DNA of 64,000 bases from Paramagnetospirillum magnetotacticum MS-1. Its GTDB lineage: Bacteria > Pseudomonadota > Alphaproteobacteria > Rhodospirillales > Magnetospirillaceae. The position numbers and the translations under genes are program-made. The notes below the pieces were generated by a model. That model had not been told where the DNA came from. It searched no databases and saw nothing but the letters and a program-made list of their open reading frames with translations. Shown piece by piece: positions 1-64,000 of this stretch (the first letter of the stretch is position 1; each line of letters starts with the position of its first letter). The stretch spans positions 124,001 through 188,000 of the forward strand of contig NZ_JXSL01000022.1 in NCBI RefSeq assembly GCF_000829825.1, written 5' to 3'.

Positions 1-459
1 CACGGGAGTCAGGATGTGCCAGCGGCCCTCGAACAGTTCGGCAAAGCCGTTTTCCGGTCCCGAATGCTCGGTTCCGGCGATGGGATGGCCGGGAACCAGT
101 TCGACGCCCTCGGGGATATGGGGGCCGAGATCGCGGATCACCGACAGCTTGACCGAGCCCACATCGGTGACGATGGTGCCGGGCTTCAAATGCGGTCCAA
201 TGGCCTCGCCCACCGCCGGGGTGGCGCCCACGGGCGCGCCGATCACCACCAGATCGGCATCGGGAATCATGGCCGCCGGATTGTCGCTGGCGGCATCGGT
301 CACGCCCAGTTCCACGGCGACCTTGCGGGCCTTCTCGCTGGGGTCGAGCGTCAGGAAGCGCCGGGCCAGACCATGCTTGCGCATGGCCCGCGCCAGGGAC
401 GAACCGATCAGGCCGATGCCGACGAAACAGACCGTGTCGAAAAGGGGCTCCTGGCTCAT
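1..459 (-). CDS. tyrA: Prephenate dehydrogenase, 3' part cut by window edge
   Basis: NAD(P)-dependent oxidation of prephenate (or arogenate) on the tyrosine branch. The visible N-terminal 153 residues start MSQEPLFDTVCFVGIGLIGS, a Rossmann GxGxxG-type dinucleotide fold, followed by a conserved GHPIAGTEHSGPENG stretch typical of TyrA/TyrC. The ATG overlaps the hisC stop codon by 4 nt, so the two are translationally coupled. The C-terminal dimerisation half lies outside the window. I cannot tell prephenate from arogenate preference. Confidence 0.9.
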   Translation of the reverse strand, partial: MSQEPLFDTVCFVGIGLIGSSLARAMRKHGLARRFLTLDPSEKARKVAVELGVTDAASDNPAAMIPDADLVVIGAPVGATPAVGEAIGPHLKPGTIVTDVGSVKLSVIRDLGPHIPEGVELVPGHPIAGTEHSGPENGFAELFEGRWHILTPV

Positions 460-1547
460 GCTCCCAGGAACTCTTTCAGGGCCGCGACCACCAACTGGTT
501 TTCTTCGCCGGTGCCGATGGTGATGCGCAAGCTATCGCCCAGGCCATAGCCGCCCATGGCGCGCACGATGATGCCCTTGGAGCGCAGGAACTTGTCGGCG
601 GAGGCCGCATCCTTGCCCGGCTGGGCGGGGAAGCGCACCAGGATGAAGTTGCAGACGCTGGGGATGACGGTCAGGCCCAGAGCCGCGATCTGGCCCGACA
701 GCCAGGGCAGCCAGTAGTCGTTGTGGCTCTTGCACAGATCGGCATAGGCGGTGTCGTTGAAGGCGGCCAGACCGGCAGCCAGGGCCGGGGCACCCACATT
801 GAAGGGGTTGCGGACCCGGTTCAGCACGCCCGCCACATTCTCCGGGCAATAGGCCCAGCCCAGACGCAGACCACCCAGGGCGTACATCTTGGAGAAGGTG
901 CGGCAGACCACCACATTGTCGCCCGCTTCCACCAGCTCCAGCCCGCCGGAATAGTCGTTGCGGCTGACGAATTCGGTATAGGCGGCGTCGATGACCAGCA
1001 AGACGTCCGAGCGCAAGCCGGCGCGCAGGCGGGCCACTTCCGAGGCCGGAAGGTAGGTGCCGGTCGGATTGTTGGGATTGGCCAGGAACAAGATCTTGGT
1101 CCGGGGCGTCACGGCCTTGAGCAGATTGTCCACATTGGCGGTCAGATCCACTTCCGGCGCGGTGACGGGCGTAGCGCCGCAGGCCTTGGCGGCGATGGCG
1201 TACATCAGGAAGCCATGGGCCGAGTACAGCACTTCATCGCCGGGACCGGCATAGGCGCGGCACAGGATGCCCAGCAATTCGTCGGAACCGGCGCCGCAGA
1301 CGATGCGGGCCGCGTCCAGCTTGAAGCGGGCCGCGATGGCCTTGCGCAATTCCTCGGCGCCGCCGTCGGGGTAGCGGTGCATCTCGGGCGCCATGGCGCG
1401 CAGCGCCTCCATGGCCTTGGGGCTGGGGCCCAGCGCGCCTTCGTTGGAAGACAGCTTGAGGATGCGGTCGACGCCTTCGATGGCGGACTCGCCGCCGACA
1501 TAGGCCTTGATGTCCATGATGCCGGGGCGGGGCGCGGGTGCGGTCAC
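456..1547 (-). CDS. hisC: Histidinol-phosphate aminotransferase
   Basis: PLP-dependent class I/II aminotransferase of 363 residues that converts imidazole-acetol phosphate to histidinol phosphate. In alphaproteobacterial clusters of this kind the enzyme often also transaminates aromatic keto acids. The sequence shows FLANPNNPTGTYL, the PLP-lysine region CRTFSKMYALGGLRLGW and a C-terminal RITIGTGEENQ. I chose the GTG start giving VTAPAPRPGIMDIKAYVGG because a GGAG lies just upstream. A longer open frame running back to about 1991 overlaps the chorismate mutase gene and is not real. It sits between the chorismate mutase-like gene and tyrA, which supports a role in aromatic synthesis. Confidence 0.93.
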   Translation of the reverse strand: MTAPAPRPGIMDIKAYVGGESAIEGVDRILKLSSNEGALGPSPKAMEALRAMAPEMHRYPDGGAEELRKAIAARFKLDAARIVCGAGSDELLGILCRAYAGPGDEVLYSAHGFLMYAIAAKACGATPVTAPEVDLTANVDNLLKAVTPRTKILFLANPNNPTGTYLPASEVARLRAGLRSDVLLVIDAAYTEFVSRNDYSGGLELVEAGDNVVVCRTFSKMYALGGLRLGWAYCPENVAGVLNRVRNPFNVGAPALAAGLAAFNDTAYADLCKSHNDYWLPWLSGQIAALGLTVIPSVCNFILVRFPAQPGKDAASADKFLRSKGIIVRAMGGYGLGDSLRITIGTGEENQLVVAALKEFLGA

Positions 1548-1576
1548 GGTTCTATCTCCAGCTTGAAAGAAAAGGG

Positions 1577-2452
1577 TCAGACGAGCGTTTCTGGCGCGAA
1601 AGGGGTGGCATAGCCGCCGATCACCGCGATGCGGCCGACGGGATCCTTGGGCGCCACCAGGGCGGCCAGCCGGGGATCGGCGGCGGTCACATGGCCCAGA
1701 ATCTCCACCATGTGCAGCCACTGGGCGCCATGACGGTGGATGGCCAGCAGTTCGGCGGGCTCCAGTCCCCCGGCCGCCAGAATGGCGCGCAGGCGGTCGC
1801 GGCTGACATCGGGGCCGGTCTCCAGCACCGCCAGGGTGCGGTCGTCGCCGGATTCGTCGTGGTCGCGGCACGCGATGACCAGGGCCTGAAGGGGCTCCGC
1901 CGCGCCCTTGACCGGCTGGGTGGGGGCGAAGGGCAGGCGGGCCACCACGCGCGGCGCATCGCCGCTTTCCAGCATCAGGCTGGTCCACCACGGCTCGGCC
2001 TCGTCGGCGGCCTCGGTTCCGGGGGTCAGCGGAATCACGCCTACCGTGGCGATGCCGTCGGCAATGGCGCGCACCACCTGTCCAGGGCTGCGATAGGCGT
2101 GCAGCGGCGCCACCACGCCGAAATGGTTGCGGGCCAGTTCGATGGCGGCGGTGGAGCGTCCCGCGGCGTGGACCGCCACGTTGAGCGGAGCCTGCAACCC
2201 GGTCAGCGCGCCGACGATTTCGCGCCAGATGCGGATGACGGCCAGTTTGGGGAACTCGCCCGTGTGACGGAGCAGCAGGCGGCGCAGGATCTGCGCCTCG
2301 CGCCCGGGGCGCAGCGTCACCCGCTTGTCGGCCTTGGCCGCGGCGATGCTGCCCACCAGGCTGGTGCGGCGCATCAGCAGATCGTGCAACTGATCGTCGA
2401 TGCGATCAATTTCACGACGGAGCTGCTCGAGGGCTGCGCTGTCCTGGGTCAT
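1577..2452 (-). CDS. Chorismate mutase with degenerate prephenate dehydratase/ACT-like C-terminus
   Basis: 291 residues. The first ~90 form an AroQ-type chorismate mutase (LRREIDRIDDQLHDLLMRR, with conserved Arg and Lys positions), converting chorismate to prephenate. The rest follows the layout of a P-protein: a PDT-like stretch with GVIPLTPGT where PDT has GVVPxEN, then an ACT-like end (WLHMVEILGHV, DPRLAAL, IAVIGGYATP). The PDT catalytic Thr-Arg-Phe and the ACT ESRP motif are not visible. I therefore infer that mutase activity is kept and dehydratase activity is lost. First gene of a leftward operon with hisC and tyrA; start MTQDSAALEQ. Confidence 0.8.
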   Translation of the reverse strand: MTQDSAALEQLRREIDRIDDQLHDLLMRRTSLVGSIAAAKADKRVTLRPGREAQILRRLLLRHTGEFPKLAVIRIWREIVGALTGLQAPLNVAVHAAGRSTAAIELARNHFGVVAPLHAYRSPGQVVRAIADGIATVGVIPLTPGTEAADEAEPWWTSLMLESGDAPRVVARLPFAPTQPVKGAAEPLQALVIACRDHDESGDDRTLAVLETGPDVSRDRLRAILAAGGLEPAELLAIHRHGAQWLHMVEILGHVTAADPRLAALVAPKDPVGRIAVIGGYATPFAPETLV

Positions 2453-2530
2453 GGCGGAATTTGGGGCCGGAACTGGTGGGTCCAAGGGGGATAGGTTTAG
2501 TGCGGCTTGGCCCGGAAATCAAAGAAAACG

Positions 2531-2559
2531 TTGACAGTCCCCCTCGGCGACCATAGCTA
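2531..2559 (+). promoter_or_regulatory. Sigma-70-type promoter of metX
   Basis: A perfect -35 TTGACA (2531-2536), a 17-nt spacer and a -10 TAGCTA (2554-2559) precede metX. They predict a start near 2566 and a leader of about 23 nt. No SAM riboswitch fold was recognised in the short leader. Confidence 0.65.
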
Positions 2560-2588
2560 ATCCATTCCCTGTCACGGCGCGTGAGCCC

Positions 2589-3773
2589 ATGAGCCTGAAC
2601 GAGACCGTTCCGACTGTTTCCCCCAACGCCCTCGGCCTCAAGGTCGAACTGGGGCGCGACCGGCCGATTCGCCTGGATTGCGGGGTGGAACTTGGGCCGA
2701 TTCAGGTGGCCTATCAGACCTATGGCAGCCTCAATGCCGACAAATCCAACGCCATCCTTATCTGTCACGCGCTGACCGGCGACCATTATGTGGCCGATCC
2801 TCACCCCATCACTGCCAAGCCCGGCTGGTGGAGCGAACTGGTGGGGCCGGGCCGGGTCTTCGATACCGACCGTTATTTCCTGATCTGCTCCAATGTGCTG
2901 GGCGGCTGCATGGGCACCACGGGGCCCATGGACGAGAACCAGGAGACCGGCCAGCCCTGGGGACTGGATTTTCCGGTCATCACCATCGGCGACATGGTCA
3001 AGGTCCAGGCCCGGCTGGTGGATCATCTGGGCATCGACCAGCTGTTCTGCGTGGTGGGCGGCTCCATGGGCGGCATGCAGGTGCTGAAATGGGCGCAGAC
3101 CTACCCCGAGCGGGTGTTCTCGGCCATTCCCATCGCGGCGGCCGCCCGTCATTCGGCCCAGAACATCGCCTTCCACGAAGTGGGGCGCCAGGCCATCATG
3201 GCCGATCCCGACTGGTGCGACGGCAATTACCTGAAAGAGGGCAAGCGGCCCCATCGCGGTCTGGCGGTGGCGCGCATGGCGGCGCACATCACCTATCTGT
3301 CCGAGCCCGCCCTGCACCAGAAATTCGGGCGCAACCTGCAGAACCGCGACACCGTCACCTATGGCTTCGACGCCGATTTCCAGGTGGAAAGCTATCTGCG
3401 CCACCAGGGATCCACCTTCGTCGACCGTTTCGACGCCAATTCCTATCTCTACATCACGCGGGCCATGGATTATTTCGATCTGGCGGCGGAAAACGGCGGT
3501 GTGCTGGCCAATGCCTTCCGCGGCACGCGCACCCGCTTTTGCGTGGTCAGCTTCACCAGCGACTGGCTGTTCCCCACCTCGGAAAGCCGGGCGGTGGTGC
3601 ATGCTCTGAACGCGGTGGCCGCCAATGTCAGTTTCGTCGAGATCAAGTCGGACAAGGGGCACGACGCCTTCTTGCTGGATGAGCCCGAATTCCACGCCAC
3701 CCTGACCGGTTTCCTGGACGGCGCCGCCGCCCATCGTGGCCTACCGCGCCAGACGAGCGGAGCCGGACCATGA
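2589..3773 (+). CDS. metX: Homoserine O-acetyltransferase
   Basis: Transfers an acyl group (acetyl, or succinyl in some members) from acyl-CoA to L-homoserine in methionine synthesis. 394 residues, the usual MetX length. The alpha/beta-hydrolase fold is shown by the nucleophile elbow GGSMGGMQ (Ser159), a late Asp in [13 protein letters not shown] and the His of KGHDAF. The gene is divergent from the aromatic operon and overlaps metW by 4 nt (ATGA). The metX-metW pair is common in proteobacteria. Acyl-donor specificity cannot be read safely from the sequence alone. Confidence 0.94.
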
Positions 3774-4396
3774 TGACCATCTCCAACGGCAATCTGCGCG
3801 TCGATCTCAGGCTGATCGCCGATATGGTGGAGCCCGGTTCGAGGGTGCTGGACGTGGGCTGCGGCGAAGGCGCCCTGCTGGACTGGCTGGGGCGCACCAA
3901 GAACGTGGACGGGCGCGGCATCGAATTGTCCATGGCCGGTGTGTCGGCGGCGGTGTCCCATGGTCTGTCGGTGATCCAGGGCGACGCCGACACGGATCTC
4001 AAGGACTATCCGTCCGGCGCCTTCGATTACGTGATTCTCAGCCAGACGCTGCAGGCCACCTATGCGCCGCGCACGGTGTTGTCCAATATGCTGCGCATCG
4101 GGCGGCGCGCCATCGTGTCCTTTCCCAATTTCGGCCATTGGCGGGTGCGTCTGCATCTGCTGACCCATGGCCGCATGCCGGTGACCGATACCCTGGCTTA
4201 TGAGTGGTACGACACCCCCAATATCCACTTCTGCACCATCCGCGACTTCCTGGATTTGTGCCGGGATCTCGGCATCAGGGTGGAGCGTTCCATCCCGTTG
4301 GACCGCAGCGGCAGGACCATGGCGATCCCCTCTTGCGAGGGAATCGCCAATCTGTTCGCCGATCAGGGATTGTTCGTGCTGTCGCGCGAAGGGTAA
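3770..4396 (+). CDS. metW: Methionine biosynthesis protein MetW (class I methyltransferase fold)
   Basis: 208 residues with the SAM-fold motif [15 protein letters not shown] and the MetW-specific [20 protein letters not shown] and [11 protein letters not shown] stretches. MetW is needed with MetX for efficient homoserine acylation in several bacteria; its own methyl acceptor is unknown. It is translationally coupled to metX by a 4-nt overlap. No terminator is obvious after it. The next 450 nt hold a REP and a MITE-like element. Confidence 0.93.
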
Positions 4397-4431
4397 CGGG
4401 GCGGGCCTTCCGGCACGGGGACATCCCTTTT

Positions 4432-4456
4432 CCGTCGTCATCACCGGGCTTGATCC
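4432..4456 (+). repeat. REP half-palindrome interrupted by the adjacent element
   Basis: This reads CGTCGTCATCACCGGGCTTG and then ATCC, closely matching the REP at 36915 (CGTCGTCATCCCGGCCTTGA). The REP appears to continue at 4731-4750 on the far side of the MITE-like element as GGGCTTGACCCGGTGATCCA, consistent with insertion into it. Confidence 0.55.
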
Positions 4457-4730
4457 ACTGGTGTCCGGTTTAATTTGAGACGGCTGGCGTGGAGTCACGA
4501 GACGCGGATAACGCGGATGCGGTGCTTCGCACCTTTCACGGATAAACACGGAAATGTGCTCTTTTCCGGCTCCCCATCCGAGCCTGCCCAGGATGACGAC
4601 ACGGAATTTTTCTTATCCGTGATCATCCGTGGCCGCGAAGCGGCATCCGTGTCTATCCGTGTCCATGAACAGTTGGAGCCCGCATCGGCACGGCCATTCG
4701 GGCTCGTTGAAATTTAAGCCGGACAGCAGT
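4457..4730. mobile_element. MITE-like element, 274 bp, no coding capacity
   Basis: The left end ACTGGTGTCCGGTTTAATTT matches the reverse complement of the right end, ACTGCTGTCCGGCTTAAATT, as an imperfect terminal inverted repeat. The flanks GGGCTTGATCC (4446-4456) and GGGCTTGACCC (4731-4741) agree in 10 of 11 positions, as a target duplication would. The interior is a second large inverted repeat made of iterated CACGGATA-type words with nested small hairpins. A duplication of about 11 bp would suit mobilisation by an IS4-like transposase (inference). The short open frames inside it are repeat-derived. Confidence 0.65.
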
Positions 4731-4848
4731 GGGCTTGACCCGGTGATCCATTCCTGCCCGTCCGTCATTCTTCGTTGGAAGACATTCAGGCGGTGCCGCG
4801 TGGATGGCCGGGACAAGCCCGGCCAAGACGAAAGGCGAGAACAGAGTG

Positions 4849-6558
4849 CTACTCAGCCGCCACCAGGGTCAGATGCGGCGCGGACTTGTCTCCCGAATGG
4901 ATGGCGCCGAGGAACTGTTCGACCTCGGCGCGCAGGGCGTCGGCCTGACCGGTCAGTTCGGCGGCGGCGGCCAGCACTTCGCTGGCGGTCGAGCCGGCAT
5001 GGCGGGCGGCGTCGCTCACCTCTCCGATATTGCTCGAAACCTCGGCGGTGCCGGTGGCGGCCTGCTCGATGCTGCGTGCGATCTCGGTGGTGGCGGCCGT
5101 TTGCTGATCCACGGCGATGGCCACCACCGACGAGGTCTCGTCGATCTCGGCGATGGTGCGCACGATGGCGGCGATGGCCTCGGCGGCCTGGGTGGCGGCC
5201 GACTGCACTTCCCCGATCTGCGAGGTGATTTCGTCGGTGGCGCGCGCGGTCTGGTTGGCCAGGGTCTTGACCTCGTTGGCGACCACGGCGAAGCCCTTAC
5301 CCGCCTCACCGGCGCGGGCCGCCTCAATGGTGGCGTTCAGCGCCAGCAGATTGGTCTGGGAGGCGATGTCGTTGATCAACGCCACCACCTCGCCGATGCG
5401 GCCAGCGGCGGCATTGAGGCCGCCGACGATCTCGTTGGAGCGTTCGGCCTCCTCGACGGCGGTGCGGGACCGCGCGGTGGAGACCTCCACCTGCCGGGCG
5501 ATCTCGGCTTCCGATGCGTGAAGCTCCTCGGTGGCGGCGGCCACGGTCTGGACGCTCAGCGCGGCATGATTGGCGGCGGCGGCCACGGCGGTGCTTTGGC
5601 GCGCGGTCTGTTCGGCGATGGCCGACATGGACTGGCTGGTGGACTGCATCTGGGCGGCGGCGGCGGCCACCGACTTGATCACCCCGGCCACCTTGGAATC
5701 GAACTCGGAGGTCAGGGTCTCGATGCGCTGCTGGCGGGCCAGATCGGCTTCCTGTTGGCGCATTTTCTCGGCGGCGGCCTCGGTCGCGGCCTCGATATGC
5801 TTTTGGAAGACCTTCAGGCCGCGGGCCAGGGCGCCGATCTCGTCGACTCGTTCGGTATGGCGGATTTCCACGTTGTGGTCATCGCTGGTCAGGCGGTCCA
5901 GGGCGGCGGTGACGTCGCTTAAGGGGCGGGTGATGCCGCGTCCCACCCAGGCGGCGATCAGCCAGACCAGGGCCAGGATGCCAAGGGCGGCGGCGCCGAA
6001 CTGCACGGCGCGGGTGCGGAAAGCGGCGGAGACGTCGTCGATATAGATGCCGCTGCCGATCACCCAGCCCCAGGGGGCGAAGCCCTGGACATAGGACAGC
6101 TTGGCGACCGGTTCGGTGGCGCCCGGCTTGGGCCACATATAGTAGACGAAACCGGCGGACTTTTCCGTGACCGCTTTGTTCATCTCGCGGAAGATGAACA
6201 GACCGTTGGGGTCCTTCATGTCCAGAATGGGCTGATTTATCAACTTGGCGTTGGGATGCGACAGCATCACCGATTCGTTCAGACGATGGACCCAGAGATA
6301 TTCCGTGCCCTCGTAGCGCAGTTTGGCCACGGCGGCCAAGGCGGCGGCCTGGGCCTCCTCGCGGCTCAAGCGTCCCGCGCGTTCCATTTCCTCGAAGTGG
6401 GACAGCAAGGACTGACCCACCTCGACGATGTGGCGCGTCTTGACCTCACGGTCGTCCATGAGGTCATGATTCATCTGCGTCAGACTGGACGCCACCACGG
6501 CGGCTATGCCACACAGCGCGGTGGCCACGATCAGCCACAGCCGGATTGCGATCTTCAT
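4849..6558 (-). CDS. Methyl-accepting chemotaxis protein with single Cache domain
   Basis: Transmembrane chemoreceptor of 569 residues. TM1 is at ~7-27. A periplasmic sCache-like domain at ~30-180 contains [20 protein letters not shown] and [15 protein letters not shown]2 is at ~185-205, followed by a HAMP domain and a long MA signalling domain holding the conserved hairpin tip ([20 protein letters not shown]). No C-terminal NWETF-type CheR/CheB tether is present. The start was chosen at [10 protein letters not shown] because a GGGGGGGAT lies 4 nt upstream; the longer frame to 6651 lacks support. It is monocistronic, and the ligand is unknown, though sCache domains often bind small organic acids. 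Confidence 0.93.
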
Positions 6559-6622
6559 GTTATCCCCCCCCAGGCAAACCGGGAGGTGGTGTTTGGTGCA
6601 CTCTTTCTCCCGCATGTAGGGG

Positions 6623-6651
6623 TTTTTATGTATAAATAAAACGGTAGTCAA
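6623..6651 (-). promoter_or_regulatory. Possible promoter of the chemoreceptor gene
   Basis: On the minus strand there is TTGACT, 17 nt, then TAAAAA in an AT-rich stretch upstream of the chemoreceptor. The -10 is weak (4 of 6), so this is only a candidate. Confidence 0.3.
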
Positions 6652-6705
6652 GTACCGATTTCGGTCTACTACCTCAGTCGGATAGGGTCGCCACCGCGGA
6701 ACGGC

Positions 6706-8247
6706 TTAGTCCTTCTTCTTTTTTCCAGCTTTGCCCAGGGCGGCCTCCAGGGCGTCGGCGACGGTGCGCATGACCTTGACGCGGGCATAGGACTTGGAAT
6801 TGGCCTCGACCAGGGTCCAGGGCGCGTTGGTGGTGGAGGTGCGCTCCACCATGTCGTTGACCGCCTGTTCGTAGACGCCCCATTGCTCGCGGTTGCGCCA
6901 ATCCTCGTCGGTCAGCTTCCACTTCTTGTATTCGATTTCGCCACGGGCGTTGAAGCGGGCCAGCTGCTCCTCGGCGGTGATGTGCAGCCAGAACTTGCAC
7001 ATGACGATACCGTGATCGGTGATCTGCTTCTCGAAATCGACGATTTCGCCATAGGCGCGGCGCCAGGCTTCCTCGGTGCAGAAGCCCTCGACCCTCTCAA
7101 CCAGGACGCGCCCATACCAGGAGCGGTCGAACACGGTCACGCGCCCGGCCCGCGCGATGTGACGCCAGAAGCGCCAGAGATAATGCTGGGCGCGTTCTTC
7201 CTCGGTGGGGGCGGCGATGGGAATGACCTGATAGTCGCGCGCGTTCAGCGCATTGGTCAGGCGGCGGATGGTGCCGCCCTTGCCGGCTGCGTCCCAACCT
7301 TCGAAGACCAGGGCGGTGGAGACGCCCTTCTGCTTGGCCACATGGTAGAGATGGGCAAGGCGGGCGCGCTGTTCCTGCAGGGCCTTGTTGTAGTCGGGAC
7401 CTTCCAGGGACAAGGTCATGTCCAGGGACGACAGGATGGAGGGCTGCGACGCCAGGACGCTGGGCTCGGCTCCGCCCTTCTTCGCCTTGGCCTTGGCCTT
7501 GTCCTTGATCTCGGCATTGACCTTCTTGACTGCGTCGCGCGCGGCGAAATGCTTGGTAATGGCCTCCTTCAGGGTCTGAAGCACCACCGCCGAGCGATAG
7601 CGGGGATCGGCACCCTCGACGATCTGCCAGGGGGCGTGGCCCTTGCTGGTCTGCATGATCAGGCGCTCGGCGGTGGAGATGAACTTGTCGTACATCTCCC
7701 AGTGTTGCCAATCCTGCTTGGTGACCTGCCAGGCGGTCAGCGGGTCCTTCTCCAGGCTTTTCAGGCGCTTCTTCTGGCCCTTCTCTGACAGATGCATCCA
7801 GAATTTGAGGATCAGGGCGCCTTCATCGGCCAGGGTCTTCTCGAAATGGACGATGCGTTCCAACTGCTCGTCCAGTTCGGGGGCGGTGATCTTGTCGGTG
7901 ACGCGGTCGATCAGCGGGTGGTGGTACCACGACGACATGAACAGCCCGACCTTGCCCTTGGGCGGAAGATCGCGCCAATAACGCCAGTATTCGGGGCGCT
8001 CGCGCTCCTCGTCCGAGGGCGGGCCATAGGCCCGCGTCACGATCCAGCGCGGGTCCATCCATTCATTGAGGAGATTGACGGTCTCGTTCTTGCCCGCGCC
8101 GTCCACACCGGCGAACAGCACGATGACGGGAAAGTCCGCCTCGCGCAGTTGCTGTTGCAGAGCCAGAAGCTCGGTGCGCAAGGCCGGGGCTATGGCATCG
8201 AAATCCTCACGCGAGATCTTGCGTCCCAGTTCCGCCGCTTCGAACAT
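6706..8247 (-). CDS. pap: Polyphosphate:AMP phosphotransferase (tandem PPK2 domains)
   Basis: Phosphorylates AMP to ADP using polyphosphate. 513 residues form two PPK2 domains in tandem, the class II layout of Pap. The N-terminal copy has the Walker A FAGVDGAGKNETV and the C-terminal copy FEGWDAAGKGGTI. The lid motif DRSWYGRVLVERVEGF is intact only in the C-terminal copy; the N-terminal equivalent reads SSWYHHPLIDRV. This is consistent with one catalytic and one degenerate domain. Start MFEAAELGRK is preceded by a G-rich SD-like run. A DHH-family phosphoesterase that may also act on polyphosphate lies further right at 25136. Confidence 0.88.
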   Translation of the reverse strand: MFEAAELGRKISREDFDAIAPALRTELLALQQQLREADFPVIVLFAGVDGAGKNETVNLLNEWMDPRWIVTRAYGPPSDEERERPEYWRYWRDLPPKGKVGLFMSSWYHHPLIDRVTDKITAPELDEQLERIVHFEKTLADEGALILKFWMHLSEKGQKKRLKSLEKDPLTAWQVTKQDWQHWEMYDKFISTAERLIMQTSKGHAPWQIVEGADPRYRSAVVLQTLKEAITKHFAARDAVKKVNAEIKDKAKAKAKKGGAEPSVLASQPSILSSLDMTLSLEGPDYNKALQEQRARLAHLYHVAKQKGVSTALVFEGWDAAGKGGTIRRLTNALNARDYQVIPIAAPTEEERAQHYLWRFWRHIARAGRVTVFDRSWYGRVLVERVEGFCTEEAWRRAYGEIVDFEKQITDHGIVMCKFWLHITAEEQLARFNARGEIEYKKWKLTDEDWRNREQWGVYEQAVNDMVERTSTTNAPWTLVEANSKSYARVKVMRTVADALEAALGKAGKKKKD

Positions 8248-8350
8248 GCCCCATCCCCCCATGACCCAATCAACCGGAAGTATGAGCGTATGCTTATTGG
8301 GACGGAGCCACAAGAGGCTGTAGTATTCCCGCAGATTGCCGGAGAGTGTC

Positions 8351-8635
8351 ATGCCCAGAACCATTCAGCTTGTTCTCGACGATGATCTGTCCCGACGGCT
8401 GGAGACCCGTCTGGCGACGGATGGCGGCGATGCGGCGGCGCTTCTGGAGAGGGCCTTGCGGCACTACCTGGATGCCGAGGACGACCGGCAGGCGGCGCGA
8501 CAGGCGGTGATCGAAGCGGCGGGCGAGGGCGAGTTCGGCGCCCGGCCCGGTCTGTCCGCCGATCATGCCCGTGTACGGCTCTGGCTTCTGGGCTGGGGGG
8601 GTGAGGACGAATCCGGCCCGCCGGGATCGTGCTGA
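8351..8635 (+). CDS. Probable antitoxin, ribbon-helix-helix type
   Basis: 94 residues. The N-terminal TIQLVLDDDLSRRLETRLAT followed by an ALLERALRHYL helix looks like a CopG/ParD-type ribbon-helix-helix DNA-binding fold. The acidic, Gly-rich C-terminus would be the toxin-contacting tail. A GGAG lies upstream of the chosen ATG. The stop overlaps the start of the downstream ParE/RelE-like gene (TGATG), the usual antitoxin-then-toxin arrangement. Such antitoxins normally autorepress their own promoter (family knowledge). Confidence 0.7.
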   Translation: MPRTIQLVLDDDLSRRLETRLATDGGDAAALLERALRHYLDAEDDRQAARQAVIEAAGEGEFGARPGLSADHARVRLWLLGWGGEDESGPPGSC

Positions 8636-8877
8636 TGATCCGCTGGTCCGATGCGGCCTTGACCGATTTGTTCCGTCTGCGCACCGGCCTGGCCGGAGAG
8701 GGGGCGCGCCGCGTCGGGCGCCTGATCGCCGAAAGCGCCGATCTCCTGGCCCAGTTTCCCGAAAGGGGCCGTGACGGCACCGCGCCAGGGACCCGGGAGC
8801 TTCCGCTGCCCGGCCTACCCTGGCGTCTGGTCTACCGGGCGGGCGAAGGCGCCGTGATGGTGTTGCGGGTCATCTGA
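8635..8877 (+). CDS. Probable toxin of ParE/RelE superfamily
   Basis: 80 residues. It begins MIRWSDAALTDLFRL, has a central helical part and ends LPWRLVYRAGEGAVMVLRVI, the beta-strand end of ParE/RelE toxins with an Arg in the LVYR strand. Family members act on gyrase (ParE) or ribosome-bound mRNA (RelE); the target cannot be assigned here. The start overlaps the antitoxin stop by 1 nt. Its 3' end overlaps the convergent MFS gene by 8 nt. Confidence 0.7.
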   Translation: MIRWSDAALTDLFRLRTGLAGEGARRVGRLIAESADLLAQFPERGRDGTAPGTRELPLPGLPWRLVYRAGEGAVMVLRVI

Positions 8878-10069
8878 GCCGCAAGGCAAGGGGGCCGAGG
8901 CTCACCACGATCGCCAGAGAGGCGAAGGCCATGCCCCAGGCCAGGGAGGAACTGCCTCCTCCCGCCAGATCCAATACCATGCCGAAGGCCAGGGGCCCGA
9001 TGAAGCCCGCGCCAAAGCCCAGCAGGGAGTGAATGGCGATGGTGGCGCCGCGCCGCTCGGGCTCGGCGGCCATCACCGCGCCGGTGGTCAGCGCCGCCGA
9101 ATCGATCTGGATCAGAATGTTGTACAGCAGCATCAGCCCGGCCACGATTCCATAGGGCAGGCCGCCCAAAAAGCCGATGATCGCAGCCAGGGCGGCCGAG
9201 GCCAGCATGGCGACGGCGCAAACCCGGCGGCGGTCGAAGCGGATGGCCAGATCGGCGCCCACCAGGGAGGCGGCCATGGCCAGCAGGGAGGCAAGGGTGG
9301 CCGTGGTGGTGGGCGACGGCCCGCTTGCGCCCGGCTGGCTGGCCAGGACCCAGGCGAGAAAGGCCACCATCCACGAGCGGGCTCCGAACAGTTCCCACAC
9401 ATGGGCGGCATAGCCCAGCACATAGCCCATGGCGGCGCGGTTGCGGAACACAGGGCCGAAATCGAAGGGATTGACCGGCTGGGCGGGGGCGACCGGTTCT
9501 GTCCGTTCCAGCACGGCCAGGACCAGGACAAAGGCGGCCAGGGCTGAGAGACCGGCCAGGACGAAGGCGGCCTTCCAGCCCCAAACTTCAGCGACAGCGC
9601 CGATGATCATGAACGACCCGCTGGTGCCCAGCGAGAAACTGGCGGTGTAGAAGCTGATCCAGCGCGCCTGCTTCGGGCCCCGCGTGCGGTCGACCAGGGC
9701 CTTCAGTCCCGGCATATAGGTGCCCGCCAATCCCACGCCTGCCAGGAACCGCAGGGCCAGCGCCGACCAGAAGCCTTGCGCCCAGACCGCATAGGCCAAG
9801 CAGGAGAGGGCCGCGACCAGGGCGCCCAAGAGATAGACCCGCTTGGCGTCGATCCGGTCGGTCAGCGTGGTGAGGACCGGCACGGCCACGGTATAGCCCG
9901 CGAACAGAATCCCGGAAATCCATCCCGCCTCGGTATTGCTCAGTCCCCATTGGGCCACGAAGGCGGGCAGCAGGGCGGGAAAGGCGAAGACGCCCACCAT
10001 GGTCAGAACTTCGGCCGCGCACAGGCAAAAGACGGCCTTGGCGCCAAGGGAATGGACCTCACTCACCAC
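8870..10069 (-). CDS. MFS transporter
   Basis: 399 residues with about 12 hydrophobic helices. The inter-helix 2-3 signature appears as PVLTTLTDRIDAKRVYLLGA, and a loop at ~185-205 divides the two six-helix halves. Inner-membrane secondary carrier; the substrate is not recognisable. It is convergent with, and overlaps by 8 nt, the toxin gene, and is divergent from the hemerythrin gene. Hydropathy and length are ordinary for the family. Confidence 0.85.
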   Translation of the reverse strand: MVSEVHSLGAKAVFCLCAAEVLTMVGVFAFPALLPAFVAQWGLSNTEAGWISGILFAGYTVAVPVLTTLTDRIDAKRVYLLGALVAALSCLAYAVWAQGFWSALALRFLAGVGLAGTYMPGLKALVDRTRGPKQARWISFYTASFSLGTSGSFMIIGAVAEVWGWKAAFVLAGLSALAAFVLVLAVLERTEPVAPAQPVNPFDFGPVFRNRAAMGYVLGYAAHVWELFGARSWMVAFLAWVLASQPGASGPSPTTTATLASLLAMAASLVGADLAIRFDRRRVCAVAMLASAALAAIIGFLGGLPYGIVAGLMLLYNILIQIDSAALTTGAVMAAEPERRGATIAIHSLLGFGAGFIGPLAFGMVLDLAGGGSSSLAWGMAFASLAIVVSLGPLALRLR

Positions 10070-10180
10070 AATGATCCATGACTTTCGGACCGTATCAATT
10101 CAAGCATCAGGTGTATACCCTAGTCTCCGGCGTTGGGGACGCCTTAGGGGCGCCGTCAGGTGAAGAAGGATACCTGTCAT

Positions 10181-10621
10181 ATGGCCTCGGACGAGTCAGT
10201 TTCTTGGGGGAACCATAAGATCGAATGGTCGAACGACCTTCTGCTGCATATGGAGCAGGAGGACGGGGATCATCGCGAAATGTTCGTGCTGATGAACCGG
10301 ATCTTTTCGGCGGCCCAGATCGGGGCCGATATGGTGACTCAGGCGGTCGCCGATCTGTGCCTGTTCACCCGCGAACATTTCCTGCGCGAACAGCACGGCA
10401 TGGAACGGGCAGGCTATCCCGACCGCGAAGCCCACCGCTATGACCACGAATACCTGATCTTCCAACTGGACGTTCTGATCGACCGGCTGATGCTGTCGGG
10501 ACCCGAATGCGTGGCGGAAGAACTGGTCGACCTGCTCAAGCGCTGGCTGTGCGACCACATCCTGACCTACGACCAGGCCTTCGCGGCCTATCTGCACGAG
10601 CGTGGGCAGAAGGTGGCGTGA
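10181..10621 (+). CDS. Bacteriohemerythrin
   Basis: Diiron O2-binding protein of 146 residues. The ligand pattern is in order: an early His (EDGDHREMF), HFLREQHGM with His and Glu, YPDREAHRYDHEYLIF with two His, and WLCDHILTYDQAF with His and Asp. All positions needed for a mu-oxo diiron site appear present. I chose the ATG after AAGGA rather than the GTG at 10160. Soluble hemerythrins are abundant in magnetospirilla and are thought to store, deliver or sense oxygen. It is followed by its own intrinsic terminator. Confidence 0.9.
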   Translation: MASDESVSWGNHKIEWSNDLLLHMEQEDGDHREMFVLMNRIFSAAQIGADMVTQAVADLCLFTREHFLREQHGMERAGYPDREAHRYDHEYLIFQLDVLIDRLMLSGPECVAEELVDLLKRWLCDHILTYDQAFAAYLHERGQKVA

Positions 10622-10700
10622 CGTCTGCCTTTGAGGGTTCTTGGTCTGCCGAATTACGGCGCCCCCACACCTGCGAACGGGCGAGGGGATTAGGGATCAG

Positions 10701-10745
10701 GGATGCGCGAAGGGATGAATCCCTTCGCATCCTTCTTTTTCTTTT
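10701..10745 (+). terminator. Intrinsic terminator of the hemerythrin gene
   Basis: GGATGCGCGAAGGGAT pairs with ATCCCTTCGCATCC around a GA turn and is followed by a TTCTTTTTCTTTT tail on the plus strand. Confidence 0.8.
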
Positions 10746-10759
10746 CGGATCAAAAACAA

Positions 10760-10787
10760 AAAGGGCGTCTCTTGCGAGACGCCCTTT
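10760..10787 (-). terminator. Intrinsic terminator of the TCA operon
   Basis: AAAGGGCGTCTC, TTGC and GAGACGCCCTTT form a perfect 12-bp hairpin. On the minus strand it runs into TTTGTTTTTG, 20 nt after the lpd stop, closing the leftward mdh-suc-odh-lpd operon. Confidence 0.85.
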
Positions 10788-10807
10788 CCGTTAGCGAGAT
10801 GAAAAAA

Positions 10808-12217
10808 CTACGTGTGCAGCGGGCGGCCATCCACGGCCAGGCAGGCTTCCTTGACCGCTTCGCCCAGGCCCGGATGGGCGTGGCAGGTCCGCGCGATGTC
10901 TTCCGACGCCGCGCCGAATTCCATGGCCAGAACCACTTCGGCGATGAGGTCGCCCGCATTGGGGCCGACGATATGGGCGCCCAGGACCTTGTCGGTGGTG
11001 GCGCAGGCCAGGATCTTGACGAAGCCGTCGACCTCGTTCATGGAGCGTGCCCGGCCATTGGCGGTGAAGGGGAACTTGCCCGCCTTGTAGGCGATGCCTT
11101 CGGCCTTCAACTGCTCTTCGGTCTTGCCGACGCTGGCCACTTCCGGCCAGGTGTAGACCACCGCCGGGATGGCCTCGTAGTTCACATGGCCGTGCTGACC
11201 GGCCAGGATCTCGGCCAGGGCGACGCCCTCTTCCTCGGCCTTATGGGCCAGCATGGCGCCGCCGACCACGTCGCCGATGGCGTAGATGCCGGGCACATTG
11301 GTGCGGAAATGGCCGTCGATGGTGACGAAGCCGCGCTTGTCGATCGCGACGCCGACCTTGTCCAGGCCCAGGCCCTCGGTGAAGGGGCGGCGACCGATGG
11401 CGACCAGGACGCAATCGGCCTCGATCTTTTCCGCGGCGCCGCCAGCGGCGGGTTCCACGGTGATTGTGGCGGTCTTGCCCTTCCTGGTGATGGCGGTGAC
11501 CTTGGTGCCCAGCTTGAACTCCATGCCCTGCTTGGCCAGCAGGCGCTGCATGGTCTTGGACACTTCGCCGTCATTGAAGGGCAGGATGCGGTCGAGGAAT
11601 TCCACCACGGTGACCTTGGCGCCCAGGCGGCCCCAGACGGTGCCCAGTTCCAGACCGATGACGCCGCCGCCAATGACGACGATGTGCTTGGGGGTCTTGG
11701 GCAAAGCCAGGGCGCCGGTGGAGGAGATGATCACTTCCTCGTCGATCTCGACGCCCGGCAGGGGGGTGACCTCGGAGCCGGTGGCGATGACGATGTGCTT
11801 GGCGGCGACGGTCGACTTGGCGCCGTCCTTGGCCGTCACTTCGATCTGGCCCGGCGCGGTGATGGCGCCCGCGCCGATGATGTAGGTGACCTTGTTCTTC
11901 TTGAACAGGAACTCGATGCCCTTGGTGTTGTCGGACACCACCTTGTCCTTATGGCCCATCATGCCAGCCACGTCGATTTCGACCTTGGACACCTTGATGC
12001 CAAAGGCGCCCAGATCATGGGAGGCCGCGTGGTAGTGGTGCGATGCGGCCAGCAGCGCCTTGGACGGGATGCAGCCCACATTGAGGCAGGTGCCGCCCAG
12101 GCTTCCCCGCTTTTCGATACAAGCAGTCTTCAGGCCCAACTGGGCGGCGCGGATGGCGGCGACATAGCCGCCGGGGCCACCGCCGATGATGACGACGTCA
12201 AACGAAGAATCGGACAT
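10808..12217 (-). CDS. lpdA: Dihydrolipoyl dehydrogenase (E3)
   Basis: FAD-dependent oxidoreductase that reoxidises the lipoyl groups of odhB, passing electrons to NAD+. 469 residues. It shows the FAD-binding [19 protein letters not shown], the redox disulfide [13 protein letters not shown] (Cys44 and Cys49), the NAD-binding [18 protein letters not shown], and the C-terminal His-Glu pair in [13 protein letters not shown]. Last gene of the leftward operon after odhA and odhB, so it most likely serves the 2-oxoglutarate complex. A palindromic repeat separates it from odhB. Confidence 0.96.
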
Positions 12218-12241
12218 GGAATGCCCCCTAGAAAAGAAATT

Positions 12242-12334
12242 TCACCACGAAGACGCGAAGGCACGAAGAGACACGAAGGGAAAAGAACATAATCTTCTTC
12301 TCTTAACCTTCGTGTCTTCGTGCCTTCGTGGTTA
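12242..12334. repeat. Palindromic CACGAAG-array repeat, copy A
   Basis: The left arm TTCACCACGAAGACGCGAAG then GCACGAAG is mirrored by a right arm ending CTTCGTGCCTTCGTGGTTA. The arms consist of the word CACGAAG repeated at 8-10 nt spacing. It fills the odhB-lpd gap, so it would be transcribed as a long hairpin within the operon. The related copy is at 35127-35204. Confidence 0.8.
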
Positions 12335-12340
12335 ACGATC

Positions 12341-13537
12341 CTACATCTCGAGCAGGATGCGCTGCGGGTCCTCGATGCACTCCTTGACGCGCACCAGGAA
12401 CGACACCGCCTCGCGGCCGTCGATGATGCGGTGGTCGTAGGAGAGCGCCAGATACATCATGGGCCGGGCCTCGATCTTGCCGTCGGGCATGACCATGGGG
12501 CGCTGCTGCACCTTGTGCATTCCCAAGATACCCGACTGGGGGGTATTGAGGATGGGGGTGCTCATCAGCGAGCCGTAGACGCCGCCATTGGAGATGGTGA
12601 AGGTGCCGCCCATCAGGTCTTCCATGGACAGCTTGCCGTCACGGGCCTTCTTGCCCAGATTGGCGATGCCCTGTTCGACACCGGCGAAGGACAGGGCGTC
12701 GGCGCCGCGCAGCACCGGCACCACCAGGCCTTGCGGCGTGCCCACGGCGACGCCGATATCGTAGTACTTCTTGTAGACCAGATCCTCGCCGTCGATCTCG
12801 GCATTGACGGCGGGCCAATCCTTGAGAGCGGCGACGCAGGCCTTCACGAAGAAGGACATGAAGCCCAGCTTGACGCCGTGGCGCTTTTCGAACTGGTCCT
12901 TGTACTGATTGCGCAGATCAAACAGAGCGCCCATGTCCACCTCGTTGAAGGTGGTCAGCATGGCCGCCGTGTTCTGGGCTTCCTTCAGACGCCCGGCGAT
13001 GGTCTTGCGCAGACGGGTCATCTTGACCCGGTCTTCCAGCTCGGCCTTGGGCCGGGGGCCCGACGGAGCGGCGGGCTTGGGGGCCGGGGCGGGAGCCGGA
13101 GCGGCGGCGGCGGCCAGCACGTCGCCCTTGGTGACGCGCCCGTCCTTGCCGGTACCGCTGATGGCCGAGGTATCGACGCCGCTATCGGCGGCGATCTTCT
13201 TGGCCGAGGGCATGACGCCAGCTGCGGCCGGGGCGGCGGCGGGAGCCGGAGCCGGAGCCGGGGCTGCGGGTTTGGGGGCCGGAGCGGCCGCCGCGGCACC
13301 GGCGGCGCCGAGAACGCCCAGCAGGGCGCCCACTTCCACGGTGGCGCCCGTGGCGGCGACGATGTCGGTCAGGGTTCCGGCCGCTGGCGCATTGACCTCG
13401 ACGGTGACCTTGTCGGTCTCCAGCTCGACCAGGGGCTCATCGGCGCGGACGGCATCGCCCACATTCTTGAACCACTTGGCGACGGTGGCTTCGGTCACGG
13501 ACTCGCCCAGGGTGGGCACCTTGATTTCGGTGGTCAT
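12341..13537 (-). CDS. odhB: Dihydrolipoyllysine succinyltransferase, 2-oxoglutarate dehydrogenase E2
   Basis: 398 residues. Order: a lipoyl domain at ~1-78 with the modified lysine in [12 protein letters not shown] (Lys43), an Ala/Pro-rich linker, a peripheral subunit-binding domain with [16 protein letters not shown], a second Ala/Pro linker, and a C-terminal catalytic acyltransferase domain with [13 protein letters not shown] carrying the catalytic His and Asp. The start [14 protein letters not shown] is standard; the open frame extending upstream overlaps odhA and is a shadow. Core of the complex between E1 (upstream) and E3 (downstream). Confidence 0.96.
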
Positions 13538-13554
13538 TTTTTTGTTTTCCCTTT

Positions 13555-16524
<2,970 letters not shown>

Positions 16525-16650
16525 GTTCGGGATTCGACGCAGGTTCTAGCCCGCGTCCCTTTCGTGCTTGGGCCGGGCGGCGCCGCCGGGCGCCGCTCAT
16601 TTACGGCGCAAACTGCTTTGTTCTTATTATTGGAACGGTCCGGCGCGCCG

Positions 16651-16683
16651 ACGGTCCGGCGCTCCGGCGACACGCCGGACCGT
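16651..16683 (-). other. Intercistronic hairpin between sucD and odhA
   Basis: ACGGTCCGGCG and CGCCGGACCGT form an 11-bp stem, and the unit ACGGTCCGGCGC is partly duplicated just before it. No U-tract follows on the minus strand. A processing, attenuation or stability site fits better than a full terminator. Confidence 0.5.
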
Positions 16684-16698
16684 TTAGTCTTAAGCGGA

Positions 16699-17574
<876 letters not shown>

Positions 17575-17576
17575 TT

Positions 17577-18773
17577 TTATGCAGCCTCCTTCACGGCCTT
17601 CACCACCTTCTCGGCGGCGTCGGCAAGATTGTCGGCGGCAATGATCGGCAGGCCGCTCTGGGCCATGATCTTCTTGCCCAACTCGACGTTGGTACCTTCC
17701 AGACGAACGACCAGCGGGACGTTCAGGCTGACTTCACGAGCCGCGGCGACAACGCCTTCGGCGATGACGTCGCAACGCATGATGCCGCCGAAGATGTTGA
17801 CCAGAATGCCTTCGACATTGGGGTCGGACAGGATCAGCTTGAACGCGGTGGTGACGCGCTCCTTGGTGGCGCCGCCGCCCACATCGAGGAAGTTGGCCGG
17901 CTCGGAGCCGTACAGCTTGATGATGTCCATGGTGGCCATGGCGAGGCCGGCACCGTTGACCATGCAGCCGATCTGGCCGTCCAGCTTGATGTAGTTCAGC
18001 GAGTGACGGGCGGCTTCGAGCTCGGCCGGATCTTCTTCCGACTCGTCACGCAGCTCTTCGATGTCCTTGTGACGGAACAGCGCGTTGTCGTCGAAGTTCA
18101 CCTTGGCGTCGAGAGCGATCAGCTCACCGGCGCCGGTGACCACCAGCGGGTTGATCTCGACGATGGAGCAGTCCAGGTCCATGAAGGCCTTGTACAGCGC
18201 GCCGACGAACTTCACGCAGGTGTTGACCTGCTTGCCCTCGAGACCGAGGCTGAAGGCGATCTTGCGGCCGTGATACTGCTGGAAGCCCTCGACCGGATCG
18301 ATGGCGACCTTGAGGATCTTCTCGGGGTGGTTATGAGCCACTTCCTCGATCTCCATGCCGCCCTCGGTGGAGGCGACGATGGTGACGCGGCAGGTGGCGC
18401 GGTCGACCAGCATGGACAGGTACAGCTCGCGCTTGATGTCGCAGCCCTGCTCGATATAGACGCGCTTGACTTCCTTACCGGCGGGGCCGGTCTGCTTGGT
18501 GATCAGAACCTGACCCAGCATCTGGTCGACATTGGCGCGGACTTCGTCGATGGACTTGACGACGCGGACGCCGCCCTTGCCATTGGGGTCGTTCTTGAAA
18601 CGACCGGCGCCACGGCCACCGGCGTGGATCTGGGACTTCACCACATAGATCGGTCCGCCCAGGTCCTTGGCAACCTGCACCGCCTCGTCGGGGGTGTAGG
18701 CGACGCCGCCCTTGAGCACGGCGACGCCGTACTTGGCCAGCACCTGCTTGCCCTGATACTCATGAATATTCAT
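17577..18773 (-). CDS. sucC: Succinyl-CoA synthetase beta subunit
   Basis: 398 residues, with an ATP-grasp N-terminal half ([35 protein letters not shown]) and a C-terminal CoA-ligase half with [16 protein letters not shown] and [11 protein letters not shown]. It determines nucleotide specificity and binds succinate. It lies 2 nt upstream of sucD and 32 nt after mdh, consistent with one transcript. Confidence 0.96.
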
Positions 18774-18805
18774 CGGGTATTGCTCCCCTTATGGTGTCTT
18801 GTCGA

Positions 18806-19798
<993 letters not shown>

Positions 19799-20043
19799 CT
19801 AGACGAACGGGTGGGGCGCGCCGTTGCGCGCAAAAATGGCCTGGGGGGCTTAGGTAACGCGATTCGCGCCCAAGGGCAAGCGGATTGGCATGCGGCCGAC
19901 GCAAAGCGGCCCCGCCAGGAAACCTTGGTATTTCCGAACACTGGCCTCTAAGCGGTACGACCAATGCCGTAATGCTTTGGACTCATTACAAGTTTACCTA
20001 CCCGGAGGGGGTTGGCGCCCACTCGGTCGGGTGGGTTGCGGTT

Positions 20044-21231
20044 TCAGAATCGCGCGGCGTCATCGCGAACCAATCCGATCACGTACTCCGCAGGCTTCCC
20101 ATCCGAGAATTTCGCCCCGGTCGGATCCTTGAGGGCGCCTTTCATTTCCTTGGCATTGCCACGCAGAAGCAGGACATCTCCGCGCTTGAAGGCTCCCACA
20201 TCGGTGCGCAGCTTGGCGGTGATTTCGCACATGCTTTCGACGCACTTTTCCTTGCCTTCGAGGGGGAGGCCGCCCGAGTTGTTGACCACCAGCCAGCTAT
20301 TGACCAGAACACCGCTTTCGTCGGTCATAATCCGGAGATTGACTTCGGAATGCATGTCGGCGACGGCAAGCGCGCCGCGCCAGCGCTTGACGGCAATGCT
20401 TCGGGAATCTCCCAGATTCAGGGTATTGGAAAACTGTTCCAGATAGGCGCCATTGGCCAGGAAAAAGGCGCGCCAGAAGGCCTCCATCTTGCGGTTGACG
20501 GGGTCTCCGGCCGGGACCGTGCTACCGATTCCAAAGACATGAACCTCCGCCAGATTGAAGCGTATGGCATATTTCCTGGCCGCATCGATTCCGCTGGCGG
20601 CGGGGTCGTTTTCCTTGGTGGGCTGGAAGGACTGGCTGTTCTGGAGCATGTCCGAGAAGATGATCAGGCGTGACACGCCGTTCTCGGTCGCGAAGCGCTT
20701 CTCGTCATAGAACATGGCTTCCGCAATGGACTTGTCAGGCAGGGGGCCCGTCTGGACGGGAGCGATGCCGGATGCCTGGCCCTTGACGATGAAGGAGGAC
20801 AAGGCCACGCGAAAGCCGCGATCAAACTGTTCGCGGGCCTGCCTCATCTGGTCCATGGGCGTACCCGTAAAGAACTCGCTGATCCTTTGTCCCCGGCGCA
20901 AGTCCTCCAATTCCGCCTGACTGTAGTCGGGGTAGCAAAGACTGAAGCGCTGGTCCGCGGTGCCCGCGTCGGCCCGCAAGGCAACGACCTGGACTCTTTC
21001 ACGCGGTGTGAAATGAATCTTGTTCATCAACTGGCGCGCCCATTTGTCATCGCCCTGGGTGATGATGGATTCATCCACATAGATGACGGTCTGGCGGGGA
21101 GAGCTCTGGTTGCACCAGGACTCGATGCCGCCCTTGTTGAATATCCGGGACTCGACTTCGGCCGCTTTGACTGACGATATCCCTATGCCCAGGCAAAGCA
21201 GGACGGAGAACGCGATATTCTTGATGATCAT
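20044..21231 (-). CDS. Unrecognised secreted protein, VWA-like
   Basis: 395 residues with a clear signal peptide (MIIKNIAFSVLLCLGIGISSVKA). After it, TVIYVDESIITQGDDKWARQ and, ~120 residues on, RLIIFSDMLQNSQSF have the order of the first and last Asp loops of a von Willebrand A fold, but the MIDAS DxSxS is incomplete (DESII). Two Cys in the C-terminal part (KEKCVESMCEI) could form a disulfide. No enzyme motif is seen. Third gene of a cassette with a membrane protein and an OmpA-type lipoprotein; a periplasmic site is expected. Function unknown. Confidence 0.7.
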   Translation of the reverse strand: MIIKNIAFSVLLCLGIGISSVKAAEVESRIFNKGGIESWCNQSSPRQTVIYVDESIITQGDDKWARQLMNKIHFTPRERVQVVALRADAGTADQRFSLCYPDYSQAELEDLRRGQRISEFFTGTPMDQMRQAREQFDRGFRVALSSFIVKGQASGIAPVQTGPLPDKSIAEAMFYDEKRFATENGVSRLIIFSDMLQNSQSFQPTKENDPAASGIDAARKYAIRFNLAEVHVFGIGSTVPAGDPVNRKMEAFWRAFFLANGAYLEQFSNTLNLGDSRSIAVKRWRGALAVADMHSEVNLRIMTDESGVLVNSWLVVNNSGGLPLEGKEKCVESMCEITAKLRTDVGAFKRGDVLLLRGNAKEMKGALKDPTGAKFSDGKPAEYVIGLVRDDAARF

Positions 21232-21265
21232 AGCTGGGGATCCTGCGACAGAAGTTGCGTCGGGA

Positions 21266-22579
21266 TTATGATTCGGGGAAATAGGCCTGCAGTTCCGCGG
21301 CCGGAAATTCCAGTCGTTCGGTATTGAATTGCGTTAAGCCGATTTTGTTTGGGCCGAAGACCAGATTCCGCCTTTGACGGGTTGCCCCCGTGACGAGGGC
21401 ATTGCGGTAGGCCGCCAGATTGGCGTTGATCTGCTGGCTCGCGGCGCGCAGTACATTGACGCGGGAGTTCAAGAGGCGCTCCCTGAGGCCGCGAATGGTC
21501 CGCAGTTGCTCGCTCTGCTCGCGCGCCCGGCTGTCAAGGGCCGCTTCGGCCTCGAAGAATTGGGCGGCGATCTGTTCCTTGCGAGCGATGAACTGGCGGT
21601 CGAATTTTTCCAGTTCGTCTTGGGCCCGCTGCGCATCGAGCCTGGCTTCGTTGAAGTTGGGAATGGGGTCGTGAAAGAAATAGGACACCAGGCAACCGGC
21701 AAACCAAACCAGGATGTTAAGGATGACGGTTTGGAGCAATCGGCCTTCGACGGATTCCGTCGCCCGGCCATTGCCGAGGACATCGGGGCCGAGCCCATTG
21801 CTCAGGCCGAATTGCGCTGAAATGAAGCCGTAGCGTTCATATGTCACCGTTCCCAGAGCAACAAGGAAGAAGAAGGTGACAAGACCGATGACGGCGATCA
21901 TCTGGATCCGCTCCCGATGGTCGACCGACTTGTTGAACATTCTCAGTCGCTGCTTGAGTCCCAGCCCGTGGAAATGGCTGGCGGCGGCGAACGAAATGGC
22001 GATGATGACGGTGGCCGCCATGGCGAAGAAGGGCGCATAGGCTTCGCGGAAGGTCGGATAATTGATGAACCATTCCGACAGGCCGACCAGCATCAAGGGA
22101 ACGATGTAATAGAGGCGGGAATAGCCGTGGGGAATTTTGCCCCGGTTCTCGGCCAACATATCCTTGTAGCGCTTGTCCGTTACCGTGACGCGGTTGGCTA
22201 ATTCCTTATACCGAGGCTGGGTCGTGTGTTCATTTAACGCCGCGGTCTCTTTGGCTTTTCGATCCGCATTCAGTCTTTGGCGCTCCGCTTCGTAGCTGAG
22301 TTCGGCCGTGACTCGATCCTGGGTCATCTGAAGGGTGTGGAGGGCTTCGCGGTAACGCCTCTGCCAAGCCCCGATGGATTCCAAGATGGGAAGCACCACA
22401 TAGCTCTTCATTCCCCGGGTATGGCCATGCTCATCCAGAAGCATCTCGTCGTTGATGGCCGTCTCGGTATCACGGGAAACGGTTTCCTCCAGCAGTTCCG
22501 GACTGGCCTTGGCGGTAATTGTCGAAAGCGGGTCGTCTGCAACAAGGGCATTCACCAAATTGGTCAGGTCGCTGGGCAT
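21266..22579 (-). CDS. Unrecognised four-helix membrane protein with coiled coils
   Basis: 437 residues. The N-terminal ~150 are hydrophilic and helical with a charged stretch at ~75-145. Predicted membrane helices lie at ~155-175, 182-203, 226-246 and 282-302. A C-terminal ~135 residues begin with a long charged helix (EARLDAQRAQDELEKFDRQF, then AREQSEQLRTIRGLRERLL) and end FPAAELQAYFPES. No ATPase, protease or channel signature is visible. It lies 30 nt after the OmpA lipoprotein gene and 34 nt before the VWA-like gene, so all three are probably co-transcribed. The architecture recalls energised inner-membrane partners of OmpA proteins, but I see no MotA/ExbB motif. Confidence 0.65.
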   Translation of the reverse strand: MPSDLTNLVNALVADDPLSTITAKASPELLEETVSRDTETAINDEMLLDEHGHTRGMKSYVVLPILESIGAWQRRYREALHTLQMTQDRVTAELSYEAERQRLNADRKAKETAALNEHTTQPRYKELANRVTVTDKRYKDMLAENRGKIPHGYSRLYYIVPLMLVGLSEWFINYPTFREAYAPFFAMAATVIIAISFAAASHFHGLGLKQRLRMFNKSVDHRERIQMIAVIGLVTFFFLVALGTVTYERYGFISAQFGLSNGLGPDVLGNGRATESVEGRLLQTVILNILVWFAGCLVSYFFHDPIPNFNEARLDAQRAQDELEKFDRQFIARKEQIAAQFFEAEAALDSRAREQSEQLRTIRGLRERLLNSRVNVLRAASQQINANLAAYRNALVTGATRQRRNLVFGPNKIGLTQFNTERLEFPAAELQAYFPES

Positions 22580-22609
22580 CAGACTGTCTCCAAGGGTGTC
22601 AGCTCTAAG

Positions 22610-23704
<1,095 letters not shown>

Positions 23705-23902
23705 ATCCGCTATAGCCCCGGTAACGCATTGCGCGCGCATCGCAAAAATCAATGCGTAAAAAAGCCCCCAACGGCGATGCGACTTATTAATAGCGTGTTT
23801 TTATAAATAAAAAAATCGCAAAAAGTGTATACAATCGCGCACTGCGTCCTACGAGAAGGCCTGTCAATCCAATCAACATATCTTGGGTGGTGAAGGGGGT
23901 GG
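23705..23902. other. AT-rich upstream region of the cassette
   Basis: The stretch 23755-23850 is unusually AT-rich for this chromosome (TTTTTATAAATAAAAAAATC) and lies directly upstream of the cassette, between it and zapE. It likely holds the cassette promoter, but no single -35/-10 pair stands out. Confidence 0.5.
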
Positions 23903-25066
23903 CTACCCCAAATGTTCCCGCATCACATAATCCTCGGCCTGCATTTCCATGAGGCGCGAGACGGTGCGTTGGAACTCGAAGGCTCCGACGCCTTCGGGAT
24001 AGAGGGTCTCGGGCGGTGCGGCGGCCGAGCAGATCAGGGTCACCTTGTGCTCGTAAAGAGCGTCGATCAAGGTGACGAAGCGCCGGGCCTCGTCCTTGTT
24101 GGCGGGTGACAGAAGCGGGATGTCGGACAGGATCAGGGTGTGATAGCGCCCCGCCAGGGCGAGGTAGTCGCTGGGGCCTAAGGCCGTGCCGCAGAGCTGG
24201 GAAAAGGCGAAGCGGGCCACACCGGCTCCGGCCAGGGGGACGCGCAGTTGGCGGCCATTGACCTCGATGGTGTGGGGATTGGTGCTGGTGCCCTCGGTCA
24301 GGCGGGCGAAGGCCAGTTCCAGGGCGTTTTCCGCCTCTTCCGACAGCGGCGCGTGATAGACCTGGAGGCCGCGCTTACGGCCCAGGCGGTAGTCGCGATC
24401 CGAGTTCAGCTCCAAAATATCGAGCTTTTCCTCGATCAGCTTGATGAAGGGGATGAAGCGGTCGCGCTGAAGCCCGTCCTTGTAGAGGTCGCTGGGATGG
24501 CGGTTCGAGGTGATCACCACCACCACGCCGTCATCCATCAGGCATTTGAACAGGCGCCCCACGATCATGGCGTCGGCGATGTCGGTGACCTGCAACTCGT
24601 CGAGACAGAGCAACCAGGCTTCCGAGGCGATGGCGCGGGCCAGCTTGGGAATGGGGTCGGCATCGCCGCGCGATGGGGTCTGGCGCCACTTGTGGATGTC
24701 GCGGTGGATGTCACGCATGAATTCGTGGAAGTGGACGCGCTTCTTGCCAGGGATCGAGACGGTGTGGAAGAACAGGTCCATCAGCATGGACTTGCCGCGC
24801 CCCACCTCGCCGAAGATGTACAATCCGTGTTTGGGCGCCGCCTGGGTGGCCAGATCGCCAGCCCCCCAGTTCCAGGTGGAGGTGGGCGCCGCCTTCTTCA
24901 GGCCGAAGCGGGCCAGCCAGCCGGATTCACCCAGGGCCGGGCGATAGCGCGCCAGGGCGTGGTGGAGGCTTTGCAGCTTCTCCATGGCCAGTTCCTGGGC
25001 GACGTCGGGCCGGACCTCGCCGCTTTGGACCTTGGCGCGATAGGCGAACAGGGGGCCTTCGCCCAT
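23903..25066 (-). CDS. zapE: Cell division protein ZapE (AFG1-like ATPase)
   Basis: 387 residues. Walker A in GEVGRGKSMLMDLFF, Walker B in LLCLDELQVTDIADAM and sensor region VVVITSNRHPSDLY define the AFG1/LACE1-type P-loop ATPase. In E. coli ZapE associates with FtsZ late in constriction. The start MGEGPLFAYRAKV gives the normal family length. In related alphaproteobacteria it is commonly next to mdh; here 4.1 kb of unrelated sequence separates them. Confidence 0.92.
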   Translation of the reverse strand: MGEGPLFAYRAKVQSGEVRPDVAQELAMEKLQSLHHALARYRPALGESGWLARFGLKKAAPTSTWNWGAGDLATQAAPKHGLYIFGEVGRGKSMLMDLFFHTVSIPGKKRVHFHEFMRDIHRDIHKWRQTPSRGDADPIPKLARAIASEAWLLCLDELQVTDIADAMIVGRLFKCLMDDGVVVVITSNRHPSDLYKDGLQRDRFIPFIKLIEEKLDILELNSDRDYRLGRKRGLQVYHAPLSEEAENALELAFARLTEGTSTNPHTIEVNGRQLRVPLAGAGVARFAFSQLCGTALGPSDYLALAGRYHTLILSDIPLLSPANKDEARRFVTLIDALYEHKVTLICSAAAPPETLYPEGVGAFEFQRTVSRLMEMQAEDYVMREHLG

Positions 25067-25092
25067 GGTTCCCTTAAGCTCCCGAAATGAAG

Positions 25093-25116
25093 CGGGCGGG
25101 AGTTTCCTCCCGCCCG
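25093..25116 (-). terminator. Probable terminator after the DHH gene
   Basis: CGGGCGGGAG, TTTC and CTCCCGCCCG form a perfect 10-bp hairpin 20 nt after the DHH stop codon. The tail on the minus strand is CTTCATTTC, only moderately U-rich. Confidence 0.55.
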
Positions 25117-25135
25117 GTCACGGATGTCTGGCCGC

Positions 25136-26068
25136 TCAGCCGTCGGCGTTGATGGTGGCGATGATGTCGCCCAACGCCTTGTCGCACACGGCGTTGTCCA
25201 CCTGGCAGGTGCCGGCGTTCATGTGGCCGCCGCCGCCGTATTTCAGGCACAGCTCGCCCACATTGGTCTTGGACGAACGGTTGACGATGGATTTGCCGAT
25301 GGCGAAGACGGTGTTCTGCTTCTTCACGCCCCACAATTCGTGGATGGAGATGTTGGTCTCCGGGTACAGCGCATAGATCATGAAGCGGTTGCCGGCATAG
25401 ATGGTCTCCTCGCCGCGCAGGTCGAGAACCACCAGATTCTTGTGGACGGTGGAACAGCGCTTGATCTGGTCCTTGAACTTCTCGGCATGCTCGAAATAGA
25501 TGTCGGTCCGTTCCTTGACATCGGGCAGGGCCAGGATCTGGTCGATATTGTGATTCCGGCAGTAATCGATCAGGTCCATCATCAGCTGGTAGTTGGACAC
25601 CCGGAACTCACGGAAGCGGCCCAGGCCGGTGCGGGCGTCCATGATGTAGTTCAGCAGGGTCCAGCCGGTGGGGTCGAGGATCTCCTCCAGGGAGTACTGG
25701 GCGGAATCGCCCTGATCCACTGCCGCCATCATCTCGTCCCAGGAAGATGGGAACACCTTGGCGCCGCCGTAATAGTTATAGACCACGCGGGCCGCCGAGG
25801 GGGCTTCCGCCTCGATGATGTGGTTTTCCTTCTTGCCCACCCGGATGGTCTCGGACAAGTGGTGGTCGAAGGCGATATGCACGCCGTCCACATAGGGAAG
25901 GTTGGTGGTGATGTCCTTTGGCCCGATCTCGATGATGCCGTCCTGCATATCCTTGGGGTGGACGAACTTGATATCATCGATGAGATCGAGCTGCTTCAGC
26001 AGGACCGCACAGACCAGACCGTCAAAGTCGCTGCGCGTAACCAGCCGGAATTTCTTACCGTCGGACAT
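25136..26068 (-). CDS. DHH-family phosphoesterase
   Basis: 310 residues. The DHH domain shows TRSDFDGLVCAVLL near the N-terminus and AFDHHLSE, with a C-terminal DHHA1-type motif GGGGHMNAGTCQ. These Asp and His residues bind two divalent metals (family knowledge). Relatives include exopolyphosphatases, nanoRNases and c-di-AMP phosphodiesterases; I cannot choose among them. It was chosen from MSDGKKFRLVTRS; the longer open frame covers the divergent promoter. Divergent from the small lipoprotein at 26228. Confidence 0.82.
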   Translation of the reverse strand: MSDGKKFRLVTRSDFDGLVCAVLLKQLDLIDDIKFVHPKDMQDGIIEIGPKDITTNLPYVDGVHIAFDHHLSETIRVGKKENHIIEAEAPSAARVVYNYYGGAKVFPSSWDEMMAAVDQGDSAQYSLEEILDPTGWTLLNYIMDARTGLGRFREFRVSNYQLMMDLIDYCRNHNIDQILALPDVKERTDIYFEHAEKFKDQIKRCSTVHKNLVVLDLRGEETIYAGNRFMIYALYPETNISIHELWGVKKQNTVFAIGKSIVNRSSKTNVGELCLKYGGGGHMNAGTCQVDNAVCDKALGDIIATINADG

Positions 26069-26227
26069 AGACCTACTCCTCTTTCCCGCCCCAGGGGGAG
26101 ATGCCATTTCCCCGAGAATAGCCTTGAGCGGTTCCAGTGACAACGTCCCAGGCGCAGGAATGTTTCCAAAACCTGGACTTTGGTTTAAACAATGGGGGTA
26201 CCCCACCGGATTTCACGGGCTTTTCCA

Positions 26228-26644
26228 ATGCTTGGCTTACGCAGCGCCGCTCTCATCATCGTTTTGGCCGTGCTCGGAGGCTGCTCCTCGGGCGATGCTT
26301 TCGTCGATCGCGCAGAGATGGCCAAGTCCATCAAGAAGCAGAAACTGCCCGGCTATAATGGTCAGGTAACGGTTTGCTATGACAGCGAGACGCCGAAGGC
26401 CGAGCGTGATCGGCTGGCCGCCGAGGCATGCGAGGTCTACGGCCTCAAGGCGCAGTTGACCAGCGAAACGCCGTGGCAATGCCGGATGACCGCTCCTCAC
26501 CGCGCCCAGTATTATTGCTATGATCCCGATATGCGCATGGCCGATGGGTCGTTGGTGAACCCGTTTTCCAATTCCCAGGTCAAGGCCTGGAACCGGGAAC
26601 GAAATGCCGCCAAGGCCGGGCAACAGCCAGAGGCCGAGCAATAA
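26228..26644 (+). CDS. Small lipoprotein of unknown function
   Basis: 138 residues. The signal MLGLRSAALIIVLAVLGGC gives a lipobox with acylated Cys19. The mature part contains four further Cys (VCYDSE, EACEVYG, WQCRMT, YYCYD) that could form two disulfides, and a Gln/Glu-rich tail. No family is recognised. A start further upstream (26192) is open but would put 12 residues before the signal. No strong SD is visible for either start. It ends at a shared terminator facing sdhB. Confidence 0.7.
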   Translation: MLGLRSAALIIVLAVLGGCSSGDAFVDRAEMAKSIKKQKLPGYNGQVTVCYDSETPKAERDRLAAEACEVYGLKAQLTSETPWQCRMTAPHRAQYYCYDPDMRMADGSLVNPFSNSQVKAWNRERNAAKAGQQPEAEQ

Positions 26645-26655
26645 GCGAAGAAAAA

Positions 26656-26679
26656 GGGCGGCTCCCAAGGGAACCGCCC
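26656..26679. terminator. Bidirectional terminator between the lipoprotein gene and sdhB
   Basis: GGGCGGCTCC, CAAG and GGAACCGCCC pair with one G-U/C-A irregularity. AAAAA precedes and ATTCTTTT follows, giving U-rich tails on both strands. Confidence 0.75.
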
Positions 26680-26705
26680 CATTCTTTTGGCCGTGAAAGG
26701 CCGCG

Positions 26706-27485
26706 TCAGATGCGGCGCTCCGCGATCTTTTCCTTGATGGCGCCAATGGCCTTGGCCGGGTTGAGGCCCTTGGGGCAAGTCTTGGTGCAGTTCATGATGG
26801 TGTGGCAGCGATACAACTTGAAGGGATCTTCAAGGGCATCCAGACGCTCGCCGGTCATCTCGTCGCGGGTGTCGAGAATCCAGCGGGCGGCCTGCAGCAG
26901 AACGGCCGGGCCGAGATAGCGGTCGCCGTTCCACCAGTAGCTGGGGCAGCTGGTCTGGCAGCAGAAGCACAGGATGCATTCCCAAAGTCCGTCGAGCTTC
27001 TCGCGCTCTTCCGGGCTCTGCAGACGCTCGCCATCGGGCGGCGGAGCGGTCTGGGTCTGCATCCAGGGCTTGACCGAGGCCAGCTGGGCATAGGGGCGGG
27101 TCAGGTCGGGGATCAGATCCTTGACCACCGGCATGTGCGGCAAAGGATAGATGGCCGCGTCGCCCTTGATGTCCTCGATGGGCTTCAGGCACGACAGCGT
27201 ATTGGTGCCGTCGATATTCATGGCGCAGGACCCGCAGATGCCTTCGCGGCAGGAGCGGCGGAAGGTCAAGGTCGAGTCGATCTCGTTCTTGATCTTCAAG
27301 AGGGCGTCCAGAACCATGGGGCCGCAGTTATCGAGATCGATCTCGTAGCTGTCGAGCCGGGGATTGGCGTTGGAATCGGGGTCATAGCGGTAGATCTTGA
27401 AGACCTTGACGTTCTTGGCGCCGACGGCCTTGTAGACTTTTCCGGGCTGGACCCGCGAATTGGCGGGTAGGGCGAAATCGACCAT
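26706..27485 (-). CDS. sdhB: Succinate dehydrogenase iron-sulfur subunit
   Basis: 259 residues. The plant-type [2Fe-2S] ligands lie in [21 protein letters not shown]. The C-terminal [4Fe-4S] and [3Fe-4S] ligands lie in [19 protein letters not shown] and [20 protein letters not shown]. It carries electrons from SdhA FAD to the membrane quinone site. It lies 21 nt after sdhA, last of sdhCDAB. Confidence 0.96.
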
Positions 27486-27506
27486 GTGCGTTCTCCTTAC
27501 CCTTCC

Positions 27507-29288
27507 TTAGTACACGCGCTTTTGCGGCTTGATGTACTCGACTTCGTCGGTCAGCGTGTAGGTGTGCACCGGACGGTAGTCCAGCTTCACCTTGCCGTTC
27601 TCGACCCAGGCCAGCGAGTGCTTCTGCCAGTTGACGTCGTCGCGGTCGGGATAATCCTCGTGGGCGTGGGCGCCGCGGCTCTCGTGACGGGCTTCCGCCG
27701 ACACGATGGTGGCCAGGGCGCAATCCATCAGGTTTTCCAGCTCCAGGGCCTCGACCAGATCCGAGTTCCACACGGTGGAGCGGTCGTTGATCTTGATCTG
27801 GGGCAGGGTGGAGGCCACCTGATCCATCTTGGCGCAGCCCTCGGCCAGCGACTTGGACGTGCGGAACACCGCCGCGTCCATCTGCATGGTCTTTTGCATG
27901 GCCAGGCGGATTTCGCTGGTATGCATGGAGCCGTTGGCGTTGCGCAGACGATCGAAGCGCGACAGGGCCAGGTCGCTGCCATCCTTGGGCAGCGGCTTGT
28001 GCGGGGTGCCGGGCTTCAGGGTCTCGGCGGCGCGCAGAGCCGAAGCGCGGCCGAACACCACGATGTCCAGCAGCGAGTTGGTGCCCAGACGGTTGGCGCC
28101 GTGCACCGAGACGCAGGCCGCCTCGCCGATGGCCATCAGGCCCTCGACGGTGGCGTCGGGGTTCTCGGCGGTGGGGCGCAGCACCTCACCGTACAGATTG
28201 GTGGGGATGCCGCCCATGTTGTAGTGCACGGTGGGCAGAACCGGGATCGGCTCCTTGGTCACATCCACGCCGGCGAAGATCTTCGCCGTCTCGGAAATGC
28301 CCGGCAGGCGCAGTTCCAGGGTTTCGGCGCCCAGATGTTCCAGGTGCAGGTAGATGTGGTCGTTTTCCTTGCCGACACCACGACCCTCGCGGATCTCCAT
28401 GGTCATGGCGCGCGACACCACGTCGCGGGACGCCAGATCCTTGGCGGTGGGGGCATAACGCTCCATGAAGCGCTCGCCGGCGGAATTGGTGACATAACCA
28501 CCTTCGCCACGGGCCCCCTCGGTGATCAGGCAGCCCGAACCGTAGATGCCGGTGGGGTGGAACTGCACGAATTCCATGTCCTGGAGCGGCAGACCGGCGC
28601 GGGCGACCAGGCCGTGGCCGTCGCCGGTGCAGGTATGCGCCGAGGTGCACGAGAAGAAGGCGCGGCCGTAACCGCCCGAGGCCAGAACGACCTTATGGGC
28701 GCGGAAGCGGTGCAGCGTGCCGTCGTCCAGATTCCAGGCGATGACGCCGCGACAGGCGCCGTTCTCCATGATCAGGTCGATGGCGAAGTACTCGATGAAG
28801 AACTCGCACTGATGCTTCAGGCACTGGGAGTACAGCGTGTGCAGGATGGCATGTCCGGTGCGGTCGGCCGCGGCGCAGGCGCGCTGCACCGGCTTCTCAC
28901 CGAAATTGGACATGTGGCCGCCGAACGGGCGCTGATAGATCTTGCCCTCGGGCGTGCGCGAGAAGGGCACGCCGAAATGCTCGAGCTCGTGCACGGCCGG
29001 GACGGCCTCGCGGCACATATATTCGATGGCGTCTTGGTCGCCCAGCCAGTCCGACCCCTTGACGGTGTCGTACATGTGCCACTTCCAGTTATCCTCGGCC
29101 ATGTTGCCGAGCGAAGCGCCGATACCGCCCTGGGCGGCCACGGTGTGGGAGCGGGTGGGGAACACCTTGGTGATGCAGGCGGTCTTGAACCCGGCCTGAC
29201 CCATGCCCATGGTGGCGCGCAGGCCGGCGCCGCCGGCACCGACGACGACCACGTCATAGGTATGGTCGATGATCTTGTAGGCAGCCAT
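27507..29288 (-). CDS. sdhA: Succinate dehydrogenase flavoprotein subunit
   Basis: 593 residues. FAD-binding [21 protein letters not shown], the covalent-FAD histidine region [14 protein letters not shown], and the active-site region with [21 protein letters not shown]. Oxidises succinate to fumarate. The ATG ([12 protein letters not shown]) was chosen because GGAG lies 9 nt upstream; an in-frame TTG five codons earlier overlaps the sdhD end. Standard length. Confidence 0.96.
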
Positions 29289-29292
29289 GGCG

Positions 29293-29676
29293 TCAGGCTC
29301 CAATCGCGACTTTGAGGATCGACACCGTCATGAAGACGGCGAGGAAAGCGATGACCAGCTTGGACCCGACCAGGGCTGCGACCTTCTTGCACTCGCAGTG
29401 GACGTAGTCCTCGATCACCACCTGCAGGCCCAGCTGGGCGTGATACAGCACCGTGAGGACGGTGAGCAGCAGCAGCGAGGAATTGCCGGGCTTGGCCATC
29501 CACGCCTTGAAGGTGGCGTAGTCGGCATGCGACAGGCCGATCACGGAGACGGCGAACCACAGCGACAGGGGGATCAGGAAGATGGCGGTGACGCGCTGGG
29601 CGATCCAGTGGCTGGCGCCTTCCTTGGCGGAACCGAGGCCGCGGGCGCGGCCGACGGGGGATTCGAGGCGGCTCAT
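29293..29676 (-). CDS. sdhD: Succinate dehydrogenase membrane anchor
   Basis: 127 residues with three hydrophobic helices. [19 protein letters not shown] precedes helix 1, and the haem/quinone region [17 protein letters not shown] holds a conserved His and the Asp-Tyr pair. Anchors SdhAB in the inner membrane with SdhC. Its stop lies 4 nt before the sdhA start. Confidence 0.93.
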
Positions 29677-29691
29677 TTTGCGCTCTCCCGA

Positions 29692-30069
29692 TTACAGGCC
29701 AAAGACCCAGGCCAGCACGGTCAGGAGGGCGGCAGCGCCCACGACCATGCGGCCCGACTTGTCGGCCTCGGCGATCTCATAGCCACGGCCCTTGTCCCAG
29801 AACAGGTGACGGATGCCGTTGCACAGGTGATAGAACAGGGCCGCGGTCCAGCCGAACAGCACCAGCTTGCCCAGCACCGAGCCGAGCACGGCCTGGGCGT
29901 GCCCATAGGCGACGGGGCCATAGGCGGCCGAGGCCAGCCAATAGGCCAGCACGATGGTGCCGACCGCGAGAGCCACGCCGGTGATGCGGTGGCTGATGGA
30001 CAAGATGGCCGTGAACGGCATCCTGTAAACCTGGACGTGTGGCGAAAGCGGCCGGGTGCGCGTTGTCAT
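29692..30069 (-). CDS. sdhC: Succinate dehydrogenase cytochrome b556 subunit
   Basis: 125 residues. RPLSPHVQVYRMPFTAILSI, SHRITGVALAVG and the haem-ligand region FYHLCNGIRHLFWDKG are typical of SdhC; three membrane helices. First gene of sdhCDAB. The 295 nt upstream contain a small hairpin (AGGGCCG with CGGCCCT) and a GC-rich leader, but no certain promoter. Confidence 0.93.
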   Translation of the reverse strand: MTTRTRPLSPHVQVYRMPFTAILSISHRITGVALAVGTIVLAYWLASAAYGPVAYGHAQAVLGSVLGKLVLFGWTAALFYHLCNGIRHLFWDKGRGYEIAEADKSGRMVVGAAALLTVLAWVFGL

Positions 30070-30332
30070 GGCTGGAGCCCCTGAAATACGGACGACGAGG
30101 GCCGTTAAGTCGGCCCTTTGCGGCGATGCGGTGTAGGTGTTTAGCCCCTCGCGCCCTCCGAGTCAACGATAGGAAACCACACTTTTCGGCAGGGCAGCCT
30201 ACCCGGTGGGAGTAGGGCAAAGCCCTCAGCCGGTCCCGATACGGCCAAATACCTTGGGGAGTCGCCTGTCGGGGGTAGGTCAGCCATCGGTGGGGTAGGG
30301 CGTGATGGCGCAGCATGAAGGAACAGGGGAGC

Positions 30333-30354
30333 GCGAGGGGACGAGTCCCCTCGC
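30333..30354. other. GC hairpin downstream of mesaconyl-CoA hydratase gene
   Basis: GCGAGGGGAC, GA and GTCCCCTCGC form a perfect 10-bp stem 11 nt after the stop codon. No U-run follows on the minus strand, so termination is uncertain. Confidence 0.45.
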
Positions 30355-30364
30355 ATCGTCCACC

Positions 30365-31441
30365 TTACTTCTTCCTGGGCATCAACACTGTGTAATCGAA
30401 GTCCAGCACCACGCTGGCGTCGAAATCCTTGCCGTTTTCCGCCTTGAGGGGGAAGGCGGCGCAAGGGCAGTTCTTGGTGGCGACCAGGCGCAGGCGCAGC
30501 GCGCCCACGTCCTTGCGGCCGGGCACCTCGATCTTTTCCAGCACTTCGGTCCAGGCGTGGATGGTATCGCCCGCGAAGGTGGGGTTGGTGTGGCGGCCGC
30601 CATTGATGGCGACGATCTTGAAGGCGTTGCCAAGGCCGTTGAAGGACAGGGCGCGGGCGAGAGAGATGATATGGCCGCCATAGATCAGGCGGCGGCCAAA
30701 GCGGCCCTGGCCCTCGGTGTACTGGTTGAAGTGCACCTTGGCGGTGTTCTGCCACAGGCGGGTGGCCATCATGTGTTCGGCTTCCTCGATGGTCATGCCG
30801 TCCACATGGTCGATCTTCTCGCCCACGGCGTAGTCGTCCCACAGATGGGGGCTGCCCGCCAGAGTGGTGTCATAGGCCCCCAGCGTCAGGCTCTCGGGGA
30901 TCACCAGATCGGCGGCGGCGACGGCGGAGGGCAGTTCGGGCACGGTTTCTGCGGGCGAGGGCGCGTTCAGGTCACGCTTCTTGACCATCACCCAGCGGAC
31001 GTATTCCACCACCATTTCCTGAAGCTGGTTGGTGCCCACCGAGCGGACATAGACCACGCCGGTCTGCTTGTTGGAGTTTTCCTTCAGCCCGATGACCGTC
31101 GAGGTGGTGGTGATGGTGTCGCCGGGATAGACCATCTCGCCGAAGCGGCCCGCGGCATAGCCCAGATTGGCCACGGCGTTGAGGCTGATATCGGGGACGG
31201 TCTTGCCGAACACCACATGGAAAGCCAGCATGTCGTCCACGGGGGCGAGATGGCCCATGCTCTCGGCGCCCAGGCCGATGGACTTGGCGAATTCGGCCGA
31301 GGAATTGACGGCGAAGCGAGAACCGTAGAGCGCGGTGTAAAGCGCCACGTCGCCCGAAGTGACGGTGCGCGGCGTGGCATGGTTGATCACCTGGCCGAGG
31401 CGGAAGTCCTCGAAGAAGTTACCGGCATTGGTCTTGGTCAT
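30365..31441 (-). CDS. mch: Mesaconyl-CoA hydratase (double MaoC/hotdog)
   Basis: 358 residues, with two MaoC-like hotdog repeats. The N-terminal start NFFEDFRLGQVINHATPRTV is characteristic of Mch, as are TALYGSRFAVNSS and YGGHIISLARALSFNG. In the ethylmalonyl-CoA pathway it hydrates mesaconyl-C1-CoA to beta-methylmalyl-CoA during C2 assimilation. It is followed upstream (12 nt) by a CitE-family gene that could process the next intermediates, and the pair reads as an operon. Confidence 0.85.
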   Translation of the reverse strand: MTKTNAGNFFEDFRLGQVINHATPRTVTSGDVALYTALYGSRFAVNSSAEFAKSIGLGAESMGHLAPVDDMLAFHVVFGKTVPDISLNAVANLGYAAGRFGEMVYPGDTITTTSTVIGLKENSNKQTGVVYVRSVGTNQLQEMVVEYVRWVMVKKRDLNAPSPAETVPELPSAVAAADLVIPESLTLGAYDTTLAGSPHLWDDYAVGEKIDHVDGMTIEEAEHMMATRLWQNTAKVHFNQYTEGQGRFGRRLIYGGHIISLARALSFNGLGNAFKIVAINGGRHTNPTFAGDTIHAWTEVLEKIEVPGRKDVGALRLRLVATKNCPCAAFPLKAENGKDFDASVVLDFDYTVLMPRKK

Positions 31442-31452
31442 GGCGATGCTCC

Positions 31453-32325
31453 TCAGGCCATTGCGGCGATCTGGTCGGACAGCGCAACGATGCGTCGCGC
31501 ATTCTCCACATGCAGGTTCTCGATCAGCTTGCCATCGACCACCACGACGCCCTTACCGGCGGCGGCGGCTTCGGCATGGGCGGCGATGATCTTCTTCGAC
31601 CACTCGATGTCTTTCTCGGCCGGGGCGAAGACGCGGTTGGCGGCGTCGATGGTCTTAGGGTGGATCAGGGTCTTGCCGTCAAAGCCCAGTTCCAGCCCTT
31701 GGGTGCAGGAATATTCGAAGCCCGCATCGTCGTTGAGGTCGAGATAGACGCCGTCCAGGGCCGCCAGACCATAGGCGCGGGCCGCCAGCAGACACAGACC
31801 CAGGCTGGTGATCATGGGCAGGCGGTCGCGGGTATGGGCGCAGTGCAGATCCTTGGCCAGATCCGAGGTGCCCATGACGAAACCGCCCATGCGGGGGCTG
31901 GAGCCCGCGATCTCTTCGGCGCGGAGCATGCCGCGCGGCGTCTCCATCATGCACCAGATGGCCATCTGGGCAGGCGCGCCGTTGGCGGCCATGATGGCTT
32001 CCACCTGGCGCACCGTGTCGGCGCTTTCCACCTTGGGGATGAGGATGGCGTCCGCTCCGCAAGCGGCCGCCGCGGCCACGTCGGCCTGACCCCAGGGAGT
32101 GGCCAGCGAATTGACGCGCACCAGCAGTTCGCGGGCGCCATAGCCGCCAGCCTGGACCGCATCGACGACTTGGCGGCGGGCCTCTTCCTTGGCATCGGGG
32201 GCGACCGCGTCTTCCAGGTCGAGGATCAGGCCGTCGGCGGCCAGCGTCCGGGCCTTTTCCAGGGCGCGCGGATTGGAGCCGGGCATGTAGAGGACGGAGC
32301 GGCGGGGCCGCGCGGTGGTCGCCAT
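31453..32325 (-). CDS. HpcH/HpaI-CitE family malyl-CoA lyase or thioesterase
   Basis: 290 residues of the CitE fold: SVLYMPGSNPRALEKAR, LILDLEDAVAPDAKE, a metal-binding Glu in WCMMETPRGMLRA, and GFDGKTLIHPKTIDAAN. The N-terminus resembles the (3S)-malyl-CoA thioesterase (Mcl2) subgroup more than Mcl1 lyase, as recalled from the families. Its position just upstream of mesaconyl-CoA hydratase supports a role in the ethylmalonyl-CoA pathway. The start follows GGAGA by 7 nt. Lyase versus thioesterase is unresolved. Confidence 0.8.
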   Translation of the reverse strand: MATTARPRRSVLYMPGSNPRALEKARTLAADGLILDLEDAVAPDAKEEARRQVVDAVQAGGYGARELLVRVNSLATPWGQADVAAAAACGADAILIPKVESADTVRQVEAIMAANGAPAQMAIWCMMETPRGMLRAEEIAGSSPRMGGFVMGTSDLAKDLHCAHTRDRLPMITSLGLCLLAARAYGLAALDGVYLDLNDDAGFEYSCTQGLELGFDGKTLIHPKTIDAANRVFAPAEKDIEWSKKIIAAHAEAAAAGKGVVVVDGKLIENLHVENARRIVALSDQIAAMA

Positions 32326-32380
32326 GGACGAATCTCCGGACAAAGTGACAAAAGGCGGGGCAGACTACCCGATGGTCCGG

Positions 32381-32409
32381 TTGCGGCGCAACATTTGATC
32401 GTCTATACC
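32381..32409 (+). promoter_or_regulatory. Possible promoter of pdxY, near-leaderless
   Basis: TTGCGG, a 17-nt spacer and TATACC place the -10 only 9 nt before the pdxY ATG. Transcription would start about 3 nt upstream of the start codon. No SD is visible, which fits a leaderless message. Confidence 0.4.
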
Positions 32410-32418
32410 GGCTTTGAC

Positions 32419-33270
32419 ATGAAGATTCTTTCTTTCCAATCGGCGGTGACCTTCGGCCATGTGGGCAATTCCGCCGCCCTCTTCGCGGTGCAGCGCCTGG
32501 GGCTGGACGCCTGCCCGGTGGACACGGTGCAGTTCTCCAACCATCCCGGCTATGGGGCATGGCGGGGCGGTGCCCATTCCACCGACGGTCTGCGCGACAT
32601 CGTCGAAGGCCTTGACGGAGCCGGGCTGCTGCAAGAGTGCGGCGCGGTGCTGTCGGGCTATCTGGGCCGGGCCGAAACCGGCGAGGTGGTGGCCGAGGCG
32701 GTGCGGCGCCTGCGTCATTACCGCCCGGCCACCCCCTATCTCTGCGACCCGGTGATGGGCGACGAGGGCGGCGGGCTTTACGTGGCCGAGGGGATTCCGC
32801 AAGTCTTCGCCCAGACCCTTCTGCCCTTGGCCGACATCGCCACGCCCAATCGCTTCGAGCTTGGCATACTGACCGGTCGGTCTGTTGAGACCATCGGGGA
32901 TGCCCTGGCGGCGTCGCGCCAGTTGATGGCGCGGGGAACGAGGGCGGTGGTGACCACCAGCCTTCCCGCCGGAGACGGCATGATCTGCTGCCTGGCGGTC
33001 GATGTCCGGGGGGCCTGGATGGTGCGCACTCCGCTGCTGAGCTTCAATACGCCGCCCAATGGCGGCGGCGACACTTTGTCGGCGCTGCTGCTGGGGCATG
33101 TGCTGAAGGGGCGAGATCTGCCCGAGGCCCTGTCAAAGGCGGTCTCCAGTCTGTTCGGCGTGCTGGAGTTGACCCAAAGCACCGGGGGACGGGAACTGGC
33201 CCTGGTGGCGGGGCAGGGCGAGATCACACAACCCTCGCGGATTTTCCCGCCCATGCCGGTCGGAGCCTAA
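32419..33270 (+). CDS. pdxY: Pyridoxal kinase
   Basis: 283 residues of the ribokinase-like PdxK/PdxY group, phosphorylating pyridoxal in PLP salvage. It begins MKILSFQSAVTFGHVGNSAA (substrate site), then VQFSNHPGYGAWRG, YLCDPVMGDEGGGLYV, ATPNRFELGILTG and the anion-hole region NGGGDTLSALLLGH, in which the catalytic Asp follows GGG. Start is fixed by conservation rather than by an SD. Divergent from the CitE-like gene. Confidence 0.9.
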   Translation: MKILSFQSAVTFGHVGNSAALFAVQRLGLDACPVDTVQFSNHPGYGAWRGGAHSTDGLRDIVEGLDGAGLLQECGAVLSGYLGRAETGEVVAEAVRRLRHYRPATPYLCDPVMGDEGGGLYVAEGIPQVFAQTLLPLADIATPNRFELGILTGRSVETIGDALAASRQLMARGTRAVVTTSLPAGDGMICCLAVDVRGAWMVRTPLLSFNTPPNGGGDTLSALLLGHVLKGRDLPEALSKAVSSLFGVLELTQSTGGRELALVAGQGEITQPSRIFPPMPVGA

Positions 33271-33338
33271 GCTCCGCCCTTGACCGGAAGCGCCGGTTGC
33301 GTTTCTCCTGGCGCCCCGTACCCTGGTCGAGGTGGCCT

Positions 33339-33962
33339 GTGGACCCCGTCATTCTGTATCTGCGTGGCATCGCCATCGGCTTCGCCATCGCCGCGCCCAT
33401 CGGGCCGGTGGGCATTCTGTGTATCAGAAAGGCCCTGGCCGATGGGCGGCTGGCCGCCTTCGTGGCCGGGTTGGGCGCGGCCCTGGCCGATTCCCTGTTT
33501 GGCGCCGTGGCGGCGTTCGGCATCGGCGCGGTGATGAGCTTCATCGATGGCCAGATGGTGGTTCTCAAGATGGTGGGCGGGGTGTTCATGCTGGGCCTGG
33601 GCGTTCACACCTGGCGCTCGGCCGCTTTGTCGGTGGAGGCCGAACCGGGCAGGGGCCCCGGCATGGCCCGGGATTTTCTCTCCACCTTCGCCATCACCAT
33701 CACCAATCCCGGCACCATCTTCGGCGTGGCGGGCGTGTTCGCCGCGCTGGGCCCCATGGGCAAACCCGGCATCGGCCTGCCCACCGGCCTGCTGGTGGCG
33801 GGGATCTTCAGCGGTTCGGCCTTGTGGTGGCTGACCCTGTCCGCTCTGGCCTCGGCGGCCCGCAACCGCTTCACGCCGGAACGCATGCGTCTCTTCAACC
33901 ACCTGTCGGGCGCCATGCTGATGGTGTTCGGAGCCGCCGCCCTGGGCAGCCTATTGCTGTAG
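33339..33962 (+). CDS. LysE/RhtB-family exporter
   Basis: 207 residues and about six hydrophobic helices. The N-terminal IAAPIGPVGILCIRKALADG is the LysE family signature. The mid-protein TNPGTIFGVAGVFAALG is also typical. Exports amino acids or related small molecules; the substrate cannot be assigned. GTG start after GAGG. The 3' end overlaps the convergent acetyltransferase by 12 nt. Confidence 0.85.
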   Translation: MDPVILYLRGIAIGFAIAAPIGPVGILCIRKALADGRLAAFVAGLGAALADSLFGAVAAFGIGAVMSFIDGQMVVLKMVGGVFMLGLGVHTWRSAALSVEAEPGRGPGMARDFLSTFAITITNPGTIFGVAGVFAALGPMGKPGIGLPTGLLVAGIFSGSALWWLTLSALASAARNRFTPERMRLFNHLSGAMLMVFGAAALGSLLL

Positions 33963-34427
33963 GCGTTTGCGCAGCAGAATCTCGCTCATTCCCGCCTGGA
34001 CCAGTCCGTCCAGAGGCGCCACCTCGGTAAATCCGTGGCGGGCATAGAAGGCCCGCGCCGGGGCGTTGAAGTCGGAGACGCAGGCCCAGAGATTGGGGGC
34101 GATCTCGGCGGCGCTTTTCGCGGCCCAGTCCAGGACCTTGCCGCCGAGACCAAGCCCCTGATGGCCGGGCAGGATGGCGAAAAGCTCGATATAGGGGCCG
34201 CGCAGCCAGGGCGAGCGCAGCGCCAGAATGCCCGCCGTCCCGCCGTCATGCTCGGCGACCCAGCGGGTGAGCGCGCGGTCCTCTCGGCCGAAATAGCGCT
34301 CCAGCGCCTGCGCGCCATAATCGAGGCGGGCCCAGGGGTCCATGGCGGCCAAGGCTTGGGCCAGTGCCGGGGCGTCGCCGGGGGCCAGCGGGCGGAGTTG
34401 GCAGCCAGCCAGTGCGATATTGGTCAT
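33951..34427 (-). CDS. GNAT-family N-acetyltransferase
   Basis: 158 residues of the GNAT fold. Acetyl-CoA binding motif A is seen in ELFAILPGHQGLGLGGKVLDW and motif B in NAPARAFYARHGFTEV. The acceptor is unknown. Start MTNIALAGCQLRPL overlaps the deacetylase stop by 4 nt, so the two are translationally coupled. The frame open further upstream lies within the deacetylase gene. Confidence 0.85.
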   Translation of the reverse strand: MTNIALAGCQLRPLAPGDAPALAQALAAMDPWARLDYGAQALERYFGREDRALTRWVAEHDGGTAGILALRSPWLRGPYIELFAILPGHQGLGLGGKVLDWAAKSAAEIAPNLWACVSDFNAPARAFYARHGFTEVAPLDGLVQAGMSEILLRKRLQQ

Positions 34428-35095
34428 GGCAGGACCTCGTCCAACTGGGCAAAGCGGTAACCGCGCCGCTTCAACTCGGTCAGGATGCCGGTCAGGGCGG
34501 GACCGGTGGCCGGAGCCCGCTGGTTGACGTGAAAGATCAAGATGGAGCCGGGCCGGGTCTTGGACAGGACCCAATCCGTGAGATGCTCGGGCGTCGTTCC
34601 CCGTGCCGGATCGCCCGAAGCGAAGGTCCAGTGCACTATCTTATGGCCGGTGGCCTCGACCGTGCTCAAGGTGGCCGCGTCGTAATTGCCCGCGGGAAAG
34701 CGGAAGAAGCGGGGCTTGCGCCCGGTGGCCGCTTCGATGGCCTCGTCGGCTTCCTCCACCTGGCGGCGGACCGCCTGGGCGTCCAGGCGCTCCATATGCT
34801 GGGGGTGGTCGAGGGAATGGTTCTCGACCCGCACCAGCGGGCTTGTGGACAGATGCCTCAGCTCGGCGGCATTGCGGCGGGCGAACAGGCCGGTGGCGAA
34901 GATGGTGTAGGGGACCTTCTCGGCCTCCAATACCTTCAGGATGGTCTGGTCGAGATAGGCGGGCGCCCCCTTGGCCTCGCAGGCGTCGAAGGTCAGCGCC
35001 ACCACCTTGTCCGTGGTGGGCAGCCACTCGATCACCTCGGCCCGCACGGCGGGGGCGAGGAGAAGGAATGGGACAAGGAGGGCGAGCCTCGACAT
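34424..35095 (-). CDS. Secreted polysaccharide deacetylase (NodB-like)
   Basis: 223 residues. Signal peptide MSRLALLVPFLLLAPAVRA. NodB motif 1 reads VALTFDACEAKG, in which the second Asp of TFDD is replaced by Ala; motif 2 is NHSLDHPQHM with both metal-binding His; motif 3 is FRFPAGNYD. Motif 5 is close to ILIFHVNQ. Likely acts in the periplasm on N-acetylated glycans. Loss of the second motif-1 Asp occurs in some subfamilies and may alter metal binding. Longer frames upstream cross a palindromic repeat and are not used. Confidence 0.83.
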   Translation of the reverse strand: MSRLALLVPFLLLAPAVRAEVIEWLPTTDKVVALTFDACEAKGAPAYLDQTILKVLEAEKVPYTIFATGLFARRNAAELRHLSTSPLVRVENHSLDHPQHMERLDAQAVRRQVEEADEAIEAATGRKPRFFRFPAGNYDAATLSTVEATGHKIVHWTFASGDPARGTTPEHLTDWVLSKTRPGSILIFHVNQRAPATGPALTGILTELKRRGYRFAQLDEVLP

Positions 35096-35126
35096 GATAC
35101 GGCAATCCCGTGGCGGATGAGGGCTT

Positions 35127-35204
35127 TCACCACGAAGGCACGAAGATACGAAGAAAAAGAAGGTCTCCTTCGTGTTCCTTCCCGCCTTTGTGCCTTCGTG
35201 GTTA
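35127..35204. repeat. Palindromic CACGAAG-array repeat, copy B
   Basis: The left arm TTCACCACGAAGGCACGAAG is mirrored by CTTTGTGCCTTCGTGGTTA on the right. It is the same family as copy A at 12242-12334 and has the same TTCACCACGAAG and CGTGGTTA ends. It lies in the gap between the GST and deacetylase genes. Confidence 0.8.
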
Positions 35205-35231
35205 TGTCGTTGCCGCAAGCGGCCTGGAATT

Positions 35232-35903
35232 TCAGAAATCCGGGTCGGCATAGTGCCGGGGCGGGGGCAGGCCGGGCAGATGGTCGGCCAGCAGGACGCG
35301 GAAGCTGGGCCGCGACTTGACGCGGGCATACCAGTCCTTGGCCGGGGCGTGGGCGTCCCAGGGGACGTCGCCCACATAATCGACAGCGGAAATCTGGGCG
35401 GCGGCGGCGATGTCGGCCAGGGTGAACAGCCCCCCCGCCAGATAGCCATGCCGTTCGGTCAGGCTGCCCAGATAGTCCAGATGCTGGTGGATATGGGCAT
35501 AGCCGGTGCGGATGCGCCGCGAATCGGGTTCGTTGCGCCCGGATTCGAGGCGCCTGAACACCTTTTCGCCCACCAGATGGTCGGTGACCTCGGCATGGAA
35601 CTTCTGGCAGAACCAGGCGACCAGACGCCGCACCTCGGCCCGGGCCAGGGGTTCCGCGGGCAGCAGGGGCGTTTCGGGGCTGATCTCTTCGAGATATTCG
35701 ACGATGGCGGTGACGTCGGCCAGGGCCGCGCCGCCGTCCTCGACCAGCACGGGCAGCAGCCCCGCCGGATTGAGAGCGAGGAAGCCGGGCCGCCGCTCCC
35801 AGGTCTTTTCAATCTGGGGCTCGAAATCCAGCTTCTTCTCGGCAAGCACGACGCGGACAAGGCGCGAGAACGGGCAGAGTGGATGATGGTAAAGGGTCCT
35901 CAT
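35232..35903 (-). CDS. Glutathione S-transferase family protein
   Basis: 223 residues. The thioredoxin-like N-domain begins MRTLYHHPLCPFSRLVRVVL with the CPFS active-site loop, NPAGLLPVLVEDGG (cis-Pro) and ADVTAIVEYLEE (glutathione gamma-glutamyl contact). The C-terminal all-helical domain has FTLADIAAAAQI. The substrate is unknown. Possibly co-transcribed with the deacetylase, although a repeat separates them. Confidence 0.88.
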   Translation of the reverse strand: MRTLYHHPLCPFSRLVRVVLAEKKLDFEPQIEKTWERRPGFLALNPAGLLPVLVEDGGAALADVTAIVEYLEEISPETPLLPAEPLARAEVRRLVAWFCQKFHAEVTDHLVGEKVFRRLESGRNEPDSRRIRTGYAHIHQHLDYLGSLTERHGYLAGGLFTLADIAAAAQISAVDYVGDVPWDAHAPAKDWYARVKSRPSFRVLLADHLPGLPPPRHYADPDF

Positions 35904-36051
35904 GCCCCCCTTTTACAGCTTTTCCCGTGGCGAGAATAGAGGGTGGCGGCCCCATATGAACGTTTCTTAAACGAATTTTTCGCCGTGTGGCTACCTTGAC
36001 GGCGCGGGCTGCGGGCGTCACCCTGTCGGCCTTCCTTGCCGGAGCCCGAAC

Positions 36052-36906
36052 ATGGCTTTCCTGGACCATATCCGAATCTGTAACCGCCACGACCTGTCGA
36101 AGTTCCGCCCGTTCTCGGTGGAGGGCAAGTGGATCGGCTGGGTGCGCCACGACGTGGCTCAACGCCTTGCCGCCTTTCCCGAGGCCTTCCGCGTTTCCAT
36201 CGAAGGCGTCAGCCTTCATCCCGCCCTGACCACGCCCGAGGCGCGCAGCAAGGCCATCGACGAGGTGGCGCTGGAGCTGGCCGATGACTGGGGCACGCCG
36301 AAATTGCGGGGCGAGCGTTTTCGGGTGGCGGCCCGGTTCGGCGATCCCGCCCTGATGAGCATCGACCGCGGTGTGATCAGCTTGTTCGGCATCCGCGCCT
36401 ATGGCGTCCACGTCAACGGTCTGGTGCGTCGTCCCGACGGTCTTCACCTGTGGATCGGGCGGCGCGCCAAGGATAAGAGCGTGGCGCCCAACAAGCTGGA
36501 CAACATGGTGGCCGGGGGCCAGCCCAGCGAATTGTCCCTGGCCGACAATCTGATCAAGGAAGCGGCCGAGGAGGCGGATATTCCCGCCGCCCTGGCCGCC
36601 ACGGCTCGGCCGGTGGGCGTCATCTCCTATTGCCTGGAAGACGAATGGGGGCTCAAGCCCGATGTGATGTTCTGTTATGACCTGGAGGTTCCCGAAAGCT
36701 TCACGCCGCGCAACACCGACGGCGAATTGCAGGGCTTCACCCTGATGCCGGTGGCCGAGGTGGCGCGCCTGGTCAGGGATACCGAGGAATTCAAGTTCAA
36801 CGTCAATCTGGTGATCATCGACTTCCTCATCCGTCACGGTCAGATTTCGCCCGATGTGGAACATGATTACGTCGATCTGGTGGGCGGCCTTCGCAAGGGC
36901 TGGTAG
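36052..36906 (+). CDS. Nudix hydrolase with N-terminal DUF4743 domain
   Basis: 284 residues. The N-terminal ~120 resemble the DUF4743 domain found ahead of Nudix folds in bacterial and plant/fungal proteins (FSVEGKWIGWVRHDVAQRL, FGIRAYGVHVNGLV). The Nudix box is GGQPSELSLADNLIKEAAEEADI in positions ~164-186, with Lys in place of the usual Arg of REUXEE. Hydrolyses an unknown nucleoside-diphosphate derivative. Standalone gene; start MAFLDHIRICNRHDL. Confidence 0.83.
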   Translation: MAFLDHIRICNRHDLSKFRPFSVEGKWIGWVRHDVAQRLAAFPEAFRVSIEGVSLHPALTTPEARSKAIDEVALELADDWGTPKLRGERFRVAARFGDPALMSIDRGVISLFGIRAYGVHVNGLVRRPDGLHLWIGRRAKDKSVAPNKLDNMVAGGQPSELSLADNLIKEAAEEADIPAALAATARPVGVISYCLEDEWGLKPDVMFCYDLEVPESFTPRNTDGELQGFTLMPVAEVARLVRDTEEFKFNVNLVIIDFLIRHGQISPDVEHDYVDLVGGLRKGW

Positions 36907-36914
36907 TTTATCCG

Positions 36915-36970
36915 TCGTCATCCCGGCCTTGAGCCGGGATCCATGGTGCCGTTGGGCAAATGGATCCCGG
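36915..36970. repeat. REP palindrome
   Basis: CCCGGCCTTGAGCCGGG folds as a small hairpin, and CCGGGATCCAT (36934-36944) pairs perfectly with ATGGATCCCGG (36960-36970). The same family appears, interrupted, at 4432-4456. Confidence 0.7.
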
Positions 36971-37028
36971 ATGGCGCGTTGCGCTTGGGGGATGGCGAAG
37001 GGAAAAGGGGCGCTTTTCTCCCCGCGCT

Positions 37029-37126
37029 TGACGATCCTTTAATTCCCCCCAAGATATTATGCAGAAGGGTGCCGATGTCGGGCCCTTCCTTGGCGTACTC
37101 GCTCATGCCCGAGGAGGACGAAGATC
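37029..37126 (+). promoter_or_regulatory. Candidate heat-shock promoter and thermosensor leader of hsp20
   Basis: CTTGAC at 37029-37034 followed ~13 nt later by CCCCCCAAGAT resembles an RpoH-type -35/-10. The leader ends GAGGAGGACGAAGATC before the ATG. UCCUU at 37087-37091 can pair with GAGGA of the SD, with CCCG/GGGC helices nearby. This would suit an RNA thermometer, as known for alphaproteobacterial hsp20 genes, but no classical ROSE sequence is recognised. Confidence 0.4.
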
Positions 37127-37627
37127 ATGTCCCGCTTGTCCGCGTTCAATTCCCCCCTGCTGCTCGGTTTCGATCATTTCGACCGGCTGTTGGACCGTAT
37201 GTCCAAGGCCTCGCCCGAGGGTTATCCCCCCTACAATATCGAACAGATGTCCGAAAACGGCCTGCGCATCACGCTGGCGGTGGCCGGGTTCTCGTGGGAT
37301 GACCTGTCGGTGGCCCTGGAAGACAACCAGCTGGTCATCAGAGGTCGCCAGTCCGAAGACGACGGCAACCGCCTCTTCATTCATCGCGGCATCGCGTCGC
37401 GGCAGTTCCAGCGGGCTTTCCTGCTGGCCGACGGCATGGAGGTGATGGGCGCATCCTTGGATAACGGTCTGCTGCATGTGGATCTGATCCGGCGGGTGCC
37501 CGAGCCCAAGGTCCGCACCATTCCCATCGGCCGGGCGGGAGAGGCTCCCCACACCATTACCGTTTCCGCCGACGAAGCCTCGCCGGCGTCATCCCGGGCC
37601 AGAAGCGGCCAGAAGAGGGAGGTCTGA
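37127..37627 (+). CDS. Small heat-shock protein Hsp20
   Basis: 166 residues with a central alpha-crystallin domain at ~38-130 (YNIEQMSENGLRITLAVAGF; LVIRGRQSED; IASRQFQRAFLLAD; ASLDNGLLHVDLIRRVPE). ATP-independent holdase of the IbpA type. The C-terminal IxI-like RTIPIG is present. A strong GAGGAGG SD precedes the start. Two nt downstream begins a DUF1150 gene, a common partner of hsp20 in alphaproteobacteria. Confidence 0.92.
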   Translation: MSRLSAFNSPLLLGFDHFDRLLDRMSKASPEGYPPYNIEQMSENGLRITLAVAGFSWDDLSVALEDNQLVIRGRQSEDDGNRLFIHRGIASRQFQRAFLLADGMEVMGASLDNGLLHVDLIRRVPEPKVRTIPIGRAGEAPHTITVSADEASPASSRARSGQKREV

Positions 37628-37629
37628 AC

Positions 37630-37863
37630 ATGAAGACCATGGATGACAGAACCGCGTTCCTGGGCCGAAGCCTGATGAACGCCACGGATTTCGCCAATTG
37701 GGGCCTGCCCGCCATCGCCTATTTCAAGCACGAGGACAATGGCGGCCAGGGCGGCTGGTCCATCCACGCCGCTGACGGCACGGTGATCGGCGCGGCGCCG
37801 TCGCGCGACACCGCATTCGCCGCCATCCTTCAGCACGACATGGAGCCCATGAGCGTGCATTGA
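37630..37863 (+). CDS. DUF1150 family protein
   Basis: 77 residues. The sequence LPAIAYFKHEDNGGQGGWSI and IGAAPSRDTAFAAILQHDMEPMSVH match the DUF1150 pattern, small alphaproteobacterial proteins of unknown function found beside hsp20. It is 2 nt after hsp20. Its stop is followed within 6 nt by the two-hairpin 3' element described below. Confidence 0.82.
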   Translation: MKTMDDRTAFLGRSLMNATDFANWGLPAIAYFKHEDNGGQGGWSIHAADGTVIGAAPSRDTAFAAILQHDMEPMSVH

Positions 37864-37869
37864 CCAACT

Positions 37870-37973
37870 CGCACGAAAGTCCTTCGGCCTGACGGCCTCA
37901 GTGTACTTTCGTGCGGGAAGAATAAGGAAAAGCCCGCGCTTGGGGCGGCCCGGCGCGCGGGCTTTGGCTTTCT
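37870..37973 (+). repeat. Two-hairpin 3'-end element, copy 1
   Basis: Hairpin I has an 11-bp stem CGCACGAAAGT / ACTTTCGTGCG (37870-37915), enclosing CCTTCGGCC..GGCCTCAGTGT. A purine-rich spacer leads to hairpin II, AAAGCCCGCGC / GCGCGGGCTTT (37929-37965), with loop TTGGGGCGGCCCGGC and a T-rich tail. It begins 6 nt after the DUF1150 stop in sense orientation. The other copies are at 38010-38107 and 55893-55994 (both minus). Confidence 0.85.
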
Positions 37974-37977
37974 TGTC

Positions 37978-38007
37978 CCCAATCCGAGACGAAGGTCTCG
38001 GATTGGG
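37978..38007. terminator. Hairpin between the two convergent 3' elements
   Basis: CCCAATCCGAGAC, GAAG and GTCTCGGATTGGG form a 13-bp perfect stem. It lies between copy 1 and copy 2 of the 3' element, where convergent transcripts from DUF1150 and ptsN would meet. There is no strong U-run. Confidence 0.5.
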
Positions 38008-38009
38008 TA

Positions 38010-38107
38010 AGACGAGTCAAAAATGGGCGCGAAGCCGCCTTAAGCCCATTTTTTCAATATACTCTCGCGGAAAGTACACCGAGGCGCAGCCGAGGGACTT
38101 TTCGCGA
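38010..38107 (-). repeat. Two-hairpin 3'-end element, copy 2
   Basis: On the minus strand, hairpin I is TCGCGAAAAGT / ACTTTCCGCGA (38065-38107) enclosing CCCTCGGC..GCCTCGGTGT. Hairpin II is AAAAATGGGC / GCCCATTTTT (38019-38053) with loop TTAAGGCGGCTTCGC, followed by GACTCGTCTT. It begins 2 nt after the ptsN stop in sense orientation. Confidence 0.85.
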
Positions 38108-38109
38108 AA

Positions 38110-38574
38110 TCACGCCGCCCGGCTGGCCGGGCTTTCGGTCAGCAGGGCGTAAAGGGCATCGGCATTGTCGGTGCCGCGCAGCTTCTCGCACACGCTTTTG
38201 TCGCGCAGCAGGCGCGAGACGCGGGCCAGGGCCTTGAGGTGGTCGGCACCGGCGGATTCGGGCGCCAGCAGCAGGAAGATCAGGTCCACCGGCTGTTCAT
38301 CGATGGATTCGAAGGCGATGGGCTTTTCCAGGCGGGCGAAAACGCCATAAAGCTTTTCCATGGTGGGAAGCTTACCGTGGGGGATGGCGATGCCGTTGCC
38401 CACGCCGGTGGTGCCCAGACGCTCGCGTTCCAGCAGCACGTCGAAGATGGCCCTTTCGTGAAGGCCGGTAATCTCGGCGGCCTTCTTGGCCAAATCCTGC
38501 AGCGCCTGCTTCTTGGATGCGGCGCGCAGATTCGGAATGACGGAGGCCGGGCTGATCAGATCGGTGATTTCCAT
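38110..38574 (-). CDS. ptsN: PTS IIA-like nitrogen regulatory protein
   Basis: EIIA-Ntr, 154 residues. The phosphorylated His lies in GNGIAIPHGKLPTM, with FLLLAPESAGADHLKALARVSRLL downstream. It receives phosphate via PtsP-NPr and controls potassium and nitrogen/carbon processes in other bacteria. It lies downstream of rpoN in the same direction, but the hpf/raiA gene that normally sits between the two is absent; only 165 nt without an ORF remain. Confidence 0.93.
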   Translation of the reverse strand: MEITDLISPASVIPNLRAASKKQALQDLAKKAAEITGLHERAIFDVLLERERLGTTGVGNGIAIPHGKLPTMEKLYGVFARLEKPIAFESIDEQPVDLIFLLLAPESAGADHLKALARVSRLLRDKSVCEKLRGTDNADALYALLTESPASRAA

Positions 38575-38739
38575 GAATCCACCCTGTGAGGGCGAAACCT
38601 TGAGGTTCCGCTGGGTCTTCCATCTAAAGCGCGCGGGATGCACTCTACCGCGCCATTGTCCCCGTCCCGTCTTTCCCACGGGGCGGGCGGAAAATAGGCC
38701 CCGACTTGTCCGAAGTCAAGCATGCCGGATGGCCGGGGG

Positions 38740-40254
38740 TCACATGCCCAGCGACTTCTCGCGCCGCCGCTGGACCGACGAGCCGATATTCATGGCTTCG
38801 CGGTATTTTGCCACCGTACGGCGCGCGATGTCGATACCTTCGGCTTTCAGGGCGTCGACGATGGAATCGTCGGACAGCACGCTCTTGCCCTCTGCATCGA
38901 TCAGGGCCTTGATGCGGTGGCGGACCGCCTCGGCGGAATGGGCATCGCCGCCATCGGCCGAGCCGATGGCCTGGGTGAAGAAGTACTTCAGTTCATAGAT
39001 GCCGCGCGGCGTGGCCATGTATTTGTTGGAGGTGACGCGGCTGACCGTGCTTTCGTGCATGGAGATGGCGGTGGCGATGTCCCTGAGCACCAGCGGGCGC
39101 AGATGCTGCACCCCTAAGCGGAAGAATCCGTCTTGCTGGCGCACGATCTCGGTCGCCACTTTGAGGATGGTGGTGGCGCGCTGGTGCAAGGACTTCACCA
39201 GCCAGTTGGCTGATTGGAAGCGCTCGGAGATATAGGTCTTGTCGTCCTTGCTGCGCGCGGCTCCGGCGATCTTGGAATAGTAGCGGGTATTGACCAGGAC
39301 GCGGGGCAGGGTGTCGGAGTTCAGCTCCACCACCCAGGAGCCGTCCTGGGTGCGGCGCATCAGCACGTCGGGCGTGACCGGCTGGGCGACGATATGGTCG
39401 AAGGCCAGGGCCGGTTTGGGGTCCAGGGCCTTGATCTCGCCGATCATCTCGGCCAGGTCCTCGGCATCGACGCCACACACCTTCATCAGGCCGGGCAGGT
39501 CGCGCCGGGCCAGCAGTTCCAGATTGTCCAGCAGGGCCTGCATGGCGGGATCGAGGCGGTTCTTCTCGGCCAGTTGCAGCCCCAGGCATTCCTTGAGCGA
39601 GCGCGCGAAGACGCCCACGGGGTCGAAGCCCTGGACGCGTTTGAGTACCGCCTCGACGCGCTCGACCGGGCAATTCAGCCGTTCGGCCAGTTCGCCCAGG
39701 TCACCGATCAGATAACCGGCCTCGTCGAGCATTTCGATCAGGTGAAGGGCGATCAACCGGTCGGCTGGATCGAGGATGTCCACATTGACCTGGGCCGCCA
39801 GATGGTCGCGCAGGGTGATATCGCCCGCCACCATCTGTTCCAGGTTGGACTCCCCGTCATCGAATCCCTGACCGCCGCCGCCGCCGACATTGCCCCATTG
39901 GCTTAAGGATTCGTCCTGGACGGCGTCCGAGGCGCTGTCGTTGTTGAAGGTGTTGTCGTAATCCACGTCCATGCCGTCTTCGGCCGAGCCGCCGTCCATG
40001 CCGTCCAGCAGGGGGGCTTCGGCGGGGGCGGAATCGAGGACCGCCAGATCGGTAGCATCCACTTTGGGCTCGGCGGACTCGGGGCCGCGCTCGGTCTCCT
40101 CGCGCTCCAACAGCGGGTTGCGCTCCAGTTCCTGGTCAATGAAGGCGGTCAATTCGAAATTGGACAATTGCAGCAGCTTGATGGCCTGCTGCAATTGCGG
40201 GGTCATCACCAGAGACTGAGTCTGGCGGATATCAAGCCTGGGACCGATGGCCAT
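38740..40254 (-). CDS. rpoN: RNA polymerase sigma-54 factor
   Basis: 504 residues. Region I is Gln/Leu-rich (QSLVMTPQLQQAIKLLQLSN), binding core and activators; an acidic region II spans ~45-120; the core-binding domain is central; the C-terminal HTH and RpoN box (ARRTVAKYREAMNI) read -12/-24 promoters. Start MAIGPRLDIRQTQ. It lies 8 nt after lptB, in the standard lptA-lptB-rpoN-ptsN order. Confidence 0.96.
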   Translation of the reverse strand: MAIGPRLDIRQTQSLVMTPQLQQAIKLLQLSNFELTAFIDQELERNPLLEREETERGPESAEPKVDATDLAVLDSAPAEAPLLDGMDGGSAEDGMDVDYDNTFNNDSASDAVQDESLSQWGNVGGGGGQGFDDGESNLEQMVAGDITLRDHLAAQVNVDILDPADRLIALHLIEMLDEAGYLIGDLGELAERLNCPVERVEAVLKRVQGFDPVGVFARSLKECLGLQLAEKNRLDPAMQALLDNLELLARRDLPGLMKVCGVDAEDLAEMIGEIKALDPKPALAFDHIVAQPVTPDVLMRRTQDGSWVVELNSDTLPRVLVNTRYYSKIAGAARSKDDKTYISERFQSANWLVKSLHQRATTILKVATEIVRQQDGFFRLGVQHLRPLVLRDIATAISMHESTVSRVTSNKYMATPRGIYELKYFFTQAIGSADGGDAHSAEAVRHRIKALIDAEGKSVLSDDSIVDALKAEGIDIARRTVAKYREAMNIGSSVQRRREKSLGM

Positions 40255-40262
40255 GGCGGTGG

Positions 40263-41060
40263 CTACATGCTGAACCGCTCGCCGAGATAGACCCGTCGCA
40301 CCCCTTCATGGGCGACGATCTCGGCGGGGCGGCCCTCCATCAGAACCGCGCCGTCGTGCAGGATATAGGCGCGGTCGATGAGGTCCAGGGTCTCACGCAC
40401 ATTGTGATCGGTGATCAGCACGCCGATGCCGCGATGCTTGAGATGGGACACCAGATCGCGGATGTCGGAGACGGCGATGGGGTCGATACCGGCCAGGGGC
40501 TCGTCCAGCAAGATGAAGTGGGGGCGGCACGCCAGGGCGCGGGCGATCTCGACGCGGCGGCGCTCGCCGCCCGACAGCGCCATGGCCGGAGCCCGGCGCA
40601 GATGGCTGATGGAGAATTCGGCCATCAGGCTTTCCAGATCGTGCTGGCGGCGTTCCAGGTCGGGCTCGACCACTTCGAGCACCGCCATGATGTTGCCTTC
40701 CACCGACAGGCCTCTGAAGATGGATGCTTCCTGCGGCAGGTAGCCGATGCCCAGCCGGGCGCGGCGATACATGGGCAGGTCGGTGATCTCGGTGCCGTCC
40801 AGGGAGATGGAGCCGGTATCGGGATTGATCAGGCCGGTGATGCAGTAAAAACAGGTGGTCTTGCCCGCGCCGTTGGGGCCAAGCAAGCCCACGGCCTCGC
40901 CCCGCTGCACCGAGATGGAGACGTCGCGCAGCACCGGGCGGCCCTTGAAGCTTTTGCCGATATTTTGCGCCAGCAGGCCGGGATTGTCGGCCACCAGACG
41001 CGGCCCCGGCGCGGCCGGGGGATTGGCGCTGAGCGGAGAGCCAGGCTTGACGGTTTTCAT
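40263..41060 (-). CDS. lptB: LPS export ABC transporter ATPase LptB
   Basis: 265 residues. Walker [21 protein letters not shown] signature [15 protein letters not shown], Walker [14 protein letters not shown] and switch [10 protein letters not shown], all typical of LptB. Powers LptFG extraction of LPS from the inner membrane. The ATG overlaps the lptA stop by 4 nt. A ~25-residue N-terminal extension precedes the ABC domain. The longer open frame (to 41246) is not used. Confidence 0.95.
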
Positions 41061-42034
41061 CGTTCCCCCGATCCGGGTGTCGGCACGTTTCCGGTAAAGC
41101 CCGCCCGGCCCGGCGGCTCGCCCTTGTCGCCCTTGTCTTTTTTCTGAGGAATGAACACGCCCTGAACCCTCTGGCCACTTTCGGCGGCGCCGGCGGCGGT
41201 GGGGAACAGTTTGCTGACCCCGGTGTTGAGGTTCACGTGCGCCCATCCCCCTTCCAGCTGGTTACCGCCTTCGCGGCTGATCTTAACCGAACCGGAGACG
41301 GTGGCGATACCGGTTTCGGCGTTGTAGTCGCCGCGATCGCCGGTCACTGTCTCGGAAGACGAGATGATCACCACATGGCCATAGGCGTCGGCGCGCTGCA
41401 ATTCCAGTCCGCCGCCGTCGCCAGAGCCCGCAGCGGCGCCCGATGACGTGCCCGACTGGGGCTTGGCGCCGGGGCGGGCGGGAGCGGGCTTGTCCTTTTC
41501 CTTGTCCTTGAAATGGGCGGTCAGCACGTCGCCCTTCAGGGTCTTGCCGCCTTCCTGGACGGCGACGGCATCGCCTCTCAGCACCGCCATCTTCGTCAGT
41601 TCCCAGTATTCCAGGCTGTCGGTGGCGGTGAAAGTGTCGGTGGGGGTCACCAGCTTGGCCGGAGTGCCCTTCAGGACGAAGATGGACTTGTCCAGGTCAT
41701 AGATGGCCTTGTGGCCGGTGGCGGTGTCGTTGGGCGAGCGGATCACCACATTGCCGTCGGCGTCCAGGCGCCAGATCTCGTCACCCTTGGGGCCCTTGCG
41801 GTAATGGGCGGTCAGCACATCGGCGTCCACGGTCATGTTGCCGCGGATGGCGTGAGCGTTGCCGCGCGCGATGACCCGCAATTCCTCGGAATGCCATTCG
41901 ATGCCGTTATCGGCATAGACCTGGATCTGCTGATCGCCGGACTTGCTCATCTCGAAGCCCTGGGCCAGGGACAGTCCGGGAAGGGCCATCAATATGGCGG
42001 CGGTGATGAACGGTATCAGAGCGGGCGGCTTCAT
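41057..42034 (-). CDS. lptA: LPS transport periplasmic protein LptA
   Basis: 325 residues. Signal peptide [24 protein letters not shown], then an OstA/LptA beta-jellyroll ([41 protein letters not shown]). It is longer than E. coli LptA because a Pro/Gly/Lys-rich insert ([18 protein letters not shown]) splits the repeats. The C-terminus is low complexity. Forms the periplasmic bridge with LptC. Overlaps lptB and lptC by 4 nt each. Confidence 0.9.
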
Positions 42035-42747
42035 GGCGTCTTGGCTCCCTTGCCCCGGCCCTTTCCCGGGGCCTTCTTGCTTACGGCGCGCAGATTCAGC
42101 TGCGACTTGCCTGTAAAGGTGATGTCGTGGCGCTTGCCAGTGATCTCGAACCCGATCGAGCGGATGGCGCCCTGGGGGCCGTGACCTTCTACCGGCTCGA
42201 AGCCCCGCGCCGAATTGGTGGCCAGTTCCACGATGGCCGTGGGGGTATGAATCTCATAGCCGCTGTCGTGGTAAAGGTTCACGCCACCCGACAGATCCAG
42301 CACCTTGGTGGATTGATGATAGATGCCTGCCACGGCATCCACCACGATATTGGCGCCCGAATTGGAAGTGAAGTCGGCCTTGGGATTGACCAGATAGATC
42401 AGATCCTGGTTGTCGGGCAACTGGGTGGCGGTGTCGGAGGTGACCGCGAAGGGGCGGTTGGACTCGTCGACGCCGAAATAGCGGGCATTCTTCATCACCA
42501 GAGTGTCGACCGATTTGGGCGACAGATTGGCGAAGCTGAGTTTGAAGCCGCTTTCCAACTGCGACAGCTTGGGCCAGATGACCACCAGGCCCAGCAGAAA
42601 AACCGCCAGGGCGGGTAAGGCGATCTTCATCACCGAGACGAAATGGGAATGATCGGCGAAGGGGCCGAGCTTGGGGCCGCGCGGATGGCGCCCCCTGGGG
42701 CGCCGCCCCTGGGGCGGTTGCGGATCGGTCTCGGCGCGCAGGCTCAT
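42031..42747 (-). CDS. lptC: LPS export protein LptC
   Basis: 238 residues. A cytoplasmic basic N-terminus, one membrane helix (MKIALPALAVFLLGLVVIWP) and a periplasmic beta-rich domain (YFGVDESNRPFAVTSDTATQ, LDLSGGVNLYHDSGYEI). It accepts LPS from LptBFG and hands it to LptA. The start MSLRAETDP overlaps the kdsD stop by 4 nt. The order kdsD-lptC-lptA-lptB is the usual one. Confidence 0.9.
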   Translation of the reverse strand: MSLRAETDPQPPQGRRPRGRHPRGPKLGPFADHSHFVSVMKIALPALAVFLLGLVVIWPKLSQLESGFKLSFANLSPKSVDTLVMKNARYFGVDESNRPFAVTSDTATQLPDNQDLIYLVNPKADFTSNSGANIVVDAVAGIYHQSTKVLDLSGGVNLYHDSGYEIHTPTAIVELATNSARGFEPVEGHGPQGAIRSIGFEITGKRHDITFTGKSQLNLRAVSKKAPGKGRGKGAKTP

Positions 42748-43736
42748 GCCAGTCCGGCCCGCAGACAGTCGTGGACGTGAAGCACACCCACCGGGCGGCC
42801 ATCGCTTTCGACCACGAACAGGCTGGTGATGGAGCGCTCGTTCATCTGGCGCAACGCTTCGGCGGCCAGAAGGTTGGGCGGCACGGTGCGGGGCGAGGCG
42901 GTCATCACCTCGGCGGCCTTGGCGGTCAGCAGGTCGGGACTCATATGGCGGCGCAAATCGCCGTCGGTAAGGACGCCCGCCAGCTTGCCGCCGGAATCGA
43001 TCACTCCGGCGCATCCCAGGCTTTTGGCCGTCATCACCAGCAAGACATCGGCCATGCTCGCCTCGGTCCCGACCAGAGGCAGGCCGTCCCCGCCATGCAT
43101 CAGGTCGGTGACCTTGAGCAGGCGCTGGCCCAGCTTGCCGCCGGGATGGAAGACCTGGAAATCGGCGGCGGTGAATCCCTTGCGCTCCAGAAGCGTGACG
43201 GCCAGGGCATCGCCCAGGGCCAGCATCAGGGTGGTCGAGGTGGTGGGCGCCAGACCCATGGGGCAGGCCTCGGGATTGGGCGGCAGGACCAGCGCCACAT
43301 CGGACGCGGCAGCCAGCGTCGAGCCGTCGCGGGACGTGATGCCGATCAGCGGAATCTCGAAACGCCGCGTATAGGCGATGACGTCGCTCAGTTCCGGCGT
43401 CTCGCCCGAATTGGAGAGCGCCACCACGGCGTCGTCGCGGGTGACCATGCCCAGATCGCCGTGGCTGGCTTCGGCCGGATGGACATAGAAGGCGGGGCAG
43501 CCGGTGGACGCCATGGTGGCGGCGATCTTGCGCGCCACATGGCCGCTCTTGCCCATGCCGGTGACCACGACGCGGCCCGGCGCGCCCTCAATCAGGGTGA
43601 CGGCCTTCAGAAAGGCGTCGCCCAGGCTGGTCGCCAGGGAGTCCAGCGCACGGGCCTCGGTGGCGAGAACCCGGCGGGCGGTGGCGAGGGCTTCGGAATC
43701 GGCGGTCATCAAGGGGGTCCGGTCAAACTGATCCAT
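42744..43736 (-). CDS. kdsD: Arabinose-5-phosphate isomerase, KpsF/GutQ family
   Basis: 330 residues. SIS sugar-isomerase domain (VVVTGMGKSGHVARKIAATM; VALSNSGETPEL) followed by two CBS domains (VTDLMHGGDGLPLV and AAEVMTASPRTVPP). Makes D-arabinose 5-phosphate, the Kdo precursor. Clustering with lptCAB supports the LPS role. Start MDQFDRTPL. An alternative internal Met nine codons later is possible. Confidence 0.93.
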   Translation of the reverse strand: MDQFDRTPLMTADSEALATARRVLATEARALDSLATSLGDAFLKAVTLIEGAPGRVVVTGMGKSGHVARKIAATMASTGCPAFYVHPAEASHGDLGMVTRDDAVVALSNSGETPELSDVIAYTRRFEIPLIGITSRDGSTLAAASDVALVLPPNPEACPMGLAPTTSTTLMLALGDALAVTLLERKGFTAADFQVFHPGGKLGQRLLKVTDLMHGGDGLPLVGTEASMADVLLVMTAKSLGCAGVIDSGGKLAGVLTDGDLRRHMSPDLLTAKAAEVMTASPRTVPPNLLAAEALRQMNERSITSLFVVESDGRPVGVLHVHDCLRAGLA

Positions 43737-43870
43737 TCCCCGCTGGTACGAGGCGGGGGCGCATAACTATACGCAACGGCCCGGTGACGGAAAGGCAAAA
43801 CGAATCCGCTTGGTCCGTTTTGTGCATTCGGGAGGGGCGGGCGTAAATCCCCGCCAGCCAGTCCTGGCTG

Positions 43871-43950
43871 GCTAGGCCCAAGGGGCCGCGCCGCTCATGC
43901 GGCGACAGCCAAGGGTTTCGGGAGAAACCCGCCCGGCGTCTGAGGGGCAA
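43871..43950 (-). repeat. Interspersed GC-rich palindromic repeat, copy A
   Basis: On the minus strand, GCCCCTCAGACGCCGGGCGGG is followed by CGCCGCATGAGCGGCG and GGCCCCTTGGGCC palindromes. A close match of about 75 nt lies at 52451-52530. This copy occupies the gap between rnd and kdsD. Confidence 0.75.
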
Positions 43951-43955
43951 AAAAG

Positions 43956-44567
43956 CTAATGCGAGAAGATGTCTTCCGCATCCCATCCGGCCAGATCCAG
44001 CTCGGCGCGGTCGGGAAGGAAGGCAAAGCAGGCCTCGGCCAGGGCGCGGCGGCCTTCGCGGTCCAGCAGCATGTCGAGGCGGTCCTTCAACTGGTGCAGG
44101 TAAAGCACATCCGAGGCGGCATAGGCCAGCTGATCGGCATTCAGTTCAGGCGCGCCCCAATCCGAGCTTTGCTGCAGCTTGGACAGGTCGATATTGAGGA
44201 ATTCCTTGCACAGGACCTTGAGGCTGTGACCCTCGGTATTGGTCCGGGTCAGCTTGGACGCGATCTTGGTGCAAAACAGCGGATTGCAGCGCACGCCCAG
44301 ATATTTGCGGATCATGGCCACGTCGAAACGGGCGAAGTGGAACAGCTTGGTCACCTTAGGGTCGGCCAGCATGCGGACCAGATTGGGCGAGTTCCATTCG
44401 GGCTTGGGATAGTGGACCACATGGGCATGGCCGTCGCCCGCCGACAGCTGCACCACGCACAGGCGGTCACGCTGCAGGTTGAGGCCCATGGTTTCGGAAT
44501 CGATGGCGACGAGATTGCCGAGATCGAGGCCGTCCGGGAGATCGTTCTTGTGGTAGAAAACGGTCAC
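43956..44567 (-). CDS. rnd: Ribonuclease D-like 3'-5' exonuclease
   Basis: 203 residues, a single DEDDy exonuclease domain without HRDC domains. The motifs are VAIDSETMGLNL (Asp/Glu), KLFHFARFDVAMI and YAASDVLYLHQL with the late Asp and Tyr. Short RNase D forms are common in alphaproteobacteria and trim stable RNA 3' ends. GTG start follows AAGGAG by 7 nt, a clear reason to prefer it over a start further upstream. It lies next to a tRNA gene on the same strand. Confidence 0.9.
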   Translation of the reverse strand: MTVFYHKNDLPDGLDLGNLVAIDSETMGLNLQRDRLCVVQLSAGDGHAHVVHYPKPEWNSPNLVRMLADPKVTKLFHFARFDVAMIRKYLGVRCNPLFCTKIASKLTRTNTEGHSLKVLCKEFLNIDLSKLQQSSDWGAPELNADQLAYAASDVLYLHQLKDRLDMLLDREGRRALAEACFAFLPDRAELDLAGWDAEDIFSH

Positions 44568-44652
44568 GGAGCCGCTCCTTATCATCCCCTGATGGGGAGG
44601 GCGGCTCCGCGTCCGATGTATCCATCAGCTAGACCGCGCCGCGGTTAAGAGA

Positions 44653-44740
44653 TGGTGCCCAGGAGAAGACTCGAACTTCCACGACATCACTGCCACACGG
44701 ACCTGAACCGTGCGCGTCTACCAATTCCGCCACCTGGGCA
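44653..44740 (-). tRNA. tRNA-Leu (CAG anticodon)
   Basis: On the minus strand an acceptor stem TGCCCAG / CTGGGCA is followed by encoded CCA. The anticodon stem CACGG / CCGTG encloses the loop TTCAGGT, giving anticodon CAG. A long variable arm and the T-loop GTTCGAGTC mark a class II tRNA. 88 nt including CCA. Confidence 0.96.
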
Positions 44741-44967
44741 GGTAGCTTGCCGAACGGCCTCAGCCGTCCGAGGCGCGAAGAAATATGCGAGAGGCGCGTG
44801 CCTGTCAACGATGTTTTTTGCCCCTCTTCCGCATTTTCCCATTGCCCTGCCGATTCAGCCCCCACCCTTTACACCCGTGCGCCTTATGGGCTAGCTTTCG
44901 ACCCGAAGTTTCAGCCCCGTCGGGCAGGGGGCGGCAGGCATTGCCGCCGGGCTAATGGAGGGACAGC

Positions 44968-45975
44968 ATGGCGCGTCGCGTGGTCACTGTATTCGGGGGG
45001 TCGGGCTTTATCGGCCGGAATGTGGTCAAGCGTCTCGCCGCCCAAGGCTGGGTGGTCCGCGCCGCGGTCAGGGATCCTATCGCCGCCGAGTTCCTGAAGA
45101 CCATGGGCGATGTGGGGCAGGTCACGCCGCTGCGCGCCGACATCACCAACCCGAAGTCCGTGGCCATGGCGGTCGCCGGAGTGGATGCGGTGGTCAATGT
45201 GGTGGGCATTCTCTATGAGAGCGGCCGGGCCACCTTCGACGCCATCCATGTGAAGGGGGCCGCCAATGTGGCCGCCGCGGCCAAGGCGGCGGGGGTCGGG
45301 CGTCTGGTCCATCTGTCCGCCCTGGGGGCCGACAAGAATTCCGAGGCCGCCTATGCCCGTTCCAAGGCCCTGGGTGAAGAGGCGGTGCTGGCCGCTTTCC
45401 CTGGCGCCTCCATCGTGCGTCCCTCGGTGGTGTTCGGTCCCGATGACGATTTCTTCAACCGCTTCGGCAAGCTGGCCATGATATCGCCGGTGCTGCCGGT
45501 GTTCACTGCGGACGGCTTCAAGCCGGTGTGCGATGAATCAGGCTGCTCCATCGATCTGTTCGGTTCGGGCGGTCCCATCTTCCAGCCGGTCAGCGTGGCC
45601 GACGTGGCCCAGGCCGTGGTCCAGATGCTCGAAGATGGCCGCCATGCGGGCAAGACCTTCGAACTGGGCGGGCCGCGCCGTTATTCCATGAAGGAGATCA
45701 TGGAACTGGTCATGGCGTCCACGGGCCGCAGCCGTATCCTGGTTCCGCTGCCCTTCGGCCTGGGTATGATCCAGGCCACCTTCCTTCAGATGCTGCCCAA
45801 GCCCATGCTGACCAAGGATCAGGTGCGGATGATGAAGGTGGACAACGTGGCGCGCGGCGGCAAGCCGGGGCTCAGCGACCTGGGGATCACGCCGACCTCG
45901 GCCGAGGCCATCCTGCCGCTTTACATGAAGCGCTACGGCAAGCAATTGCCCCCCGGCCGGGAAAACGCGGCCTGA
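44968..45975 (+). CDS. Complex I NDUFA9-like, NAD-dependent epimerase/dehydratase fold
   Basis: 335 residues of atypical SDR fold. The nucleotide-binding motif is VTVFGGSGFIGRNVVKRLA. LVHLSALGADKNSEAAYARSKALGEE replaces the classical YxxxK geometry with SxxxAxYxxSK, and IVRPSVVFGPDDDFFN follows. This matches the alphaproteobacterial homologues of mitochondrial complex I subunit NDUFA9. Its role in bacteria is not settled. Single gene with a strong terminator. Confidence 0.85.
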   Translation: MARRVVTVFGGSGFIGRNVVKRLAAQGWVVRAAVRDPIAAEFLKTMGDVGQVTPLRADITNPKSVAMAVAGVDAVVNVVGILYESGRATFDAIHVKGAANVAAAAKAAGVGRLVHLSALGADKNSEAAYARSKALGEEAVLAAFPGASIVRPSVVFGPDDDFFNRFGKLAMISPVLPVFTADGFKPVCDESGCSIDLFGSGGPIFQPVSVADVAQAVVQMLEDGRHAGKTFELGGPRRYSMKEIMELVMASTGRSRILVPLPFGLGMIQATFLQMLPKPMLTKDQVRMMKVDNVARGGKPGLSDLGITPTSAEAILPLYMKRYGKQLPPGRENAA

Positions 45976-45999
45976 CATTGTTTCGTGCCGTCGACATGG

Positions 46000-46028
46000 A
46001 AAGGGCCGCCCCATCGGGCGGCCCTTTT
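46000..46028. terminator. Terminator after the NDUFA9-like gene
   Basis: AAAGGGCCGCCC, CATC and GGGCGGCCCTTTT form a perfect GC-rich stem with a T tail on the plus strand. It may also serve the convergent HTH gene from the other side. Confidence 0.85.
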
Positions 46029-46032
46029 GCCG

Positions 46033-46263
46033 TCAGGCCCGCAAGGCCTTGCGGGTGACGTTGTTGCGCGTCTCCGAGGGCAACTGCTCCAAAAGCCGCA
46101 ACAGGGCCCCCACCCCAATGGGAACCCGCGACCGTCCGTCAGCCCAACGCCAGACCGTGGTGGGAGCGGGTTGCTGCTCGCCGAGATCGTCGAGCAACCG
46201 GGCCAGCGCGGCCTGGGACAGCCCCAGCCTCCGCAGAGCTTCCGTGAACTCGTCGTCCGTCAT
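46033..46263 (-). CDS. Small helix-turn-helix protein
   Basis: 76 residues. LRRLGLSQAALARLLDDLGE followed by PTTVWRWADGRSRVPIGVGALLRLLEQLP reads as an XRE-like HTH (recognition helix around TTVWRWADG) with a capping helix. Probably a DNA-binding regulator; its target is unknown. The ATG has GGGGAG 8 nt upstream, and the frame upstream of it is not used. Short, but the HTH pattern and SD support a real gene. Confidence 0.65.
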   Translation of the reverse strand: MTDDEFTEALRRLGLSQAALARLLDDLGEQQPAPTTVWRWADGRSRVPIGVGALLRLLEQLPSETRNNVTRKALRA

Positions 46264-46466
46264 ATACTGATATCTCCCCAAACCAAAAAGCGTACTGCCC
46301 GCGCCTCGCATGGCAAGGCACAAATCCCCGAAACCCTCACAGAATTGGGGCGGAATAGGCGGATGTCAACGGAACGAAAGGGGAATAAGTGTTAGTGCTT
46401 ATCGCGGGATTACGCAGGCCGCCCCAATTGGTTGCCTGGACTTCCGCCATAATATGGAAAAGGAAG

Positions 46467-47384
46467 TCAGGTTTTCTTTGCGGCCAGCGGATGGTGGGCG
46501 CGCACCAGACGGCTGGCCTCGTCATCGATGAGATGGGTGTAGATCTCGGTGGTGGCGATATCGGCGTGGCCCAACATCTCCTGCACGCTTCTGAGATCGG
46601 CGCCACCCGCCAGCAGATGGCTGGCGAAGGAGTGGCGCAGCACATGGGGCGAGACCTTGAACGGGTCGAGACCGGCCAGGACGGCGGCACGGGCCAGCAT
46701 CTTGGCGAAGCCCGACCGGGTGAGATGGCCCAGACGCCCCGAGGACGGGAACAGCCAGCGCGACGGCCGGGACTTCGGCACCATGGTCTCGCGCTCGGCC
46801 TTCCAGGCGATCAGGGCGGCCCGCGCAGGATCAGACAGCGGCACCATGCGCTCCTTGGATCCCTTGCCGCGGACCACCAGCACATTGGGATCGCGGGCCA
46901 CGGCTGACAGCGGCAGGCTGACCAGTTCCGAGACGCGTAGCCCTGTGGCGTAGAGGGTCTCCATCAGGGCGGTCATCAAGATGCCGTCGCGTCCTTCCAG
47001 CGCGCGGGCGGCGTCCAGCAGGGCGGTCACTTCCTCCTTGCGCAGATATTTGGGCAAGGGACGGCCCAGGCGGGGCGCGTCGATATTGGCGGTGGGGTCG
47101 TCGGGGCGCAGTCGCTCGGCGAAGGCGAAGCCGTAGAATTGCTTCAGGCAGGACAGCCGCCGCGCCTGGGTGCGGGCCGCCATGCCGATCTCGGCCTGCC
47201 GCGCGATATAGGCGGCGACGGAGCGGCCTTCGGCATTGAGCGGGCTTTGCCCCCGTCCGTCCAAAAACTCGGCGAAATCGGCCAGATCCCGGCCATAGGC
47301 GTCCAGGGTATTGGGGCTGGCGCCCCGTTCGACCTGCATCATTTCGAGAAAGGACTCGATATGTCGGTCGAAGGGGATGCTCAT
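46467..47384 (-). CDS. xerD: Site-specific tyrosine recombinase XerD
   Basis: 305 residues. N-terminal SAM-like core-binding domain (SFLEMMQVERGASPNTLDAYGRDL). Catalytic domain with Arg in YATGLRVSELVSL, Lys in VRGKGSKERMVPL, HVLRHSFASHLLAGGADLR and LGHADIATTEIYTHL with the nucleophile Tyr. Resolves chromosome dimers at dif with XerC and FtsK. The start MSIPFDRHIESFL overlaps the 587-residue upstream gene by 4 nt. Confidence 0.92.
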   Translation of the reverse strand: MSIPFDRHIESFLEMMQVERGASPNTLDAYGRDLADFAEFLDGRGQSPLNAEGRSVAAYIARQAEIGMAARTQARRLSCLKQFYGFAFAERLRPDDPTANIDAPRLGRPLPKYLRKEEVTALLDAARALEGRDGILMTALMETLYATGLRVSELVSLPLSAVARDPNVLVVRGKGSKERMVPLSDPARAALIAWKAERETMVPKSRPSRWLFPSSGRLGHLTRSGFAKMLARAAVLAGLDPFKVSPHVLRHSFASHLLAGGADLRSVQEMLGHADIATTEIYTHLIDDEASRLVRAHHPLAAKKT

Positions 47385-49144
47385 CCGCCGTTGGCCAGCA
47401 CCGCCTCGGTGGCCAGTTCGCGGGCTTCGCGCTCGAATCCGGCCTGACGCAGGAACACCACCACCCGGTTCAGCGTATCGGGGTCGATGCTCTCCAGCCC
47501 CGTCTCGCCCAGGGCGGCGGAGGCCAGCAGCACCGTCTCGGCGCGCCGCGTGCCTTCGGCGCTGGCGCGCAGCAGGGCCTTCATGGCTGGCTTGGGACCA
47601 GGCGCCGTGCTGCTCCCCGCCGCATGGGCCAGAAGGGCCGAGGCGGGAACGGGCTCGCCCACAGCCTGAAGCATGGCCATGGTGACCACGGCGCGGCGTT
47701 CGTCGGACAGGGCGGTTTCCGCCCAGCCGGCGAAGGAATCGCCGGGGCTGGGGTCGAGGCCGACGCGGGTCAGACGGGCCAGAGGCCACAATCCGGCGGC
47801 CAGCTTGGCCCCGGCGGGGTCGGTCTTGGCCAGGCTCAGCCAGTTCCCGGCCGCCTCGGGCCGTGCGGCGGCATAAAGGGCGCGGGCCATCATGGGTGCG
47901 GCCGCGACGAGATCGGGAGCGGGCTTCAGATCGGCGATCAGCGGGGCGTAAAGCCGTGCCGTGGCGGAGAAGGCGCGCCGTTCGGTGGCCGAGGCCAGGA
48001 TGCGGGCGATCAACTCCGCTCGTACCGCAGGCGCGGCTTCGGCGCCCACGGCGCGCAGCCACATGGCGCGCCCGCGCGGGCTTTTATCGCCCTGGGTTCC
48101 CGCCGCCTGCTGTTCCGCCGGTGTCAAGGAGACGCCGGTCATCAGCTTGCGCAGTGAATCGGTGTCCAGAATACCCAACGCCTCGGCCCGCTCGGCGGCG
48201 GTGATCCGCAGATCGGCGGCCATGGCCGGGTTGTCGGCGATGGCGTGCAGCATGGAGGGCGGCGCGTTGGCCACCGTGTCGGCAGGCAGCGGCAGCTTGG
48301 CGGCCTTGAAGGCGGCCAGATGCAGCGGCGTGGGATTGGGCAGCTTGTCCAGCTTGGCGGGCGGGGTGCCGCCCATGGCCTCGGCGGCGACGATGAAAGC
48401 GTGATCGGCGTCCTTGCGCTCGCGCATCATGTCCAGCGCCATGCCTGCTTCCAGGGTCTTGCCCGCTGAAATCTGGCAGAACACCGAAAGCCGGGGATCG
48501 AGCGGCCCGCCTTGGGCCATGACGGGGGCCTCGGCGCAGGCGGCCTTGGCATCGCCAGCCAGCAGCCAGGTATCCACCTTGAGGCGCGACAGGCCGGGCG
48601 AGGCCAGGGCGCCGGGCGCGGCCTTGAGAAGGGAGGACAGCCCATCGACCTCGCCCATGGCGAACAGGCGCTCGGCCCGCAGTTCCAGCAGCGAGGGGGA
48701 CTGGCCGCGATTGCCCTCAGGCGCGGTGGCCGCCGACAGCAGCAGGCGCCGGGTCAGGGAATGGACGGCGCGTGATCCAGCTGCGGCGGGCAGGGAGGGC
48801 AGCACCTTGCGCACCAGGGCAGCCGGGGTGCCGTGCCACATGGCCATGCCGAGACCGCCCTGGGCCTCGTCGAGGACGCCGACGGCGTCGGGATCGGGCG
48901 CCTTCAGCTCCTCGACCTCGAAGCGGGGGCCGGGCTTGGCCGGGCCGCCGGGAAATTCGGCATGGGCGGCGGGCTGGGCGGGCGCAGCGGCGGGAAGTTC
49001 CGTCGGGGCCTCGGGCTTTTGCGCGCTTTCCGCGTTGGGCGAGGTCAGAACCAGCGGCTTTCCCGGCTGTTCCGCAAGGACGGGCGCCGCCAGGAAGACA
49101 GCGCCCAGGGCCAGAGCCAGGGCGTTAGCGCGGGAAACGGGCAT
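47381..49144 (-). CDS. Large exported Ala-rich protein of unknown function
   Basis: 587 residues. Signal peptide MPVSRANALALALGAVFLAAPVLA, a Pro/Ala-rich low-complexity stretch to ~residue 70, then a long all-helical, Ala/Leu-rich body with repeating helical pairs (FAMGEVDGLSSLLKAAPGAL; ARALYAAARPEAAGNWLSLA) that suggests degenerate TPR-like solenoids. No catalytic motif is seen. Found immediately upstream of xerD and downstream of a 46-residue membrane peptide, probably one operon. Function unknown. Confidence 0.75.
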   Translation of the reverse strand: MPVSRANALALALGAVFLAAPVLAEQPGKPLVLTSPNAESAQKPEAPTELPAAAPAQPAAHAEFPGGPAKPGPRFEVEELKAPDPDAVGVLDEAQGGLGMAMWHGTPAALVRKVLPSLPAAAGSRAVHSLTRRLLLSAATAPEGNRGQSPSLLELRAERLFAMGEVDGLSSLLKAAPGALASPGLSRLKVDTWLLAGDAKAACAEAPVMAQGGPLDPRLSVFCQISAGKTLEAGMALDMMRERKDADHAFIVAAEAMGGTPPAKLDKLPNPTPLHLAAFKAAKLPLPADTVANAPPSMLHAIADNPAMAADLRITAAERAEALGILDTDSLRKLMTGVSLTPAEQQAAGTQGDKSPRGRAMWLRAVGAEAAPAVRAELIARILASATERRAFSATARLYAPLIADLKPAPDLVAAAPMMARALYAAARPEAAGNWLSLAKTDPAGAKLAAGLWPLARLTRVGLDPSPGDSFAGWAETALSDERRAVVTMAMLQAVGEPVPASALLAHAAGSSTAPGPKPAMKALLRASAEGTRRAETVLLASAALGETGLESIDPDTLNRVVVFLRQAGFEREARELATEAVLANGG

Positions 49145-49265
49145 CCGGTACGACCTTCTCGATCTTCGCCGACGGAGGGGGCGGGTCCCAGGTGGACAGG
49201 AACAATCCACCGCCGACGACGACGGCCAGCAGCAGGGCAATGAGAAGGCCGGCAATCTTGTTCAT
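49125..49265 (-). CDS. 46-residue membrane peptide
   Basis: A short gene not obvious by length. It reads MNKIAGLLIALLLAVVVGGG then LFLSTWDPPPPSAKIEKVVP and DARFPR, with one N-terminal membrane helix and a Pro-rich periplasmic tail. It overlaps the next gene by 20 nt in another frame. The hydrophobic/charged pattern and the overlap with a real start support coding. Function unknown; a membrane tether for the downstream exported protein is conceivable. Confidence 0.6.
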   Translation of the reverse strand: MNKIAGLLIALLLAVVVGGGLFLSTWDPPPPSAKIEKVVPDARFPR

Positions 49266-49448
49266 GGGGACCGGATGACCTCTGTAATGGCAACATTTCT
49301 GGACAGGACCGGTGGGGTGCGGCTAAAAGCGGCAGGGACGGCCCCATATGGGTTGGTGAGGGCAGTGTATCGGCCCCGGGGGGAACGATCAACGCCGGTA
49401 CGCCGGTTTTTTTGAATAGTGGGAACGGGACGGACCTTGGATCAGGGT

Positions 49449-50024
49449 ATGGCCGACGAACTGGCGAGACTGGCGCCGCTGCTTTCGGGGCGGATCGGGC
49501 GCACCGTTGTGCTGGTCGGCCTGATGGGCGCGGGCAAATCCTGCGTCGGCCGTCGCCTCGCCGCCCGCCTGGGGCTGGACTTCCAAGATTCCGACGCCGA
49601 GTTCGAAGCCGCCTCGGGCAGCACCATCAGCGATTATTTCGCCCGCTTCGGCGAGGCGGCTTTCAGAGTGGGCGAGCGCAAGGTGATCGCGCGGCTGCTG
49701 GACGGTCCGCCGGTGATTCTGGCCACGGGCGGCGGCGCCTTCGTCGATCCCGCCACCCGCCAGCGCATCAAGGACACCGGCACCTCGGTCTGGATCCGCG
49801 CCGATCTCGAGCTTTTGCTCAAGCGCACCGTGGGCCGCGACCATCGCCCGCTGCTCAAGCAGGGCGACCCCAGGGAAATTCTCGGCCGTCTGATGGGTGC
49901 GCGCTATCCCATCTACGCCGAAGCGGACATTATCGTGGACTCCACCGATGAAGTCCCCGAGGCCACTGTGATCCGTGTCATGGAGGGCCTGATCACCTAT
50001 CTCGATCCGGAGAAGAATTCATGA
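49449..50024 (+). CDS. aroK: Shikimate kinase
   Basis: 191 residues. P-loop VVLVGLMGAGKSCVGRRLAA, shikimate-binding DSDAEFEAASG with Asp and Arg (FGEAAFRVGERK), and the ILATGGGAFVDP Gly motif. Phosphorylates shikimate at the 3-hydroxyl. I prefer the ATG at 49449; a GTG ten codons earlier is open. Overlaps aroB by 4 nt. In many alphaproteobacteria aroK-aroB follows xerD divergently, as here. Confidence 0.94.
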   Translation: MADELARLAPLLSGRIGRTVVLVGLMGAGKSCVGRRLAARLGLDFQDSDAEFEAASGSTISDYFARFGEAAFRVGERKVIARLLDGPPVILATGGGAFVDPATRQRIKDTGTSVWIRADLELLLKRTVGRDHRPLLKQGDPREILGRLMGARYPIYAEADIIVDSTDEVPEATVIRVMEGLITYLDPEKNS

Positions 50025-51136
50025 GTGCCGCCGCTGAACAGGTCCTGGTTGAACTGGGCGAGCGCTCGTATCCCATCCATATCGGCCCTGGCCTGCTGGA
50101 CCGGGCGGGCGAACTGGTCAAGCCGAAGATGAAGGGCGGCCGTGCCCTGGTGGTGACCGACGCCAATGTGGCGCCCCACTATCTTGAACGGGTGCAAAGA
50201 AGCCTGGCCGAGGCCGGGGTGACCACCATGCACACCGTCATGCCCGCTGGCGAGCAGACCAAGGACTTCAAGCATCTGGAAGCCTTGCTGGACGCCATGC
50301 TGGAAGCGCGCTCCGAGCGCGGCATCATGGTGGTGGCCTTAGGGGGAGGCGTGGTCGGCGACCTGACCGGATTCGCTGCCGCCATCTTGCTGCGCGGCGT
50401 GGATTTCGTGCAGATCCCCACCACCTTGCTGTCCCAGGTGGACAGTTCTGTGGGCGGCAAGACCGGCATCAATACCCGCCAGGGCAAGAATCTGATCGGC
50501 GCCTTCCACCAGCCCCGGCTGGTCCTGGCCGATACCCAGGTGCTCGACACCCTGCCGCGCCGTCAGGTGCTGGCCGGTTATGCCGAGGTGGTCAAATACG
50601 GGGTGATCGACGACGAGCCGTTCTTTGCCTGGCTGGAAGCCAACGGCGCCAAGGTGATCGATGGCGATCTGGAGGCGCGGGGCTATGCCGTCGCCGCCTC
50701 GTGCCGCGCCAAGGCCCGCATCGTCGGCGCCGATGAGCGGGAAGGCGGCGTGCGGGCGCTGCTCAATCTCGGCCACACATTCGGCCATGCCCTGGAGGCC
50801 GAGACCGGCTTTTCCGACGAGATGCTGCACGGCGAGGCGGTGGCCATCGGCATGGTGATGGCGCTGCGCCTCTCGGTTCGCTTGGGTCTGGCGCCCGCCG
50901 CCGATGCCGAACGGCTGGAGCGGCACTTGACGGCTGTTGGCCTGCCCACGACCCTGCCCAAGCCCCGGCTATGGGCGGTGGACCGGCTGATCCATCACAT
51001 GTCGGGCGACAAGAAGGTCAAGGACGGCAAGGTCACCTTCGTCATGGCCAGGGGTATCGGCAAAAGCTTCCTTACCCGCGACGTTCCGGAGACCGATCTG
51101 GCCTCCATGTTGGCGGAGATGGCGGCGGGGAGGTAG
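50021..51136 (+). CDS. aroB: 3-dehydroquinate synthase
   Basis: 371 residues. NAD-binding and active-site motifs VVALGGGVVGDLTGFAAAI, PTTLLSQVDSSVGGKTGIN and the zinc-ligand region NLGHTFGHALEAE with HGEAVAIGMV. Converts DAHP to 3-dehydroquinate. Translationally coupled to aroK; 4 nt before the corC-like gene. Confidence 0.96.
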   Translation: MSAAAEQVLVELGERSYPIHIGPGLLDRAGELVKPKMKGGRALVVTDANVAPHYLERVQRSLAEAGVTTMHTVMPAGEQTKDFKHLEALLDAMLEARSERGIMVVALGGGVVGDLTGFAAAILLRGVDFVQIPTTLLSQVDSSVGGKTGINTRQGKNLIGAFHQPRLVLADTQVLDTLPRRQVLAGYAEVVKYGVIDDEPFFAWLEANGAKVIDGDLEARGYAVAASCRAKARIVGADEREGGVRALLNLGHTFGHALEAETGFSDEMLHGEAVAIGMVMALRLSVRLGLAPAADAERLERHLTAVGLPTTLPKPRLWAVDRLIHHMSGDKKVKDGKVTFVMARGIGKSFLTRDVPETDLASMLAEMAAGR

Positions 51137-51140
51137 TGTC

Positions 51141-52415
51141 ATGGATGAGAATACGCTTTCGCTGATCGCTATCATTCTCCTCCAGGCGATGTCGGCCTTC
51201 TTCGCCGGGTCGGAAACAGCCTTGACCGCCGTGTCCAAGCCGGTGATGCATCAGTTGGAGATGGACGGCTCGCGCCGGGCTCTGCTGGTCAACCGCTTGA
51301 CCGATAAGCGGGACCGCCTGATCGGTTCGCTCCTGCTCGGCAATAATATGGTCAATATCTTGGCCTCTTCCCTGGCCACTGGGGCGTTGGTCAGCATGTT
51401 CGGCGACGCTGGTATCGCCTATGCGACGGCTGGCATGACGGTCATCGTGGTGATCTTCGGTGAGGTGCTGCCCAAGACCTACGCCATCTACCACGCCAAT
51501 CGCACAGCTCTGCTGGTTGCCGCTCCGGTTACCGGCGTGGTCTGGGCGCTGACGCCTTTCGTGCGGGCCATCGAAGCTGTGGTGCGTGGCGTGTTCCGCC
51601 TGTTTGGCGCCAGCTATGCCGCTTCGGTCACCTTGGAATCCTCCATGATGGAGCTGAAAGGCGCCATCGAGGTTCATGCTGGCGAGGACGAGGTGCGCGA
51701 GGAGCGGCGCATGCTGCGCTCGATCCTGGAACTGGGTGATGTGGAAGTCGGTCAGGTGATGACCCACCGGCGCGGCGTGGTCACCGTGGATGCCGGGCTG
51801 CCTGCCCCGGAAATCCTGGAACTGGTGGTCAACTCGCCCTTTTCCCGCGTGCCCCTGTGGAAAGACGATCCTGACAATATCGTCGGCGTGGTCCATGCCA
51901 AGGATCTATTGCGCGCCCTTCGCGCCCTGGAGGGGGAGGCGGACAATCTGGACGTGGTCGAACTGGCCTCGACTCCCTGGTTCATCCCCGATTCCACCAC
52001 GCTGCTCGAACAGTTGCAGGCCTTCCGGTCGCGGCGCGAGCATTTCGCCCTGGTGGTGGATGAATACGGCACCCTGATGGGCGTGGTGACCCTGGAAGAC
52101 ATTCTGGAAGAGATCGTCGGCGACATCGTCGACGAACACGACGTGGCCGTGGCCGGGGTGCGGCCCCAGTCGGACGGGTCCTATATCGTCGATGGTTCGG
52201 TCACCATCCGCGATCTCAATCGTCAGTTCGAGTGGCGCCTGCCCGACGAAGAGGCCGCCACCATCGCCGGTCTGATCCTGCACGAAGCCCGGCAGATTCC
52301 CGATGTGGGCCAGGTGTTCCGCTTTTACGGCTTCCGCTTCGAGATCGCCCGGCGGCAACGCAACCAGATCACCTCCATCCGCGTGATGCCCCCGGCCCCG
52401 GCTGTTCAGGACTGA
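51141..52415 (+). CDS. HlyC/CorC-type protein (CNNM, CBS pair, transporter-associated domain)
   Basis: 424 residues. The N-terminal CNNM/DUF21 domain has about four membrane helices (SLIAIILLQAMSAFFAGSET, GNNMVNILASSLATG). Two CBS domains follow at ~205-330 (VGQVMTHRRGVVTVDAG; FALVVDEYGTLMGVVTLEDI), and a C-terminal CorC_HlyC domain (DGSVTIRDLNRQFEWRLPDE). Related proteins take part in Mg/Co homeostasis. It is downstream of aroB, the usual neighbourhood. No haemolysin role is implied. Confidence 0.9.
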   Translation: MDENTLSLIAIILLQAMSAFFAGSETALTAVSKPVMHQLEMDGSRRALLVNRLTDKRDRLIGSLLLGNNMVNILASSLATGALVSMFGDAGIAYATAGMTVIVVIFGEVLPKTYAIYHANRTALLVAAPVTGVVWALTPFVRAIEAVVRGVFRLFGASYAASVTLESSMMELKGAIEVHAGEDEVREERRMLRSILELGDVEVGQVMTHRRGVVTVDAGLPAPEILELVVNSPFSRVPLWKDDPDNIVGVVHAKDLLRALRALEGEADNLDVVELASTPWFIPDSTTLLEQLQAFRSRREHFALVVDEYGTLMGVVTLEDILEEIVGDIVDEHDVAVAGVRPQSDGSYIVDGSVTIRDLNRQFEWRLPDEEAATIAGLILHEARQIPDVGQVFRFYGFRFEIARRQRNQITSIRVMPPAPAVQD

Positions 52416-52450
52416 CACCAAAACCCGATGAGCGGAACTCATCTGGATTT

Positions 52451-52530
52451 GGTTAGGCCCAAGGGGCCGCGCCGCTTATGCGGCGGGAGGCAAGGGCGCC
52501 CGCGTCCGCCCGCCGATTGAGGGCGATCCA
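52451..52530 (-). repeat. Interspersed GC-rich palindromic repeat, copy B
   Basis: It shares TAGGCCCAAGGGGCCGCGCC then GCxTATGCGGCG and a GCCC-TCA end with copy A at 43871-43950. It lies between corC and phoH and is flanked by two CATCTGGATTTGG direct repeats (52440 and 52548). Confidence 0.75.
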
Positions 52531-52553
52531 GATGATCAGTTCCGATCATCTGG
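52528..52553. other. Perfect 10-bp hairpin
   Basis: CCAGATGATC, AGTTCC and GATCATCTGG. It abuts repeat copy B. There is no T-run, so it is more likely part of the repeat edge than a terminator. Confidence 0.5.
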
Positions 52554-52573
52554 ATTTGGTATGAGTGACCCCA

Positions 52574-52819
52574 TTCACATCCCGTTAACTCCACATATGG
52601 TATTACAATCGGGTGACGGGGACGATTTGTTGTCGACAAGCCGACTCCGCGTTGGTTAAGGTTTCTGCGGGCTGTAATCGCGGACGGAGGAAGCTTCGTT
52701 GATTCGCTGCTTTGACCGAGCACCGGAAGGCTTTTCCGGACAAGGGCGTCCGCCGCAGGCGGGCCGCAGCGAAGTCTGCCCCTCATCTCCAGGGTCTCTC
52801 GTGTCGAGAGGCCCTTTTT
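52574..52819 (+). ncRNA. Candidate small RNA or attenuated leader upstream of phoH
   Basis: TTCACA, 16 nt and TATGGT form a plausible promoter (52574-52601). About 200 nt of structured, ORF-poor sequence follow, ending in an intrinsic terminator GGGTCTCTCG, TGT, CGAGAGGCCC, TTTTTT (52792-52818). PhoH starts 40 nt later. This could be a free sRNA or a regulated leader. No known RNA family was recognised. Confidence 0.4.
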
Positions 52820-52858
52820 TGTTGCCCCCTTTCCTCTGCCATTTCAAAGGAGTCCCAG

Positions 52859-53596
52859 ATGGCCAAGCGCGCCACGCGGATTGCCGCGTCCAAGAATGAG
52901 CCGGTGGTAACCCTGTATCCCGACCAGGGTGGGTGGAGCCCGCTGGGCGAAGACGACCAGCATCGCGAGCAAAGCTATGTGCGCAAGGTCCGCCCCCAGG
53001 GCGACAATCAGCGCCGTCTGCTCAAGGCCATCGGCGACGGCAACCTGACCGTGGCCCTGGGACCGGCCGGAACGGGCAAGACCTATCTGGCCATCTCGGC
53101 GGCGGTGGAGGCCTTCGAGGAAGGCCGGGTGGCGCGCATCATGCTGTCGCGCCCGGCGGTGGAAGCCGGGGAATCCCTGGGCTTCCTTCCCGGTGACTTG
53201 CAAGAGAAGCTGGCGCCCTATCTGCGCCCCCTCTACGACGCTCTTTCGGACCGCCTGGGGGGCAAGCGGCTGCGCGCCCTGCTGGCCGACGGCTCCATCG
53301 AGATCGCGCCCATCGCCTATATGCGGGGACGCACGCTCAACAACGCCTTCATCGTCATCGACGAGGCGCAGAACTGCACCTATGGCCAGATCAAGATGTT
53401 GCTGACCCGGCTGGGATGGCATTCCACCATGGTCCTGACCGGCGACCCGGATCAAAGCGATTTGCTGCCCGGCATGTCGGGACTGGCCGATATCGCCGCC
53501 CGGCTTTCCGAACTGCCCGATGTGGCGGTGATCACGCTGGATGAAAAAGACATCGTCCGCCACCCGCTGGTGGCCAGCATGCTGACGGTGCTGTAG
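52859..53596 (+). CDS. PhoH-family ATPase
   Basis: 245 residues. Walker A ALGPAGTGKTYLAISAAVEA, GESLGFLPGDLQEKLAPYLRP (PhoH signature) and Walker B FIVIDEAQNCTYGQIK, with LTGDPDQSDL. A PhoH-type P-loop ATPase or putative RNA helicase whose role is unclear; the N-terminal ~40 residues are basic. Strong SD AAAGGAG. A terminator sits 40 nt before the start, so expression may depend on read-through or an unseen promoter. Confidence 0.88.
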   Translation: MAKRATRIAASKNEPVVTLYPDQGGWSPLGEDDQHREQSYVRKVRPQGDNQRRLLKAIGDGNLTVALGPAGTGKTYLAISAAVEAFEEGRVARIMLSRPAVEAGESLGFLPGDLQEKLAPYLRPLYDALSDRLGGKRLRALLADGSIEIAPIAYMRGRTLNNAFIVIDEAQNCTYGQIKMLLTRLGWHSTMVLTGDPDQSDLLPGMSGLADIAARLSELPDVAVITLDEKDIVRHPLVASMLTVL

Positions 53597-53602
53597 GCAA
53601 GA

Positions 53603-53638
53603 GGGGGGCGCGAAGGGGCTGGCCCCTTCGCGCCCCCC
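53603..53638. terminator. Perfect 16-bp GC hairpin between convergent genes
   Basis: GGGGGGCGCGAAGGGG, CTGG and CCCCTTCGCGCCCCCC. It lies between the phoH stop and the convergent extensin-like gene. There is no T-run on either side, so it may block read-through by structure alone. Confidence 0.6.
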
Positions 53639-53644
53639 GTTCTC

Positions 53645-54304
53645 TCAGATGCCGCAAAGCTTGTGCGGGCCGATATCCAGGTGCAGATGGTCGGCGTGCA
53701 GGGCGTTGTGGTTGGGTGTGAGCACCACGTTGAAGTGCTCGCACGAGGCGCGCGCCACCGCTTGCAGGAATTCGCTTTTCTTGCCAGCGCCGCGCCAATC
53801 CTTCTTCACCGAGATCATGGTGCCGTCGGCCAGTTCGAAGCCGCCCACGTCGATGGCCTGGCCCTTGCCGTGTTCCGACAGACGGCCGCCGCGGCTGCCT
53901 GAATCGGCGGTGGCCACATTGGTTTCTGTGCGGCGCGTGCGGCAGTTATAGGTGCCCATGTGGTGAAGCTTGGCGACGCGTTGCCCCAGGATGCGCTGGG
54001 CGGCGGCCTGAACCACCTGGGTCTCGAAGCGGTCGACGGTGCGCGCCATGGAACACGACATCACGCCGGGCCGGTTCCAGGAGGCTTGAGAATCGGCGGT
54101 CACCTTGACCGGATTGGCGACGGAACACGATCCCGGCGTGCCGAACGGCGCCTGGGTCTCAAAGGCGACGCGGTGATCGCGCAGATCCTTCAGACAGGCG
54201 GAATCGGGATCGAGAATGGGAGGCGGCGCGGGCCGCGGTGGCGGCGATGAGCAGGCGCCGACCAAGAGCAGGGCAAGGATTGAAACAGTAAGACGATGGG
54301 GCAA
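53645..54304 (-). CDS. Extensin-like family lipoprotein, LAS-type metallopeptidase fold
   Basis: 219 residues. A TTG start gives MPHRLTVSILALLLVGAC, a lipobox with Cys18, and a Pro-rich linker. The extensin-like C-terminal domain shows SEHGKGQAIDVGGFELADG and LHADHLHLDIGPHKLC. The spaced His/Asp residues (H..D, HxDH..H) are those of zinc LAS peptidases such as D-Ala-D-Ala carboxypeptidases, suggesting a cell-wall role (inference). The weak TTG start lacks a clear SD. Confidence 0.78.
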   Translation of the reverse strand: MPHRLTVSILALLLVGACSSPPPRPAPPPILDPDSACLKDLRDHRVAFETQAPFGTPGSCSVANPVKVTADSQASWNRPGVMSCSMARTVDRFETQVVQAAAQRILGQRVAKLHHMGTYNCRTRRTETNVATADSGSRGGRLSEHGKGQAIDVGGFELADGTMISVKKDWRGAGKKSEFLQAVARASCEHFNVVLTPNHNALHADHLHLDIGPHKLCGI

Positions 54305-54524
54305 GGTCGCGCACCGGCAAGACCAGAATTGGAATATCTAGCGGAATTCTGGGCTGAATGTCACGAAATATCGGGTGCATTCAAAATCAGGGCGCTGAAT
54401 ATTAATAAGAGGTTAACCGCGTGCCGTCCCGTGCTCAACGCAGACGCGCATCGCGCCGGATATCCAATTTGGGATGGCTATGCTATCCTTATTGTCCGTA
54501 TTGCCGGACTGGAGGGAGCTGACC

Positions 54525-54905
54525 ATGACCTTGCGAATCGCGTCAATTATGGCTGGGGCGTTGGCTCTGCTTGCCGCCGGGGGCGCCTCGGCCAAGGAAC
54601 CGCCGGTCAGCTTTGCCGAGGATATTCTGCCCATTCTTCAGGTTCGTTGTTCCGTTTGCCATCAGAAGGGCGCCGAGGGCTTTGAGAAGAGCGGGTTCGA
54701 CCTGACCAGTTATGAGGGCCTGATGAAGGGCACCAAGTTCGGGCCCATGGTGGTTGCTGGCGATCCGACGACCAGCAATCTGATGGTTCTGATCGACGGC
54801 CGCGCCGACAAGTCCATCCAGATGCCCCACGGCAAGAAGAAGCTGACCTCTTGCGACCGCGACCTTATCCGGCGCTGGATCAAGCAGGGCGCCCAGAACA
54901 ACTGA
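54525..54905 (+). CDS. Small exported c-type cytochrome, planctomycete-type domain
   Basis: 126 residues. Signal peptide MTLRIASIMAGALALLAAGGASA, then EDILPILQVRCSVCHQKG with the haem motif CSVCH and DLIRRWIKQGAQNN at the end, matching the PSCyt1-like domain. The axial Met is probably one of those in MPHGKKK or SNLMVL. Periplasmic electron carrier of unknown partner. Good SD GGAGGGAG. A longer frame beginning at 54474 is not used. Confidence 0.83.
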   Translation: MTLRIASIMAGALALLAAGGASAKEPPVSFAEDILPILQVRCSVCHQKGAEGFEKSGFDLTSYEGLMKGTKFGPMVVAGDPTTSNLMVLIDGRADKSIQMPHGKKKLTSCDRDLIRRWIKQGAQNN

Positions 54906-54914
54906 CGGGCGGGC

Positions 54915-54945
54915 AAAACCGCCGCCCGCCGCGGGCGGCGGTTTT
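54915..54945. terminator. Bidirectional terminator
   Basis: AAAACCGCCGCCCG, CCG and CGGGCGGCGGTTTT, with A and T tracts built into the stem. It lies between the convergent cytochrome and YbjQ genes. Confidence 0.8.
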
Positions 54946-54953
54946 GAACGGGC

Positions 54954-55277
54954 TCAGCCCAGCTTGACCGCCGTGCCGTTGGCCGAGACGATCAGCATGG
55001 TCTTGCCGTCGCCGCCGATGGTCTCGTAATCCAGGTCAACCGCAACCACCGCGTCGGCGCCCAGTTGGGCGGCCTGGGCCGTAAGATCGCCCAGGGCGGC
55101 CTCCTTGGCCTCGCGCAGGATGTTTTCGTAAGAGCCCGATCGGCCGCCGACGATGTCGCGCACGCTGGCCAGCATGTCGCGGAAGATATTGGTGCCCATG
55201 ACGGCGTTGCCGCAGACGATGCCCAGATAGGCGGTGATGCGCTTGTCCTCGACGGAATCGGTGGTGGTGATGATCAT
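54954..55277 (-). CDS. YbjQ/UPF0145 family protein
   Basis: 107 residues. [40 protein letters not shown] and [19 protein letters not shown] are the YbjQ hallmark, a pentameric small protein of unknown function. The ATG at 55277 follows GAGG; a Met one codon earlier is equally possible. Divergent from mog, with 70 nt between them. Confidence 0.88.
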
Positions 55278-55350
55278 CATTGCCTCGTGCTCTTGACCGC
55301 TTAGGCCGAGGTCATCACACTCCATCTCCCTTTGCCAGGAGAAAACCGCC

Positions 55351-55887
55351 ATGACCGATCAGCCCGTCGCCATCGGGGTCGTCACCATCTCTGACCGCGC
55401 CAGCCGGGGGGTCTATGAGGACAAGGGCGGCCCGGCCATCATTGCCGAGATGAACCGCTTTCTGTCCACGCCCTGGCGGCCGGTGGCGCGCGTCGTCGAG
55501 GACGAGCAGGCGTTGATCGAGGCGACCTTGAAGGAACTGGCCGATGTGGAGGGCTGCTCCCTGATCGTCACCACGGGGGGCACCGGCCCGGCGCCCCGCG
55601 ATGTGACGCCCGAGGCTACCGAAGCGGTCTGCGACAAGATGATGCCGGGTTTTGGCGAACTGATGCGCGCCGAGAGCCTGAAGGTGGTCCCCACCGCCAT
55701 CCTGTCGCGCCAGACGGCGGGAATCCGTGGGAGGAGCCTGATCATCAACCTTCCGGGCAAGCCCTCGGCCATCGCCGATTGCCTGAATGCGGTGATGGCC
55801 GCGGTGCCCTATTGCATCGATCTGATCGGCGGCGCCTTCATCGACACCAATCCGGCGGTTTGCAAGGCCTTCCGGCCCAAGAAATAG
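55351..55887 (+). CDS. mog: Molybdopterin adenylyltransferase
   Basis: 178 residues. [40 protein letters not shown] and [20 protein letters not shown] are typical of MogA. Adenylylates molybdopterin before metal insertion by MoeA. SD CAGGAG. No other molybdenum gene is adjacent. Its 3' side faces a copy of the two-hairpin element belonging to the convergent kinase gene. Confidence 0.92.
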
Positions 55888-55892
55888 AACAT

Positions 55893-55994
55893 AAAGAGTC
55901 GGAAAGCGGGCGCCGGGCCGCCCCAATCCCGCTTTTCTCCGTATTTTCGTCTCGGGAAAAGTACACTGAGGCGAAGCCGAAGGACTTTTCCCGA
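55893..55994 (-). repeat. Two-hairpin 3'-end element, copy 3
   Basis: On the minus strand, hairpin I is TCGGGAAAAGT / ACTTTTCCCGA (55952-55994), enclosing CCTTCGGC..GCCTCAGTGT. Hairpin II is AAAGCGGG / CCCGCTTT (55903-55935) with a loop ATTGGGGCGGCCCGGCG, then a T-rich tail. It begins 4 nt after the kinase stop in sense orientation. Confidence 0.85.
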
Positions 55995-55998
55995 AGGT

Positions 55999-57618
55999 CT
56001 AAGCCGGGAAGGTGACCGACACCACCGTTCCCTCGTCCACGAAGATGTGGGAGCGCCCGCCCAACTGGCGCGACAGGGCGCGGATCAGGCCGATGCCGAT
56101 GCCACGGCCCGGCTTGTCGGGCATGCCGACCCCGTTGTCGCGGACCGTGAAGTGCCATTCGCCCGCTTCGCGCATCAGGGTGATCCAGATGGTGCCGCGC
56201 CGCCCGTCGGAAAAGGCGTGCTTCATGGCGTTGGACAAAACCTCGTTGGCCAGCATGCCGAGCGGCACGGCGCGCTCCAGATCAAGGATTCCTTCCACCT
56301 CGACCTCGACGGTGACGCCGCCCGGCGACGAGGAATAAGACCCGGCCAGAGCCTCGGCCAGCTTGCCGAAATAGGTGCCCAAATCCACATTGGAGGCTAG
56401 ATTGCGTTCGTAAAGGGTCTGGTGCACCAGACCCATGGAATGGATGCGGTCCAGCGCGTCCTTCAGCGTCGCCTTCACCTTCTCGTCGGTGACGTGCAAT
56501 GACTGCATGGTCAGCAGGCTGGAAATGACCTGAAGATTGTTCTTCACCCGGTGGTGGACTTCCTGGAAGAGAACGTCCTTTTCCGTCAGGGCATTGGTCA
56601 GCTCACGGGTGCGGCGTTCGCCTGTGGTCAGCAGCCGCGCCTCGTGCCGCAGGCTTTCGCTGGTGATGGCCGCCAGGATCAGCATCAGCGCCATGGCCGT
56701 GACGAACAACAGGGCATTGCGCCGGCTGCGGATTTCCCATTCGCGGAAAACCGCCTCGATGGGCGTGCCCGAGGCGACAACCATCTCCATATCCGTGAGA
56801 TTGCGGAACGCCACCAGCCGCTCGATACCGTCCACGACCGAGGTGGACCGGAATACGCCAGCCTGTTCCCGGGCGAAATCGGTGAATGGCGCCTTGGTGG
56901 TGTCGAAGCGGGTAAAGGTGGCCTCGGGCAGGGGATAGCGGGCCACCAGGCCGCCATCCGTGTGCGAGACCAGGAAGATGGATCGCGGCTCGGGCTGCAT
57001 GTCGCGATAAAAGCCGATGAAGTAGTCGGTGTTGATGGCGATCTCCGCCACGCCCCGGGGCCGCCCCCCGCCGCCGGGAATGGCCCGGCTGAAGATGATG
57101 ACCCGTCCCTGGTCTCCGCGTCCGGGCACCACGGCACTCATCACCGTGTGGTCCGGGCGCTTCATGGCGCGGGTGAAATAGTCGCGCTGAATCGCATTGG
57201 CGGCAAACAGGCCCAGGCGGTCGATGGCCAGAACAGGGTCTCCGCGTTCGTCGTGAATGGCGGCGCCGACGCCGTGGGGCAGGCTGGTCAGGAGATTATC
57301 CAGCCACTCCCGATCCTTGCCCGAGGCTCTGAGATCCGCCAGCGGCCGATCGCCCAGATGGGCGATGACGGTGCCCAGATGGGCGTGGCTGGCGCCATGG
57401 GCCGCGCGCGTATGGGATTCCACCAGACGGGCCGACAGGCGGAGATTGGTGCTCCAATCGGCCAGGGTCGCCTGATAATCGAACCAGGTCAGGGTCGCCA
57501 GTCCGGCTATGCCGCCCAGTACCGCGATGGCGATGATCAGGGCCAGCAGCAGCCGGGGACGCGGCAATCGCGACGGCCGGGCGGCATCAGGCTCCTTTTC
57601 CCCGTAGCCGCCAGCCAT
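55999..57618 (-). CDS. Sensor histidine kinase, HisKA_2 family
   Basis: 539 residues. TM1 ~30-50, a periplasmic Cache-like sensor at ~55-290 (ANAIQRDYFTRAMKRPDHTV; INTDYFIGFYRDMQPEPRSI), TM2 ~300-322, then a DHp domain with VLFQEVHHRVKNNLQVISSL and HATPase_c motifs (LANEVLSNAMKHAF, DNGVGMPDKPGRGIGIGLI). HisKA_2 kinases often act in stress or light signalling with atypical regulators; no response regulator is adjacent. Ligand unknown. 2 nt after cobT, so they may share a transcript. Confidence 0.88.
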   Translation of the reverse strand: MAGGYGEKEPDAARPSRLPRPRLLLALIIAIAVLGGIAGLATLTWFDYQATLADWSTNLRLSARLVESHTRAAHGASHAHLGTVIAHLGDRPLADLRASGKDREWLDNLLTSLPHGVGAAIHDERGDPVLAIDRLGLFAANAIQRDYFTRAMKRPDHTVMSAVVPGRGDQGRVIIFSRAIPGGGGRPRGVAEIAINTDYFIGFYRDMQPEPRSIFLVSHTDGGLVARYPLPEATFTRFDTTKAPFTDFAREQAGVFRSTSVVDGIERLVAFRNLTDMEMVVASGTPIEAVFREWEIRSRRNALLFVTAMALMLILAAITSESLRHEARLLTTGERRTRELTNALTEKDVLFQEVHHRVKNNLQVISSLLTMQSLHVTDEKVKATLKDALDRIHSMGLVHQTLYERNLASNVDLGTYFGKLAEALAGSYSSSPGGVTVEVEVEGILDLERAVPLGMLANEVLSNAMKHAFSDGRRGTIWITLMREAGEWHFTVRDNGVGMPDKPGRGIGIGLIRALSRQLGGRSHIFVDEGTVVSVTFPA

Positions 57619-57620
57619 GC

Positions 57621-59510
57621 TCACCTCATCCGGCGGCGGCCGCCCGCAGGCTCGGCCTCGTCATCGAACAGGGAGGTCAGCTGGCGCATCATGGTGCCGC
57701 CCAGTTCCTCGGCATCCATGATGGTGACGGCGCGGCGGTAATAGCGGGTGACGTCGTGGCCGATGCCGATGGCCACCAGTTCCACCGGCGAGCGGTTCTC
57801 GATGAAGGCGATGACGTCGCGCAGATGCTTTTCCAAAGTATTGCCGGGATTGGCCGACAAAGTGGAATCGTCCACCGGCGCGCCGTCCGAAATGACCATC
57901 AGGATGCGGCGCTGTTCCGAGCGCGAGATCAGGCGGTCATGGGCCCATAACAAGGCCTCGCCGTCGATATTCTCCTTCAAGATGCCTTCTCTGAGCATCA
58001 GGCCCAGATTGCGGCGCACGCGGCGCCACGGCGCGTCGGCGGCCTTGTAGACGATGTGGCGCAGATCGTTGAGGCGGCCGGGATTGGTGGGCTTGCCCTC
58101 GGCCTGCCACTTCTCGCGCGCACTTCCGCCCTTCCAGGCCCGTGTGGTGAAGCCCAGCACCTCAACCTTGACGCCGCAGCGTTCCAGGGTGCGGGCTAAG
58201 ATATCGGCGCTCATGGCGGCCACGGTGATGGGCCGGCCGCGCATGGAACCGGAATTGTCAATGAGCAGGCTGACCACCGTATCGCGGAAATTGGTTTCCT
58301 TCTCGATCTTGAAGGACAGCGAGTGCATGGGATTGGCGACGATGCGGGCCAGACGCCCGGTGTCGAGCATACCCTCCTCCAGGTCGAAATCCCAATTGCG
58401 GGTCTGCTGGGCCATCAGCTTGCGCTGCAGGCGGTTGGCCAGTTTGGCCACCACGCCTTGCAGATGGGAAAGCTGCTGGTCCAACTGTCGGCGCAGGCGG
58501 TTCAGCTCTTCGGGTTCGCACAGATCCTCGGCGGTGACGATCTGGTCGTACTGGGTGGTGTAGGGCTTATAGGGCTGGTCCTGAAAGGCGCGCGAATTGG
58601 ACAGCTGCTCTTGGGCTTGCTTGGACGGGCCGCCCGGTTCCTCGGTGCCCGAGCCGGTCAGCATCATTTCCTCACCGGAATCGCTGCCTTCGTCCTCGCC
58701 GCTGCCCTCGGAAGAGCCCGGAGCCTGGGTGTCGCCCTCCTGCTGCGGGCCCTGGCCCTCCTGCTCGCCTTCCTTTTCCTGGCCAGCGCCCTGGGCGTCC
58801 TGTTCCTGGCTGCTTTGCTCGGAATTTTCGGAATCCTCGGCTTCGGAGGCCTGATCGGTTCCGAAATCCAGGTCGCTCAGAAGTTTGTGCAGCCCCTTGG
58901 CGAAGGCCTCCTGATCGCGCAGCAGGTCCTTGAGGCTGTCCAGCGTGGGACCGGCCTTGGCCTTGACCTCGTCGCGCCACAGATCCACGGCCGTCCTGGC
59001 CGATGGCGGCGGCTCCAGCCCGGCGAAGATCTCGCGGGCGATCAGGCGCATGGCGTCGGCCAGGGGCACCTGTTCGCGCCTGACGGCACGGTCCAGGCCT
59101 TCGGCGCGGGCCTTGACCTCCAGCACTTCGGCGATATTGAGGGCGGCGCCGGGCATCAGCCGCGCCCCCAGGGCCTCGACGCGGGCCTGCTCGACCATGT
59201 CGTAGATCTTGCGGGCGTCGGGCAGCTGCGGCATGCGCCGCACATGCACCGTGTCGTCGTGATAACGCAATCTCAGCGCGATGGCGTCGGCGGTGCCGCG
59301 CAACCGGGCCAGATCGGCGGGCAGGATGGTCCGCGGCGGCGCGGGCAGCCGGATCTCGGTGCCGCGCACGCTGCCGTTTCCGGCGGCAAAGCCCACATCC
59401 AGATCATTATGGCCCGACATGGCCTTCAGCGTGGCGGCGGTGGTGCGGCGGATGGTGTCGCCGATGCTTTCGCCCCTGCCGCCGTCCAAGGCCTTCGCGT
59501 TCTGTGACAC
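57621..59510 (-). CDS. cobT: Cobaltochelatase subunit CobT
   Basis: 629 residues. The N-terminal half contains [21 protein letters not shown] very acidic, Gln/Glu/Gly/Ser-rich linker at ~225-300 follows, then a C-terminal VWA domain with [20 protein letters not shown] and [10 protein letters not shown]. CobT forms the chaperone-like AAA+ complex with CobS that helps CobN insert cobalt in the aerobic B12 pathway. The GTG start ([10 protein letters not shown]) gives the normal length. cobN is not in the window. Confidence 0.92.
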
Positions 59511-59524
59511 TATCCGGTCCGCCC

Positions 59525-60526
59525 TCAAGCCAGCATGCGGGCGGGCCCGTCGGGCAGGTCCGTGCCGAAGCAGCGCTGGTAATACTCGGCCAGGATGGGC
59601 CGCTCGACCTCGTCGCACTTGTTGAGGAAGGTCACGCGGAAGCCATAGGAATGGTCGCCGAAGATGCGGGTGTTCTCGGCCCAGGTGATCACCGTGCGCG
59701 GGCTCATCACCGTGGAGATGTCGCCGTTCATGAAGCCCTGGCGGGTGAGATCGGCCAGCATCACCATCTTGGAGACCAGATCGCGGCCCTCCGGCGTGTC
59801 GTAATCCTTGAGCTTGGCCACCACGATGGAACATTCATCGTCATGGGCCAGATAGTTCAAGGTGGCGACGATGTTCCAGCGGTCCATCTGGCCCTGATTG
59901 ATCTGCTGCGTGCCGTGATAAAGGCCCGTCGTGTCGCCCAGACCCACCGTATTGGCGGTGGCGAACAGGCGGAAGGCGGCGTGGGGCCGGATCACCCGGT
60001 TCTGGTCGAGCAGCGTCAGGCGGCCTTCCACTTCCAGCACGCGCTGAATCACGAACATTACGTCGGGACGCCCGGCGTCGTATTCGTCGAAGACCAGGGC
60101 GCAGGGGTGCTGCAGCGCCCAGGGCAGCATGCCTTCGCGGAATTCGGTGATCTGCTTGCCGTCCTTGACCACGATGGCGTCCTTGCCGATCAGGTCGATA
60201 CGGCTGACATGGCTATCCAGATTGACGCGGATGCACGGCCAATTGAGGCGGGCCGCCACCTGCTCGATATGGGTGGACTTGCCGGTGCCGTGATAGCCCT
60301 GGACCATGACGCGGCGGTTGAAGGCGAATCCGGCCAGAATGGCCTTGGTGGTGTCGGGGTCGAAGCGATAGGCCGGGTCCACGTCGGGCACATGCTCGCT
60401 GCCCACCGAGAAGGCGGGGACCAACATGTCGATGTCGATGCCGAACACTTCGCGGGCGGAGATTTCGGTATCGGGCATGGCCAGGGGGTGGTCGGAGGCA
60501 AGCGGGCTTTGATTCTTGGAGGTCAT
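59525..60526 (-). CDS. cobS: Cobaltochelatase subunit CobS (AAA+ ATPase)
   Basis: 333 residues. Walker [17 protein letters not shown], Walker [17 protein letters not shown], sensor [13 protein letters not shown] and arginine-finger region typical of MoxR-like AAA+. Partner of CobT; the complex energises cobalt insertion into hydrogenobyrinic acid diamide. 14 nt upstream of cobT. Start [14 protein letters not shown]. Confidence 0.94.
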
Positions 60527-60550
60527 ACTCTCGTCCTTGGGGGATGCGCC

Positions 60551-61135
60551 TTATTGGCTCAGACTGAGCTTCAAGGTGTTGTAGGCTTGGTTGATGCGCT
60601 TGAAGCGCTCCTCGGCTTCCTTGTCGCCATTATTGGCGTCGGGATGGTGCTGCTTGACCAGCTCCTTGTAACGGGCCTTCAGCATATCGTTGTTCAGCGG
60701 CGGCGAGAGTTCCAGGACTCTCATGGCCTCTTCCTCGGGCGTGGCGGTGCGGGCCTTGGGCCGCGCCTCCTCGGTGGCGGCATCCTCGAAGACTTCGAAA
60801 GGGTCGTGGATGGTATAGGCGAATTTGCGCTTGGCGCCCTGGATGCCCAGCGGCCAGGTGGGGCGCTGCCAGGTGGTGTCCTTGCGCAGTTCGGCCTCGA
60901 TCTCCTCGGTGCCCATGCCGGCATAGTAGTTCCAGGCCGAATTATATTCGCGCACATGCTCCAGGCAGAACCAGTAGTAATCGGTCAGCCGGTCGCGGGC
61001 CTGGGGGGCGCGGTACTCTCCGTGCTCGGCGCAGCCGGGATGGTCGCACCGGCGTAGAGCCGGTTGCGCCGGAGCGGGGCCGAAGGCCGGCCGCCAGGAT
61101 CTGCGGGCGTTGGTCGCTTTCATGGCACCGGTCAT
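60551..61135 (-). CDS. DnaJ-like protein with N-terminal Cys/His-rich segment
   Basis: 194 residues. The N-terminus has CDHPGCAEHGEYRAP and WFCLEHVREYN, a likely small zinc-binding module, and the C-terminal ~65 residues are a J domain with KELVKQHHPDANNGDKEAEE (HPD present). Such proteins sit beside cobS in many alphaproteobacteria; the partner is unknown. Start uncertain among three Met codons (61162, 61135, 61123). Confidence 0.82.
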   Translation of the reverse strand: MTGAMKATNARRSWRPAFGPAPAQPALRRCDHPGCAEHGEYRAPQARDRLTDYYWFCLEHVREYNSAWNYYAGMGTEEIEAELRKDTTWQRPTWPLGIQGAKRKFAYTIHDPFEVFEDAATEEARPKARTATPEEEAMRVLELSPPLNNDMLKARYKELVKQHHPDANNGDKEAEERFKRINQAYNTLKLSLSQ

Positions 61136-61263
61136 AATGGAGGCTCGCCCGCCCCAAGGCAAGGCGTGAGCGGCGCAATCGAGCGCTTCCCATCCGCCAC
61201 TTGACGCAGGCGTCCTTTGGCCCCAATTGGGGAAGGTTGCATATTGGCGAGAGGATACGAAGG

Positions 61264-61545
61264 ATGCTGGTGGCCGAGATCATGAAGCGCAAGATCGAGG
61301 AAGCGCTGAAGCCGACGCGGCTGGACGTGGCCGACGATTCCCAACGGCATGCCGGTCATGCTGGGCATCATCCCGGCGGGGAAAGCCATTTCACCGTGAC
61401 CATCGTGTCCGCGGCCTTCGAGGGCGTCGGCCGCATCGAACGCCATCGCAAGGTTAATGCCTTGCTGGCCGAGGAACTGGCGGGACGGGTTCATGCCCTG
61501 GCGCTGACCCTGATGACCCCGGATGAAGAGGCGCGCAGGCTTTAG
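61264..61545 (+). CDS. bolA: BolA family protein
   Basis: 93 residues. KRKIEEALKPTRLDVADDSQ, SHFTVTIVSAAFEGVGRIERH and HRKVNALLAEELAGRVHALAL show the BolA KH-like fold with the conserved His that binds [2Fe-2S] with a monothiol glutaredoxin. Roles include Fe-S trafficking and envelope stress. Divergent from the DnaJ-like gene. An internal Met (MKRKIEEAL) could be the real start. Confidence 0.9.
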   Translation: MLVAEIMKRKIEEALKPTRLDVADDSQRHAGHAGHHPGGESHFTVTIVSAAFEGVGRIERHRKVNALLAEELAGRVHALALTLMTPDEEARRL

Positions 61546-61557
61546 TGCCGCCGCCTC

Positions 61558-62310
61558 TCACTTCACCTTAACGTCCATCATTTCCAAGTTCCGTCGCGCC
61601 GTATCGGCGACGGCGCTTTCCGGGGCGGCGGCGATGGCTTTCAGCCAGTCCTCGCGCGCTCCGGCGTTGTTTTCCTCCAGGCGGCGGATGATGCCGCGTT
61701 CAAGCAAAGCATCGGGAAATGATGGGTCGAGGACCAGGGCGCGGGCCAGATCGTCCTTGGCCAATTCCAGTTTGTCCAGGTAGCGATAAGCCACCGCACG
61801 CAGCACCATGGCCTCGATGCGGTTGGGTTGAACCTTGAGCAGGGGCGATAGCAGGTCGACCACCTCGGCGTAATGGCCAACCGAGGCCAGGGTCACCGAC
61901 TTGTCCAGCAGCAGTTCGGGATGGCCCGGCATCAGCTTCAGCGCCGTGTCCTGATCGGCCAGGGCCTGTTGCGGTTTGCCCGCCAGCAGCCAGGCCTGTC
62001 CCGCCTGGGCCAGCATTTCGGCGCGCAAGGCTTCCTCGCGCCGGCTGAGTCCCGCCAGGGATTCCAGCCGTTTGGCCGCTTCCTCGTATTTGCCCAGACC
62101 GATCAGCGCCACCGCCGCGCAATGGCGCGCCGGTTCGCCGCCGCCCAGCGAGGCCCAGGCGAGGGCCTCCTCCCACCCTTCCTCCGGCTTGGCGCGGGCC
62201 AGGGTCAGGCAGGTGCGGTATTCCATCTTGGGGTTGATGGTCTCGGCCGGAGCCGGGGTGGAGAGCCACAGCAGAGCAAGCGGCAGCAGGGGGATGGCGC
62301 GCAGTTTCAT
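61558..62310 (-). CDS. Exported TPR protein
   Basis: 250 residues. Signal peptide MKLRAIPLLPLALLWLSTPAPA, then about five TPR repeats (WLLAGKPQQALADQDTALKL; VLRAVAYRYLDKLELAKDDL; LERGIIRRLEENNAGAREDW). Likely periplasmic scaffold; partner unknown. Convergent with bolA, 12 nt apart. Confidence 0.8.
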   Translation of the reverse strand: MKLRAIPLLPLALLWLSTPAPAETINPKMEYRTCLTLARAKPEEGWEEALAWASLGGGEPARHCAAVALIGLGKYEEAAKRLESLAGLSRREEALRAEMLAQAGQAWLLAGKPQQALADQDTALKLMPGHPELLLDKSVTLASVGHYAEVVDLLSPLLKVQPNRIEAMVLRAVAYRYLDKLELAKDDLARALVLDPSFPDALLERGIIRRLEENNAGAREDWLKAIAAAPESAVADTARRNLEMMDVKVK

Positions 62311-62356
62311 GGAGGCGTAGTCTCGCCAATTGTACGCCGGGCGCAAGGACAGAGAG

Positions 62357-63187
62357 ATGGCCAAGCGATTTTTCCTGTTCGGACTAGGCTTTTCCGGTCG
62401 TGTGATCGCCCGGAATCTGACGCAGGCGGGCTGGTCCGTGATGGGCACCACCCGGTCGGGCGAGGCGGTGGATTGCCCCGGTGTTGAGGTCTTGGCGTTC
62501 GATCGCGGCCATCCTTTGCCGCCCGGATGCCTGACGGGCGTGGATGCCGTGCTGTCCTCGGTGCCGCCCGACAGCCAAGGCGATCCGGTGCTCGATCACA
62601 TGGCCGAGTCCATCCGGGCGGCGGCTCCCGCCTGGATCGGCTATCTCTCCACCACCGGCGTCTATGGCGATCATGGTGGAGCCTGGGTCGACGAGGAGAC
62701 GGCACCCCATCCGAACCTTGACCGCTCGCGCCGACGGCTGGCCGCCGAGACAGGCTGGCGGGATCTGGGCGCGCAGATTTTCCGGCTGGCGGGGATTTAC
62801 GGCCCTGGCCGTTCGGCGGTGGATACGGTGCGGGAGGGCCAGGCGCGGCGCGTGGTCAAGCCGGGCCAGGTGTTCAGCCGTATCCATGTGGAGGATATCG
62901 CGGCCGCTGTACTGGCCTCGCTGGATCGTCCCAATGCGGGGGCCGTCTACAATCTGTGCGACGACGATGCCGCGCCGCCCCAAGAGGTCATCGCCTATGC
63001 CTGCGCCCTGCTGGGGGTGGAGCCGCCGCCGGAGATCGCCTGGGAGGAGGCCAAGGCCACCCTGTCGCCCATGGCGCAGAGCTTCTACGCCGACAACAAG
63101 CGCGTTCATAACGGCAAGATGAAGGCGGAGCTTGGGGTTCGTCTGGCCTATCCCAGCTACCGCGAAGGGCTGAAAAGCTGCCTGTAG
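62357..63187 (+). CDS. NAD(P)-dependent epimerase/dehydratase-like protein (SDR)
   Basis: 276 residues. FFLFGLGFSGRVIARNLTQAG gives a GxGxxG-type nucleotide site; YLSTTGVYGDHGGAWVDEE and FRLAGIYGPGRSAVDTV follow the extended SDR pattern, and the usual YxxxK is replaced (DRSRRRLA). It resembles the YeeZ-like group. Substrate unknown. SD-like GAGAG just before the ATG; divergent from the TPR gene with 46 nt between. Confidence 0.82.
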   Translation: MAKRFFLFGLGFSGRVIARNLTQAGWSVMGTTRSGEAVDCPGVEVLAFDRGHPLPPGCLTGVDAVLSSVPPDSQGDPVLDHMAESIRAAAPAWIGYLSTTGVYGDHGGAWVDEETAPHPNLDRSRRRLAAETGWRDLGAQIFRLAGIYGPGRSAVDTVREGQARRVVKPGQVFSRIHVEDIAAAVLASLDRPNAGAVYNLCDDDAAPPQEVIAYACALLGVEPPPEIAWEEAKATLSPMAQSFYADNKRVHNGKMKAELGVRLAYPSYREGLKSCL

Positions 63188-63209
63188 CCCTGTCACGGGG
63201 CGTCGGGTA

Positions 63210-63419
63210 TCACTTCGTCTTGGACGGGGCTTCGGCGGGCGCGGCGGCGGCTGGCAGCTTGGCGCTCGTACCGCGCACAGCCTTGGTCACCGCCATGCCC
63301 GCGGCGAAGGCGGGGTTGAGATAGGGGCTGCGGCCTTCGGCGACGCGCACGGGCTCTAACCCCATTCCCTTGAGGCAGTCATAAATTTCGCGAAGTTCCG
63401 CGGGTCCCAGCATCGTCAT
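63210..63419 (-). CDS. Small protein of unknown function
   Basis: 69 residues. MTMLGPAELREIYDCLKGMG and LEPVRVAEGRSPYLNPAFAAGMAV could be a compact helical protein with an Ala/Pro/Lys tail. No family recognised. Convergent with the SDR gene. The start is plausible but no strong SD is visible, and coding status is moderately likely on composition. Confidence 0.5.
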   Translation of the reverse strand: MTMLGPAELREIYDCLKGMGLEPVRVAEGRSPYLNPAFAAGMAVTKAVRGTSAKLPAAAAPAEAPSKTK

Positions 63420-63545
63420 TCCTCAAGGCATCGATTGCCTGGGAGACAGTCTGCACCGAATCGGGGGCGGATTGCGACAGGATTTTGTGCAATGCAGCAT
63501 CGCCCACGCATCAATGCCTTTTCCGGCCTTGGGTGGGGCAGACAA

Positions 63546-63582
63546 AAAAGTGGCGGGACCCGGCTCATCGCCGCGTCCCGCC
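63546..63582 (-). terminator. Intrinsic terminator of the cold-shock gene
   Basis: On the minus strand GGCGGGAC, then an inner CGGC/GCCG pair, and GTCCCGCC fold into a long stem followed by ACTTTTTTG. It lies 120 nt downstream of the cold-shock stop, leaving a long 3' UTR. Confidence 0.7.
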
Positions 63583-63665
63583 CAATGTCAGGGAGACAAA
63601 GCAGTAATGAGCATTGTGGTACCAGAATGCCGGATTCAGGTCAAGAGAAAATCATCCGGGCCGTT

Positions 63666-63694
63666 CCAGACCCTCCCACGGGGGGAGGGTCTGG
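63666..63694. other. Perfect 12-bp hairpin next to the cold-shock stop
   Basis: CCAGACCCTCCC, ACGGG and GGGAGGGTCTGG, 10 nt after the stop codon of the cold-shock gene on its sense strand. No adjacent U-run; it may protect the 3' end. The intergenic region 63420-63704 otherwise holds only the terminator at 63546. Confidence 0.5.
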
Positions 63695-63704
63695 TTCCTA
63701 CGAC

Positions 63705-64000
63705 CTAGATGATCGCGACCGTATCCGCCTGCGGGCCCTTCAGCCCCAGGGTGGTGGTGACGCGAACGCGCTGACCGGATTCCAGGGTCTTGATCCCGGA
63801 ACGCTCCAGCGCCTTCACATGCACGAACACATCCTTGCCGCCTTCGTCGCAGGCCACGAAGCCAAAGCCCTTCTCGGCGGAGAAGAACTTGACCACGCCC
63901 TCGACGGTCTCGGTCGGGCCGCGCTCTTCCCGGCGCGGGGCGCGCGGGGTGGCGGTGGTGCTGTCCACTTCATGGACCATCACCACTTGCGGGCCGCGCT
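63705..64000 (-). CDS. Cold-shock protein, C-terminal part of a probable two-domain form
   Basis: The visible 98 residues run off the right edge in an open frame starting RGPQVVMVHEVD. That opening looks like the end of a first cold-shock domain (GPQVV). A linker rich in charged residues is followed by a full CSD: TVEGVVKFFSAEKGFGFVAC (RNP1) and KDVFVHVKALERSG (RNP2). Two-CSD proteins of about 200 residues are common in alphaproteobacteria. RNA chaperone. An internal GTG at 63986 would give a single-domain protein but is less likely. Confidence 0.85.
   Translation of the reverse strand, partial: RGPQVVMVHEVDSTTATPRAPRREERGPTETVEGVVKFFSAEKGFGFVACDEGGKDVFVHVKALERSGIKTLESGQRVRVTTTLGLKGPQADTVAII

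Follow-up and report, generated by a model that had tools for sequence, protein, structure and literature searches.

A MITE-like element with terminator-like hairpins and a probable preference for stop codons, with a putative old copy between DUF1150 and ptsN in Paramagnetospirillum magnetotacticum

The sequence between the convergent DUF1150 and ptsN genes of Paramagnetospirillum magnetotacticum MS-1 is best explained, with a probability of about 0.68, as an old, constrained fossil of a stop-codon-targeting, MITE-like mobile element that would serve as a bidirectional terminator. We analysed a window of 64,000 nucleotides (assembly GCF_000829825.1, contig NZ_JXSL01000022.1, positions 124,001 to 188,000), in whose numbering all coordinates are given, together with other genomes. 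The reading draws on inverted ends, target-site duplications, stop-codon registers, covariation and orthologous retention, all established by computation. By these computations the evidence is strong that the element inserts at stop codons and duplicates its target, and we infer from sequence that the element would actually transpose, terminate transcription and benefit its host; its anatomy and retention suggest that it may also protect mRNA.

The window holds three two-hairpin units, at 37868-37964 (+), 38019-38107 (-) and 55902-55995 (-), each in sense with the preceding gene and 2-7 nt past its stop codon. Units 1 and 2 oppose each other between the convergent DUF1150 gene (37630-37863, +; PF06620) and ptsN (38110-38574, -; PF00359, PTS_EIIA_2; start codon picked by eye), and unit 3 lies behind a dCache/HisKA_2/HWE histidine kinase gene (55999-57624, -). 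All three stand at about the places given in an earlier sequence-only reading, which had put the third at 55893-55994, and the gaps that it reported are close to those found here: from stop to outer stem we counted 4-7 nt for DUF1150, varying with the stem length assumed (6 nt had been given), and 2 nt for ptsN, as claimed, both in sense orientation, and 3 nt for the histidine kinase gene. Unit 1 comprises hairpin I (37868-37918, +), whose core AAAGTCC..GTGTACTTT occupies 37876-37909, and a terminator-like hairpin II (37930-37964, +) with an apical GGG-GCGG-CCC and a T-rich tail. Unit 2 comprises hairpin II (38019-38053, -; apical AAG-GCGG-CTT) and hairpin I (38064-38107, -), and a perfect central hairpin at 37978-38007, present with changes in orthologs, separates the two units. 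In unit 3, hairpin II (55902-55936, -) also lies just past the stop of an opposite-strand MoCF_biosynth (mogA-like) gene (55351-55887, +; PF00994), and hairpin I (55953-55995, -) has an ortholog in another genome of the genus (G012, locus L075); no partner end was found for this unit.

The 13-base pattern AAAGTCCNTCGGC matched exactly three times in the window, and the same three matches were the only ones in the whole genome (4,523,935 bases, 36 contigs). A covariance model built from the three copies, R1, returned those units there with E-values from 1.4e-12 to 4.8e-15, the next match being at E 0.0145, and a second model built from 60 copies, R2, gave the same result. Since by pattern and by both models the genome holds three units alone, a repeat dispersed inside it was ruled out. 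Nor are units 1 and 2 the independent recurrent copies for which they had been taken; they belong to a single insertion, of which they form the two ends in inverted orientation. Elements of Magnetospirillum fulvum share this inverted-pair architecture, so that the stretch 37868-38107, bounded by the two units, is read as one such element, much older, at which no target duplication was recognisable.

Carried to relatives, as had been suggested, R1 matched 23 of 60 genomes at E <= 0.1, P. magnetotacticum included (16 with a best E <= 1e-3 and seven weakly), and M. fulvum (G005) alone gave 74 matches, mostly in inverted pairs. The M. fulvum elements are non-coding, measure 84-413 bp, chiefly 264 or 303 bp, start with GTC and end with GAC; both ends were present at 37 of 41 loci. 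At these fixed ends, 30 of the 37 complete elements carried an exact 6-bp direct repeat, which was missing in seven, two of them having a 7-bp repeat instead. The 264-bp copies (n = 16) had a mean identity of 98.5%, and the 303-bp class (n = 11) a mean of 85% and a minimum of 35%, the comparison being ungapped and some copies probably left unturned. Among the 60 matches listed, the 264-bp copies were 92-100% identical, nearly all at least 96%, to elements of a near relative, M. fulvum MGU-K5 (G015), compared with 87-91% for the flanking DNA at the one site compared. At the one site checked for absence, the relative lacks the element and has an unrelated stretch of about 130 bp instead, which is therefore no clean empty site.

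Of the 37 complete elements, 22 were flanked by convergent genes, 10 by tandem genes and one by divergent genes, and four fell inside a called ORF; other junctions in the same loci were convergent in 10 of 53. No autonomous copy, with an ORF between paired ends, was found in the loci examined or among the matches listed, the genomes being incomplete. Across the at least 120 stretches of a multi-genome pattern scan, a script counted 33 opposed pairs less than 700 bp apart and none farther. Carriage by plasmids or phages was set aside: one M. fulvum element had no match in plasmid and phage collections, and a pattern search of viral contigs gave just two matching stretches.

Placement relative to stop codons was scored at 28 M. 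fulvum sites, the 30 with an exact duplication minus two that were not scorable. At 18 of them the duplicated 6 bp contained or touched a neighbour's stop, and at 10 no stop was there. These sites bear on whether the element could be an ordinary MITE, belonging to some insertion sequence yet to be discovered whose target contains TA, and found near stops as the survivor of selection against other insertions. Consistently with such a target, T is favoured at position 1 of the duplications and A at position 2, with TA at the far end following by symmetry, and insertions into genes or promoters would be expected to be purged. However, a control that admitted only sites breaking no called gene, with motif weights taken from the same duplications, expected 8.4 stops at the duplication (3.3 unweighted) and never exceeded 16 in 100,000 simulations, selection beyond that model being possible. 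Together with the discrete registers described below, this makes an ordinary MITE quite unlikely.

The registers emerged from stop distances. Using ORFs of at least 100 codons, with gene ends called by simple ORF rules without annotation, 40 of 75 M. fulvum units had a sense ORF ending -2 to 16 nt upstream, compared with 82 of 2050 random positions, and 28 of these 40 distances were exactly 11 or 15 nt. In the 15-nt register (12 units) the stop is formed by the first three bases of the duplication; in the 11-nt register (16 units) the duplication ends in TA, and the first G of the element completes TAG. Nine more of the 40 distances were 1 nt and probably reflect frames that end at an internal TGA of the element. 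Stop-codon proximity is, at least partly, an insertion preference.

Outside M. fulvum, units lie mostly 7-16 nt past stops. A sense stop just upstream was found for 18 of 20 units in two Asticcacaulis genomes (21 of 1000 random positions), 24 of 32 in M. moscoviense (34/950), 9 of 17 in genome G052 (21/500) and 67 of 99 in 80 loci of the multi-genome scan (130/4000), so that the claimed position in sense near stops was borne out in Asticcacaulis and in the 80 loci, against about 2-4% of random positions. The other 40 scan loci gave 31 of 49, making 98 of 148 units in the at least 120 scan loci together; hairpin II, pair-context, GANTC and stop-distance counts from the scan used the 80. Many of the Asticcacaulis units (L361-L380) stand behind genes that resemble, by Pfam, rpoA, secA, leuA, aconitase and an ATP synthase subunit. 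No inverted partner was seen for the 20 Asticcacaulis units taken with 1-kb flanks, and two other loci of that genus (L199, L214) have one. Past hairpin I, two further Asticcacaulis loci (L182, L225) both run into another shared repeat with TACCCCTCCGTC.

The occurrence of the element family across bacteria is patchy. The scan matched Magnetospirillum, Asticcacaulis, several Rhodospirillales, Rhodobiaceae, Hyphomicrobiales and Rhizobiaceae, as well as metagenome-assembled genomes labelled Rickettsiales, Stygiobacter, Coriobacteriales/Coriobacteriia, Dehalococcoidia and Chloroflexi, whose labels or bins may be wrong, and in 16 scan-matched genomes R2 counted 1-48 units each. The genome titled Stygiobacter (records VBWB01; L205, L211, L248, L250) has 48 units that are very Magnetospirillum-like, and its bin or label may be mistaken. 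In the class, at least 4 of 385 genomes had a match, P. magnetotacticum included, with 15 candidates scored per genome; in the Caulobacteraceae 1 of 40 did, and this was the search centre itself (Asticcacaulis endophyticus, G441). This patchiness, together with the 6-bp target duplications and the inverted paired ends, argues that the element is mobile.

Hairpin I is built on the core AAAGTCCYTCG...CTCRGTGTACTTT, which is broken by a UC/UC internal loop and by two bulges of one U each. That this core is conserved while the stems change in a compensated way, as had been claimed, was confirmed in the three-copy alignment, in which 97.9% of cells pair (as high in 1 of 500 shuffles) and both sides have changed at 6 of 16 pairs (as many in 4 of 500 shuffles). 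Among 60 diverse copies, 215 cells had changed on both sides compared with 71.5 in shuffles, pairing reached 88.4% compared with 71.9%, and four of the six variable outer pairs showed all four Watson-Crick types; two of five measures did not rise above shuffles (double-change pairs 11 vs 9.9, pair types 32 vs 36.8). This 60-row set (A2) came mostly from an exact-core pattern scan, and the invariance of its core is thus partly imposed. RNAalifold, unprompted, recovered 16 of the 19 hairpin I pairs. When segments were folded with their surroundings and compared with shuffles, copy 1 stood out clearly (z -4.9) and copies 2 and 3 modestly (z -2.3 and -2.1); for the copy 2 segment the minimum-energy fold differs from the proposed hairpin I.

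In hairpin II, an apical stem of three pairs is capped by the loop [GA]CG[GA], and the outer stem is free. This hairpin was found in 87 of 149 unique units (mean 1.0 in shuffles, which preserve base content only), lying 31-37 nt past hairpin I in 84 of the 87, and a CAAG-loop form was found in 13 of the 149, compared with a mean of 0.3 in shuffles. When any tetraloop was accepted, 118 of 149 units passed compared with 56.1 in shuffles, and the loop therefore carries much of the signal. The proposal that both arms of hairpin II change together was upheld: in 51 units with distinct stems, 219 cells had changed on both sides compared with 60.5 in shuffles, a figure that is inflated since this set (A3) was selected for pairing (apical 3/3 and at least 6 of 10 outer pairs, one false row, L391, being removed), and the expected GCGG loops are present in units 1 and 2. 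At least five T in the following 8 nt were found after 49 of 87 hairpins II, a moderate signal, and a simple terminator scan gave one site at units 1-2 (0.8 in shuffles) and none at unit 3. Hairpin II, with its conserved stem and [GA]CGG loop, is terminator-like, and this anatomy, with its retention, suggests that it may terminate transcription.

The history of the DUF1150-ptsN junction was followed in 17 genomes of the genus, in all of which ptsN was found. Seven carry the element there (G000, G008, G009, G010, G012, G013 and G016); in two (G011, G014) DUF1150 adjoins ptsN with a short unrelated sequence between them and no element, in G003 the two genes are 1.3 kb apart, and in the fetched ptsN loci of the other seven, M. 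fulvum included, DUF1150 was not found. On the ptsN side, G009 and G012 lack the unit; in G008 (L311) an insert of about 30 nt interrupts it, splitting the hairpin I core and leaving both stem arms, and in G016 (L314) another sequence, repeat-like and containing CGTCATGGCCGGGCTTGACCCGGCCATCC, stands in its place. Across the seven DUF1150-side orthologs, assigned by synteny, the 24 core positions are the same bar one compensated Y-R pair in G013, and the outer arms differ while remaining complementary, the search pattern having required the core. Of the 12 arm positions (delimited by eye), 8 differ between G010 and G016, compared with 8 of 77 third positions in DUF1150 and 12 of 155 in ptsN, which may understate neutral change; en-bloc turnover of the arms by conversion from other copies is possible. 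In G013 (L316) compared with G010 (L313), the apical loops of hairpin I look swapped between the element's two ends, as would follow from recombination of the cores.

The constraint may act on RNA or on DNA: orientation and terminator shape favour RNA, whereas mismatches in the outer stems of hairpin I point the other way. Over all loci collected, 106 of 133 distinct arm pairs were at least 5/6 Watson-Crick, compared with about 7% for shuffled partners, and imperfect outer stems had, on the sense strand, more A-C mismatches (28) than G-U wobbles (8), the reverse of what sense-RNA pairing alone predicts and thus an argument against a purely RNA reading; the families of hairpin I are related and share arms, so that the mismatches do not count as independent events. 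DNA hairpins are recognised by structure in attC- or IS200-like logic, and the constraint could similarly lie on a DNA hairpin, in one or both strands, read by a recombinase or transposase. This would be compatible with the mobility that we propose and would differ on what keeps the stems. Free stem sequence with complementarity kept and the A-C excess speak for it, but the orientation is consistently sense to the upstream gene, orthologous copies without sign of activity keep core and stems, and arm sharing weakens the mismatch count, which leaves a DNA-only constraint a small yet real chance.

A structured RNA of the host at mRNA 3' ends, be it terminator, stabiliser or protein site, dispersed but not itself mobile and acting through its hairpins in the transcript only, would accommodate the 18 Asticcacaulis units in sense past stops, several behind the housekeeping-like genes mentioned above, as well as the core kept in orthologs and the terminator-like hairpin II. 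It is nonetheless unlikely given the 6-bp duplications and near-identical copies in M. fulvum, the lack of the element in most related genomes searched, and the A-C mismatches. The sequence-only reading had suggested such an RNA; its sense placement past stops and the terminator-like hairpin II stood, whereas mobility had not been foreseen and the excess of A-C over G-U tells against a purely RNA reading. The underlying observation withstood scrutiny on the two points that could have undone it, random placement relative to stops and uncompensated stem changes.

In the preferred explanation of a stop-codon-targeting mobile terminator, each end of a short, non-coding, MITE-like element would bear an inward-pointing hairpin I, its bulged core invariant, and next to it a terminator-like hairpin. 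Insertion would duplicate 6 bp of the target; it would favour stop codons and mostly take place where genes converge, and one register would have the first base of the element complete the stop codon (TA from the target, G from the element). On insertion each flanking gene would gain hairpin I and a terminator in its own sense, and old copies could lose one end while the other is kept under constraint. More tentatively, and at clearly less than even odds, this may be a class of mobile DNA whose target is the stop codon itself, restored by the first base of the element, and which is moved by an unlinked enzyme that reads the folded hairpin core rather than a linear end; once inserted, it would turn into a terminator for the host, the two arms of its stems changing in step at more than the neutral rate and the core not at all. 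Aiming at stop codons would offer mobile DNA a nearly harmless route into a compact genome, and an element that gives each neighbour a terminator would readily supply new gene ends, a natural experiment in which mobile DNA turns into a regulatory part. It would also add a structured family without an Rfam 15 match in this window, and it raises the question of which enzyme recognises a hairpin core whose stems are free and makes cuts staggered by 6 bp at stop codons.

Among known systems, a known Rfam RNA was rejected: the Rfam check that had been proposed gave no match at the gathering threshold in the window (Rfam 15), and a permissive search of 37800-38160 gave 11, the best being Leu_leader at 32.7 bits (E 4.2e-5) compared with a gathering threshold of 50. 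A literature search by title and abstract, with subscription papers mostly outside it, found no description of the element. The bacterial MITEs RUP, Correia/NEMIS and ERIC are characterised, in excerpts of PMC10969869 and PMC2229807, as short, non-coding and mostly intergenic, with inverted ends, target duplication and stable hairpins. Our element resembles them in being short (84-413 bp) and non-coding, with inverted hairpin ends in M. fulvum and an exact 6-bp target-site duplication in 30 of 37 complete copies there. It differs in having at its ends bulged hairpins whose stems are free in sequence yet complementary, in a 6-bp duplication that falls at stop codons, and in providing either side with a terminator-like hairpin; no parent insertion sequence with the same ends was found in the loci examined or among the matches listed. 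SPRITE, in the excerpt of PMC10969869 a pneumococcal repeat resembling a rho-independent terminator, is likewise a dispersed repeat that looks like an intrinsic terminator, a likeness taken from its description only, and comes from a different host.

The Caulobacter CIR (Chen and Shapiro 2003, as outlined in an excerpt of PMC2229807) is an intergenic repeat of about 110 nt with two hairpin arms and a linker, found in Alphaproteobacteria and carrying a GANTC site at the terminal loop. The length of about 110 nt, the two linked hairpin arms, the intergenic position and the class are, as far as that outline goes, common to CIR and our unit. Identity with CIR was rejected, however, as GANTC was found in 0 of 179 hairpins I, and it was found in 9 of 179 hairpin II zones; 39 of 40 sampled Caulobacteraceae genomes had no match.

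REP sequences and REPINs, with their RAYT, are imperfect palindromes that occur singly or as inverted pairs, often 3' of genes, and so do our units. The bulges and the lack of any linked transposase seen would further suit a REPIN-like element that a RAYT (Y1) transposase encoded elsewhere mobilises, and the corresponding domain, PF01797, is present in four (G448, G449, G450, G453) of the 13 high-copy genomes, defined as searched genomes with at least 12 unit matches. It was not found in the other nine (M. fulvum, three Asticcacaulis, G052, G451, G452, G454 and G455), where a highly divergent RAYT could be missed, and was present in 8 of all 29 genomes searched. Moreover, the element leaves 6-bp duplications, which to our knowledge are not expected from RAYT action. 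This absence from nine high-copy genomes led us largely to reject RAYT and REPINs, which with the duplications we hold to be very improbable as an explanation. Taken as a whole, the element behaves like a MITE and a mobile terminator, and is closest by shape to CIR and REPINs.
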